From the NCBI GenBank assembly GCA_017458145.1, contig JAFTGA010000024.1:1-42597 (forward strand): 42,597 bases of DNA. Direction: 5' to 3'. The notes under the pieces were generated by a model. That model did no database searches. It was not told the DNA's origin and was given only the letters and a program-made list of their open reading frames with translations. A program made the translations under genes and the position numbers. Positions within the stretch are counted from its first letter, which is position 1, and each line of letters starts with the position of its first letter. Origin of the DNA: Bacteroidales bacterium. GTDB lineage: Bacteria; Bacteroidota; Bacteroidia; Bacteroidales; UBA932. This document shows, in pieces, positions 1 to 42,597 of this stretch.

Positions 1-375
1 ATCGAGAAGACCAAGGAAGAGCAGGTCCAGAAGGCCGTTGACGCCGCCCTCAAGAAGGCCGGTATCAACCCTGCCCACGTGGACAGCGAGGACCACATCG
101 AGTCCAACACCGCCAAGGGCTGGATCACCCCGGAGCAGGCCGACAAGGCCCGCGAGATCATCAAGACCGTCGGTGCCGAGAAGGCCGCGAACCTCCCCGC
201 CCAGATGGTCGAGAACATCGCCAACGGCCGTGTCCAGAAGTTCCTCAAGGAGAACACCCTGATGGAGCAGGAGTACCAGATGGCCGACGACAAGCAGACT
301 GTCGCCCAGGCGCTCGCCGCCTTCGACAAGGACGCCAAGGTCGTCGCCACCAAGCGTTTCTCCCTGAACGACTAA
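1..375 (+). CDS. tsf: Elongation factor Ts, C-terminal part (5' truncated by window edge)
   Basis: The frame is open from base 1 and ends at a TAA (373-375), leaving 124 codons of the C-terminal half. The translation carries the EF-Ts C-terminal signature: an alpha-helical stretch (KGWITPEQADKAREI) followed by the PAQMVENIANGRVQKFLKE helix, then a LMEQEYQMADDKQTVAQAL segment, matching the dimerisation/C-terminal module of the family. EF-Ts is the cytoplasmic guanine-nucleotide exchange factor for EF-Tu in translation elongation. It usually follows rpsB, which would lie outside the window. The gene is closed by a hairpin terminator at 380-440, so it is not cotranscribed with the next gene. The internal ATG at 79 is not the start, since homology continues upstream of it. 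Confidence 0.93.
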   Translation: MEKTKEEQVQKAVDAALKKAGINPAHVDSEDHIESNTAKGWITPEQADKAREIIKTVGAEKAANLPAQMVENIANGRVQKFLKENTLMEQEYQMADDKQTVAQALAAFDKDAKVVATKRFSLND

Positions 376-379
376 TTTC

Positions 380-440
380 ATTCCCGGCCAGGCCGGGAAT
401 CTTCCCTGACAAGGAGCTGCACTTCGCCGTGCGGCTCCTT
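380..440 (+). terminator. Double-hairpin terminator after tsf
   Basis: Two consecutive inverted repeats start a few bases after the tsf stop. The first pairs ATTCCCGG (380-387) with CCGGGAAT (393-400). The second is a 12-bp stem, 411-422 with 429-440, containing one G-U pair, with loop TTCGCC and followed by TTG. The second has the form of a rho-independent terminator, though its T tract is short. Confidence 0.7.
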
Positions 441-490
441 TTGTCGTTCCAGATACCCTTCTTGTCCGACGCCCCTTCCGGGCCCGGTGC

Positions 491-572
491 CGCAGAAGGT
501 CCAATGGCGGGACCGTCTGCGACGTTTGGGGCCGTTTTCGCAGCAGATGGTCCAATTCATGGACCGTCTGCG
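491..572. repeat. Two tandem copies of an imperfect palindrome upstream of the flippase
   Basis: Copy A pairs CGCAGAAGGTCC (491-502) with GGACCGTCTGCG (510-521). Copy B pairs GCAGATGGTCC (543-553) with GGACCGTCTGC (561-571). Both arms are shared between copies, both right arms are followed by GAC, and the 7-nt spacers both begin with AAT, so they are direct repeats of one stem-loop 51 nt apart. Each stem has one central mismatch. They end 34 nt before the -7 element of the flippase promoter. They could be a tandem operator, a REP/BIME-like element or an RNA structure; nothing in the sequence decides this. Confidence 0.75.
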
Positions 573-605
573 ACAGGGGGAGGCAGCCGGGTAGCGGATT
601 TTTTG

Positions 606-613
606 TATCTTTG
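606..613 (+). promoter_or_regulatory. Bacteroidota -7 element TATCTTTG for the flippase
   Basis: A perfect match to TAnnTTTG lies 8 nt before the ATG at 622. With a transcription start expected several bases downstream of the element, the mRNA would have almost no leader. No clear -33 TTG is visible. Confidence 0.6.
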
Positions 614-621
614 TCTTTTGT

Positions 622-2073
622 ATGAATCTGAAAAGTCTTGCAAAGGATACGGCGCTCTATGGGCTGAGCAGCATCGTGGGCAGGTTCCTGAACTACCTGC
701 TGGTGCCGCTCTACACCTATAAAATCGCGGCGGAGAGCGGCGGCTACGGCATCGTGACGAACCTGTATGCCTACACGGCGCTGTTCCTGGCGCTGCTGAC
801 CTTCGGGATGGAGACCACGCTCTTCCGTTTCGGCAGCAAGCCGGATACGGACGGGAAGATGGTCTACAGCAATGCCCTGCGCCTGGTCGGCGGCGTGGGT
901 CTTGCCTTCCTGGTGCTGGTGTTCGCGCTGCTGCACCCGATCGCCGGGGCGATGGGCTATGAGGCGCATCCGGAGTATATCGCCATTTTTGCGCTGATCA
1001 CGGCGCAGGATGCCTTCCAGGCCATTATGTTCAGCCGCCTGAGGCAGCAGCGCCGTCCGCTGCGTTTCGTGGCGCTGAAGTTTGCCTTCATCATTCCGAG
1101 CATCTTGCTGAACCTGTTCATTTTCCTGGTGATGGACAAGATCCCCGCGCTGCATGGCACTTTCGTGCAGTTCAACTACGGCGTGGGCCTGATCTTCGTG
1201 GCGAACCTGATCTGCACGACGCTGGTCTCGCTGCTCTTCCTCCCGGAGATCCGCGGGATTGCCTACGGTTTCGACAGGGACCTGGCGTGGCAGATGCTTC
1301 GCTACTCCTGGCCGCTGCTCCTGCTGAGCCTGGTGGGCGTCCTGAACCAGGTGGCCGACAAGATCCTGGTGCCGTACCTGCTGCCCGGGGAGGAGGGGAT
1401 GGTGCAGCTGGGCATCTACGGTGCGTGCGTGAAGATCGCGATGATCATGTCGCTGCTCACGCAGGCGTTCCGCTATGCCTACGAGCCGATCGTCTTCGCG
1501 GACAACAAGGACCGGCAGAATCCCGCGACGCTGGCCGACGGGACCAAGTATTTTATCATTTTCACCCTGCTCGCCTTCCTGGCGGTGGTGTTCTATATGC
1601 CGCTGCTGCAGCGCTTCATCGGAGCGGGCTACCGCGAGGGAATCGGTGTCATCCCCATCGTGATGATGGCCGAGATCTTCATGGGCGTGTACTTCAACCT
1701 GTCCTTCTGGTACAAGCTCACGGACCAGAACTGGTGGGGCGCCGTCATCAGCGCGATCGGTGTGGCGGTGATGGTCGCGGTCAACGTGCTTTTCGTGCCG
1801 CGGATCGGCTACTGGGCCTGCGCCTGGGGCGGATTTGCCGGCTACGGCACTTCGATGCTGATCAGCTATTTCGTCGGGCAGAAGAAGTATCCGATCCCGT
1901 ATGACCTCGGGACGATCGGGAAGTTCGTCCTGATCGCCGGGGCGATGTTTGCCGCGCATACGCTGTACCTGCATACGCTGCCGGTGTGGCTGCAGCTACT
2001 GGCCGGGACCGTCCTGCTGGCGGTGTTCGCCCTGGCCGCCTGGCGTGAAATCAAATCATCCAAAGCAATATGA
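622..2073 (+). CDS. Polysaccharide/oligosaccharide flippase (Wzx/MATE-like membrane protein)
   Basis: A 483-residue, very hydrophobic protein with about 12-14 predicted membrane segments and the N-terminal pattern of the polysaccharide biosynthesis (Wzx/RfbX) family: LAKDTALYGLSSIVGRFLNY, then YGIVTNLYAYTALFLALLTFGMETTLFRF. Family members flip lipid-linked oligosaccharides across the inner membrane for O-antigen, capsule or related glycans. No glycosyltransferases lie nearby, so the cargo cannot be named. The start at 622 fits the promoter element 8 nt upstream and the family's N-terminus. The 3' end overlaps the next gene by 4 nt (ATGA), so the two are translationally coupled. The paired hairpins at 491-572 sit directly upstream and may regulate it. 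Confidence 0.85.
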   Translation: MNLKSLAKDTALYGLSSIVGRFLNYLLVPLYTYKIAAESGGYGIVTNLYAYTALFLALLTFGMETTLFRFGSKPDTDGKMVYSNALRLVGGVGLAFLVLVFALLHPIAGAMGYEAHPEYIAIFALITAQDAFQAIMFSRLRQQRRPLRFVALKFAFIIPSILLNLFIFLVMDKIPALHGTFVQFNYGVGLIFVANLICTTLVSLLFLPEIRGIAYGFDRDLAWQMLRYSWPLLLLSLVGVLNQVADKILVPYLLPGEEGMVQLGIYGACVKIAMIMSLLTQAFRYAYEPIVFADNKDRQNPATLADGTKYFIIFTLLAFLAVVFYMPLLQRFIGAGYREGIGVIPIVMMAEIFMGVYFNLSFWYKLTDQNWWGAVISAIGVAVMVAVNVLFVPRIGYWACAWGGFAGYGTSMLISYFVGQKKYPIPYDLGTIGKFVLIAGAMFAAHTLYLHTLPVWLQLLAGTVLLAVFALAAWREIKSSKAI

Positions 2074-2744
2074 AACGTATCTTAACAATCACTCTCTGCT
2101 GCCTCGGGGCAGCGGCGCTCCTGGTCTCCTGCAACGGCAATGCCTCCAAGAAGGCCGGAAAGGATGCCGGGAAGGCCGCCGCAGACTCCGTGGCTGCCGC
2201 AGAACAAACGCAACGCACGATGGAGAAAATCGCCAACCTGCCGGCCGAGCCGGTATTCGACATCATCACTTCGATGGGTGTCATCAAAATCAAACTCTAT
2301 GCGGACACGCCCCGGCACCGCGAGAACTTCGCCAAGCTGGCCCTGGAGAAGTACTACGACGGAATCCTGTTCCACCGCGTGATCAACGGCTTCATGATCC
2401 AGGCCGGCGATCCGCTGACCAAGGATCCGGCCAACAAGGCCCGCTTCGGCACGGGTGGCCCGGATTACACCGTTCCGGCCGAGTTTGTGGCGGCGCACGA
2501 CCACAAGAAGGGTGCCCTGGCCGCCGCGCGCCGCGGCGACACCGTCAATCCCTACAAGGAGTCTTCCGGCTCCCAGTTCTATCTGGTGCAGGGAGACGCC
2601 CATTTCCTGGACGGGGAGTACACCGTATTCGGCGAGACCATCGAGGGGCTGGACGTGATCGACAAGATCGCTTCCGTGCAGACCGACGGCCGCGACTGCC
2701 CGCTGCAGGACGTGAAAATCGTCACGATCAAGCTGGCCGAATAG
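2070..2744 (+). CDS. Cyclophilin-type peptidyl-prolyl cis-trans isomerase, lipoprotein
   Basis: 224 residues. An N-terminal lipoprotein signal ends in the lipobox LVSC with Cys21, so the enzyme is probably anchored in the cell envelope. A charged, Ala-rich linker (about 22-60) precedes a cyclophilin domain (about 63-222) with the active-site stretch FHRVINGFMIQAGDP (101-115, catalytic Arg103), GSQFYLVQ and the VFGETIEGLDVIDKI motif. Cyclophilins catalyse cis-trans isomerisation of X-Pro bonds and assist protein folding. The start codon overlaps the flippase stop as ATGA, giving an operon with it, but no functional link between the two is evident. A strong hairpin at 2824-2849 follows. Confidence 0.92.
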   Translation: MKRILTITLCCLGAAALLVSCNGNASKKAGKDAGKAAADSVAAAEQTQRTMEKIANLPAEPVFDIITSMGVIKIKLYADTPRHRENFAKLALEKYYDGILFHRVINGFMIQAGDPLTKDPANKARFGTGGPDYTVPAEFVAAHDHKKGALAAARRGDTVNPYKESSGSQFYLVQGDAHFLDGEYTVFGETIEGLDVIDKIASVQTDGRDCPLQDVKIVTIKLAE

Positions 2745-2823
2745 GGCATTCTTGGCATAAAATTTGAAATAAAATTAAATCGAATAGTTTTTCATAGGTT
2801 TAATTTTAGGTTAGAATTGCGTT

Positions 2824-2849
2824 AGGGTCCCGCTGGGAAGCGGGACCCT
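2824..2849 (+). terminator. Perfect 11-bp hairpin terminator overlapping the next promoter region
   Basis: AGGGTCCCGCT (2824-2834) pairs perfectly with AGCGGGACCCT (2839-2849) around a GGGA loop and is followed by a T-rich run. It terminates the flippase-isomerase unit. It also occupies the position where the -33 region of the next promoter (-7 element at 2860) should be. Confidence 0.75.
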
Positions 2850-2859
2850 GATTATTTTA

Positions 2860-2867
2860 TATCTTTG
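2860..2867 (+). promoter_or_regulatory. -7 element TATCTTTG for the YqiA-like esterase
   Basis: A perfect TAnnTTTG match separated from the ATG at 2872 by only four bases (CAGT). If the transcription start follows the usual spacing, the mRNA is leaderless or nearly so. Confidence 0.6.
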
Positions 2868-2871
2868 CAGT

Positions 2872-3435
2872 ATGAAAGTGCTTTTCATCCACGGCCTGGC
2901 GTCTTCCGGCGCCTACAAGATGGCGGATTCGCTGCGGATCCTGCTCAAGCCCTGCGAGGTCGTCGCTCCCGATGTGCCCATCGAGCCGGCGGCCGCGCTC
3001 GCGCTCCTCGAGCGCGTGTGCGCCGAGCAGGACCCCGACCTGGTGGTCGGGCTCTCGCTCGGCGGCTTCTGGGCACAGAAGCTGCGCGGCCGCCGCAAGA
3101 TCCTCGTCAATCCCGATTTCCACGTCTCGCGCCTGCTGCGCACGATGGTGGGGGAGGTGGAGTACCTTTCGCCCCGGCGGGACGGCTCGCGCAGTTTCCG
3201 GGTGACGGAGGAGATCTGCGATGCCTACGAGGCGCTGGAACGGACGGAGTTCGACGGCCTGACCCCGGAGGAAATCGCCCTGACGACCGGGATGTTCGCC
3301 GACGCCGACGAGCTGGTGCACTGCGGCCCGGAGTTCGCGCGCCATTATCCCGGCCGCCGGGTGGATTATCCCGGGAAGCATCTTCCCGTGTTTCCGGAGC
3401 TGAAAAGGTATCTGGTCCCGCTCGTGAATAAATAA
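2872..3435 (+). CDS. YqiA/UPF0227-like alpha/beta-hydrolase (esterase)
   Basis: 187 residues, typical of the YqiA-type small alpha/beta-hydrolases. The N-terminus gives strand beta-1 followed by the HG motif (MKVLFIHGLASSG), and the nucleophile elbow is GLSLGG with Ser62. A late His (about residue 170, in GKHLPVF) is the likely catalytic base, and an Asp in the segment before it would complete the triad. There is no signal peptide, so it is cytoplasmic. Family members hydrolyse short acyl esters in vitro; the physiological substrate is unknown. It is flanked by its own promoter and by another promoter at 3447, so it appears to be monocistronic. Confidence 0.75.
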   Translation: MKVLFIHGLASSGAYKMADSLRILLKPCEVVAPDVPIEPAAALALLERVCAEQDPDLVVGLSLGGFWAQKLRGRRKILVNPDFHVSRLLRTMVGEVEYLSPRRDGSRSFRVTEEICDAYEALERTEFDGLTPEEIALTTGMFADADELVHCGPEFARHYPGRRVDYPGKHLPVFPELKRYLVPLVNK

Positions 3436-3446
3436 AAATATTTTCG

Positions 3447-3454
3447 TAAATTTG
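3447..3454 (+). promoter_or_regulatory. -7 element TAAATTTG for the DUF4954-SIS-lplA operon
   Basis: TAnnTTTG match 22 nt before the ATG at 3477, in an AT-rich gap following the esterase stop codon. Confidence 0.55.
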
Positions 3455-3476
3455 TGGGATTGAATAACTCACGCCC

Positions 3477-5681
3477 ATGGAAAAAGTGACCGTACTCCCA
3501 CCCGAGAAGTTGATCAACGGCTGGATTGATCCCGTGTATCTGCCCGAGGGCAAGGATAAGTATTATCTCCGCAACAAGCAGGTGCGCAAACCACACGGCG
3601 GATGGCGCCACCTGACCAGCGACGAGATCGAGCGCCTGGTCAAGAACGACAATACGGCGGCCAGCTGGGATACCATCTACGTGACGGACGAGTTCCGTCC
3701 GCAGATGCTCAAGAACAACAAGTTCTACGGTACGGTCCGCATCGGCCGCGTGTCCGAGAACGGCCTGCAGTTCCACGACCTGCGCCTGCCGATCGGCATC
3801 TCCAATTCCTCGATCCATTCCTGCGACATCGGCGACGACTGCGCCATCCACAACGTCCACTATCTCTCCCACTACATCATCGGCTCCCGCTGCATGCTCT
3901 TCAACATCGAGGAGATGTGTACTACGGACCATTCCAAGTTCGGGGCGGGCGTTGTCAAGGATGGAGAGCCGGAGAGCGTGCGCGTGAGCATCGAGGTGAT
4001 GAACGAGACCGGCTGCCGCGCCGTCTGGCCCTTCGACGGGATGACCACGGCCGACGCCTATATGTGGGCCAAATACATCGACGACGCGCCGCTGCAGCAG
4101 CGCCTGCGCGAGATGACGCAGGCGACGGTGGACAGCCATCGCGGCTACTACGGGACCGTCGGAGAGGGCTGCGTGATCAAGAATTCCTCCATCCTCAAGG
4201 ACGCCAAGATCGGTCCGGCGTGCTACATCAAGGGCGCCAGCAAGCTCAAGAACATCACGATCAATTCCTCGGAGAAGGAGCCGTCGCAGATCGGCGAGAA
4301 CGTGATCATGGTCAACGGCATCATGGGCTACGGCAGCCGCGTTTTCTATTCCTGCACGGCCATCCGTTTCGTGATCGGCAACAACAGCGCCCTCAAGTTC
4401 GGCGCCCGCCTGATCAACTCCATCCTCGGGGACAATTCCACGATTTCCTGCTGCGAGGTGCTCCACAACCTGATTTTCCCGGCGCACGAGCAGCACCACA
4501 ACAATTCCTTCCTGATCGCCGCCTGCGTGAAGGGCCAGAGCAACATGGCCGCCGGCGCGACGATCGGCTCCAACCACAACAGCCGCACCAACGACAACGA
4601 GGTGGAAGCGGGCCGCGGCTTCTGGCCGGGCCTGTGCACCAGCATCAAGCATTCCAGCAAATTCGCCAGTTATACGCTCCTGGCCAAGGCCGATTATCCG
4701 GCCGAGCTGAACATCCCGCTGCCGTTCTCCCTGCTGAGCAACAACGCCCGGGAGGACCGGCTGGAGGTCTCCCCGGCCTTCTGGTGGAGCCACAACATGT
4801 ACGCCCTGGCGCGTAACAACTGGAAATACAAGACCCGCGACAAGCGGATCACCAAGACACAGAACATCGAATTCGATACCTTTGCCCCCGACAGTATGGA
4901 GGAGGTCATCCGGGCCCGCGCCCTGCTGGAGCTCTGGACGGCCAAGGCTTGGTATCGCCAAGAGAATACCCCGATCGACCACCTTACGGAAGAGCAGCTG
5001 CGGGCTAAGGGCCGCGACCTGCTCGACGGAGACTCCAAGACCGTTGACGTGCTCGAGATTTTCGGCGAGAACATGGAGAAGAGCAACCGGTGCGTCCTCA
5101 TCCGCAAGCCCTGGCGTGCGTACCACGCGTATGGCGACATGCTCGTGCATTACGCCATGACCAATGTGCTGGACTACCTCGAGGCCAACCCCGGAGAGAC
5201 GCTCACTTCCCTGTCTGCATTTCTGAAGAGCCGTCGCCAGCGTGAGTGGATCAACCTGGGAGGACAGCTGATGACGGCGACCGAGTTCGACCGTATGCGC
5301 GCCGATATCCGGAGCGGCAAGCTGGCTTCCTGGAAGGATGTCCACAAGCGCTACAATGACATCTGGAGACGCTATCCCGTCGACAAGTTGCGTCATGCCT
5401 ATCTCTCGCTGTGCGATTTGCTGGGGGCCGATCATCTGGACGCAGCGGCCTGGCAGCACGCCATCGCCGAAGAGGAGCGTATCCAGCGCTTCATCTGTGA
5501 CGCGGTGTACGATTCCCGCAGGAAAGATCACGAGAACCCGTTCCGCCAGGCCACCTACCGCAACGCCGAGGAGATGACCGCCGCGATCGGGACGCTGGAG
5601 GAGAACAGTTTCGTCAGGCAGGTCCGGTCCGAGACCGAGACCAACCTGCGGCGCCTCGAAGAGCTGCGTCTGCGCATTTAA
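3477..5681 (+). CDS. DUF4954 family protein (left-handed beta-helix)
   Basis: 734 residues with no signal peptide. Residues about 30-470 contain the recognisable DUF4954 pattern: an early LTSDEIERL segment, then the repeat-like stretch LPIGISNSSIHSCDIGDDCA, IHNVHYLSHYIIG, and hexapeptide-like Ile/Val-rich turns (GEGCVIKNSSILKDAKIG, SQIGENVIMVNGIMG) that indicate a left-handed parallel beta-helix as in sugar-nucleotide acyl- or nucleotidyltransferases. The C-terminal 250 residues are alpha-helical and charged. The biochemical role of DUF4954 is not established. It heads an operon with a SIS-domain sugar-phosphate protein (20 nt downstream) and lipoate ligase, which hints at sugar-phosphate or nucleotide-sugar work, but that is inference. 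Confidence 0.8.
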   Translation: MEKVTVLPPEKLINGWIDPVYLPEGKDKYYLRNKQVRKPHGGWRHLTSDEIERLVKNDNTAASWDTIYVTDEFRPQMLKNNKFYGTVRIGRVSENGLQFHDLRLPIGISNSSIHSCDIGDDCAIHNVHYLSHYIIGSRCMLFNIEEMCTTDHSKFGAGVVKDGEPESVRVSIEVMNETGCRAVWPFDGMTTADAYMWAKYIDDAPLQQRLREMTQATVDSHRGYYGTVGEGCVIKNSSILKDAKIGPACYIKGASKLKNITINSSEKEPSQIGENVIMVNGIMGYGSRVFYSCTAIRFVIGNNSALKFGARLINSILGDNSTISCCEVLHNLIFPAHEQHHNNSFLIAACVKGQSNMAAGATIGSNHNSRTNDNEVEAGRGFWPGLCTSIKHSSKFASYTLLAKADYPAELNIPLPFSLLSNNAREDRLEVSPAFWWSHNMYALARNNWKYKTRDKRITKTQNIEFDTFAPDSMEEVIRARALLELWTAKAWYRQENTPIDHLTEEQLRAKGRDLLDGDSKTVDVLEIFGENMEKSNRCVLIRKPWRAYHAYGDMLVHYAMTNVLDYLEANPGETLTSLSAFLKSRRQREWINLGGQLMTATEFDRMRADIRSGKLASWKDVHKRYNDIWRRYPVDKLRHAYLSLCDLLGADHLDAAAWQHAIAEEERIQRFICDAVYDSRRKDHENPFRQATYRNAEEMTAAIGTLEENSFVRQVRSETETNLRRLEELRLRI

Positions 5682-5701
5682 GTATTAAACAAGACAAACG
5701 T

Positions 5702-6712
5702 ATGAATCTGAAAGAAAACAAGTACGCACAGTATTATCTGGTGCAGGAGATGATGGGGACCGTGCCCACCGTGGCGAAGTTCGACCCCGACTGCTCCAAA
5801 TTCGTGGCGGATTCCGTCCGCAAGACCGGCAGGATTTTCTTCTCCGGCGAGGGCTCTTCCCGCCTGCTGCCCGCCAAGAACTGCCGCCGCGTAGCCCTGA
5901 CCTGGGGACTCGCCGCGGAAGTCCAGAATGACGGTTCCCACCAGGCTGCGGAGTACGACCTGAGCAAGTATACCGTGCTGATCGACTCCAACTCCGGACG
6001 CACCAAGGAGGCGCTGATGCTGGCGAAGAAGCTCCAGGCCGAGGGCCACAAGGACACCTTCTCGCTGAGCGCCAATCCCGATACGCCGCTCCAGCAGGCC
6101 TGCGTGGCGGGCCACGTGCTCGGCTGCGGCTGGGAGCAGGCCGTCGCCGCGACCAAGAGCGTGATCGAGCAGGGACTCTTCTGCGAGTCCATCTTCTGGC
6201 ATCTGGCCGGCAAGGATATGAAGACCGTCCTGGCGGGCCTGCCCGAGAAACTGGAGAAGGCCCTGACCCTGGAGATCCCTGCCGAGATCGTGGAGTGGGT
6301 GAAAGGCGCGCACACGATCTACTTCAGCGGCTACAATGACGGTGTGGCGGAGGAACTGACCCTGAAGACCAACGAGATCACCCGCCGCAAGAGCGACTTC
6401 CTGGAGGGTACCTATGCCGTCCACGGGATCGAGGAGGTGATGCAGGACGGCGACATCGTCTTCCTGGTGGACCCGATCGAGAGCGAGTACGACAAGTTCC
6501 TGAGCGTCTTCAAGGGCGCCGGTGTGCACGTGGTGGCCATCTCCACGAAGCAGACCCCGTTCGAGCGGACGATCATCGTCCCGGATGCGGGCGCGATGCA
6601 GCCGTATGTCTATCTCTGCGCCGGATGGAACATCCTCGTGGAGGTGGCGACCGGCGACGGCATCAACCTTGACAAGCCGGAGCGCGCACGCAAGGTCGGC
6701 AACGAAATGTAG
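5702..6712 (+). CDS. SIS-domain phosphosugar isomerase/binding protein
   Basis: 336 residues with two SIS (sugar isomerase) modules as in the isomerase half of GlmS and in AgaS-like proteins. The first module has RIFFSGEGSSRLLPAK (44-59) and the phosphate-binding serine loop LIDSNSGRTKEA (93-104). The second begins near HTIYFSGYNDGVAEE and ends with a C-terminal YVYLCAGWNILVEV helix. SIS domains bind phosphorylated ketoses or aldoses and catalyse isomerisation, or act as sensors. There is no glutaminase or HTH domain, so it is neither full GlmS nor an RpiR regulator. It lies 20 nt after DUF4954 and 14 nt before lplA in one operon. The substrate is not deducible; an amino-sugar or ketose phosphate is plausible. 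Confidence 0.8.
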   Translation: MNLKENKYAQYYLVQEMMGTVPTVAKFDPDCSKFVADSVRKTGRIFFSGEGSSRLLPAKNCRRVALTWGLAAEVQNDGSHQAAEYDLSKYTVLIDSNSGRTKEALMLAKKLQAEGHKDTFSLSANPDTPLQQACVAGHVLGCGWEQAVAATKSVIEQGLFCESIFWHLAGKDMKTVLAGLPEKLEKALTLEIPAEIVEWVKGAHTIYFSGYNDGVAEELTLKTNEITRRKSDFLEGTYAVHGIEEVMQDGDIVFLVDPIESEYDKFLSVFKGAGVHVVAISTKQTPFERTIIVPDAGAMQPYVYLCAGWNILVEVATGDGINLDKPERARKVGNEM

Positions 6713-6726
6713 TCAGCTGGATCGGT

Positions 6727-7677
6727 ATGCGCTTCCTGAACAATCCGTCCACCGATCCCTGGTATAATATGTCGTTCGACGAGTACTGCCTCGAGCAGTA
6801 TTTGTCGGACGACAATTATTTTTATCTGTGGCGCAATGCGCCCTCCGTGATCATCGGGCTGAACCAGAACGCTTATAGCGAGGTGAACCTGGCGTATCTG
6901 CAGGAGCACGGCATCAAGCTGGCCCGCAGGGTGACGGGCGGCGGCGCCGTCTATCACGACCTGCAGAACCTGAATTACACCTTCGTCGGGCGCGGCGTGT
7001 CGCCGGAGCCGATGGCGGAAGCCCTGCGCGCGCTGGGCGTGCCGGCGCAGCTGACGGGCCGCAACGACATCTATGTGGACGGCCGCAAGGTCTCCGGCTA
7101 TGCCCGCCGGGTCTGGCACGACCGGGAGATCGTGCACGGCACGCTGATGTACGACGTGGACCTGGATACGCTGGGCCGGGTGCTGGATGTGCCCGGATCC
7201 AAGATGAACGCCAAGGGAATCGCTTCCGTGCGTGCCCGGGTGGCCAATCTGAAGGATTACCTCCCGCAGTTCGCGTCCCTGGATGCCTTGCAGGACGCCT
7301 TGCAGGAGATCTTGGCGGCGGGGGACGGCGAACTGCCTTTCGGCCCGGAACGCCGCTCCGCCGTGCAGCGTATCTCCGGGGAGAAATTTTCCACCTGGGA
7401 GTGGATCTACGGGCAGTCCCGGCAGGCCGACATCACGCGCAGCGCCCGCCTCGCGTGCGGGACCGTGGAGGCCCGGCTGTGCGTGGACCGTGGCGTGCTG
7501 ACCTCCGTCAGTTTCGGGGGAGATTTCCTCGGCGGCCTGCCCGCTTCGCAACTTGCCGCGCGTCTCGTGGGCGTCCGCTTTGACAGCGCCTCACTTCTGG
7601 AGGCGCTCGCGGCATTTGAGGCAGGACGCTATTTCGATGGTGTTGCGCCCCGGGAACTGCTGGCTCTGTTCTTTTAA
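6727..7677 (+). CDS. lplA: Lipoate-protein ligase A
   Basis: 316 residues with the LplA/LipB fold signatures: NMSFDEYCLEQYL near the N-terminus, the lipoyl-AMP-binding motif RRVTGGGAVYHD (67-78), NLNYTF (81-86), and GRNDIYVDGRKVSG (111-124) with the conserved catalytic Lys121. A C-terminal accessory domain follows, with GEKFSTWEWIYG in the linker, as in full-length bacterial LplA. The enzyme activates lipoate with ATP and attaches it to a lysine of lipoyl domains in the cytoplasm. The natural target in this window is the lipoyl domain of E2 (36735-38105). It is the third gene of the DUF4954-SIS-lplA operon, on the opposite strand from the dehydrogenase genes. Confidence 0.92.
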   Translation: MRFLNNPSTDPWYNMSFDEYCLEQYLSDDNYFYLWRNAPSVIIGLNQNAYSEVNLAYLQEHGIKLARRVTGGGAVYHDLQNLNYTFVGRGVSPEPMAEALRALGVPAQLTGRNDIYVDGRKVSGYARRVWHDREIVHGTLMYDVDLDTLGRVLDVPGSKMNAKGIASVRARVANLKDYLPQFASLDALQDALQEILAAGDGELPFGPERRSAVQRISGEKFSTWEWIYGQSRQADITRSARLACGTVEARLCVDRGVLTSVSFGGDFLGGLPASQLAARLVGVRFDSASLLEALAAFEAGRYFDGVAPRELLALFF

Positions 7678-7758
7678 GAACAATAGCAGAATTATCCAAA
7701 AGTCTTATAAAATCGTCCGCGAATAATAAAATGATTTAAATTCATCGGTCCGGTTGTA

Positions 7759-7766
7759 TATATTTG
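7759..7766 (+). promoter_or_regulatory. -7 element TATATTTG for the SusCD operon
   Basis: TAnnTTTG match in the 123-nt AT-rich gap after lplA, 34 nt before the ATG at 7801. This is the probable promoter for the four-gene SusCD operon. Confidence 0.55.
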
Positions 7767-7800
7767 TCCCTCGACAATATCTATTAACCTTTTTTGACCG

Positions 7801-10800
7801 ATGATGATCAAAAACCATTTCAAAATCGTACTTGCGACAGGGATCTTCCTGTTGGCGAGTCTCTGTGCAATGGCGCAGCAGGGCATTTCTGGAACGGTGA
7901 AGGATGCTTCCGGTGTACCTGTCATCGGAGCCGGCCTGATCCAGAAAGACAATCCCGGCAATGGTACGGTTACCGGCATTGACGGCAGGTTCAGTCTGAA
8001 TGTACCCGTCAACTCCGTGGTTCTCGTTACCTGCATCGGCTATAAGAACATGGAATTCACCGTGGGAACCCGGCGGACGTATGATCTTGTGCTCATTGAG
8101 GATGCGGAATCGCTTGAAGCCGTCGAAGTCGTGGCGTACGGTACGCAAACCCGGGTCACGGTGACCGGGGCGCTGTCCAGTGTCAGGTCGGAGGACCTGG
8201 TCCGGACACCTGTCACCTCCGTGAACAATGTCCTGGCAGGACAATTGTCCGGAGTCACGACCATCCAATATTCCGGCGAGCCGGGCAATGATGCCGCTAC
8301 GGTTTTCGTCCGGGGCAAAGGCACCTGGGCGGACTCTTCCCCGCTCATCCAGGTGGACGGTGTGGAACGTTCGATGTCCGATCTCAACCCCGAGGATATC
8401 GAGAGCATCACCGTCCTCAAGGATGCTTCGGCTACGGCCGTGTTCGGCGTCCGTGGCGCCAACGGCGTCCTGCTGATCACGACCAAGCGCGGCGCGAGCG
8501 GCGTTCCCCGGATCAACGTCAATACTTCCGTGTCGTTGCAGATGCCGACCCGGCTGGTCGAGCAGGCTGGCTCGCTGGATTATGCTTTGTTCTATAATCA
8601 GATGCGTATCAATGACGGACAGACTGCGGTGTTCTCCGAGGCCGTGATCGAGAAGTTCCGCACAAAGTCGGACCCGATCCGCTTCCCGGATGTCCGCTGG
8701 ACCGATTATATCATGAAGCGGCAGACGATGCAGACCAATCACAGCATGAGCATCTCCGGCGGTGCGGACCGTGTCAAATATTACGTGTCCGCCGGTGTTA
8801 CGACCCAGGACGGCCTGTTCAATGAATTCGACCGCGACTATCACTTCGGCTATCAGTACCATCGGTTCAATTACCGCTCCAATCTCGATGTTGACGTGAC
8901 GCCGACAACCAGGTTATCCTTCGATATTTCAGGCAACGTCTCGCGTTCGGATTCCCCGCGTACGGGTCAGGGCTCTTCGGGCATGTTGATGAACGTGTAT
9001 TATGCGACGCCGTTCTCCAGTCCCGGTTTCGTGGACGGGAAATATGTGGTCACGACGGGCGATTATTCCGACGGCGTCCAGCTTCCGTTCGTCGGCACGA
9101 ACGGTCTCGAGTATGTCGTCGCCAACGGCGGCGGTTTCATCGCGAACGGCAACAACCGCCTGCAGATGGACCTCACGCTCAATCAGGACCTGAAGTTCCT
9201 CACGCCGGGCCTGTCCTTGAAGGTCAAGGGTTCCTACAACAGCAACTTCAACGTCATCTACACCGGGACACGTAGTACGGCGACCTACTACCCGGTCATC
9301 CAGGATGACGGTACCATCAAATACCGTATCAGCGGGCAGGATTCCCCGCTGAGTTACTCAAAGGATATCGGCCGGAGCAGGAACTGGTACGCCGAGGCGT
9401 CCCTGAACTACTCCCGCGCGTTCGGCGGTCATTCCGTGGGCGGCCTGGTGCTCTACAACCAGAGCAAAGAATATTATCCGGCATCCTATTCCGACATCCC
9501 GCGCGGCTATGTCGGCCTGGTTGGCCGTATGACCTATGACTACAGGAAGCGCTATCTTGCCGAAATCAACCTTGGTTACAACGGGTCCGAGAACTTTCAC
9601 CCTTCCCGCCGTTTCGGTCTTTTCCCGGCCGGCTCCCTGGGCTGGGTGGTGAGTGACGAGCCGTTCTTCCGTCCCCTCAAGAGCGTGTTCAATTTCTTCA
9701 AGCTCCGTGCGTCCTGGGGCCTGGTCGGCAACGACAAGATCGGCGGCAGCCGCTTTATGTACCTGTCCGATCCTTACGTTATCAACAACAGCGCATATTC
9801 CACGCGCTCGGGCCGTGCCTACAATTTCGGAATCGAGAATTCCACCGAGCACAAGGGAGCCTGGGAGAGTTCCCGCAACAACCCGGATGTGTCCTGGGAG
9901 AAGGCCTTCAAACAGAATTACGGCGTGGACATCAATTTCCTGGACAACCGACTGAGCACGTTGTTCGACTACTATATCGAGCACCGCCGGGACATCCTCC
10001 TGCGGGATGAGACGGCTCCCAGTCTGATCGGCTTCAATGTCCCGTATGCCAACCTGGGCAAGGTGGACAGCTGGGGCTGGGAAATCCAGATAAAGTGGCA
10101 CGACCGCATTGGCGCGGATTTCCGCTACAATGTCCACGTGAACTTCTCCAACAACCAGAACAGGATCATCGAACGGAAGGAGGCGCCGTACAACAACGAC
10201 TATCAGTACCAGCGCGGTCACAGGATCGGTGCGCGCTCGCAGTATCAGTTCTTCCGCTATTATGATTCCGGGACGCCGCAGTTGTATGAACAGACCTTCG
10301 GCAAACCGTTTCCCGCCCAGCTGGTCGATCTGAAAGATGGTGATGCCGTATTCGTGGACCTGGACGGCAACGGTCACATCGACGACAACGACAAGACCCG
10401 CGAACTGGGCTTCACCGACGACCCGATGTACCTGCTCGGCATCAACGGTAGTTTCTCCTGGAAAAAACTGGATTTCAGCATGCAGTGGACCGGCGCCTTC
10501 GGTGTCACCCGCATGATTTCGTCATCGTTCCGCATTCCGTTCATGTCCCGTACGGATTATGTCACCGGCGGCCTGCTCCAGTACCATGTGGACAATACCT
10601 GGGACCCTGCGGATCCTTCCCAGGATGCCAAGTACCCGCGAGCCTCCTGGACCAACGGTACGGTCAATAACTACCAGAACTGCTCGCTTTACGAGCAGAA
10701 TGCCGGCTATCTTCGTCTGAAGACCGTGATGGTCGGATACAATTTCGATTTCCCCTTCTTCCCCAAACTCGGAATCAAGCGTGCGCAGGTGGCCCTCAGC

Positions 10801-10920
10801 GGCTACAATCTCCTGACTTTCACGCCCTATATCTGGGGTGATCCGGAATCCAGGGCGTCGGACAGCCCGACCTACCCTTTGACAAGAACCCTCACGCTCA
10901 GTGTCAAACTTAATTTCTAA
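7801..10920 (+). CDS. SusC/RagA-family TonB-linked outer-membrane transporter (pair 1)
   Basis: 1039 residues. A signal peptide (about 1-26, ending AMAQ) precedes a carboxypeptidase-D-regulatory-like beta-sandwich domain (about 28-105: GISGTVKDASGVPVIGA ... GTVTGIDGRFSLNVP). Then comes the TonB-box region (VEVVAYGTQ, 108-116), a plug domain (about 117-231 with PLIQVDGVERSMSDLNPEDI and VLKDASATAVFGVRGANG), and a 22-strand-type barrel ending in an aromatic residue (LTLSVKLNF). With SusD it forms the TonB-dependent importer for oligosaccharides or other large substrates across the outer membrane. It is followed 5 nt later by its SusD. No glycoside hydrolase lies in the operon, so the substrate cannot be inferred. 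Confidence 0.96.
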   Translation: MMIKNHFKIVLATGIFLLASLCAMAQQGISGTVKDASGVPVIGAGLIQKDNPGNGTVTGIDGRFSLNVPVNSVVLVTCIGYKNMEFTVGTRRTYDLVLIEDAESLEAVEVVAYGTQTRVTVTGALSSVRSEDLVRTPVTSVNNVLAGQLSGVTTIQYSGEPGNDAATVFVRGKGTWADSSPLIQVDGVERSMSDLNPEDIESITVLKDASATAVFGVRGANGVLLITTKRGASGVPRINVNTSVSLQMPTRLVEQAGSLDYALFYNQMRINDGQTAVFSEAVIEKFRTKSDPIRFPDVRWTDYIMKRQTMQTNHSMSISGGADRVKYYVSAGVTTQDGLFNEFDRDYHFGYQYHRFNYRSNLDVDVTPTTRLSFDISGNVSRSDSPRTGQGSSGMLMNVYYATPFSSPGFVDGKYVVTTGDYSDGVQLPFVGTNGLEYVVANGGGFIANGNNRLQMDLTLNQDLKFLTPGLSLKVKGSYNSNFNVIYTGTRSTATYYPVIQDDGTIKYRISGQDSPLSYSKDIGRSRNWYAEASLNYSRAFGGHSVGGLVLYNQSKEYYPASYSDIPRGYVGLVGRMTYDYRKRYLAEINLGYNGSENFHPSRRFGLFPAGSLGWVVSDEPFFRPLKSVFNFFKLRASWGLVGNDKIGGSRFMYLSDPYVINNSAYSTRSGRAYNFGIENSTEHKGAWESSRNNPDVSWEKAFKQNYGVDINFLDNRLSTLFDYYIEHRRDILLRDETAPSLIGFNVPYANLGKVDSWGWEIQIKWHDRIGADFRYNVHVNFSNNQNRIIERKEAPYNNDYQYQRGHRIGARSQYQFFRYYDSGTPQLYEQTFGKPFPAQLVDLKDGDAVFVDLDGNGHIDDNDKTRELGFTDDPMYLLGINGSFSWKKLDFSMQWTGAFGVTRMISSSFRIPFMSRTDYVTGGLLQYHVDNTWDPADPSQDAKYPRASWTNGTVNNYQNCSLYEQNAGYLRLKTVMVGYNFDFPFFPKLGIKRAQVALSGYNLLTFTPYIWGDPESRASDSPTYPLTRTLTLSVKLNF

Positions 10921-10925
10921 CGAAG

Positions 10926-12983
10926 ATGAAACACCTATACAAAGCCTTCGCAGCAGCCGCCGTGGCGACGGGAATCTGCCTCGGCATCAATTCTTGTACG
11001 GATCCGCTCAAGGTGGGGAATCTTTTCCTTGAGAAGGCTCCGGGCGGCACGGTCACGGCGGACACGGTGTTCACGAACGCCGAGTATACGCGCCAGTTCC
11101 TGAACGGCATCTATGCCCAGCAGTATTATGCGCTCCCGACCAACTCCACGAACAGCCCGCCCCAATGCCGCAATTACTGGAAGGGCCTTCCGGATGCCTT
11201 GTCCGACACCTACCATCTGTTCTTCGCGAATACGATCGTGAACAACAAATACTATACGGGCGCATTGACCTCTTCCTACGAGAGCAACGGCAACGGCTCC
11301 ATATACCCTTTCCTGAATGAATACATCTGGGAGAATGTCCGCAACTGCTATATTCTGCTGGAGCGGATCGACGGGAATCCCGATCCCGGACTCGATACGG
11401 CGGAGAAGGAGCGGATGAAGGACGAGGCGCGATGCCTGCTCGCCAGTACGTATTTCACCGCCTTCCGTTTCTATGGCGGCATGCCGATCATAGAAGGGAC
11501 TTTCTCCGGATCGGACTCCGAGTATTCCCTGCCGCGCGGGAGCGTGGAAGAGACGGTCGGTTTCATGGTGGGGCTGCTGGATACCGTTATCAAGGGCAAC
11601 CGCCTGGTGTGGAGTTATGCCGGCACGCCGGCCGCCGCGAGCGAAACGGGCCGCTGGACGATTGCCTCGGCGATGGCGCTGAAGTGCAAGATCCTGCAGT
11701 TTGCGGCTTCGCCGCTCTTCAACGACACGAGACCGTATTTCGACGGCAGATATTCGATGGCGGACTCCGCGCCGGTCTGGTATGGGAATTATGACCAGAG
11801 GCGCTGGGAAGCGTTCCGCGATGCATGCAAAGCGTTTATCGACCGCAATGCGGCCGAAGGGAATCCGTACCGCATGGTGGAACCCGCCGGCACCACCCAG
11901 GAGGATTATGCCTACGCCTTCCGCAGCGCATACATGCTGCAGGACAGTCCGGAAGTCATCATGGGCATCCGCGTACACCGTAACGCGGACGGCAACGACT
12001 ACGGCTGGATCAACCTCCGGGACAATTCGCGCATGAGTTACTGCCCGACGCAGGAGTATGTGGAGATGTTCCCCTGGGCGGACGGCACGCCGTTCGACTG
12101 GGACAGGACCGAAGCCGCTGCGGCGGCACCCTTCGAGGTGAAGGGCATCCGGATCGAGGGCCTGGACAATATGTTCATCAAGGGTGACAAGGTGGCCGGC
12201 CAGCAAATGCTCCAGGACCGCAGATACACGCGCGATCCGCGCCTGTATGAGACGGTGGCGGTAAACGGGCAGCTCATGACGATCGACTGGGGCAGCGGTC
12301 GCCGCAGCGGCGCCAACTACGAGACCTGGGTCGGCGGTTCCACCGCGTTGCAGCACCCAGTCAATCAGGATAATCACTACGGCAGCGGCTACCGCAACTT
12401 GAAATACTATGCCGGAGAAGCATTCCGCCGAAAATACCCCCAGTGGGTGTGGCTCTCCTTGAGCGAGATATATCTGGGCTATGCCGAGGCCATCGCGCAA
12501 AGCGGCGGCAGTCTGCCCGAGGCGGTCGCTTACATCGACCTGGTCCGCGCCCGTACGGGCCTGAAAGGCCTGGCGGAGTGCAATCCGGGCAAGAATCTCC
12601 TGTCCGACAAGGATGCCCTGATCGAGGAAATCCTGCGCGAGCGGGCCTGTGAATTTGCCCTCAACGACTCCCGTTACTTTGATATGATCCGCTACAAGCG
12701 GGCGGACCTGTTCGAGCATAAGTTGCACCGTCTGCTGATTTATCGTCTGGATGAAAATGGCAAGCGCGTGGAGACCAAATGGTATGATGACCGCGCCAAG
12801 GCGGCGGAGGGCTCTTTCAATTGGTATGAACCTTCCCATTTCGAGTACGAGCGCGCAGAAATCACCAATCTCCCCCGGATCTGGTGGACCCAGGGCTACG
12901 ATCCCAAGTGGTACCTGACGCCGTTCCCGCTGACGGAAATCAACAAAGGATATGGTTTGATTCAGAACCCGGGATGGGAATAG
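10926..12983 (+). CDS. SusD/RagB-family surface lipoprotein (pair 1)
   Basis: 685 residues. The signal peptide ends in a lipobox-like INSC with Cys24, followed by the SusD N-terminal TPR-like helices (FTNAEYTRQFLNGIYAQQYY; LNEYIWENVRNCYILLERID; ARCLLASTYFTAFRFYGGMP). The C-terminal SusD/RagB half carries LSEIYLGYAEAIAQSGG, YIDLVRARTGLKG, ERACEFALNDSRYFDMIRYK and the terminal PFPLTEINKGYGLIQNPGW. SusD caps the SusC barrel and captures the ligand at the cell surface. It is longer than the roughly 550-residue norm because of central insertions (about 380-490). It lies 5 nt after SusC1 and 30 nt before the second SusC. Confidence 0.95.
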   Translation: MKHLYKAFAAAAVATGICLGINSCTDPLKVGNLFLEKAPGGTVTADTVFTNAEYTRQFLNGIYAQQYYALPTNSTNSPPQCRNYWKGLPDALSDTYHLFFANTIVNNKYYTGALTSSYESNGNGSIYPFLNEYIWENVRNCYILLERIDGNPDPGLDTAEKERMKDEARCLLASTYFTAFRFYGGMPIIEGTFSGSDSEYSLPRGSVEETVGFMVGLLDTVIKGNRLVWSYAGTPAAASETGRWTIASAMALKCKILQFAASPLFNDTRPYFDGRYSMADSAPVWYGNYDQRRWEAFRDACKAFIDRNAAEGNPYRMVEPAGTTQEDYAYAFRSAYMLQDSPEVIMGIRVHRNADGNDYGWINLRDNSRMSYCPTQEYVEMFPWADGTPFDWDRTEAAAAAPFEVKGIRIEGLDNMFIKGDKVAGQQMLQDRRYTRDPRLYETVAVNGQLMTIDWGSGRRSGANYETWVGGSTALQHPVNQDNHYGSGYRNLKYYAGEAFRRKYPQWVWLSLSEIYLGYAEAIAQSGGSLPEAVAYIDLVRARTGLKGLAECNPGKNLLSDKDALIEEILRERACEFALNDSRYFDMIRYKRADLFEHKLHRLLIYRLDENGKRVETKWYDDRAKAAEGSFNWYEPSHFEYERAEITNLPRIWWTQGYDPKWYLTPFPLTEINKGYGLIQNPGWE

Positions 12984-13013
12984 ACAGTCCGGCAACCCTA
13001 ACAATCAGAAAGT

Positions 13014-15821
13014 ATGAAAATGAAATATTTATTCGTGTTTGCACTGTCTCTGGCCGCCAGCCTGACAGTGGCCGCACAGGACGAAGGCTTCGAGAAGCGC
13101 AGCGCCGGGACCGGCCAGCCGGGGATGACGCTCACCATGGAGGAGTCCACGGCGGCAATCTCCGTCATAACGGCGGAGCAGTTCGGACATCGGACCGCCA
13201 AGAATATCGGGAACAGTGTCATCGGGCAGGGCCTGGGGCTGATTTCCCTGCAGGGCGCAGGGCGGTTCTCCGAAATGAATCCGACTTTCTATGTCCGCGG
13301 TCTGCAGACGTTGAACGGCAACTCCACGCCGCTGATCCTGGTGGACGGCATTGAACGTGATATCCGGAACATTTCTGCAGAAGAAGTCGAACACGTCTCG
13401 ATTCTCAAGGATGCCGCCGCCACCGCACTCTACGGCTACAAAGGGATTAACGGTGCCATATTGATCACGACCCGGCGCGGCCGGCAAGACACCCGCCGGA
13501 CGAAGATCCGCTATGACCACATGTTCAACCGGCTGGTCAATAAACCGGACTTCGTGGACGGTTACACCTATGGGCTCGCCATCAACGAGGCCCGGGCCAA
13601 CGACGGGCTTACGGCGATGTATTCCGACAGGGAACTGGCCGCGCTCAAAAGCGGCCAGTATCCCGATCTGTACCCCAGCGTGAACTGGGTGGACGAGACC
13701 TTCAGGAATACGGCCTCAACCGACAACCTCAGTCTGGAATTCAGCGGAGGCCGGGGACGTCTCCGTTATTTCGCCCTGCTGGACCTGATCTCCGACAGGG
13801 GTTTCATCAACGGCGCGGATACCAACGAGGGCTACAGCACCCAGGACAAGTATGCCCGCGGCAATATGCGCCTGAACCTGGATATAGACCTGACGCCGAC
13901 GACGGATCTGCGGATCAACCTGCTGGGCATGTTGCTTGAGGACAACCGTCCGGGCGCGAACATCAATCCCTGGGATATGGTTTATACCATTCCGTCTGCC
14001 GCCTTCCCGGTCCGGGATACCGACGGGTTCTTTGCCGGCAGCGCCAACGCCGCCTGGCCCGGGACGATGAACCCGGTAGGCCAGACGCGCGGTGCTGCCT
14101 ACTACAAGAATCACAACCGTCTGCTTTTCTCGGACATCACCATCAACCAGGATCTGTCCTCCTGGACCCCCGGCCTGTCGGCCTTTCTGCGGGTGTCTTA
14201 CGACAACGCCGTGAACATGTACGAGAACCATAGCAAGACCTATGTCTATCACGTGAACACGCCGAACTGGCCGGCCGACGCCGCGGAGCCGCTCCGGACC
14301 ACCTCTTCCTATGGTACGGACTCTGCGATGGGGACGGACTCCGGCGCGAATTCCTACAGCCGCAGGGCGCATGTCGACGCAGGGATAAAATATGATTTCG
14401 AGGCGGGGAGAAGCACTTTCAAGACGCAGCTCAAGTATGATTATGATTACGAGGATATCAACGGCATCAACCGGACGGTCTATCGTCAGAACATCAGTTT
14501 CTGGGGACATTTCTCCTATGGCGGAAAACTGCTTGCCGACCTCGTGCTGACGGGCAGCGGCTCCAGCCGTCTGGCTCCGGGTACGAAGTGGAACTTCTCT
14601 CCGGTCCTGTCGCTGGGCTGGGTGATTTCCCGGGAGAATTTCCTGGGCTCGCCGAGCGGACTGGACTTCCTGAAACTGCGTGCGTCTGCAGGAATCCTCA
14701 ATGCGGATTATCTGCCGGACAGCAATGCCTGGGACTATTATGTGCAGCAATATGCGATGTCCGGCGGCGTGTACCCGTTCAACAGCAGTTACAACTCCGA
14801 CTTCGGCCGTACCTATCTGAACCGGCTGGCCACCACGGATCCCGCCCATGAGCGGGCCATGAAACTGAATATCGGCCTTGACGGCCGCTTCCTGGGAGGA
14901 CTGACGCTGACCGCGGATGTTTATTTCCAGCGCCGCAGCGGGATCTGGGTGAGCGCGGCGGGCAAATACACCGACCTCATCGGCCAGACCGCCCCGTATG
15001 AGAACGCCGGTGTCGTGGACAGCCGCGGAATCGAACTTGGACTCAACTACGGCAACACCTGGGGGGACTTCACGCTCGATCTGGGCGGCAACTTCAATCT
15101 CAACCGAAGCAAGATCGTGGATATGCTCGAAGAACCCCGCCTGTATGACAACCTGATCCGGACGGGCAATAGGGTGGACCAGATTTACGGCCTGAATGCC
15201 GTCGGATTCTTCAGGGACGAGGCCGACATCGCGGCCAGCCCCGTCCAGACCTTCTCCACCGTCCGCCCGGGCGACATCAAGTACGAAGATGTCAACAAGG
15301 ACGGCATCGTCGATGAGAACGATATCGTGGCCATCGGCAGCGGCGGCACTTCTCCGGAGGTCTTCTACAACTTCCATCTCGGAGCCGAGTGGAAGGGACT
15401 GGGCTTCTATGCGCTCTTCCAGGGGGCGGCTTCCTACGGGGCGGTCCTCAACACCAAGAGCATGTATTACCCGCTCGTGGGCGACACCACCATCTCCCGG
15501 CACTATTATGACAACCGTTGGACGCCGTCCGGCCAGGATGCCCTCTATCCTGCCCTGAGCAGCCAGGACAATTTGAACAACTATCAAAACAATACGCTGT
15601 TCCTGGCGGACCGCTCCTTCCTCAAGTTGCGCAACGTCGAGTTGTATTACAGGTTCAGGGAGGACCTGCTGGCACGCACGCGCTTCATCCAAGGAGCCCG
15701 CATATATGTCCGCGGCAACGACCTGCTGTCTTTCGACCGGCTGGCCGTGAGCGATCCCGAAGCCTACGGCACTTCGCAACTCTTCCGCAGCGTCGTGGCC
15801 GGGGTCACATTAACCTTTTAA
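13014..15821 (+). CDS. SusC/RagA-family transporter (pair 2), without the N-terminal beta-sandwich domain
   Basis: 935 residues. A signal peptide (about 1-21, ending VAAQ) is followed by only about 20 linker residues and then directly by the plug domain (about 45-156: TAAISVITAEQFGHRTAKN, TPLILVDGIERDIRNISAEE, ILKDAAATALYGYKGING). The carboxypeptidase-D-regulatory-like domain present in pair 1 is absent. A TonB-box-like segment may be GMTLTMEEST (37-46). The barrel ends SVVAGVTLTF with the usual terminal Phe. It is an outer-membrane import channel working with SusD2 (19 nt downstream). The sequence differs clearly from SusC1, so the two pairs are not a recent duplication. Confidence 0.94.
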   Translation: MKMKYLFVFALSLAASLTVAAQDEGFEKRSAGTGQPGMTLTMEESTAAISVITAEQFGHRTAKNIGNSVIGQGLGLISLQGAGRFSEMNPTFYVRGLQTLNGNSTPLILVDGIERDIRNISAEEVEHVSILKDAAATALYGYKGINGAILITTRRGRQDTRRTKIRYDHMFNRLVNKPDFVDGYTYGLAINEARANDGLTAMYSDRELAALKSGQYPDLYPSVNWVDETFRNTASTDNLSLEFSGGRGRLRYFALLDLISDRGFINGADTNEGYSTQDKYARGNMRLNLDIDLTPTTDLRINLLGMLLEDNRPGANINPWDMVYTIPSAAFPVRDTDGFFAGSANAAWPGTMNPVGQTRGAAYYKNHNRLLFSDITINQDLSSWTPGLSAFLRVSYDNAVNMYENHSKTYVYHVNTPNWPADAAEPLRTTSSYGTDSAMGTDSGANSYSRRAHVDAGIKYDFEAGRSTFKTQLKYDYDYEDINGINRTVYRQNISFWGHFSYGGKLLADLVLTGSGSSRLAPGTKWNFSPVLSLGWVISRENFLGSPSGLDFLKLRASAGILNADYLPDSNAWDYYVQQYAMSGGVYPFNSSYNSDFGRTYLNRLATTDPAHERAMKLNIGLDGRFLGGLTLTADVYFQRRSGIWVSAAGKYTDLIGQTAPYENAGVVDSRGIELGLNYGNTWGDFTLDLGGNFNLNRSKIVDMLEEPRLYDNLIRTGNRVDQIYGLNAVGFFRDEADIAASPVQTFSTVRPGDIKYEDVNKDGIVDENDIVAIGSGGTSPEVFYNFHLGAEWKGLGFYALFQGAASYGAVLNTKSMYYPLVGDTTISRHYYDNRWTPSGQDALYPALSSQDNLNNYQNNTLFLADRSFLKLRNVELYYRFREDLLARTRFIQGARIYVRGNDLLSFDRLAVSDPEAYGTSQLFRSVVAGVTLTF

Positions 15822-15840
15822 TTGAAAAACCTGTACGGAT

Positions 15841-17583
15841 ATGAAACAGAGAAATATCTTTCTTGTCGGCCTTTCCGTCCTTTTGCCTGTTGCGTGCAGC
15901 AAGCAGATGGAATACAAGGAGTACATCGTCTATGATAGGGACTACATCACCTCGACGTTTGCCAACGTAGGCGGCTTCATGACCGACATCTACAACACGA
16001 TGGAGTATGATTACGGCAACTATTTGAGCGGTGCCATGCTGGCATCGGCTTCGGACGAGAGTGAGTACAGTGTCATCGGCAATCCGATTGAGACTTTCTA
16101 CAATGGCGGCTGGAGTCCTTCCAAGCCGATTTCCGGCACGTGGACGAACATGTACAAGGGGATTTCCACCTGCAATATCGTGCTGTCCGAAATGATGGGC
16201 CTGAACTTCGAGGAACTCGAACTGAACAAGGACTACATGCAGCAGAAATACCGTTATGACAACTACCGGCACGAGGCGCGCTTCATGCGTGCATTCTTTT
16301 ATTTCTGCCTGGTCCGCCAGTACGGCGGCGTCCCGCTGGTGAAAGAGGGGATGACCCATGAAGAGATCAATCAGATGACCCGCAATTCTTCGGATGAAGT
16401 GTTCGGTTTCATCATCTCGGAATGCGACGACATTCAGAATAAGATCATCCGGGACTACACGGATCTGGGCGACTATGCGCTCGGAACGGCGGAGGACGGA
16501 CGCGCCGATCAGCTGGCCGTGCTGGCGCTCAAGGCCCGAGCCGCCCTTTATTGGGCGAGCCCGCTGTTCAATCCCGGCAACGACAGGGAGCGTTGGTACA
16601 ATGCCGCTTTGTACAACAAAGAATTGTTCGATGCCTGTGCCGCCCGCGGCAAAGCGCTGACGGACAATTATAAAGACCTCTGGTCTACGCTCAACTACAC
16701 GACGGCCGCCATTGCAAAAGAGATTATTTTCGCACGCCGCATCAGCGGGGTCAACAACTATGCCGAATCCTACAATTATCCCGCAGGTATCGAGAAAGCG
16801 GCCTCCACCACGGATGTCGATGGTATCGTCGGCGCCAACTGCCCGACGCAGAACCTGGTGGATGCGTATGACATGCTCAACGGAAAGTCCATCTTCGAGC
16901 CCGGAAGCGGATATGATGAATCCGATCCGTACGCAAACCGGGATCCCCGCCTGGCCCAGACGGTCGCTTACAACGGCATGCGGTGGCCGGAGTACAGCGG
17001 AGCCCGGAATCTGCAGACTTATGTCGGCGGGGCCAACGGCATTCCTTTGGCCGGCGCCACCACGACGGGCTATTATCTGAAAAAACTCCTGCACGGCGAG
17101 ATCGACCTGGGCGCCAACAGCAAACTGAAGCAGAACTATCACACATACGTGCTTTTCCGCCTGGGCGGGATCTGCCTGGATTATGCGGAGGCCGTATTCC
17201 AGTATCTGGGAAATGCGGATGCGACGAGTTCCGAGTTCCCTGTATCGGCGCGCGAACTGGCAGGCATGACACGGGTGCGCGCCGGCATGCCACCCTTCGA
17301 GCCCGGTATGTCCGATGCGGCCTTCTGGACAAAATACAAGCGAGAGCGTATGGTTGAACTCTCGTTCGAAGGTCACCGTTTCTGGGATGTACGCCGCTGG
17401 AAGGAGGCGGAAAAATATTTCACGAACATCGTCCGGATGCAGATCACCCGGGAGGGGGACAATTGCACCTATACCCGCATGGACGTCCTGCGCCAATGGG
17501 ACGAAAAGATGTACCTCTTCCCGATTCCGCAGACTGAATTGATGAAGAACGGTAAACTGGAGCAAAATCCCGGGTGGAGATAA
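15841..17583 (+). CDS. SusD/RagB-family surface lipoprotein (pair 2)
   Basis: 580 residues with a short signal peptide and lipobox PVAC (Cys19). N-terminal SusD-like helices (FANVGGFMTDIYNTMEYDYG; WTNMYKGISTCNIVLSEM; EARFMRAFFYFCLVRQYGGVP) and the C-terminal SusD/RagB motifs (RLGGICLDYAEAVFQYLG; MTRVRAGMPPF; KRERMVELSFEGHRFWDVRRWK; LFPIPQTELMKNGKLEQNPGW) are all present. It is the ligand-capturing lid of SusC2. It is the last gene of the operon and faces the regulator gene across a 50-nt convergent gap (17584-17633), in which no strong hairpin terminator is seen. Confidence 0.95.
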   Translation: MKQRNIFLVGLSVLLPVACSKQMEYKEYIVYDRDYITSTFANVGGFMTDIYNTMEYDYGNYLSGAMLASASDESEYSVIGNPIETFYNGGWSPSKPISGTWTNMYKGISTCNIVLSEMMGLNFEELELNKDYMQQKYRYDNYRHEARFMRAFFYFCLVRQYGGVPLVKEGMTHEEINQMTRNSSDEVFGFIISECDDIQNKIIRDYTDLGDYALGTAEDGRADQLAVLALKARAALYWASPLFNPGNDRERWYNAALYNKELFDACAARGKALTDNYKDLWSTLNYTTAAIAKEIIFARRISGVNNYAESYNYPAGIEKAASTTDVDGIVGANCPTQNLVDAYDMLNGKSIFEPGSGYDESDPYANRDPRLAQTVAYNGMRWPEYSGARNLQTYVGGANGIPLAGATTTGYYLKKLLHGEIDLGANSKLKQNYHTYVLFRLGGICLDYAEAVFQYLGNADATSSEFPVSARELAGMTRVRAGMPPFEPGMSDAAFWTKYKRERMVELSFEGHRFWDVRRWKEAEKYFTNIVRMQITREGDNCTYTRMDVLRQWDEKMYLFPIPQTELMKNGKLEQNPGWR

Positions 17584-17633
17584 CAATACTTTCGCAGCTT
17601 TTGGTTTTTGGTTAAACTTTTTTCGGGGACGGC

Positions 17634-20600
17634 TCAGGCCGTTCCTGATTTGTATTCCTTGGGTGTCTTGCCGAATTCGTCCTTGAAGAGTTTCGAGAAG
17701 TAAGCCGGGTTTTTGATGCCGACCATGAAACTGACCTGCTCAATCGTATATTTTTTGTCCAGGAGCAGACCGGCGGCCTTGTCGAGCCGGTAGATCCGGA
17801 TGAGGCGGTTGGGTGAGGTGCCGGTGATCCTGTTCACTTTTGCATAGAAGGAGGACCGCCCCATGGCCATGGCGGCCGCAAACGCGTCCACCGTGAAATC
17901 CGGATCGCCGATGCGTTCTTCCATCACCGCGTTCATCTTCCGGCGGAATTCCAGTTCGGCATCTTTTTCAAGCAGCTGTATCTTGACCTCCCGTATTCTC
18001 CGTTCCTTCTCGGCACGGGCCTTCAGCCGGGTTATCTTCCGGTCCGTCAGGCGGGTGAACGCCAGCAGGGTACAGAACAGCAGGGCATAAAGGAGACAGG
18101 CGGGGGCCGAGCGGTAAAAGGGTGCCTTGATGCGGAGGGGAACGGACAGGGTCTCTATCCTGAAGGAATTGCCCGCCGAAGACCGCAGGTGCAGGACATA
18201 TTTGCCCGGCGGCAGGTTCCGGAAGGCGGCTCGGCCCGTCCGGGACGCCGGCCCCCGCTGTCCGTTGTATCCTTCCAGTTCCCAACTGTAGCGGGTTTCT
18301 TCCCGGAAAGCCAGGTTGGTGAAGCAGACGTCGAAAGAGTTGTCCCGGTACGGCAGAACGATGTCGTCGAGTCCGTCCCGGATGGTTCTCTCCCCGATTT
18401 TCAAAGCGGTGATGTGGAGCCGTCCGGGAGAGCTGATTTCTTCCGCCATTTCCGGACGGAAGACCAGCAGACCGTTGTTCGTTCCGCTCAGGACCGTCCC
18501 GTCGGGCAGGTTTACCAAGGTGCCCGGGTTGTGTTTGTCGCCCGGCATCCCGGAGGAAAAGCGGTGGTTGGAAAAGGATTCGGTCTGCGGGTCGAAGCAG
18601 GAGATTCCGTTGCTGGTCGACAGCCACAACTTCCCGGACCTGTCCTCCGTAATGCCGTGAATGTTGTCATTGATGAGCCCGTCGCGGGTGCTGAAATGCC
18701 GGAAGGCGATTTCTCCGGACGGCGAAACATTTGCCCGGCCAAAGCCGTATCCGTGCTCCGCAATCCAGACTGTGCCGGAGCGGTCCTCGTACAGGGCGCC
18801 GATATCGTCGCTCTGCAGGGGGCCGTTCCCTGCCGCCCGGATGTTCAGATACGCTTCCGGATTCTCCAGCAATTCATCCGGATGGAAGACAAAGAGCCCT
18901 CGGCTGGACCCGGCCCAGATTCTTCCGTCCCGACCGGAAAGCAGGAGATGGAAGCCGGGGTTCGGATCATGGTCTGAAAACAAACGTGTGAACTGATAGT
19001 CGCCGTTCCCGTCCCGGAGCCCGACGCCCAGCCCGTCATCGGGCAGGGCCGCCCAGATCCGCCCGGCTCCGTCTTCCAGCAGATCGAGCACTTTGTTCTC
19101 TCCGAAGGATGCCGGGCCGTCGTGACGCTGCCTGTATCGGGCCTCCCCGATTTTCAGGCCTTCTTCGCCGGCGCCGATCAGGATGTCTCCGGCGGACGTT
19201 TCGAGCGCACACCGGACCGGGGAACGATAAGAGCCGGGCGCCGTCTCTTTCTCCATTTCCGGGAGCCGGATTCTGTGCAGAAGCCCGTCGCCGGTGGCCA
19301 CCCAGGCCTGTCCGCCGATGTGCCGGACCATCGTGACCATATTTGCATGCGGTGACGTCACATCCGGATGGTTGAGGTGAATATAGGAAGCATGCATTCC
19401 CGCTATGGTGATTTTGAAGAGTCCCAGGAATTCGGAAGCTACCCAGACGGTCCCTTCGCTGTCATCGGTCACATCCAGCAGGAAAGCGGCCTGTCCGTCG
19501 GGGCAGAGGGATTCCAGGTCGATCCGGACCGTCTCCCCGGACGGCCGGACGAGGAACAGCCCCTGTCCGTGTGTCGCGATCCACAGGGAACCGTCCGGGG
19601 AGACGGCGAAGCGCGGACGCTCTTTCCGCAGGTGGAGGACTTCCCGGTTTCCGGTGTCGATCAGGTGGATATGGCCGTCGTGCGCGGCACGGACGAACAA
19701 GGTTTTCCCGCGCTCGTTATAGGCGAATCCGTTTCCGGCGCTATCGGATTCCGTCCTTGCGCCGGGGAGCGTGTATTCCGGCGGCGCTGTTTTGATGACG
19801 GCATCCGTGAAACAGAACAGGTAAGTACCTTCCTGCGTGAAGATTATCCAGTTGTCCCGGTACTCAAGTGCGCCCGTCACCTGTCCGGCTTCGGGAGGCA
19901 GGACACCGCGGGGGAGCAGCTGCTCCTGGACAAATTGATAGATACTGCCGTCGGCCGTAATGTGGAAGTCCGTTCCGGCGTAGGAACAGCGCCGGACGAA
20001 ATGCCCGCTATCTTTGACCCGTGCGGCTTCTCCATCGCGGGCGATGCGGACCAGTCCCTGCTGGGTGCCGATCCAGACAACGCTTCCGACCCCTTTTTCG
20101 ATAAAGGTAATCCGGTCGGAAGGGAGCGCGCCGTTCGCCTTTGAATAATGTTTCCCGGGTTTGATCTCCTTCCCTTCCGGAAGCATCCGCTGCGCTCCGC
20201 CCCTGCGCCTGCCGAAGAGCCAGACTTCGTCATCGAGGATGACAAAAGCGTCCGGGAATGCGGCATGCTCTCCGGCGCTGTTCCTCAACGGGAGGAAACG
20301 GCCGGAGGCCAGGTCATAGCAGGCGACGTGCGCGGCAGGACTCTCGATCCAGAGATGGCCCTTCCGGTCCTCCCGGATGCTTTTGATGTGCGGAAAAAAC
20401 GGGAGACCGGCCACGCCGTCCCGGCAGACGATCTGTTCGAATTCGTTCCCGTCGTAACGTATCAGACCTCCATCGATCAGCCCCAGCCAGAGATACCCTG
20501 CACTGTCTTTGAACAGCGTCTGGACGGTGTTGTCGGGCAAACCGTCCTCCGTTGTGTACTGGCGGAGGATGTATTGCTGGCCCGATAAGGGGTTGGTCAC

Positions 20601-20645
20601 TCCGGCAAGACCCGCCAGCAGCAGAAACATAAAAGATCGTCTCAT
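17634..20645 (-). CDS. Membrane-spanning propeller sensor fused directly to an AraC-type DNA-binding domain (HTCS-like, kinase and receiver absent)
   Basis: 1003 residues. A signal peptide (about 1-22) is followed by two-component-regulator propeller repeats (about 24-750: YTTEDGLPDNTVQTLFKDS, GYLWLGLIDGGLIRYDG, further copies of DRSGKLWLSTSNGISCFD type). Next are a Y_Y_Y domain (about 765-838, with ETRYSWELEGYNG and FRNLPPGKYVLHLR), one transmembrane helix (about 848-863), a charged coiled-coil linker (about 868-905) and a C-terminal AraC HTH domain (about 908-1000: ERIGDPDFTVDAFAAAMAMG, VSFMVGIKNPAYFSKLFKDE, KTPKEYK). Classical hybrid regulators of Bacteroidota are about 1300-1400 residues, with HisKA, HATPase and REC domains between membrane and HTH; none of these is present. 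It would sense a ligand in the periplasm and bind DNA at the membrane. It is convergent with the SusCD operon, its likely target, and divergent from the class II aldolase. Confidence 0.9.
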   Translation of the reverse strand: MRRSFMFLLLAGLAGVTNPLSGQQYILRQYTTEDGLPDNTVQTLFKDSAGYLWLGLIDGGLIRYDGNEFEQIVCRDGVAGLPFFPHIKSIREDRKGHLWIESPAAHVACYDLASGRFLPLRNSAGEHAAFPDAFVILDDEVWLFGRRRGGAQRMLPEGKEIKPGKHYSKANGALPSDRITFIEKGVGSVVWIGTQQGLVRIARDGEAARVKDSGHFVRRCSYAGTDFHITADGSIYQFVQEQLLPRGVLPPEAGQVTGALEYRDNWIIFTQEGTYLFCFTDAVIKTAPPEYTLPGARTESDSAGNGFAYNERGKTLFVRAAHDGHIHLIDTGNREVLHLRKERPRFAVSPDGSLWIATHGQGLFLVRPSGETVRIDLESLCPDGQAAFLLDVTDDSEGTVWVASEFLGLFKITIAGMHASYIHLNHPDVTSPHANMVTMVRHIGGQAWVATGDGLLHRIRLPEMEKETAPGSYRSPVRCALETSAGDILIGAGEEGLKIGEARYRQRHDGPASFGENKVLDLLEDGAGRIWAALPDDGLGVGLRDGNGDYQFTRLFSDHDPNPGFHLLLSGRDGRIWAGSSRGLFVFHPDELLENPEAYLNIRAAGNGPLQSDDIGALYEDRSGTVWIAEHGYGFGRANVSPSGEIAFRHFSTRDGLINDNIHGITEDRSGKLWLSTSNGISCFDPQTESFSNHRFSSGMPGDKHNPGTLVNLPDGTVLSGTNNGLLVFRPEMAEEISSPGRLHITALKIGERTIRDGLDDIVLPYRDNSFDVCFTNLAFREETRYSWELEGYNGQRGPASRTGRAAFRNLPPGKYVLHLRSSAGNSFRIETLSVPLRIKAPFYRSAPACLLYALLFCTLLAFTRLTDRKITRLKARAEKERRIREVKIQLLEKDAELEFRRKMNAVMEERIGDPDFTVDAFAAAMAMGRSSFYAKVNRITGTSPNRLIRIYRLDKAAGLLLDKKYTIEQVSFMVGIKNPAYFSKLFKDEFGKTPKEYKSGTA

Positions 20646-20905
20646 GGTTTTTCATATGGTCAAATTTTTCAAAAGCCCTGATAGAGAAAGTTTTCCGGGG
20701 CTTGACAGTGTCAGGGGCTTCAACTGGGCCTGGGGGGGGTGCTCAATTCAATGTAAATTCCGGCATGCGGACACGGCTAAGGTACGACTAAAATCCGACA
20801 ATATCAACTCTTTCGGGGAGCGTGCCCGGTTCTCAGGCGGCCTGGCCGCTCCCATGAACCGCAGGAGATGATGGCAGGTACATAGTTTTTTCGGGAAAGT
20901 ATTGC

Positions 20906-20913
20906 TACCTTTG
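20906..20913 (+). promoter_or_regulatory. -7 element TACCTTTG for the tandem aldolase, in the divergent regulator/aldolase gap
   Basis: TAnnTTTG match 22 nt before the ATG at 20936. The 290-nt gap 20646-20935 separates the divergent regulator and aldolase genes. On the minus strand a weaker element (AAAAATTTG) lies about 20-30 nt before the regulator start. The middle of the gap (about 20700-20880) shows no convincing ORF or hairpin. Confidence 0.5.
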
Positions 20914-20935
20914 TATTCGAAATCTACTATACGAA

Positions 20936-22240
20936 ATGAAACAGCTCAACACCAAATTGATGCATCCGGCGGAGCAGCTCGCGCTGATCATCGGCCGGAT
21001 CTACCGCAGCGGCCTCACGACGACTTCCGGCGGCAACCTGTCCATCATGGACGAAAACGGGGATATGTGGATCACCCCGGCCGGCATCGACAAGGGTTCC
21101 CTGACGGCGAAAGACATTATGTGCGTCAAGGCGGACGGCACCATCGTCGGTCCGCACCGCCCTTCCTCCGAGTATCCTTTCCACAAGGCGATCTACAAGA
21201 TCCGCCCCAAGATGCACGCGGTCATCCACGCGCATCCCCCGGGACTCGTGACTTTCAGCATCGTACACCAGATTCCGGACACCAGCATCCTGCCGCAGGC
21301 CCGCAATGTCTGCGGTCCGATCGGTTTCGCTCCGTATGACGTGCCGGGCAGCGCCGCCCTGGGCGAGAAGATCGCCGGCGAGTTCAAGAAGAATCCGGAC
21401 TACAAGGCCGTCATCATGGAGAACCACGGCGTGGTGCTCTGCGGCGAGGACATCGCCGACGCCTATCAGCGTTTCGAGACCCTCGAGCTCTGCGCCCGCA
21501 CCATCCTGAACGCCAAGACGCTCGGCGAGCCACACTACCTCAGCGAGGAGGAGCTGCTCTTCCACGAGACTCATCTAGTGGGTGATTACCAGCACTTTAT
21601 GAATGTCGAGCATCCCTCCGACGAGCGCGCCCTGCGGAGCGAGATCGTCCGGATGGTCCGCCGGGCCTGCGACCAGAAGCTGATGAGCAGTTCCTACGGC
21701 ACCGTCTCGATGCGCTGGCGCGGCAACGACTTCGTGATCACGCCTCCGGGCGTGCAGCGCTGGGACATCGACGAGGAGGACCTCGTGCAGATCAAGGACG
21801 GGATGGCCGAGGCCGGCAAGACCCCGAGCCACGCCACCGCGCTTCACTATGAGATCTACCGTCGCAACCCCAAGGTCAATGCGATCATCCTCACGCAGTG
21901 CCCTGCGCTGATGGGCTACTGCACCACGGATGCCGAGTTCAACGTCCGTACCATCCCGGAGAGTTGGATCTTCCTGCAGGATGTGCCCAAGTTCCCCTTC
22001 GGCGCCCACAGCACGGATCCCGGCAAGGTCGCCGAGGTCTTCCGGAACCGCCCCTGCGCGATGCTCTCCAACGACTCCGTCGTCGTGGCTTCCGACTCGC
22101 TGATCAACGCCTTCGACCGGCTCGAGGTCGCCGAGTTCGCCGCCAAGTCGCTCATCCTCGCGACTCCCGTCGGCAAGCTCCACCCGATTACCGACAAGGA
22201 AGTCGAAGACCTGCGCGTCGCCTTCCACGTCGGGGAATAG
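20936..22240 (+). CDS. Tandem class II aldolase/adducin-family protein; first domain intact, second degenerate
   Basis: 434 residues made of two class II aldolase (FucA/RhaD/AraD fold) domains. Domain 1 (about 8-200) keeps the full active site: SGGNLS (31-36), Glu79 in PSSEYPFHK, zinc ligands His98 and His100 in VIHAHP, and His164 in ENHGVVLCG. It should therefore cleave or epimerise a sugar phosphate, such as fuculose- or rhamnulose-1-phosphate to DHAP plus lactaldehyde, or act on ribulose-5-phosphate. Domain 2 (about 215-430) retains the fold pattern, but the equivalents are Ala300, Leu319, Gln321 and Asp380, so it cannot bind zinc. It has its own promoter and ends in the stem-loop at 22261. 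The nearby fusion aldolase at 29742 suggests a common deoxy-sugar pathway. Confidence 0.85.
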   Translation: MKQLNTKLMHPAEQLALIIGRIYRSGLTTTSGGNLSIMDENGDMWITPAGIDKGSLTAKDIMCVKADGTIVGPHRPSSEYPFHKAIYKIRPKMHAVIHAHPPGLVTFSIVHQIPDTSILPQARNVCGPIGFAPYDVPGSAALGEKIAGEFKKNPDYKAVIMENHGVVLCGEDIADAYQRFETLELCARTILNAKTLGEPHYLSEEELLFHETHLVGDYQHFMNVEHPSDERALRSEIVRMVRRACDQKLMSSSYGTVSMRWRGNDFVITPPGVQRWDIDEEDLVQIKDGMAEAGKTPSHATALHYEIYRRNPKVNAIILTQCPALMGYCTTDAEFNVRTIPESWIFLQDVPKFPFGAHSTDPGKVAEVFRNRPCAMLSNDSVVVASDSLINAFDRLEVAEFAAKSLILATPVGKLHPITDKEVEDLRVAFHVGE

Positions 22241-22260
22241 TTGTCTTGAAAATCAACTAC

Positions 22261-22304
22261 TTATAAAATAACCTTCGGTTTATTCTCCGAAGGTTATTTT
22301 ATAA
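22261..22304. repeat. Stem-loop repeat copy 1 (perfect 18-bp stem); also a bidirectional terminator
   Basis: The 18-base arm 22261-22278, ending AACCTTCGG, pairs perfectly with 22287-22304, starting CCGAAGGTT, around loop TTTATTCT. Weaker complementarity extends outward to ATCAA on the left and TTGAT on the right. It lies between the convergent aldolase and small membrane protein genes and could terminate both. The core arms and the loop ending TCT recur at 23822 and 24941. Confidence 0.85.
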
Positions 22305-22324
22305 TCCATTGATAACCAGCGCTC

Positions 22325-22603
22325 TCAAATCCGCGGTTTTCGGATGACCCGGATGATGAGTGAGAGCAGGTATACCAGCAGGCCGTAAATGATAGGGATT
22401 GTGCTGACCTTAAGTCCGCCGAACGCAACCAGCGGACTGATGGCACCTCCCGTCTGATACAGGGCGTCAAAAGCATTGTACAGTCCGAACAGCAAAGAGA
22501 GAAGTGCGACCACCGGAGCCGCAAGTCCGATTTCCTTGACCCACCGGGGTGCTTTCCAGGCTGCAAAAAGCAAAGCCACCAGCAGGATTGTAATCAGGCT
22601 CAT
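22325..22603 (-). CDS. Small two- to three-helix membrane protein, weakly ExbB/MotA-like
   Basis: 92 residues. Hydrophobic segments lie at about 1-15, 26-45 and 66-88, with positively charged ends (WKAPRWVKE, RVIRKPRI). The pattern GLYNAFDALYQTGGAISPLVAFGG followed by a hydrophobic helix recalls the conserved core of MotA/TolQ/ExbB channels, but the protein is far too short to be one. I do not recognise a family with confidence. Unusually for this window it has a good Shine-Dalgarno sequence (AAGGAGG, minus strand 22619-22613, nine bases before the ATG). Its start overlaps the stop of a possible 49-codon upstream ORF as ATGA. Convergent with the aldolase. Confidence 0.6.
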   Translation of the reverse strand: MSLITILLVALLFAAWKAPRWVKEIGLAAPVVALLSLLFGLYNAFDALYQTGGAISPLVAFGGLKVSTIPIIYGLLVYLLSLIIRVIRKPRI

Positions 22604-22749
22604 CCACAGGGGCCTCCTTGCGAGAAGAGGACAGGAAGGGACGAGGTTTGTGGATCTGCGGCCTGGAGCGCTTCGGGCGGTGACTGGAACGAATTGGACA
22701 GCGCCTGCAGGGGAACGGAAAGGAGTGCTTTCTGAATCAAGACATTCAT
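22600..22749 (-). CDS. Possible 49-residue upstream ORF coupled to the small membrane protein
   Basis: Starts at an ATG 28 nt downstream of a minus-strand TAnnTTTG element (22777-22784) and ends in TGA overlapping the ATG of the 92-residue gene (ATGA). The peptide begins MNVLIQKALLSVPLQALSNS and matches nothing I know. The position between promoter and gene suggests a leader peptide or a coupled small protein. The frame could equally be open by chance in GC-rich DNA. Confidence 0.3.
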   Translation of the reverse strand: MNVLIQKALLSVPLQALSNSFQSPPEALQAADPQTSSLPVLFSQGGPCG

Positions 22750-22776
22750 AAGTGGTATGGGATTAGTGTTCTGATG

Positions 22777-22784
22777 CAAAGGTA
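22777..22784 (-). promoter_or_regulatory. -7 element TACCTTTG (minus strand) for the small membrane protein unit
   Basis: TAnnTTTG read on the minus strand, about 174 nt upstream of the 92-residue gene and 28 nt upstream of the possible 49-codon ORF. It lies in the divergent gap 22604-22894. Confidence 0.5.
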
Positions 22785-22879
22785 AGCAACCTCCCATAAT
22801 CTGAAAGTCTGAAACCCCTGTAGCGTTGTCAAATCCCCCTGTCTGTCAGAGAGGGAGCGGAAGATAGCGGAATTATCCG

Positions 22880-22887
22880 TATTTTTG
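22880..22887 (+). promoter_or_regulatory. -7 element TATTTTTG for the 83-residue membrane protein
   Basis: TAnnTTTG match separated from the ATG at 22895 by seven bases, implying a transcript with practically no leader. Confidence 0.55.
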
Positions 22888-22894
22888 TCTTGAG

Positions 22895-23146
22895 ATGAAG
22901 AAAGCGCTCTGCCAAGTCGGATATTACCTTGCCGCCATGATCCTGGTGGCGGTGATTCTGCTGAGTTTCGGCTATACTTTCGGCGAAGCGCTTTTCGTCG
23001 GGACCATGTTCCTGCCCGGAGCCCTGGCGGCCCGCTGGCTCTATCCGAAGATTTCCTTCGTGCGCCGCGGGGAGGGGATCCGGGACTGCCTGTTCGTGAC
23101 GGCCGGCCTGCTTGCCGGGGAAATCCTGCTGGTCCGGCTCCTGTAG
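22895..23146 (+). CDS. Small hypothetical membrane protein
   Basis: 83 residues with two to three hydrophobic helices (about 8-26, 30-47 and 64-82) separated by a basic loop (KISFVRRGEG). The glycine-rich helices (LSFGYTFGEALFVGTMFLPGALAARWL) suggest tight packing in the inner membrane. I do not recognise the family. The start is supported by a promoter element seven bases upstream and an MKK N-terminus. The downstream gene has its own promoter-like element, so it is probably a single-gene unit. Nothing in the context indicates function. Confidence 0.65.
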   Translation: MKKALCQVGYYLAAMILVAVILLSFGYTFGEALFVGTMFLPGALAARWLYPKISFVRRGEGIRDCLFVTAGLLAGEILLVRLL

Positions 23147-23195
23147 GATCACGAAAATAATCCGTGATACGGAGACAATTTCTGCAAGAATTGCG

Positions 23196-23203
23196 TATCT
23201 TCG
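23196..23203 (+). promoter_or_regulatory. Near-consensus -7 element TATCTTCG for the DUF2271 lipoprotein
   Basis: One mismatch from TAnnTTTG, 21 nt before the ATG at 23225, in the 78-nt gap after the small membrane protein. Confidence 0.4.
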
Positions 23204-23224
23204 CATAAACCAATTTCTTGCAGT

Positions 23225-23800
23225 ATGAGAAAAGCATTTTCGCTCCTGATGCTCTGCGCCGCCACGGCGCTGATGGCCGCCTGCGCTCCCAAGCCGGGCT
23301 GCCTGGAGATTTCTTTCAACTATACCAAGCAGGCCGGCGGCGGATCCAACCAGTATGCTGTCTGGGTTGAGAATGCCCAGGGGCAGGTGGTCAAGACCCT
23401 GTTCGTGACCGAATTTACCGCCAAGGGCCGCAGCCGCGACGGCTCCAAGCCGCAGCGCGGCTACACCTTCCGCACCTCCTGCGTGCCGACCTGGGTCCAG
23501 CATGTAGATGCCAACAGCTTGACGGACGGGCAGATGGACGCCTTCACCGGCGCCACGCCCGCCGAGGGCGGCGTCCAGACCTTCACCTGGGACTTCACCG
23601 ACCAGGCAGGCCTGCCTGTCGCCAAGGGAACGTATCGCCTCTATGTTGAAGCCACCTACAACGGCGCCAGCGTCGTGACGCACTGCGGAGAAGTCGCCTA
23701 TGGCGCTCCCGCGGGCGACCTCCCGGTCGAGACCTCCTACATCGAGAAGACAGACGAACGCATTGACATGATCACAGAAGTCAGGGCCCGGAAACTGTGA
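23225..23800 (+). CDS. DUF2271-family lipoprotein
   Basis: 191 residues. A lipoprotein signal with lipobox LMAAC (Cys20) is followed by a DUF2271-type beta-rich domain (about 26-170). The typical phrases are present: NQYAVWVENAQGQVVKTLFV, TEFTAKGRSRDGSKPQRGYTF as a broken stretch, and the hallmark AFTGATPAEGG followed by TWDFTDQAGLPVAKGTYRLYVEA as overlapping motifs, an FlgD/Ig-like fold. DUF2271 proteins are envelope proteins of unknown biochemical role, often found near flavin- or iron-linked membrane proteins in other genomes. Here the neighbours are a small membrane protein and a transposase, which gives no clue. The stop is followed 21 nt later by a stem-loop of the repeat family, which probably terminates transcription. 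Confidence 0.78.
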   Translation: MRKAFSLLMLCAATALMAACAPKPGCLEISFNYTKQAGGGSNQYAVWVENAQGQVVKTLFVTEFTAKGRSRDGSKPQRGYTFRTSCVPTWVQHVDANSLTDGQMDAFTGATPAEGGVQTFTWDFTDQAGLPVAKGTYRLYVEATYNGASVVTHCGEVAYGAPAGDLPVETSYIEKTDERIDMITEVRARKL

Positions 23801-23821
23801 CCCCTGGCATTTAATCACTTG

Positions 23822-23859
23822 CAAAACAACCTTCGGAAGAATCTCCGAAGGTTGTTTTG
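23822..23859. repeat. Stem-loop repeat copy 2, upstream of the RAYT gene
   Basis: A perfect 15-bp stem, CAAAACAACCTTCGG (23822-23836) with 23845-23859, around loop AAGAATCT. Relative to copy 1 the stem shows a compensatory T-A to C-G change next to the core, so pairing rather than sequence is conserved. It lies 21 nt after the DUF2271 stop and about 170 nt before the RAYT start. The rest of the gap (23860-24031) is AT-rich with no other clear feature. Confidence 0.85.
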
Positions 23860-24031
23860 TATCTATTTGATATTCAAAAAAAAGATGTGGAGGCATTCAA
23901 AATCATATAAAACCAGTGGTTAAACGTTTGCTCCGCCGGCATCTGCAGATCTTAAAAGATTGTGTTTCTGCTATTTAGAATAAACGGACAATAATCAACT
24001 GCGAAACGGTTAATTGTATCGATCTTTGGGC

Positions 24032-24922
24032 ATGACATCGATTCGCAGAAACAGTATCCATGGCTATGACCATATTTATTTTTACTCAGCAGCGGACTGC
24101 CTGGTATGGTTCACGCAGCTCTGTATCCTGGCCCGAAAATACAATATCCGCATTTTGTCGCTCTGCATTATGCTCAATCATTATCACATCCAGGTGAGAG
24201 CTTCCTCTGCGAAGGCGTTGTCTTCTTTTATGCGGGATTTGACAGCGCAGTTTACCCGGATGTATAATCGCCGGTATGCCCTGATAGGAAGATTGTTTTC
24301 AGGGCAGTTTGCCAATGCCTCGAAGACAAAGGACCAGAAAATCAAAGAGAATTACATATACATCTGCAACAATCCCGTTGTCAAACGGGCTGTGTCTCGT
24401 GCCGAGTCGTACCGATGGAATTTCCTCGCTTACATGGATTGCCCGAATCCATTTTCCAAGCCCGCCGACCCTGACACATGCTCAGAGGCAATGAAACTGG
24501 TCCTTGCTGCAGTGCGCGTGCGTCGGAAGATGAATCGCCCTGTTGATTATCTGTTTTTCGAAGGGGCATATTCCCGCTTAACTGACGAAGAGAAACGGCA
24601 AGTGCTGGATTATATTGTTGCGCAGTACAACGTCATTGATTATGCGGAAGCCAGGAAAAAGTGGGGTGATTACTCCACGATATGCACAATGCTGGCGACA
24701 GTTTCCGGATCTGAATATGATCTGGCTGAAGAATCTGTCAAAGAGGACTACCGGCATTACTACAAGATGATCCGCTTGTCAAAAAACGAAGGATACGACT
24801 TGACCCGGACTCGTTTGGGAGGACTGCCGCTGTCGGAACAATACAGATTGGCCGTTTTGTTTCAGGATGAGGTGGGCGCCTCAGCGGCAGAGATCACCAA
24901 GTTTTTGCATGCGCCGTTTTGA
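24032..24922 (+). CDS. REP-associated tyrosine transposase (RAYT / Y1 transposase-like)
   Basis: 296 residues from the ATG at 24032; an in-frame TTG at 24014 is an alternative, but ATCTTTG (24022-24028) just before the ATG resembles a -7 element and favours the ATG. The HUH motif is in CIMLNHYHIQV (His50, His52). The single catalytic tyrosine is Tyr108 or Tyr110 in ENYIYICNNPVVKRA, the usual Y1_Tnp spacing. A long C-terminal extension (about 130-296) ends in an HTH-like segment (SAAEITKFLHAPF). Such enzymes nick and rejoin single-stranded DNA at hairpins, and RAYTs act on REP palindromes. The gene is flanked by stem-loops at 23822 and 24941, and its base composition is visibly richer in A+T than the neighbours, consistent with horizontal origin. 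No terminal repeats or second ORF mark it as a complete IS. Confidence 0.85.
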   Translation: MTSIRRNSIHGYDHIYFYSAADCLVWFTQLCILARKYNIRILSLCIMLNHYHIQVRASSAKALSSFMRDLTAQFTRMYNRRYALIGRLFSGQFANASKTKDQKIKENYIYICNNPVVKRAVSRAESYRWNFLAYMDCPNPFSKPADPDTCSEAMKLVLAAVRVRRKMNRPVDYLFFEGAYSRLTDEEKRQVLDYIVAQYNVIDYAEARKKWGDYSTICTMLATVSGSEYDLAEESVKEDYRHYYKMIRLSKNEGYDLTRTRLGGLPLSEQYRLAVLFQDEVGASAAEITKFLHAPF

Positions 24923-24940
24923 CAGGGCTTGATTCTCAGT

Positions 24941-24989
24941 AACTTATAAATTAACCTTCGGAGTTTTCTCCGAAGGTTAATTCGTAAGT
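24941..24989. repeat. Stem-loop repeat copy 3, downstream of the RAYT gene
   Basis: A stem of about 20 bp pairs 24942-24961 (ending AACCTTCGG) with 24970-24989 (starting CCGAAGGTT) around loop AGTTTTCT, with two adjacent non-Watson-Crick positions. The right flank continues as AGTTGAT, matching the outer arms of copy 1. It lies 18 nt after the RAYT stop. The remaining gap to 25071 contains no other recognisable feature. Confidence 0.85.
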
Positions 24990-25071
24990 AGTTGATTATC
25001 AATTACCGGACGATGGACGATAGATGTCCGAAGGACAAGCAGTCAGTCCGTCAGGCGATACTTGTGCCGGT

Positions 25072-26340
25072 TTACAGCTCGTCGGCGTGGGCGAGGAGGT
25101 ATTTCTCCGCCTCGGCGCTCCACAGGCCGTTGTGGGCCTTGCAGATGCGGTCGAGTTCGTCATAGACGGGTTTGCCGATCTTGCCGAAGTCCGCGATGGC
25201 GGTGAGCGGCATCGTCACGTGGGTGTAGATGAGCTTCTTGCCGCCCGGGATGTCCGGGAGGTTCAAGGTGGTCTCGACCACGGCGTTGAGGCCGCCGATG
25301 TGGGTCACGAGGCCGGCGGGGTCCATGCCGAGACCCATGTAGTGGAGGGCCTCCTTCATGTCATCGGTATTGCCGCCGGAGGTGCCCACGACGTGCGTGG
25401 AGTTGTAGTGGACGTTGTAGAAGTTGAACGGAGCCTTGAACGGGGACTTGCCGGGTCCGGCGAAGAAGTTCAGGCAGCCGTCGAAGGCGAGGATGTCGTC
25501 GGCCTGCTCGACCACCGGGGCCACCGGGGCGAAGCAGAAGACATCATCGTAGCCCTCTCCGCCGGCGATATCCTTGAGGAGTTCGACCGGGTTGTCAACA
25601 GCCGTGTTGACATAGTGCAGCTCGATGCCGCGGCTCTTGGCGAATTCTACGGTATAGAGCGAAGCGGCACGGTCGAGGCGCTCCTGGTTGATGTCGGTCA
25701 CGACCAGCAGCGAAGGACGCATGTCGTCGCGGTGGAGGACGTAGTTGATGGCGGCAAGCCCCATCGGGCCCACGCTGGCGAGCAGCGCCATCTTGCCGCC
25801 CTGCTTGATCTCCATGTCGTGCACATACTTGCCGGGGTGCGTGTGGTAGTTGGCGTGCATGGCGCCGATGACACAGCTCAGCGGCTCGCTCAGGGAAGCC
25901 GGATAGAAGGCCTCGCCCTTGTAGGGCAGCAGGCAGCCCTGCTGCATCACCTCGGCCGGGATCACCACGTAGGTGGCGTCTCCGCCGATGTAGGGGTAGG
26001 AGTATCCCGGAGCGCTGTAGATGCCGACGGGACCGCCTTCGTAGGTGAGCGCGGGCTGGATGGAGAATTTGTCGCCGGGCTTGAACTCGCCCTGCCATTT
26101 CGCGCCGACTTCGACGATCTCTCCGGCAAACTCGTGGCCGATGATGGTCGGATGCTCGGCGACGTCGTTGGGGACACGCTTGTGGGAGGCACCCTGGTGG
26201 GCGGCCTTGTAGGAAGACATACAGATGCTGTCGCTGACCACCTTGGCCAGGATCTCATCTTCTTTGATCTGCGGGAGCTCGAACTCTTCGAGTCTCAGGT
26301 CATTCACGCCGTAGAGGCGTACAGCTTTGGTTTTCATCAA
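25072..26340 (-). CDS. Zinc-dependent medium-chain dehydrogenase, L-sorbose-1-phosphate reductase-like
   Basis: 422 residues. An N-terminal GroES-like domain has a catalytic-zinc Cys in SDSICMSSYKAAHQGASHKR (about residue 40) and the GHEFAGEIVEVG motif (about 69-80). A Rossmann domain contains LASVGPMGLAAINY and LVVTDINQERLDRA, and later GTSGGNTDDMKEAL. The CMSSYKAAHQG signature, the PGYSYPYIGGDATYV insert and the overall length resemble the SorE-type sorbose-1-phosphate reductases rather than ordinary alcohol dehydrogenases. The likely reaction is NAD(P)-dependent interconversion of a ketose-1-phosphate and a hexitol phosphate. It is the last gene of the long minus-strand run, 17 nt after the S41 peptidase gene. 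Start alternatives are 26340 and 26337. Exact substrate not determinable. Confidence 0.75.
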   Translation of the reverse strand: MMKTKAVRLYGVNDLRLEEFELPQIKEDEILAKVVSDSICMSSYKAAHQGASHKRVPNDVAEHPTIIGHEFAGEIVEVGAKWQGEFKPGDKFSIQPALTYEGGPVGIYSAPGYSYPYIGGDATYVVIPAEVMQQGCLLPYKGEAFYPASLSEPLSCVIGAMHANYHTHPGKYVHDMEIKQGGKMALLASVGPMGLAAINYVLHRDDMRPSLLVVTDINQERLDRAASLYTVEFAKSRGIELHYVNTAVDNPVELLKDIAGGEGYDDVFCFAPVAPVVEQADDILAFDGCLNFFAGPGKSPFKAPFNFYNVHYNSTHVVGTSGGNTDDMKEALHYMGLGMDPAGLVTHIGGLNAVVETTLNLPDIPGGKKLIYTHVTMPLTAIADFGKIGKPVYDELDRICKAHNGLWSAEAEKYLLAHADEL

Positions 26341-26357
26341 TGTATGGTAGTTAATGG

Positions 26358-29300
26358 TTATTTGCTTTTATCAGGGGCCGCCGGGGTGCCCGGCAGCGGT
26401 TTGTAATTCTTGAGTTCATCCTTGAGGTAGTCGACGGCCTTCTCGAGCTGGGCGTCCTTGCCGAGCCAGTCCTCGAAGGGGTTGATGTCCACGACGATGT
26501 CGGGATCCACCCCGTGGCCTTCGATGATCCATTCACCGTCGGTGGAGTAGGAAGTGAAGAACGGGGTGCGCATGTCCTGTCCGTCCACGAACTGGCGGGA
26601 GCCGGAGATGCCCACGATGCCGCCCCAGGAGCGGGTGCCGATCAGCTTGCCCAGGCCCAGCTGGCGGAAGCCATAGGGGAAGAGGTCGCCGTCGGAGGAG
26701 GAATATTTGTCGATCAGACAGACCTTTGGTCCGTAGAATGTCTCGTTGGGCACGGTGCGGTTGCCGCCGTTGCGGTACATGTTCATCCGGTAGACCTCGC
26801 GCTGCAGACGCTCGAGGATCATCGGGGAGACGTTGCCGCCGCCGTTCATGCGGTCATCGATGATGAGGGCCTTCTTGTCGAGCTGGGTGTAGAAGAGCTT
26901 GGTGAACATGTCCAGGCCTTCGGTGCTCATGTCCGGGATGTGGATGTAGCCGATCTCGCCGCCGGAGAGCTGGTCCACCTTTTCGATATTGGTCTGCACC
27001 CACTCGTAGTAGGCGAGGGCCGACTCGTCCGCCACCGGCTTGACATAGACGGTGCGGGCTCCGGCTCCGTTGGCGCCTGAGGCGATCTTCAGCGAGACAG
27101 TCTTGCCGGCTTTGCCGATCAGGGCCTGGCCCGGGTCGAGCAGGTCCTTGGCCGGGATGCCGTTGACCTCGACGAGGTACTCGCCGACCCTGGCGTCCAC
27201 GCCGGGTGTGCGGAGCGGGCAGCGCAGGGATTCGTCCCAGTCGGCGCCGCGCCAGATCTTCTCGATCCGGAAGGCGCCGGTGCGGCTGTCCTTGCTGTAC
27301 CGCGCGCCGAGCAGGCCGGTCGGGATGCGCTTGATCGCAGGGCTTTCGCCGGAGGTGATGTAGGCGTGGCCGACGTTCAGTTCGCCGATCATCTCGCCGA
27401 TCAGGTAGGTCAGGTCGTCGCGGTGCTTGACGTAGGGGAGCATCTGGCCGTATTTCTCACGCATGTGGTTCCAGTCCACGCCGTGCATGTTCTCCACGTA
27501 GAAGTTGTCGCGGGTGATGCGCCAGCTCTCGTCGAAGATCTGGGCCCATTCGGCCTCGTGGTCGATCATCATGTCGATGTCGCCGGTCGGTACGGCAGCG
27601 CCGCCGCGGCCGGCAGGACCGCCGAAGCTGACCACCTTGTACTGGCCGTCCGTGCGCACGAGCGCCTTCTTGGCGTCCGGGGTGAGGGCGATCGGCGTGG
27701 TCGGGACATCCGAGGTCTGCAGGGTCTCCAGGTCGAGGGCCTTGATCCCGCCGCCAGCACCGCCGCCGCGCGGACCGCCGCCCGTCATCCCTCCGAAGCC
27801 GCCGAAGGAGCTGTAGTACAGCTTGCCGTTGTCGGCGAGGATGAGCCGGTAGCGGCCGGCATCCAGCGGGAGGGCCGTGATGCGCTGCGCGAGGCCGTCC
27901 GGATCGACCTTACATGAGGGGGCTCCGCCCCCTGCGACCCCCTGCGGCCTTGAACCCCTTTCCGACTTCGCCTGCGACGAAGTCCCGGGGCCGGCCGGCC
28001 GGCTGGTGCCGGCTTCGCTTCGCTCAACGCTGCCCGCAGAATCCGGGGTATACTCGTCACTCTCCAGCGTCATCGGGTTGGGGGTGTCCTTTGCGAGCGG
28101 CAGCACGAATACGTAGTCGGAGACGTTGTAGGAGGCGTTCCACTCCACGGCGGAGTACTGCGAGCGGAACTCGCGGGAGGAGGTGAAGAAGAGGTACTTG
28201 CCGTCGCGCGAGAAGAGCGGCGATGCGGCATCATACCAGCGGTCGGTGACAGGGTAGCTCCTGTGGCTCTTCATGTCGAAGAGGTAGAGGGTGCTGACAA
28301 AGTTGGGGGCCGTGGTGGTGTAGGCGGCCCAGCTGCCGTCCGGCGAGAGGGTGAAGGAGCGGATGCCGGCGCGCTCGCCCACCAGCAGGCGGGTCAGCGC
28401 CCGGGTGTCGGCGTCGAGTTCATACACGTCCCAGTGGAGCGTGGAGAAATAGAGTTTCTTCCCGTCCGGGCTCCACTGCAGGCCGGAGGGATAGCCCTCC
28501 TTGAAGGAAGTCAGGCAGTTCGCCTCGGTCATCTTGTCCGCCGGTGCGGTATAGACCTGGTACTCGCCGGAGGCGTCGGACAGCCAGGCGATGCGCTTCC
28601 CGTCGGGGCTCCAGACTGCCTCGCGCTCGTGGGAGGAAGGCGAACGGGAGATGTTCACGACGGGACCCTTCTCCGCGGGAAGGGAGAAGATGTCGCCGCG
28701 CACCACGGCCAGCAGGCGCCTGCCGTCGGGCGACAGGGAGAACCCGCCCGGGTTGAGTCCCTCGCTGCGGTATTCGGTGCGGCTCCACACGCCGTCGTCC
28801 GCCAGGGTGATGCTGACCTTCTCGGCAGCGCCCTTCCGGACGTCGTATTTGTAGATGTAGCCGCCGTTCTCGAAGACCACCAGGCCGTCGGCGCTGTGGG
28901 CGGGGAACTTGCAGTCGTATTCGGTGAAGCCGGTGACCTTGCGGGTCTGCCTGCTGCGGGTGTCATAGACGAACAGGTTCATCGTCCGGTCGCGGTCGGA
29001 CAGATAGTAGATCTCGTCGCCGATCCACATCGGGAAGATGTCCTGGGCGTCATTGTCCGTGATCTTCTCCAGCCGGGTGGTGCCGACGGTGTGGATCCAG
29101 ATATCGTCTGCCTGGCCACCCCGGTAGTATTTCCAGGTGCGGAATTCGCGGAACATCCGGTTCATCGCGAGCCTCTTGCCGTCCGGGGAATAAGAGCAGA
29201 AACCTCCTTCGGTCGTGGGGATGAACTCCGGCAGTCCGCCATCCACGCTGACCTTGCAGAGCTGGGCGCGCAGGCCGCTGAAGCACCACTGCTTGCTGCG

Positions 29301-29711
29301 GTAGATGATCTGCTTGCCGTCCGGGGTCCAGCCCATCACGATGTTGTTGGGGCCCATGCGCTCGCCGACCTTGTCCCGGCCCACCAGGGCGCTGTAGGTC
29401 AAGCGTTTGGGCTCGCCTCCCGTGATCGGGATGGTATAGACCTCGGTGTTGCCGTCGTACTGGGCGGTGAAAGCGACGGTCTTGCCGTCCGGTGAAATCT
29501 TGGGGAAGCATTCGTAGCCGACATCGGAAGTCAGTTTGACGGCGCGGCCGCCATCCTGGTCCACGCTGTACAGGTTGCCGGCGTAGCAGAAGACGATCTT
29601 GCCGCCGCCTACGGCGGGGAAGCGCAACAGGCGCGCTTCCTCCGCCGAAGGGGCAGCGATGAGCGGCAGAGCCGCAATCAACGTGACAAAAGCAATAAGG
29701 AGTCGTTTCAT
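26358..29711 (-). CDS. Tricorn-like S41 peptidase with WD40/PD40 propeller and PDZ domain
   Basis: 1117 residues with a signal peptide (about 1-19), so periplasmic or exported. Propeller repeats fill about 25-540 (many copies of the FPKISPDGKTVAFTAQYDG type and WSPDGKRIAWLSDASGEYQV type), then a second beta domain to about 710. Next come a tricorn core-like helical segment, a PDZ domain (about 800-900) and the S41 protease domain. Tricorn-type catalytic residues are visible: His782 in LNVGHAYI, Ser1006 with Asp1007 in YSSSDGD, and Glu1064 in EGHGVDPDI. It degrades peptides or oligopeptides. A low-complexity Pro/Ser/Gly segment (about 556-600) encoded by palindromic DNA interrupts the second beta domain. 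It sits between sugar enzymes in the operon, an unexpected neighbour. Confidence 0.9.
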   Translation of the reverse strand: MKRLLIAFVTLIAALPLIAAPSAEEARLLRFPAVGGGKIVFCYAGNLYSVDQDGGRAVKLTSDVGYECFPKISPDGKTVAFTAQYDGNTEVYTIPITGGEPKRLTYSALVGRDKVGERMGPNNIVMGWTPDGKQIIYRSKQWCFSGLRAQLCKVSVDGGLPEFIPTTEGGFCSYSPDGKRLAMNRMFREFRTWKYYRGGQADDIWIHTVGTTRLEKITDNDAQDIFPMWIGDEIYYLSDRDRTMNLFVYDTRSRQTRKVTGFTEYDCKFPAHSADGLVVFENGGYIYKYDVRKGAAEKVSITLADDGVWSRTEYRSEGLNPGGFSLSPDGRRLLAVVRGDIFSLPAEKGPVVNISRSPSSHEREAVWSPDGKRIAWLSDASGEYQVYTAPADKMTEANCLTSFKEGYPSGLQWSPDGKKLYFSTLHWDVYELDADTRALTRLLVGERAGIRSFTLSPDGSWAAYTTTAPNFVSTLYLFDMKSHRSYPVTDRWYDAASPLFSRDGKYLFFTSSREFRSQYSAVEWNASYNVSDYVFVLPLAKDTPNPMTLESDEYTPDSAGSVERSEAGTSRPAGPGTSSQAKSERGSRPQGVAGGGAPSCKVDPDGLAQRITALPLDAGRYRLILADNGKLYYSSFGGFGGMTGGGPRGGGAGGGIKALDLETLQTSDVPTTPIALTPDAKKALVRTDGQYKVVSFGGPAGRGGAAVPTGDIDMMIDHEAEWAQIFDESWRITRDNFYVENMHGVDWNHMREKYGQMLPYVKHRDDLTYLIGEMIGELNVGHAYITSGESPAIKRIPTGLLGARYSKDSRTGAFRIEKIWRGADWDESLRCPLRTPGVDARVGEYLVEVNGIPAKDLLDPGQALIGKAGKTVSLKIASGANGAGARTVYVKPVADESALAYYEWVQTNIEKVDQLSGGEIGYIHIPDMSTEGLDMFTKLFYTQLDKKALIIDDRMNGGGNVSPMILERLQREVYRMNMYRNGGNRTVPNETFYGPKVCLIDKYSSSDGDLFPYGFRQLGLGKLIGTRSWGGIVGISGSRQFVDGQDMRTPFFTSYSTDGEWIIEGHGVDPDIVVDINPFEDWLGKDAQLEKAVDYLKDELKNYKPLPGTPAAPDKSK
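27917..28048. repeat. GC-rich palindromic segment inserted in frame in the S41 peptidase gene
   Basis: A cluster of short perfect inverted repeats lies within about 130 bp of coding DNA: GGGGGC-TCC-GCCCCC (27918-27932), ACTTCG/CGAAGT (27965-27983) and the self-complementary CCGGCCGGCCGG. It encodes a Pro/Ser/Gly/Arg-rich stretch unlike the rest of the protein and stays in frame. It looks like a mobile or REP-like element that landed in a linker. Confidence 0.5.
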
Positions 29712-29741
29712 ATCAAAAACTAACGGTTAATAACAAGTCTG

Positions 29742-31697
29742 CTAAGCGAGCATCACCTGGCCGCCCGTCACCGGGATCGCCTGGCCGGTCTCGCCGGTCT
29801 GGTCGATCGCGTAGAGGATGGCCTTGGTCACATCCTCGGGATTGCAGCCCTTGCGCATCGGCACCTGGGCGAGATAATAATCCTTGACATCCTGCACCGT
29901 CTTGGCGCCGGGGACCTTGCCCGCCGCGAGGTACTGCACGAAGAGGCCGTTTACCGGATTGCTCCAGAGCGGTCCGTCGTAGAAGTTGCCCGGGCAGATG
30001 GAGTTCACCTTGACGCGGAACGGCGCCAGCTCGAGGGCGAAACTCTGCGTGAGGCCGATGCCGCCGAATTTGCCTCCGGCATAGGCGAAGTTGGCCTTGG
30101 AGCCGCGCAGGCCGCTCTTGGAATTGACCTGCACGATGTCGGCGAAGTACTCCGGATCGAGGGCGGTCTGGATCTTCATCACGTGGCTGGCCACCTTGGC
30201 GCAGAAGAAGTAGGCCTTGTAGTTGATGTTCGTCACGAACTCGAAGTTCTCGGGGGTCATCGCCTCCAGGCCGCCTGCGCGGAGCACGCCGGCATTGGAC
30301 ACGAACACGTCGAGGGCGCCGAAGTTGAGGACGGTCTGGCGGATGAGGTCACGCAGGCTGTCCATGTCGGCGACATTGGTCTTGACGAAGATGGCGCGGT
30401 TGTTCTTCGCGATGGCGTTGAAGGCCTCCGCGGTCTTCTCTCCCACGGCCTCGTTGAGGTCGGCGACCACGATGTTGGCGCCTTCCTGCATGAGGTTGCG
30501 GGCGATGCCTTCGCCGAAGCCCTGGGCGGCGCCGGTCACGATGATGGTCTTGCCTTCGACGCGGCCCTTCGAGCCGGCCCCGGCGACCTTGCGGCGGTAG
30601 TTCTCCACCTCCCAGTTGTCGATGAACTCGATCTGGCGGCGGGTCATCGGGTGCTGCCCGCCGAAGCTCCAGGCGTACCAGGCGATCTTCATCGCGTCAT
30701 AGAAGACGTCGGTGATGATCCGGGCGTTCTTGGCGTTGTCGCCCACGGCGACGAGGCCCACGCCCTTGATCAGCAGGACCTTCGGGGTGTGGCCGCGCTT
30801 CTCGACATAGGCTTCGATCTTCTTCTCGGCCTGGGCGGCGAGCTTGTCGCACGGGGCGTCGAGATAGATGTATTCGCTCTTGCAGTACACGATGCCGTCC
30901 GGGGTGAACGGGGACAGGACCGCGTCGGCGGCCGCCTTGCTCTCGATGAAGGAGTTGATCAGCGCGTTGTTGGTGACCTTGAGCGTCTTGAGCCCGCGGC
31001 CACCGCGGCTCAGGACCGTGCGGATGGCCGGGATGGTCTCGCTGACGCAGTCACACACGGGGGCTTCGCCCTGCGGGACGGGCCGGACTTCCTTCTCCAG
31101 GGTGGAAAGGATGCCGTCGTACACCTGCTCGATCTCTGCGGTCGTGTCGGCGCCCACGAAGATGCCGTGGTTCTGCAGGAAGATGACCTGCGGCTCGCGG
31201 CCGTGCTCTTTCTTGTAGGCGCCCACCTTGTCGTACACTTTCTTGAAGAGCGTGTAGCCGGGGTCGGTGTAGGGGATGTAAAGGGCGTCCGGGAAGAGCT
31301 GTGCGCACTTGGCCTCGGCGTCCTTGGAGCACATCAGGCCGCCCACGAGGGTCGGGTGCAGATGCACGATATAGGCGGCTTCCAGGCAGTTGTGCATGGA
31401 GGTCTCGACGGACGGGCGGCGTCCCTTGGTGATGCAGGCGGCGGCCAGGTCGTTCTTGACCTGGTCCTCGCGCTCGGCGGTGTCGGCGCTGTATTTCTTC
31501 TCGCCCATCGGGTTGAGCAGGGCACGGTCCAGCACGGCGAAACCGTCCTCGGTGATGGTGGCGAGGGCGTGGCCGGAGGCCTTGACCCAGAGACGGTCGG
31601 CGGTCTTGTAGGAAGTGTTGCCGCCGCCGGCGATGACGAAGCGGTCGTCAGCGCCGTATTTCTGCGAAATGGCTATGAGAGCCTCGATTTCTTTCAT
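29742..31697 (-). CDS. Bifunctional class II aldolase / short-chain dehydrogenase (rhamnulose-1-phosphate aldolase/lactaldehyde dehydrogenase type)
   Basis: 651 residues. The N-terminal class II aldolase domain (about 1-375) has GGGNTSYKTADRLWVKASG, the zinc ligands in VHLHPT (about 110-115) and QNHGIFVGA (about 175). The C-terminal SDR domain (about 380-651) has TGAAQGFGEGIA, VADLN, NAGVLRAGG, the catalytic Ser in VQVNSKSG and YAGGK (Tyr and Lys, about 535-540). This fusion matches the RhaE/RhaW (YuxG-like) family, which cleaves rhamnulose-1-phosphate to DHAP and L-lactaldehyde and oxidises the aldehyde to lactate. Fuculose-1-phosphate or another 1-phosphoketose is also possible. The start overlaps the PHP gene stop (TCAT at 31694-31697), so translation is coupled. 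The S41 peptidase gene follows after 30 nt. Confidence 0.88.
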   Translation of the reverse strand: MKEIEALIAISQKYGADDRFVIAGGGNTSYKTADRLWVKASGHALATITEDGFAVLDRALLNPMGEKKYSADTAEREDQVKNDLAAACITKGRRPSVETSMHNCLEAAYIVHLHPTLVGGLMCSKDAEAKCAQLFPDALYIPYTDPGYTLFKKVYDKVGAYKKEHGREPQVIFLQNHGIFVGADTTAEIEQVYDGILSTLEKEVRPVPQGEAPVCDCVSETIPAIRTVLSRGGRGLKTLKVTNNALINSFIESKAAADAVLSPFTPDGIVYCKSEYIYLDAPCDKLAAQAEKKIEAYVEKRGHTPKVLLIKGVGLVAVGDNAKNARIITDVFYDAMKIAWYAWSFGGQHPMTRRQIEFIDNWEVENYRRKVAGAGSKGRVEGKTIIVTGAAQGFGEGIARNLMQEGANIVVADLNEAVGEKTAEAFNAIAKNNRAIFVKTNVADMDSLRDLIRQTVLNFGALDVFVSNAGVLRAGGLEAMTPENFEFVTNINYKAYFFCAKVASHVMKIQTALDPEYFADIVQVNSKSGLRGSKANFAYAGGKFGGIGLTQSFALELAPFRVKVNSICPGNFYDGPLWSNPVNGLFVQYLAAGKVPGAKTVQDVKDYYLAQVPMRKGCNPEDVTKAILYAIDQTGETGQAIPVTGGQVMLA

Positions 31698-32836
31698 TGT
31701 GCGGTTATGGTTTTGGTGATGAGGGCTTCGCCCTCTTCGATGGTCTGTGCGTGGGTTGCGGGGTCCCCAAAAATCTGCTGATTTTTGGGGTGCACCTGGT
31801 GGGCGGCCACGGTGCAGGCGCCGCGCCAGTTGATCTCCTTGAGCTTGGCGGAGAGGTCCGCCGCGTCGCGGGTGCGGAGTTTGATCGGCTCCAGGGCGGG
31901 GGTGTTGTGCTCGGACCCGAAGGTCACGGTGAAGCCCTCGTCCTCCAGGTAGCCGGCGTACTGCTCCAGCACGGCCGTGGTGTTGCGGGTGGTGATGAAT
32001 TCGACGGAGCGGAAGCAGCGCTTCCTGAGTGTGTCGGCGGCTTTCATGAGGTCTCCCTCGAAGTCGGTGAAATTGCCCTTGGCGTCATCTGCGAGGAAGG
32101 GGTAGGTGGGGATGCCGCCTGCCGCCTCGATGATGCGCTGGACGGTCTCCATCGGCAGGAACGCCTTGGGATCCTCGGGCACGAACGCCGCGCCGCCCGC
32201 CTTGAGCAGGTTGCCGCGGATCTCGTTCTCGACGGCGGCCGCATCGGCGGGATCGCTCTTGAGCGGCTTGCCGAAGATCTGCTCGTAGAGGGCGCGCTTG
32301 CAGTTCTCACAGCCCGGACGGGCGTCCACCGCCAGGCGCAGGGCCTTGGCGAGGTGCCGTTCGCGGATGGAGCCGCGGGTCAGCGTGTCGCGCACCTGGG
32401 CGAAGGAGATGTTGAAACCGGCTTTCACGGCATCGAGATGCTCGTTGAGCTTGGCACACATCCGCTCGACCTGGGCGTTGGACTCGGCCTTGACTGCAGC
32501 GAGCTGCTCCGCCTCCTTGCCTTTCAGGATCACGGGATAGGCGAGGCCCTTGCCGCTGAGGTAGGTGCGTCCCGGGTTGTTGGGATCGTTCACCCGCACA
32601 CCGGCGGCCTGGTCCTCGACGTTGAGGGAGATGAACTCGATATTGAAAAGAGGGAAGAGGTGGCGCTTGCCACACTCTTCACTCCATTCACGATATCCGT
32701 CCATCGAGTAGAAATCATTGATTCCAACCACCTTCACCCCTTCTTCAGCGGCCATGTCGAGAGCCTGGGTGACCCCGTCGAAGGCGCTGAAGGAGTAGGG
32801 GGTGTGGAGATGGGCGTTGACGTCAAAAGTCTTCAT
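31694..32836 (-). CDS. PHP-domain protein
   Basis: 380 residues, cytoplasmic. The N-terminal PHP metal-binding motif NAHLHTPYSFSAFD (His9, His11), GVKVVGINDFYS, FNIEFISLNVED and the late TFGSEHNTP and TVAAHQ supply the metal ligands expected of a PHP-fold phosphoesterase. A central helical region with LNEHLDAVKAGFNISF and a Cys pair (PGCENCKR) is unusual. PHP proteins hydrolyse phosphoesters such as histidinol phosphate, sugar phosphates or nucleotides; here a sugar-phosphate phosphatase is the natural guess, but unproven. It starts 3 nt after the E1 stop and overlaps the aldolase start by 4 nt, so expression is tightly linked to both. The C-terminus is odd: it is coded by a perfect hairpin (31765-31790). 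Confidence 0.8.
   Translation of the reverse strand: MKTFDVNAHLHTPYSFSAFDGVTQALDMAAEEGVKVVGINDFYSMDGYREWSEECGKRHLFPLFNIEFISLNVEDQAAGVRVNDPNNPGRTYLSGKGLAYPVILKGKEAEQLAAVKAESNAQVERMCAKLNEHLDAVKAGFNISFAQVRDTLTRGSIRERHLAKALRLAVDARPGCENCKRALYEQIFGKPLKSDPADAAAVENEIRGNLLKAGGAAFVPEDPKAFLPMETVQRIIEAAGGIPTYPFLADDAKGNFTDFEGDLMKAADTLRKRCFRSVEFITTRNTTAVLEQYAGYLEDEGFTVTFGSEHNTPALEPIKLRTRDAADLSAKLKEINWRGACTVAAHQVHPKNQQIFGDPATHAQTIEEGEALITKTITAQ
31765..31790. repeat. Perfect 11-bp hairpin within the 3' end of the PHP gene
   Basis: CCCCAAAAATC (31765-31775) and GATTTTTGGGG (31780-31790) pair perfectly around TGCT. The hairpin codes for the HPKNQQIFGD part of the protein, about 15-25 codons before its stop. 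An A/T-rich perfect palindrome is out of character in this GC-rich gene and suggests an inserted element or an RNA structure. Confidence 0.6.
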
Positions 32837-32839
32837 ACG

Positions 32840-35323
32840 CTAGACACCTTTCTTGGCGCGGATGATGGCCTGTGCGTCGGTCTGGTTGCTCACGGGGACG
32901 TAGTCCTTGAGCGGAACGATCTTCTCATTGATCGCGTCGAGGAACCACTCCGGCTGCGGGAAGAAGGCTTCTTCGAGCTCGTGGCACGGGGTGATCCAGT
33001 TGCGGGAGCCGAGCACGACCGGAGCGGCGTCGAGGTAGTCGAAGCAGAGCTCGGTGATGTTGGCTGCGAGGTCGTTGAGGAAGGATCCGCGGGCGGTGGC
33101 GTCGCCGGCGATGATGATGCGGCCGGTCTTCTTGACGGACTCGATCACCTTCTCGTAGTTGAACGGCACCAGGGTGCGGGCGTCGATGACCTCGGCCTCC
33201 ATGCCGTATTTCTCCTTGAGCAGGTCGGCGGCCTTGAGGGCGCGGTAGAGCGTGGCGCCGATGGTCAGGAAGGTGACATCCTTGCCTGCGCGCTTGATGT
33301 CCGGCTCGCCGAGCGGAATCTCATAGTATTCGGCCGGCACGCCGCCCTCGTGGAACTGCTCGCCGATGCCGTAGAGACGCTGGCTCTCGAAGAAGATGAC
33401 CGGGTCGGTGCCCTGCAGGGCGCTGTTCATCAGACCCTTGGCGTCGTACGGGGTGACCGGGAAGACGACCTTCAGGCCCGGGATGTGGGTGCAGAGGGAC
33501 GTCCAGTCCTGGGAGTGCTGGGCGCCGTATTTGGAGCCGACGGACACGCGGACGACGACCGGCATCTTGAGGATGTTGCCGGACATCGCCTGCCACTTCG
33601 GGAGCTGGTTGAAGATTTCGTCGCCGCAGCAGCCGAGGAAGTCGCAGTACATGATCTCGGGAATCACGCGGCCGCCGCACATGGCATAACCGAGGGCGGT
33701 GCCGATGATGGCGGCCTCCGCGATCGGGGAGTTGAACAGGCGGTGGTACGGCAGGGCCTCGGTAAGTCCGCGGTACACGGCGAAGGCGCCGCCCCATTCG
33801 CGGTTCTCCTCGCCGTAGGCGATCAGCGAAGCGTCTTTGTAGAAGCGGTCCACGATGGCCTCGAACACGCCGTCGCGGAAGTTGTACATCTTCATGCTGC
33901 TGACCGGCTTGCCGTCCTTGTCCTTGTAGAAACGCTCCTTGCCGGCGATCTGCTTGACGCGCGGATTCTCCTCGAGCGGCATCAGCACGTCGGGCTTGGC
34001 GTCGCTCAGGGAGTCGATGCTCTGGTTGGAGAACATCATGTCGCCGAGCAGTTCGTTGTCCTTCACGAGGTCCATGCGCGGGGACACCTTCTCGTCGATG
34101 GCGAGCTTGTAGCAGTCGAAGATGACGTCCTTGACCTCCTTCTGGATGGCGTCGAGCGCCGCCTGGTCGCACAGGCCGGCCGCGATGAGCTTCTTGCCGT
34201 AGGCGACGATGCAGTCTTCGGCCTCCCAGGCGGCGATCTCCTCCTTGGTACGGTAGGAGGACTGGTCGCTCGGGGAGTGGCCGCTGTAGCGGTAGGTCAC
34301 CACGTCGAGCAGGGCCGGGCCTTCCTTCTTCTCGAGCAGGGCCTTCTTGCGGCGGAAGGCGTCGATGACGGCGAGCGGGTCGTAGCCGTTCACGCGCTCG
34401 GCGTGCCAGGCCTCCGGGTTGAAGCCGGCGCCCAGGCGGGCGGGGAAGTCATAACCCATGGTCTCGCCGCGGGTCTGGCCGCCCATCGCGTACTGGTTGT
34501 CCATCACGTTGATGAGCACGGGCAGGCCGCCCTTCATGTCGCCCTCCCAGAGGGTGTGGAACTGGTCCATGGAAGCGAAGGTCATGCCTTCGAGGACCGG
34601 GCCGCGGGCCATGGCGCCGTCGCCGAGGTTCGCCACGACGATGCCCTTCTTGCGGTTGACTTTCTTGTAGAGGGCTGCGCCCACGGCGATGGAGCCGGAG
34701 CCGCCCACGATGGCGTTGTTGGGGTAGATGCCGAACGGGGTGAAGAAGGTGTGCATCGATCCGCCGAGGCCCTTGTTGAAGCCGGTGGTGCGGGCGAAGA
34801 TCTCCGCCATGGCGCCATAGAGCAGGAAGCGGATGCCGAGCTCCTTGGTGTTCTTGCCCTTGTAGCCCGTCTTGGCGACGGCGAGGGTGGCGCCGTCCCA
34901 GAACTCTTCCATGATCTTCTTCAGCTCCTTGTCGGGGAGGATCTGGATGGAGCGCAGGCCCTTGGCGAGGATTTCGCCGTGGGAGCGGTGGGAACCGAAG
35001 ATGAAGTCGTCGGTGTCCAGGTTGTAGGCCATGCCGACCGCGGCGGCCTCCTGGCCGGCGGAAAGGTGGGCCGGACCCGGGTTGTTGTATTCCACGCCGT
35101 TGTAGCCGCCGGTGGTCTTGACGAGGTTGAGCATCGTCTCGAACTCGCGGATCACGAACATGTCGTGATAGATGCGCAGGAGGTCCTCCTTGGTGAAGTT
35201 GCCTTCCTTGAGCTCTTGCTTGACGGTTTTCTTGTACTGCATCACGGGGATCTCGGGGATCACGATTTTGTGCTCTTCCGGACGCAGGGTCTTGTTGGGA
35301 TCGATGTAAAGTGATTTAGGCAT
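32840..35323 (-). CDS. Fused E1 (alpha-beta) of a 2-oxoacid dehydrogenase complex
   Basis: 827 residues. The alpha half holds the thiamine-diphosphate site: HRSHGEILAKG (112-122), GGSMH (187-191) and the GDG...N motif (Gly234-Asp-Gly236, Asn276). The beta half (about 455-827) has SPIAEAAIIGTALGYAMCGG and YGAQHSQDW ... HIPGLKVVFPVTPYDAKGL. It decarboxylates a 2-oxoacid and transfers the acyl group to lipoate on E2. Compared with usual E1-alpha there is an N-terminal extension of about 45 residues and an insertion of about 45 residues between HGEILAKG and GGSMH, giving a large single-chain subfamily. Pyruvate is the likely substrate, but branched-chain oxoacids or acetoin cannot be excluded. 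It lies 16 nt after E3 and 3 nt before PHP. Confidence 0.9.
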   Translation of the reverse strand: MPKSLYIDPNKTLRPEEHKIVIPEIPVMQYKKTVKQELKEGNFTKEDLLRIYHDMFVIREFETMLNLVKTTGGYNGVEYNNPGPAHLSAGQEAAAVGMAYNLDTDDFIFGSHRSHGEILAKGLRSIQILPDKELKKIMEEFWDGATLAVAKTGYKGKNTKELGIRFLLYGAMAEIFARTTGFNKGLGGSMHTFFTPFGIYPNNAIVGGSGSIAVGAALYKKVNRKKGIVVANLGDGAMARGPVLEGMTFASMDQFHTLWEGDMKGGLPVLINVMDNQYAMGGQTRGETMGYDFPARLGAGFNPEAWHAERVNGYDPLAVIDAFRRKKALLEKKEGPALLDVVTYRYSGHSPSDQSSYRTKEEIAAWEAEDCIVAYGKKLIAAGLCDQAALDAIQKEVKDVIFDCYKLAIDEKVSPRMDLVKDNELLGDMMFSNQSIDSLSDAKPDVLMPLEENPRVKQIAGKERFYKDKDGKPVSSMKMYNFRDGVFEAIVDRFYKDASLIAYGEENREWGGAFAVYRGLTEALPYHRLFNSPIAEAAIIGTALGYAMCGGRVIPEIMYCDFLGCCGDEIFNQLPKWQAMSGNILKMPVVVRVSVGSKYGAQHSQDWTSLCTHIPGLKVVFPVTPYDAKGLMNSALQGTDPVIFFESQRLYGIGEQFHEGGVPAEYYEIPLGEPDIKRAGKDVTFLTIGATLYRALKAADLLKEKYGMEAEVIDARTLVPFNYEKVIESVKKTGRIIIAGDATARGSFLNDLAANITELCFDYLDAAPVVLGSRNWITPCHELEEAFFPQPEWFLDAINEKIVPLKDYVPVSNQTDAQAIIRAKKGV

Positions 35324-35339
35324 ATTGTTGTGTTTTTGG

Positions 35340-36719
35340 TTATTTGAGTGAAAATGCGGTTTCCTTGATGATTTCGGACACGGTCGGGTGCGGGAAGACG
35401 ACCTCCTTGAGCTGTTCGAGGGTCATCTCGCCCTCGATGGCGATGCAGGCGGCGGCCAGGATCTCGGAGCAGGGGTTGCCCAGCATGTGGACGCCCAGCA
35501 CCTCGCGGTATTTCTTCCCGACGATGATCTTGCAGATGCCCTCGCCGCCCTCGTTCTCGGCGACGAAACGGCCGGAGTAGGCCATCGGGAGCTTCACGAC
35601 GGTGAAGTCGATGCCTTTCGCCTTGGCCTCGCCCTCGGTCAGGCCGACGCCGGCCACCTCCGGATTGGTGTAGACCACGCCCGGGATGGCGTTGTAGCGC
35701 ATGCGGTCCGCCTTGCCGAGGATGTTGTTCACGGCCACCTCGCCCTCGCGGGAAGCGGTGTGGGCGAGCATCGAGAAGCCCGTCACGTCGCCTGCGGCAT
35801 ACACGCCGGGGATGTTTGTGCGCATCTTCTCGTCCACCTTGATGCCGACCGGGCGGCCGGCTTTATTGAGGGTCATCTCCACGCCCAAGTTCTCCAGGCC
35901 GAAGCCCTGGAGGTTGGCGCGGCGGCCCACCGAGACGAGAATCTTGTCCCCGCTGACGCGGCAGACCTTGCCTTCCGGGTCCTCATAGACCACGGTGTTG
36001 CCTTCGATGCCGGTCACCTTGCAGCGCAGGCAGAAGTTGATGCCGCGCTTGGCGTAGATGCCCTGCAGCATCGTGGAAATCTCGTCGTCGAGCGGACCGA
36101 GGATTTTCGGCAGCATCTCCACGACGGTCACCTTGGTGCCGAGGGTGCTGTAGAAGGCGGCGAACTCCATGCCGATCACGCCGCCGCCGATCACCACGAG
36201 CTCCTTCGGCTGCTCCTTGAGCGCGAGGATCTCCCGGTTCGTGACGATCACGTCGCCGGCTTCCTTGAGCCCCGGGAACGGGGGGACGACCGCCTCGGAG
36301 CCGGAGCAGACCAGCAGGTTGCGGGCCACGTAGTCCGTGCCTGCGGCGCTGACGGTGATCCCCTCGGCGCTGCGGCCCTGGATCATGGCGGATTCGTTCA
36401 CCACTTCGACCTTGAAGCCCTTCATCGCAGCCTTGATGCCGCCGACGAGCTTGCGGACGACCTTGTCCTTGCGGGACACGAATTCTTCGTATTTGTAGGC
36501 AGGGTCCTTGACATAGACGCCGTAGTGGTCGCCGTTCACGGCATAGTTGTAGACCTTGGCGCTGTAGAGGAGGGTCTTGGTCGGGATGCAGCCTTCGTTG
36601 AGGCACACGCCGCCCAGGGACTTCTTCTCGAACAGGACGACTTTGAGGCCGGCCGCGCCGGCACGCTCTGCGGCCACATAACCACCGGGACCGCCGCCGA
36701 TAATCGCTAAATCGTACAT
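35340..36719 (-). CDS. lpdA: Dihydrolipoyl dehydrogenase (E3)
   Basis: 459 residues, the usual length. FAD-binding GxGxxG motif in AIIGGGPGGYVAAERA (5-20), redox disulfide in GGVCLNEGCIPTK (Cys39, Cys44), NAD-binding VVIGGGVIGMEFAAFYSTLG, the second FAD motif GVYAAGDVTG, and the C-terminal catalytic His444-Glu449 pair in HPTVSEIIKE. It reoxidises dihydrolipoamide on E2 with NAD+. It sits between E2 (15 nt upstream) and E1 (16 nt downstream), so it is dedicated to this complex. The order E2-E3-E1 is unusual compared with the common E1-E2-E3 arrangement. Confidence 0.95.
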   Translation of the reverse strand: MYDLAIIGGGPGGYVAAERAGAAGLKVVLFEKKSLGGVCLNEGCIPTKTLLYSAKVYNYAVNGDHYGVYVKDPAYKYEEFVSRKDKVVRKLVGGIKAAMKGFKVEVVNESAMIQGRSAEGITVSAAGTDYVARNLLVCSGSEAVVPPFPGLKEAGDVIVTNREILALKEQPKELVVIGGGVIGMEFAAFYSTLGTKVTVVEMLPKILGPLDDEISTMLQGIYAKRGINFCLRCKVTGIEGNTVVYEDPEGKVCRVSGDKILVSVGRRANLQGFGLENLGVEMTLNKAGRPVGIKVDEKMRTNIPGVYAAGDVTGFSMLAHTASREGEVAVNNILGKADRMRYNAIPGVVYTNPEVAGVGLTEGEAKAKGIDFTVVKLPMAYSGRFVAENEGGEGICKIIVGKKYREVLGVHMLGNPCSEILAAACIAIEGEMTLEQLKEVVFPHPTVSEIIKETAFSLK

Positions 36720-36734
36720 ATTGCTGACAGGTTG

Positions 36735-38105
36735 TTAGAATTCAACTTCGAGGTTCTCGATTTCCACGGCCACCTGCTTGAGGAAGCGGGTCGCTTCGCC
36801 GCCGTCGATGGCGCGGTGGTCATAGGTCAGGGACAGGCCCATGTACGGCACGAAGGCGTACACTCCGCCGCCGAGGTCCTTCGGACGCGGAACGATGGTG
36901 CCGACGCCGAGGATGGCGCTCTGCGGGACATTGATGATCGGGGTGAACCACTCCACGCCGAAGCCGCCGAGGTTGGAGACCGTGAAGGACGCGGCCTCGC
37001 TGGCGAGCAGGTCGGGGTTGATGCTGCCCTTCTTGCAGTCGTCCGCCACCTTCTTGAGGTTCTTGCTCAGGCCGACGATGTTGAGGTCTTCGGCGTTCTT
37101 GACGCACGGGACCATCAGGCCGCGCTCGGTGTCGACCGCGCAGCCCAGGTTGACGGTGTTGAAGATGCGCATCGCATCGCCCAGGCAGTGGGAGTTGACG
37201 TTGGGGAACTTCTTCAGGGCCTTGATCACGGCGAAGCAGACGAAGTCGTTGATCGTGATGTTGGCATCGATCCGGCCTTCCTCGAGGGCCTTCTTGGCCT
37301 TCTTGCGGAGGGCCTGGATCCTGCGGGCGTCCGCGCCGAGCATGTGGGTGAGCTGGGCGGAATTCTGCAGGGAGTTGTACATGCTCTTGGCGATGAGCTT
37401 GCGCATGTTGGACATCTTCTCCACCTTGAACTCCTCGCCTTCGCCTGCGATGTCGGTGTGGTTCGGCTGCCAGACCTTGAGGTCGGACCCCTTGACCATG
37501 CCGCCGATGCCGGTGCCCTGTGCGGGCGCGGCGAAACTGCCGTCCTTGGCCATGGCCTTTGCCAGGCCGCTCTTCGGCGCGCCTGCGGCTGCGGCGACGT
37601 CGCGCTCGATGATGCGTCCGTGAGGGCCGGAACCGGCCACCTGGGCGGTGTCCACGCCCTTTTCGTCAGCGAGTTTGCGGGCGCGCGGGGACACGGGAGC
37701 GTTGGAAATGACGGGACCTGCCACGGGAGCCTCCGCGGCTGCAGGGGCAGCTTCGGCCTTCGGGGCGTTTTCCGGTGTTTCTGCTTTTTCGGTCTTTTCC
37801 GTCATTCCGGGCTGCGACCCGGAACCTCCTGCGGCGCCGTCCGGTGCGAATTCGGCGAAGGACTCGCCCTCGTTTCCGATCACCATCACGTTGGTAAGCA
37901 CGGGGATCTCGTCGTTGTCATTGAAGAAACACGCAAGGACGGTGCCTTCGAACTTGGACTCTTCGTCGAAGGACGCCTTGTCGGTCTCATAGCTGAAAAG
38001 GATGTCGCCGACGGCTACCTTGTCGCCGACTTTCTTCTTGAATTCAGTGACGATGCAACTCTCCACTGACTGGCCCTGCTTGGGCATAATGACTACGTTT
38101 GCCAT
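36735..38105 (-). CDS. Dihydrolipoamide acyltransferase (E2)
   Basis: 456 residues. One lipoyl domain (1-78) has the lipoylation lysine Lys43 in YETDKASF. An Ala/Pro/Glu-rich flexible linker follows, then a peripheral subunit-binding domain (about 138-173: SPRARKLADEKGVD, GSGPHGRIIERDV), a second linker and the catalytic acyltransferase domain (about 225-456) with DHRAIDGGEATRFL (catalytic His430, Asp434). It forms the core of the complex and transfers the acyl group to CoA. First of the three complex genes in transcription order, 17 nt after the GH20 gene with no promoter-like element visible in the gap, so it is either read through from upstream or has a promoter inside the GH20 gene. Lysine lipoylation would need LplA at 6727. 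Confidence 0.94.
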   Translation of the reverse strand: MANVVIMPKQGQSVESCIVTEFKKKVGDKVAVGDILFSYETDKASFDEESKFEGTVLACFFNDNDEIPVLTNVMVIGNEGESFAEFAPDGAAGGSGSQPGMTEKTEKAETPENAPKAEAAPAAAEAPVAGPVISNAPVSPRARKLADEKGVDTAQVAGSGPHGRIIERDVAAAAGAPKSGLAKAMAKDGSFAAPAQGTGIGGMVKGSDLKVWQPNHTDIAGEGEEFKVEKMSNMRKLIAKSMYNSLQNSAQLTHMLGADARRIQALRKKAKKALEEGRIDANITINDFVCFAVIKALKKFPNVNSHCLGDAMRIFNTVNLGCAVDTERGLMVPCVKNAEDLNIVGLSKNLKKVADDCKKGSINPDLLASEAASFTVSNLGGFGVEWFTPIINVPQSAILGVGTIVPRPKDLGGGVYAFVPYMGLSLTYDHRAIDGGEATRFLKQVAVEIENLEVEF

Positions 38106-38122
38106 AAAACTTGGTTGGTGTA

Positions 38123-39778
38123 TTAGAAATTAGTTAACTGTTTCCTGTAGTTGTATCCGGCTGCGTCCAGCACCGGGAACTGGTATTCCTGCAGGACGCG
38201 CCTGAAACGGCCGGGGTCCCGTTTCCCGTCCTGGCACCACTGCACTTCCGACAGGGCGAGCAGGCGCGGGAGCAGCATATACTCCAGATGCTCCGGGGTG
38301 CTGATGTATTCCGTCCAGAGATTGGCCTGGACGCCGAGGATGTGGTGTGCCTGCTCCTGCGGGATGCCCTCCAGGGGATCCAGCGAGTAGATCTTCTCCA
38401 GGGTCACGATGCCGTTGAATCCGAGGGGCTCCGCGTCGCGGTCCTCGGACTGCAGGTAGTCGAAATAGCAGTGGGAGGTGGGGGCGAGGATGGCGTCGAA
38501 GCCGTGGGCGGCCGCCTGTTTCGCTCCTGCGGTGCCGCGCCAGGACATCACGGTCGCGCCCGGGGCGAGCTCCCCTTCGAGGATCTCATCCCAGCCGATG
38601 ATCTTTTTGCCCCGCGTTGCGAGGAATTCCTGGATGCGGTGGGTCACATAGTTCTGCAGGTACTGCTCGGCCGTGAAGTGCCCGTCCCCGCGGATGCCCA
38701 GCTCGCGGATGCGGGCCTGGCAGTCGGGGCACTTCTTCCACTCGTCTTTGGGACACTCGTCCCCGCCGATGTGGATGTATTCGCCCGGGAAGAGCTCCGC
38801 CACCTCGCCCAGGACCGCCTCCAGGAAGCGGAAGGTGCCTTCCTTGCCGGGACAGAGGACCTGGTCGGACACGCCCCAGATGGTCCAGGCGGCATAGGGC
38901 CCGCCCGTGCAGCCGAATTCGGGGTAGGCGGCCAGGGCGGCGAGCATGTGGCCGGGCAGGTCCACCTCCGGGACGACGGTGATCCCGCGGTCGGCGGCGT
39001 AGGCCACCACCTCGCGGATCTCGTCCTGCGTATAGAAACCGCCGTAGCGGATGTGGTCGTTGGAGGAGAAGTCCCTGCCGATCATCGTGCCTTCGCGCCA
39101 GCAGGAAATCTGGCTGAGGAGCGGATAGGACTTGATCTCGATGCGCCAGCCCTGGTCGTCGGTCAGGTGCCAGTGGAAGCGGTTCAGCTTGTAGATCGCC
39201 ATCACGTCGAGGTAGCGCTTGACTTCCTCGACACTCCAGAAATGCCGGGAGGAGTCCAGATGCATCCCGCGCCAGGAGAAACGGGGCTTGTCGCTGATGG
39301 TGCAGCAGGGCAGGGACCACCTGCGGTTCTCGGCAGGCTTGTTGCCGTAGATTTCGGCGGGCAGCATCTGCCGCAGGGTCTGCAGGGCGTAGAGCACACC
39401 GTTCAGCTCGCCGGCACGGATGACGGCGAGGCCGGGCCGGACCCGGATGGAGTAGGCTTCGGGCTCCATGGAAGCATCGTGGAGGAAAACCATCCCCTTG
39501 ATCTTGCCGGTGGCCAGGGCATCTGCGAGCCCGAGGGGCGAGGAGACGGTCGTGGCCTTGCCGCTGACATAGCCCAGTCGGGCGGCGAAGGCCGTGACGG
39601 CTTCCCGGGCTTTCGGGTCCAGGGCGGGATCGCACTTGAAGGAAATGCCGCTCACGCGCAGGGAGCCCTTCTGCAGTTCCGCCTGCAGGGGTTGCGGGAT
39701 GATGTTGTCCAGCGCGGACGCGCGCGCGCACAAAGAAAGTATGCAGAGTGTCAGGGTGGTCAGTAAACGTTTCATCAT
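38123..39778 (-). CDS. GH20 beta-N-acetylhexosaminidase, exported
   Basis: 551 residues with a signal peptide (about 1-22). An N-terminal GH20b domain (about 25-140) is followed by the GH20 catalytic barrel, with RGMHLDSSRHFW, YKLNRFHWHLTDDQGWRIEI as overlapping motifs, VVPEVDLPGHMLAA, and the catalytic Asp340-Glu341 pair in HIGGDECPKDEW. It removes terminal beta-linked GlcNAc or GalNAc from glycans in the periplasm or at the surface by substrate-assisted catalysis. It lies 10 nt after the chromate-transporter pair and 17 nt before E2, so it probably belongs to the same long transcription unit. It is the only recognisable glycoside hydrolase in the window. Start alternatives: 39778 or the adjacent ATG at 39775. 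Confidence 0.94.
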   Translation of the reverse strand: MMKRLLTTLTLCILSLCARASALDNIIPQPLQAELQKGSLRVSGISFKCDPALDPKAREAVTAFAARLGYVSGKATTVSSPLGLADALATGKIKGMVFLHDASMEPEAYSIRVRPGLAVIRAGELNGVLYALQTLRQMLPAEIYGNKPAENRRWSLPCCTISDKPRFSWRGMHLDSSRHFWSVEEVKRYLDVMAIYKLNRFHWHLTDDQGWRIEIKSYPLLSQISCWREGTMIGRDFSSNDHIRYGGFYTQDEIREVVAYAADRGITVVPEVDLPGHMLAALAAYPEFGCTGGPYAAWTIWGVSDQVLCPGKEGTFRFLEAVLGEVAELFPGEYIHIGGDECPKDEWKKCPDCQARIRELGIRGDGHFTAEQYLQNYVTHRIQEFLATRGKKIIGWDEILEGELAPGATVMSWRGTAGAKQAAAHGFDAILAPTSHCYFDYLQSEDRDAEPLGFNGIVTLEKIYSLDPLEGIPQEQAHHILGVQANLWTEYISTPEHLEYMLLPRLLALSEVQWCQDGKRDPGRFRRVLQEYQFPVLDAAGYNYRKQLTNF

Positions 39779-39788
39779 GTAAATATAA

Positions 39789-40385
39789 TCAATAAATCAG
39801 TAACCCGAGCACTCCGGCGCCCAAAATTATCGCAATCGGCCCCGCTTTTTTCGTGATGCCGAGTGCGAAGGCCGCCGCGAAGATCAGCCAGGACTTCCAG
39901 TCGGGGAAGTTTTCGCGGATGATGCTGACCTTCGGGGGGAGCGCGGTCCAGTCTGTGCGGAAGATGAGTACCAGCGCCGCCGCGCCGATCAGCCCGGCCA
40001 CGGCGGGACGCAGCGCCGTCATCGTGTCGGCGAAGGTCCGGCTTTCGTGGAATTTATTGAATACCTTGATGATGAGGAAGAATACGAGGAAGGAGGGGAG
40101 GACGATGGAAAAGGTGGTGAGGGTGGATCCGAGCACCCCCGCCAGGTGGCCGTAGCCGGCATTCTCCATGACCTGGTAGCCGACGTAGGTCGCGCAGTTG
40201 ATGCCGATCGGTCCGGGGGTGGACTGGGAGATGGCCACGATGTCCGTGAATTCCGCCTGCGTGATCCACTGGTGGGCCGTCACGACCTGTCCCTGGATGA
40301 GGGAGAGCATCGCTCCGCCGCCGCCGAAATTGAACAGGCCGATGAAAAAGAAGGTGAAGAAGAGTTGTCCCAGCAGTCCGATCAT
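39789..40385 (-). CDS. Chromate transporter family protein, half-size (second of pair)
   Basis: 198 residues from the ATG at 40385. The longer open frame to 40523 is rejected because its extra N-terminus is Arg/Pro-rich out-of-frame coding of the upstream gene. Typical CHR-domain motifs are present: FFIGLFNFGGGGAMLSLIQ, WITQAEFTDIVAISQSTPGP and GINCATYVGYQVM, followed by about six hydrophobic segments. The start overlaps the stop of the partner gene (TCAT, 40382-40385), so the two halves are translationally coupled and probably form a heterodimer. Paired short CHR proteins are implicated in chromate efflux, but in gut anaerobes the natural anion is unknown. Confidence 0.88.
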   Translation of the reverse strand: MIGLLGQLFFTFFFIGLFNFGGGGAMLSLIQGQVVTAHQWITQAEFTDIVAISQSTPGPIGINCATYVGYQVMENAGYGHLAGVLGSTLTTFSIVLPSFLVFFLIIKVFNKFHESRTFADTMTALRPAVAGLIGAAALVLIFRTDWTALPPKVSIIRENFPDWKSWLIFAAAFALGITKKAGPIAIILGAGVLGLLIY

Positions 40386-40927
40386 GGCTTTTTCTGTTTG
40401 AGAAGGGAGATGCAGACGGACACGGACAGGGTCACGAGGATGATCCAGATGGGGGAGACTTTCAGGAAGGCGACGCCGAGCAGGGAGCCGATGGCGACGG
40501 CCCAGGTCCACCACTGACGGCAACCGGACTTCGCCATCCGGACGGCGGGCACCAGGATCAGGGCGACGGCGGCCGGGCGGATGCCCTGGAAGATGCGCTT
40601 TATGATCTCATTTTCACGAAATTGCGTAAAGAACATCGCGATCAGCAGGATGATCACCAGCGAGGGGAGGACCGCCCCGACCGCCGCGGCGATGCTGCCC
40701 CTGACGCCCCGGATTCTATGGCCTGTGTAGATGGCCATGTTGACGGCCAGGATCCCGGGGGCGCTTTGCGAGAGGACGATGATGTCCTGGATGTCTTCGG
40801 AGGAAATCCAGCCCCGGGAAGTCATTTCCTGCTCGATGAGCGGGAGCATCGCGTAGCCGCCGCCGATGGTGAATGCTCCCATCTTGGCGAATACGCCGAA
40901 CAACTTCCAGAGCGATACTTTTTCCAT
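40382..40927 (-). CDS. Chromate transporter family protein, half-size (first of pair)
   Basis: 181 residues from the ATG at 40927. An in-frame TTG at 40936 lies inside the -7 promoter element and is unlikely as a start. CHR-domain motifs: LFGVFAKMGAFTIGGGYAMLPLIEQEM, read here as two overlapping parts (FAKMGAFTIGGGYAMLPLI; EQEMTSRGWISSEDI), then VLSQSAPGILAVNMAIYTG and several membrane helices. It is the first gene of the ten-gene minus-strand run and is divergent from the BNR lipoprotein, with 37 nt between the two start-codon positions counting both. It pairs with the following gene, with which it overlaps by 4 nt. Confidence 0.88.
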   Translation of the reverse strand: MEKVSLWKLFGVFAKMGAFTIGGGYAMLPLIEQEMTSRGWISSEDIQDIIVLSQSAPGILAVNMAIYTGHRIRGVRGSIAAAVGAVLPSLVIILLIAMFFTQFRENEIIKRIFQGIRPAAVALILVPAVRMAKSGCRQWWTWAVAIGSLLGVAFLKVSPIWIILVTLSVSVCISLLKQKKP

Positions 40928-40933
40928 TGTGCG

Positions 40934-40941
40934 CAAAGGTA
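40934..40941 (-). promoter_or_regulatory. -7 element TACCTTTG (minus strand) for the chromate transporter operon
   Basis: TAnnTTTG read on the minus strand, six bases before the ATG at 40927, giving an essentially leaderless transcript. It is 11 bp from the divergent -7 element at 40953, so the two promoters must overlap. Confidence 0.6.
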
Positions 40942-40952
40942 CAAAAAAAAGC

Positions 40953-40960
40953 TATCTTTG
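40953..40960 (+). promoter_or_regulatory. -7 element TATCTTTG for the BNR lipoprotein
   Basis: TAnnTTTG match four bases before the ATG at 40965, with the same TATCTTTGCAGTATG arrangement as at 2860-2874. Back to back with the minus-strand element at 40934-40941. Confidence 0.6.
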
Positions 40961-40964
40961 CAGT

Positions 40965-42251
40965 ATGTGCAGAAAACTGGTCGCTTTTGTCTTTGCGCTG
41001 CTGATGCTCAGCGCCTGCGGACTCCGCGTCAGGGAGTCCCGTCTCGGGGAGGGATACGCCGCCACCTCCGTCAATGCCGCCGTCTTCCGGGCGGCATCGG
41101 TCACGAGCGACGGCCGCTGGCAGTTCGCCGCCTGGTATGACGCCGACGGCGCCGTGGTCGTGGCCCGGCGGGCCCTGAATCCCGACGGGGAATGGACGTC
41201 CGAGGTCACGGATCTGCGCGGTGACTGCACCGATGCGCACAATACCATCAGCCTGGGCCTGGACGGCGCGGGGTATCTGCATATCAGCTGGGCCCAGCAC
41301 GGCGTGCCGCTGAAATACGCCCGGAGCCGGACCCCGTATCACGCTGATTTCGAGACGATCGGGGAAATGGTCGATGCGGATATGGAACGCCACGTGACCT
41401 ACCCGGAGTTCCGCCGTTTCGCCGGCGGCGACCTGCTCTTCGCCTATCGCGACGGCTCTTCCGGAAACGGCGACCTGGTCCTCAACCGCTATGAGACGGC
41501 CACCGGCCGCTGGACGCGCGTCCAGTCCCGGCTCATCGACGGCGAAAGGGAGCGCAATGCCTACTGGCAGATGTATATGGACGCGCAGGACGTCATCCAC
41601 CTGTCCTGGGTGTGGCGCGAGACCTGGATGGTCGAGACCAACCACGACCTCTGCTATGCGGCCTCGCGCGACGGCGGACGGACCTGGCATCGCTCGGACG
41701 GCAGCGCCTATGAGCTGCCCATCACCCTGGAGACGGCCGAAGTGGCCTGGGAGATCCCCCAGGGCAGCGAACTGATCAACCAGACCTCGATGACGGCCGA
41801 CCTGCAGGGGCATCCCTGCATCGCCACCTACTGGCGGGAACCGGGCGACAGCATTCCGCAGTACCGCCTGGTCCGCTTCGGCGGACGGGTCTGGAGCATG
41901 TCCCGGGTGGGCGAACGAAAAACAGCTTTCTCCCTGGTGGGCGGCGGGACGAAATCCATCCCGATATCCCGTCCGCAGATCGTCACGGACGGAAAGCGGA
42001 CAATGCTCGTTTTCAGGGATATAGAGCGTGGGAGCCGCGTCAGCGCGGCCATCAGCCTCGACCTGCGCCGCTGGCAGGTGCACGACCTCACCCCGGACTC
42101 CGTGGATGCCTGGGAGCCCAGTCTGGACTATGAGCGCTGGAAGCGTGAAGGCGTCCTGGACCTGTTCGTACAGCGTGCGGGACAGGGCGACGGCGAGAAG
42201 ACCGTCGATCTCCCGCCCCAGCCGGTGCGGATCCTGGAAGTCGCCTTTTGA
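40965..42251 (+). CDS. BNR-repeat (BNR_4-like) lipoprotein, possible glycan-active enzyme
   Basis: 428 residues. The start at 40965 is set by the promoter element and gives a lipoprotein signal with lipobox LSAC (Cys18 or so); the open frame upstream is not translated. Repeated propeller strands of Asp-box/BNR type follow: LDGAGYLHISWAQHGVPLKYA, DAQDVIHLSWVWRE, CYAASRDGGRTWHRSDG, ADLQGHPCIATYWREPG as separate blades. This matches the BNR_4 family of seven-bladed propellers, which includes rhamnosidases of family GH145 and some polysaccharide lyases, but I cannot assign a catalytic residue. It is alone on its strand and convergent with the tRNA genes. Confidence 0.75.
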   Translation: MCRKLVAFVFALLMLSACGLRVRESRLGEGYAATSVNAAVFRAASVTSDGRWQFAAWYDADGAVVVARRALNPDGEWTSEVTDLRGDCTDAHNTISLGLDGAGYLHISWAQHGVPLKYARSRTPYHADFETIGEMVDADMERHVTYPEFRRFAGGDLLFAYRDGSSGNGDLVLNRYETATGRWTRVQSRLIDGERERNAYWQMYMDAQDVIHLSWVWRETWMVETNHDLCYAASRDGGRTWHRSDGSAYELPITLETAEVAWEIPQGSELINQTSMTADLQGHPCIATYWREPGDSIPQYRLVRFGGRVWSMSRVGERKTAFSLVGGGTKSIPISRPQIVTDGKRTMLVFRDIERGSRVSAAISLDLRRWQVHDLTPDSVDAWEPSLDYERWKREGVLDLFVQRAGQGDGEKTVDLPPQPVRILEVAF

Positions 42252-42289
42252 AAAGAAAAAACCGCGGCAGAAACGAGTTCCGCTGCGGT
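42251..42289 (-). terminator. Terminator for the tRNA-Ile/tRNA-Ala transcript
   Basis: A 12-bp stem (42261-42272 with 42278-42289; one G-U pair, one mismatch) with loop ACGAG is followed on the minus strand by a T-rich tract (complement of AAAAGAAAAAA, 42251-42261). It ends the tRNA transcript 8 nt after tRNA-Ala, before any 23S rRNA gene could begin. Confidence 0.7.
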
Positions 42290-42296
42290 CATGGGG

Positions 42297-42369
42297 TGGA
42301 GATAGTCGGATTCGAACCGGCGACCCCCTGCTTGCAAAGCAGGTGCTCTACCAGCTGAGCTATACCCCC
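42297..42369 (-). tRNA. tRNA-Ala (anticodon TGC)
   Basis: 73 nt on the minus strand. Acceptor GGGGGTA pairs with TATCTCC (two G-U pairs), the D-arm contains GCTCAGCTGGTAGAGC, the anticodon stem-loop is CCTGC-TTTGCAA-GCAGG with anticodon TGC, and the T-loop is GGTTCGAATCC. The 3' CCA is not encoded. It lies 55 nt after tRNA-Ile in the order typical of 16S-23S spacers. Confidence 0.96.
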
Positions 42370-42424
42370 GGGTGGTAAACAAAAAACGAAACAATGCACA
42401 CGCGGCGTTGTTTCGCTTTCCCTG

Positions 42425-42498
42425 TAGGCCCGCGCGGAGTTGAACCGCGGACCTCCACATTATCAGTGTGGCGCTCTAACCAACTGAGCTACGAGCCT
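42425..42498 (-). tRNA. tRNA-Ile (anticodon GAT)
   Basis: 74 nt on the minus strand. Acceptor AGGCTCG pairs with CGGGCCT, the D-arm contains AGCTCAGTTGGTTAGAGC, the anticodon stem-loop is CCACA-CTGATAA-TGTGG with anticodon GAT, and the T-arm is CGCGG-TTCAACT-CCGCG. CCA is not encoded. It is transcribed before tRNA-Ala. Confidence 0.96.
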
Positions 42499-42597
42499 AT
42501 ATAAATATTGAAAGACACGTACAGGCAGTCCCGGAGAGACGAGCCTTGTGGCACGAACCGCGAGCGACGAGTGTCAAGGATCGAACTCCAAAAAGGA
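42499..42597 (-). other. Probable 16S rRNA-tRNA spacer, with the last bases of 16S at the window edge
   Basis: Read on the minus strand, the window begins TCCTTTTTGGAG, which fits the end of 16S rRNA (CACCTCCTTT) plus the start of a spacer. No TAnnTTTG promoter lies between the edge and tRNA-Ile, as expected if the tRNAs are transcribed from an upstream rRNA promoter. Only a few 16S bases would be present, so this is tentative. Confidence 0.4.

Follow-up and report, generated by a model that had tools for sequence, protein, structure and literature searches.

In the REPtrons of the E. coli and Stenotrophomonas types, a RAYT (TnpA-REP) gene encoding a Y1 HUH transposase lies beside GTAG-type REP palindromes, which are mostly intergenic and near 3′ ends (PMC3733652 and PMC8266576, available text). 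TIRtrons are RAYT-like genes (TIRYT genes) whose flanking inverted repeats have no relation to GTAG REPs; some of these repeats are self-complementary and recur in the genome (available text of PMC3733652). According to the available part of PMC6006769, TnpA-Y1 subclass 2.6 (RAYT group 5) comprises Bacteroidetes genes whose flanking structures are atypical and lack GT[AG]G; further copies of these structures occur in the genome. The published values seen for this subclass are 179 aa, WQ, YIH[QN]NP and a median HuH-to-Y spacing of 82. Subclass 2.4, as partly available, has 'double foot' REPs, in which a long hairpin carries a GT[AG]G foot at either end, a YIxNNP motif, 194 aa and a median HuH-to-Y spacing of 88.

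The locus studied here is contained in a window of 42,597 nt (the whole stretch of DNA analysed, contig JAFTGA010000024.1) from a rumen Bacteroidales genome, G000, with a completeness of 80.5%. From its sequence, we read it as a variant RAYT/REP-like system that lacks the GT[AG]G foot. The gene at 24032..24922 probably is, or was, that of a RAYT-like ssDNA transposase, with the surrounding hairpins as its cognate non-autonomous REP-like elements. A Y1 HUH gene beside palindromes is the arrangement of the REPtrons. Different from classical REPs, a GT[AG]G foot was present in only 4 of 85 elements (box–stem interval, positions 9–20, either strand), the elements are approximately 72 nt long with a box at each end, and the protein scored 39.4 bits against NF047646 (REP-associated tyrosine transposase), below the NCBIfam equivalog cut-off of 80. 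Bacteroidetes origin, flanking structures without GT[AG]G and genomic copies are shared with subclass 2.6, from which the protein, with about 300 aa, YICNNP, a spacing of 61 and no WQ, is set apart by the published description as far as available. A long hairpin with a foot at each end and the YIxNNP motif are shared with subclass 2.4; however, the foot, the protein length and the spacing given above for that subclass differ from those found here. TIRtrons resemble the locus in their inverted-repeat flanks, but the fixed box frame over changing cores seen here is not described for them in the available text of PMC3733652, the repeats being compared by description. The features of the locus are as follows.

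20936..22240, + strand, class II aldolase-like gene, left neighbour in the gene-order comparison
22247..22318, no strand assigned, element E1 (copy 1), flanked by the aldolase gene and a small ORF in convergent arrangement
22325..23800, no strand assigned, segment of small ORF, ORF and DUF2271 gene, bounded by E1 and E2 and of opposite orientation in locus L155
23805..23876, no strand assigned, element E2 (copy 2), 5′ of the RAYT gene, with a degenerate left box
24032..24922, + strand, RAYT-like Y1 HUH transposase gene, 296 aa, NHYH, YICNNP
24930..25001, no strand assigned, element E3 (copy 3), 3′ of the RAYT gene
25072..26340, − strand, zinc-type dehydrogenase gene, adjoining the RAYT locus on its right in four species

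Anatomy and folding of the hairpin elements

Three related hairpins had been reported in the first-pass annotation. Direct reading of the sequence located the core AACCTTCGG-N8-CCGAAGGTT at all three sites (22270-22295, 23828-23853 and 24953-24978), and no core match with 3 or fewer mismatches appeared in 100 dinucleotide shuffles of the window, indicating that the hairpins are real. Each element consists of a box, an 18-bp stem, an 8-nt loop, the returning stem and a second box; the outer boxes are TGATNATCA-like, and the feet of the shared frame are TTAC/GTAA. The ATCAA/TTGAT flanks noted earlier form only part of these boxes. The loop ends in TCT in all three window copies, but in only 6 of 9 copies in the genome. 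Since near-palindromic elements score on both strands, the orientation they were said to share with the RAYT gene carries little weight. The boxes are palindromic in themselves and resemble sites of a dimeric protein.

Folded as single-stranded DNA, the three 72-nt window elements gave −18.1 to −18.7 kcal/mol, compared with means of −3.5 to −4.7 kcal/mol for shuffled sequences (z from −7.2 to −8.4). In seven genome copies, 89.3% of the cells were paired, versus 23.5–50.0% when slid. The compensatory arm changes claimed at first were found in 5 of 28 pairs, but the letter-shuffle control was not beaten with seven sequences (119/500 shuffles reached the pairing percentage and 37/500 the covariation score). 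Within the conserved frame, the core covaries (158 double-change cells vs. 58 shuffled). Rfam searching returned three sub-threshold matches, all at copy 2, which were taken as chance.

The RAYT gene and its product

The start was taken as the ATG at 24032; a longer ORF begins with TTG at 24014. The protein matched the Y1_Tnp domain PF01797 with 31.7 bits, above the curated cut-off of 23, and 27 of 28 members of the RAYT family matched this domain at E ≤ 0.1. Both HUH histidines and the tyrosine of YxxNN were invariant in 28 sequences. Nine residues following Tyr16, present in 27 aligned relatives, are missing from the window protein, and this RAYT may be decaying. Neither PHROGs nor a single-sequence PDB search gave a match.

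Copies in this genome and in relatives

The elements are dispersed and mainly intergenic as REPs are, occupying 9 places in G000 and 20 in G008, versus the more than 100 usual for REPs (PMC2817692, available text); G061 and G062 had at least 34 and at least 14, respectively, among the matches listed. The window hairpins are thus not confined to three copies. In these four genomes only, the higher numbers accompany undamaged RAYTs (G008 and G061) and the lower ones damaged RAYTs (G000 and G062). With a model of the window's own hairpin, E-values below 1e-9 were obtained in only two of 61 genomes, G000 and G008, which are the two with a closely related RAYT.

Of 22 genomes with a main-family RAYT, 20 had boxed hairpins (E ≤ 0.01), compared with 4 of the 15 genomes lacking one (Fisher p = 9e-5); the hairpins were absent from the other 11 of these genus members without RAYT. 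Equal abundance in relatives lacking the gene, which had been named as grounds for preferring ordinary terminators, was therefore not observed, although G030 (97% complete) is a strong exception, having 82 matches and no RAYT detected by sequence or by profile. Hairpin matches without a main-family RAYT were also found in G011, G027 and G001, and G015 and G036 had a RAYT and no match to the R3 hairpin model. An order-wide R3 search of 149 genomes including its own, with approximately 32 candidates per genome scored under stricter filters, produced a single foreign match, a weak one in G158. Among plasmid records, there was a single match, which was distant and partial. Copy number and co-occurrence support the initial suggestion that the hairpins are plausible cognate elements of the RAYT.

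Flanks of RAYT genes

The RAYT gene was confirmed to be bracketed by two hairpins, E2 upstream and E3 downstream. Across the genus, the 5′ and 3′ flanks were alike in 25 of 37 main-family RAYTs, the threshold being the 99th percentile of mismatched flank pairs, and 12 failed. In a second, distant RAYT-like family, 5 of 11 members passed with other repeats; the control is therefore not clean. The frame and boxes recur among RAYT loci, and each gene usually has a core stem of its own. Strictly best matches to the RAYT flanks of their own genome were obtained for 30 of 85 elements, compared with a mean of 3.5 and a maximum of 10 in 500 label shuffles. RAYT identity and flank similarity showed no overall correlation among 28 RAYTs (Spearman 0.04; 294/1000 permutations as high). 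CGTC-type palindromes next to elements were seen at RAYT loci of relatives and, by regular expression, at 0 of 85 other elements.

Genomic placement, inversion joints and insertion sites

The intergenic bias proposed as a check was evident, with 9 of 82 elements inside ORFs versus 1353 of 1640 random points. The elements are situated just behind stop codons, and the gene context of 72 was convergent for 42, tandem for 27 and divergent for 3. Many have an A-rich foot, a GC core and a T-rich end. Scanning for terminators (GC stem followed by a T-run) found 21 in the region overall, with 15.8 expected.

The segment 22325..23800 is inverted between species: in locus L155 it has the opposite orientation and an element lies at either joint, and the matching joint is seen in G008. 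When seven G008 element sites were sought in G000, one had no match and one was contiguous without a hairpin; in the other five, homology broke off no more than about 90 bp from the element on one or both sides, two of these breaks being gene-sized gaps. Presence or absence of single copies between relatives is borne out by one unoccupied orthologous site, and clean insertions are rare.

Explanations considered

It is unlikely that the elements are ordinary bidirectional intrinsic terminators resembling each other, with the RAYT as a bystander. In favour of this explanation are the location of the elements directly after stop codons and, for most, between convergent genes, the composition of many (A-rich at the foot, GC in the core, T-rich at the end), the passing of the terminator scan by E2, and the retention of many elements by G030. 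The other two window copies failed the scan; moreover, ordinary terminators need neither outer boxes nor a genome-shared core, and the elements are missing from most genus members without RAYT. Equal placement is reported for known REPs of both GTAG and CGTC types in the partly available literature. The placement also fits a by-function in termination, and a terminator role may be a secondary function of the elements. Less likely still is a single IS-like mobile unit with palindromic ends (a 'TIRtron'), formed by the RAYT and two hairpins, of which lone hairpins are leftovers. Such units are described in the available text of PMC3733652, flank sequence is common to both sides of the 25 RAYTs, and loop orientation is opposite in some flank pairs (L034, L036, L092 and L096); however, P0001 matched only once in its own genome, matches within other genomes were divergent rather than near-identical, and the RAYT lies next to one and the same dehydrogenase in four species.

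The palindromes might instead be host-protein or recombination sites, spread and homogenised without the RAYT, which is merely one flanked locus. The self-palindromic boxes, which would suit a dimeric protein, the presence of elements where homology breaks and at inversion joints, and G030 with no RAYT point in this direction, but the core sequence follows the RAYT of its genome and is present on both flanks of RAYT genes, and we consider this explanation very improbable.

Proposed mechanism

The preferred reading, a RAYT with cognate REP-like elements, draws on the observed anatomy, copy number, flank sharing, own-genome match, co-occurrence, placement, inversion and unoccupied site. We infer from the sequence that the RAYT would bind and cleave the elements, that these would be mobile and that the RAYT would be the cause. 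The protein would recognise one element strand folded into a hairpin on single-stranded DNA, e.g. the lagging-strand template. Cognate specificity would reside in the variable core stem, and the common boxes with the TTAC/GTAA feet would serve as the guide or cleavage part in place of the classical REP GTAG. Occasional cutting and rejoining would place or renew copies, and distant copies could be joined. Copies would be kept mainly behind stop codons, where a symmetric hairpin would be harmless or a useful two-way terminator, and multi-copy palindromes would double as joints for local inversions. A bolder version, which we regard as possible but doubtful, is a lineage-wide ssDNA transposase family with exchangeable hairpin addresses, in which the frame is fixed, the cores turn over fast (most RAYTs of the genus having their own core) and the enzyme or its palindromes actively make inversions and other rearrangements.

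Significance

REP recognition by RAYTs has been worked out with few proteobacterial enzymes, according to the literature as partly available. Here, one genus supplies dozens of related RAYTs whose hairpin cores differ within a common frame, and these natural enzyme/target pairs suit swap experiments on target change in a hairpin-reading nuclease. Because sister species differ in whether their RAYT is damaged, it can be tested whether copy number depends on the enzyme, and a role in rearrangement can be tested on the elements located at inversion joints.

Hairpin elements and RAYT gene of the window

The window carries three hairpin elements and one RAYT gene:

22247..22318, hairpin element, copy 1 (E1)
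23805..23876, hairpin element, copy 2 (E2)
24032..24922, + strand, RAYT gene (Y1 HUH transposase-like, 296 aa)
24930..25001, hairpin element, copy 3 (E3)

Direct inspection and a core search located the three hairpins where the first-pass annotation had placed them. Alignment with other copies of the genome (G000) showed an element of about 72 nt, which begins with a TGATNATCA-like box and a short spacer, continues with an 18-bp stem of consensus TTACAAATTAACCTTCGG and an 8-nt loop, and then repeats these parts as the mirror image; stem and boxes pair around one common axis. In seven sequences, 89.3% of cells were paired in register versus 23.5–50.0% when slid, and the pairing statistics of these seven did not beat a letter-shuffle control. 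Every window copy folded far better than its own shuffles; the left box of E2 is degenerate, and one of the three copies passed a terminator scan. In total, G000 (64 contigs, 80.5% complete) was found to hold 8 places by exact-core search and 9 by search model R2.

The window protein matched PF01797 with 31.7 bits and the NCBIfam REP-associated transposase model with 39.4 bits, under the cut-off of 80. A profile of 28 relatives weakly matched transposase structures 2xo6, 2xm3 and 2xma (E ~0.007), which we take to be ISDra2 TnpA. Four named relatives of the RAYT all come from Bacteroidales metagenome assemblies, with goat, roe deer or red deer as the source. Among the 28 aligned sequences, the window protein alone is missing nine residues after Tyr16, and the RAYT gene at L157 (genome G062) has lost about 550 bp; either protein may be inactive. 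Undamaged RAYTs were accompanied by 20 places in G008 and at least 34 in G061, damaged ones by 9 in G000 and at least 14 in G062, a hint, from four genomes of unequal completeness, of more copies where the RAYT is undamaged.

G000 also has a distant RAYT-like gene of 297 aa without boxed hairpins (L011, G000:C7:43011-43211), some relatives of which (L054, L104) lie near other repeats, and a stronger Y1 transposase match of 88 bits cut by a contig end (L009, G000:C9:1-228). A 12/12 match to TTGACA-18-TATAAT inside the window RAYT gene (24239-24268, +) is probably due to chance, because Bacteroidota promoters differ from this type.

Association of the elements with RAYTs

Main-family RAYTs were matched at E 4e-30 or better in 22 of 37 genomes of the genus, the next best match being 1.6e-7. 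Profile search of the other 15 gave weak partial matches only, the best with 68 bits (G035), compared with 377 and 383 bits for G015 and G036; G030 had no match even by this search. Twenty-three equal-width elements aligned without gaps and showed both-side changes of pairs in 158 cells versus 58 when shuffled, a covariation partly by construction as the parser that picked them required boxes and pairing. Model R3, built from this alignment, matched (E ≤ 0.01) 24 of the 37 genomes, namely 20 of 22 with a RAYT and 4 of 15 without (G001, G011, G027 and G030, the last two having contributed to the training set; Fisher p 9e-5). Median matches were 18 and 0, counted on both strands, places being about half the number. 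The hairpins are thus not equally common without the RAYT, the alternative raised in the first-pass annotation.

Hairpins were seen on either side of the RAYTs scanned, with a single core per RAYT that varied among RAYTs (for instance TCCCTTCCC, GACCTCTGGG, ATCCTCGGC, CTGCGTGC, ACGTCC and TTGGTTGG). In a flank-to-flank test that selects no hairpins, 25 of 37 RAYTs exceeded the 99th percentile of mismatched pairs, with broken genes L099 and L100 (no open frame found) left out. The more distant second family, intended as the control, passed in 5 of 11 cases, with other repeats.

The central 34 nt of 85 elements from 19 genomes (E1 included) were compared with flanks of 50 RAYT loci (39 main-family, 11 second-family). 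The own genome was strictly the best match for 30 elements, against a mean of 3.5 and a maximum of 10 in 500 label shuffles; species sharing a core (G000/G008, G021/G026) tie or narrowly lose and were scored as misses. G007 and G024 contain a core whose RAYT was found in other genomes only. Protein identity and flank similarity were not correlated across 28 RAYTs, and those pairs whose flanks were most alike had 46–73% identity. We read this as fast turnover of cores, although as a test of strict co-divergence the result is negative.

Placement and change between species

Only 9 of 82 elements lay inside an ORF, versus 1353 of 1640 random points of the same loci, which bears out an intergenic bias. 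Neighbouring genes of 72 classified elements were convergent in 42 cases, tandem in 27 and divergent in 3, and passages of PMC3733652 report the same placement for known REPs.

Gene order was compared among four species. The window and L157 share the order aldolase, E1, small ORF, ORF, DUF2271, E2, RAYT, E3, dehydrogenase. At L155, the small ORF-to-DUF2271 segment is inverted, with an element at either joint and one additional gene; G008 has the matching DUF2271-element-aldolase joint and, on a separate contig, a RAYT that sits between two elements. Each order is backed by two assemblies, and assembly error is unlikely to lie behind the difference. Aldolase and dehydrogenase are tandem neighbours in G012 and G025, two genomes that have no boxed hairpins.

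Elements C27, C44a and C44b of G000 occupy the same place in G008. C42 has its counterpart in place in G061 and G062 (region ~84% identical), both arms differing in a compensated manner. Presence or absence of single copies, raised in the first-pass annotation, was borne out at G008 site L159, unoccupied in G062 with no trace left, and unoccupied also in G000, where a box-like TTGACTGTCA is present; five further G008 sites did not give this, coinciding with breaks of homology to G000, a matter of position that fits cause or tolerance alike.

At L306 (G061:C16:96500-115500) and L308 (G008:C31), similar lipoprotein-like genes in a row are separated by boxed-family elements whose right box extends into the start of the following gene; a link to tandem gene duplication is possible. 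A CGTC-type palindrome (gtcattc-cggcttgaccgg-gaatc) abuts the outer box at the relatives' RAYT loci L155, L157, L060 and L101, and a regex search saw none beside 85 other elements; CGTC repeats without a dedicated transposase are reported in Bacteroidetes in part of PMC3733652. Another repeated palindrome, GATCCCCGATCAGGTCGGGGATG, had short matches at the L162 right flank, G000:C60/C63/C6, G003 and G014:C17.

Relation to known systems

Full-text searches of open-access papers, judged by the titles and abstracts listed, turned up no description of the boxed hairpin family. As far as the portions consulted go, PMC6006769 describes a Bacteroidetes subclass 2.6 whose flanking structures are atypical and lack GT[AG]G, PMC3733652 RAYT-like genes whose inverted repeats recur and are in part self-complementary, and PMC8266576 differing weight of stem, loop and GTAG among groups. 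Unlike REPtrons, the boxed system fails the GT[AG]G test; the NCBIfam cut-off was failed as well, and it is therefore called RAYT/REP-like, a variant of RAYT/REP systems. Judged from sequence, the hairpins and their RAYT most likely work like a REPtron.
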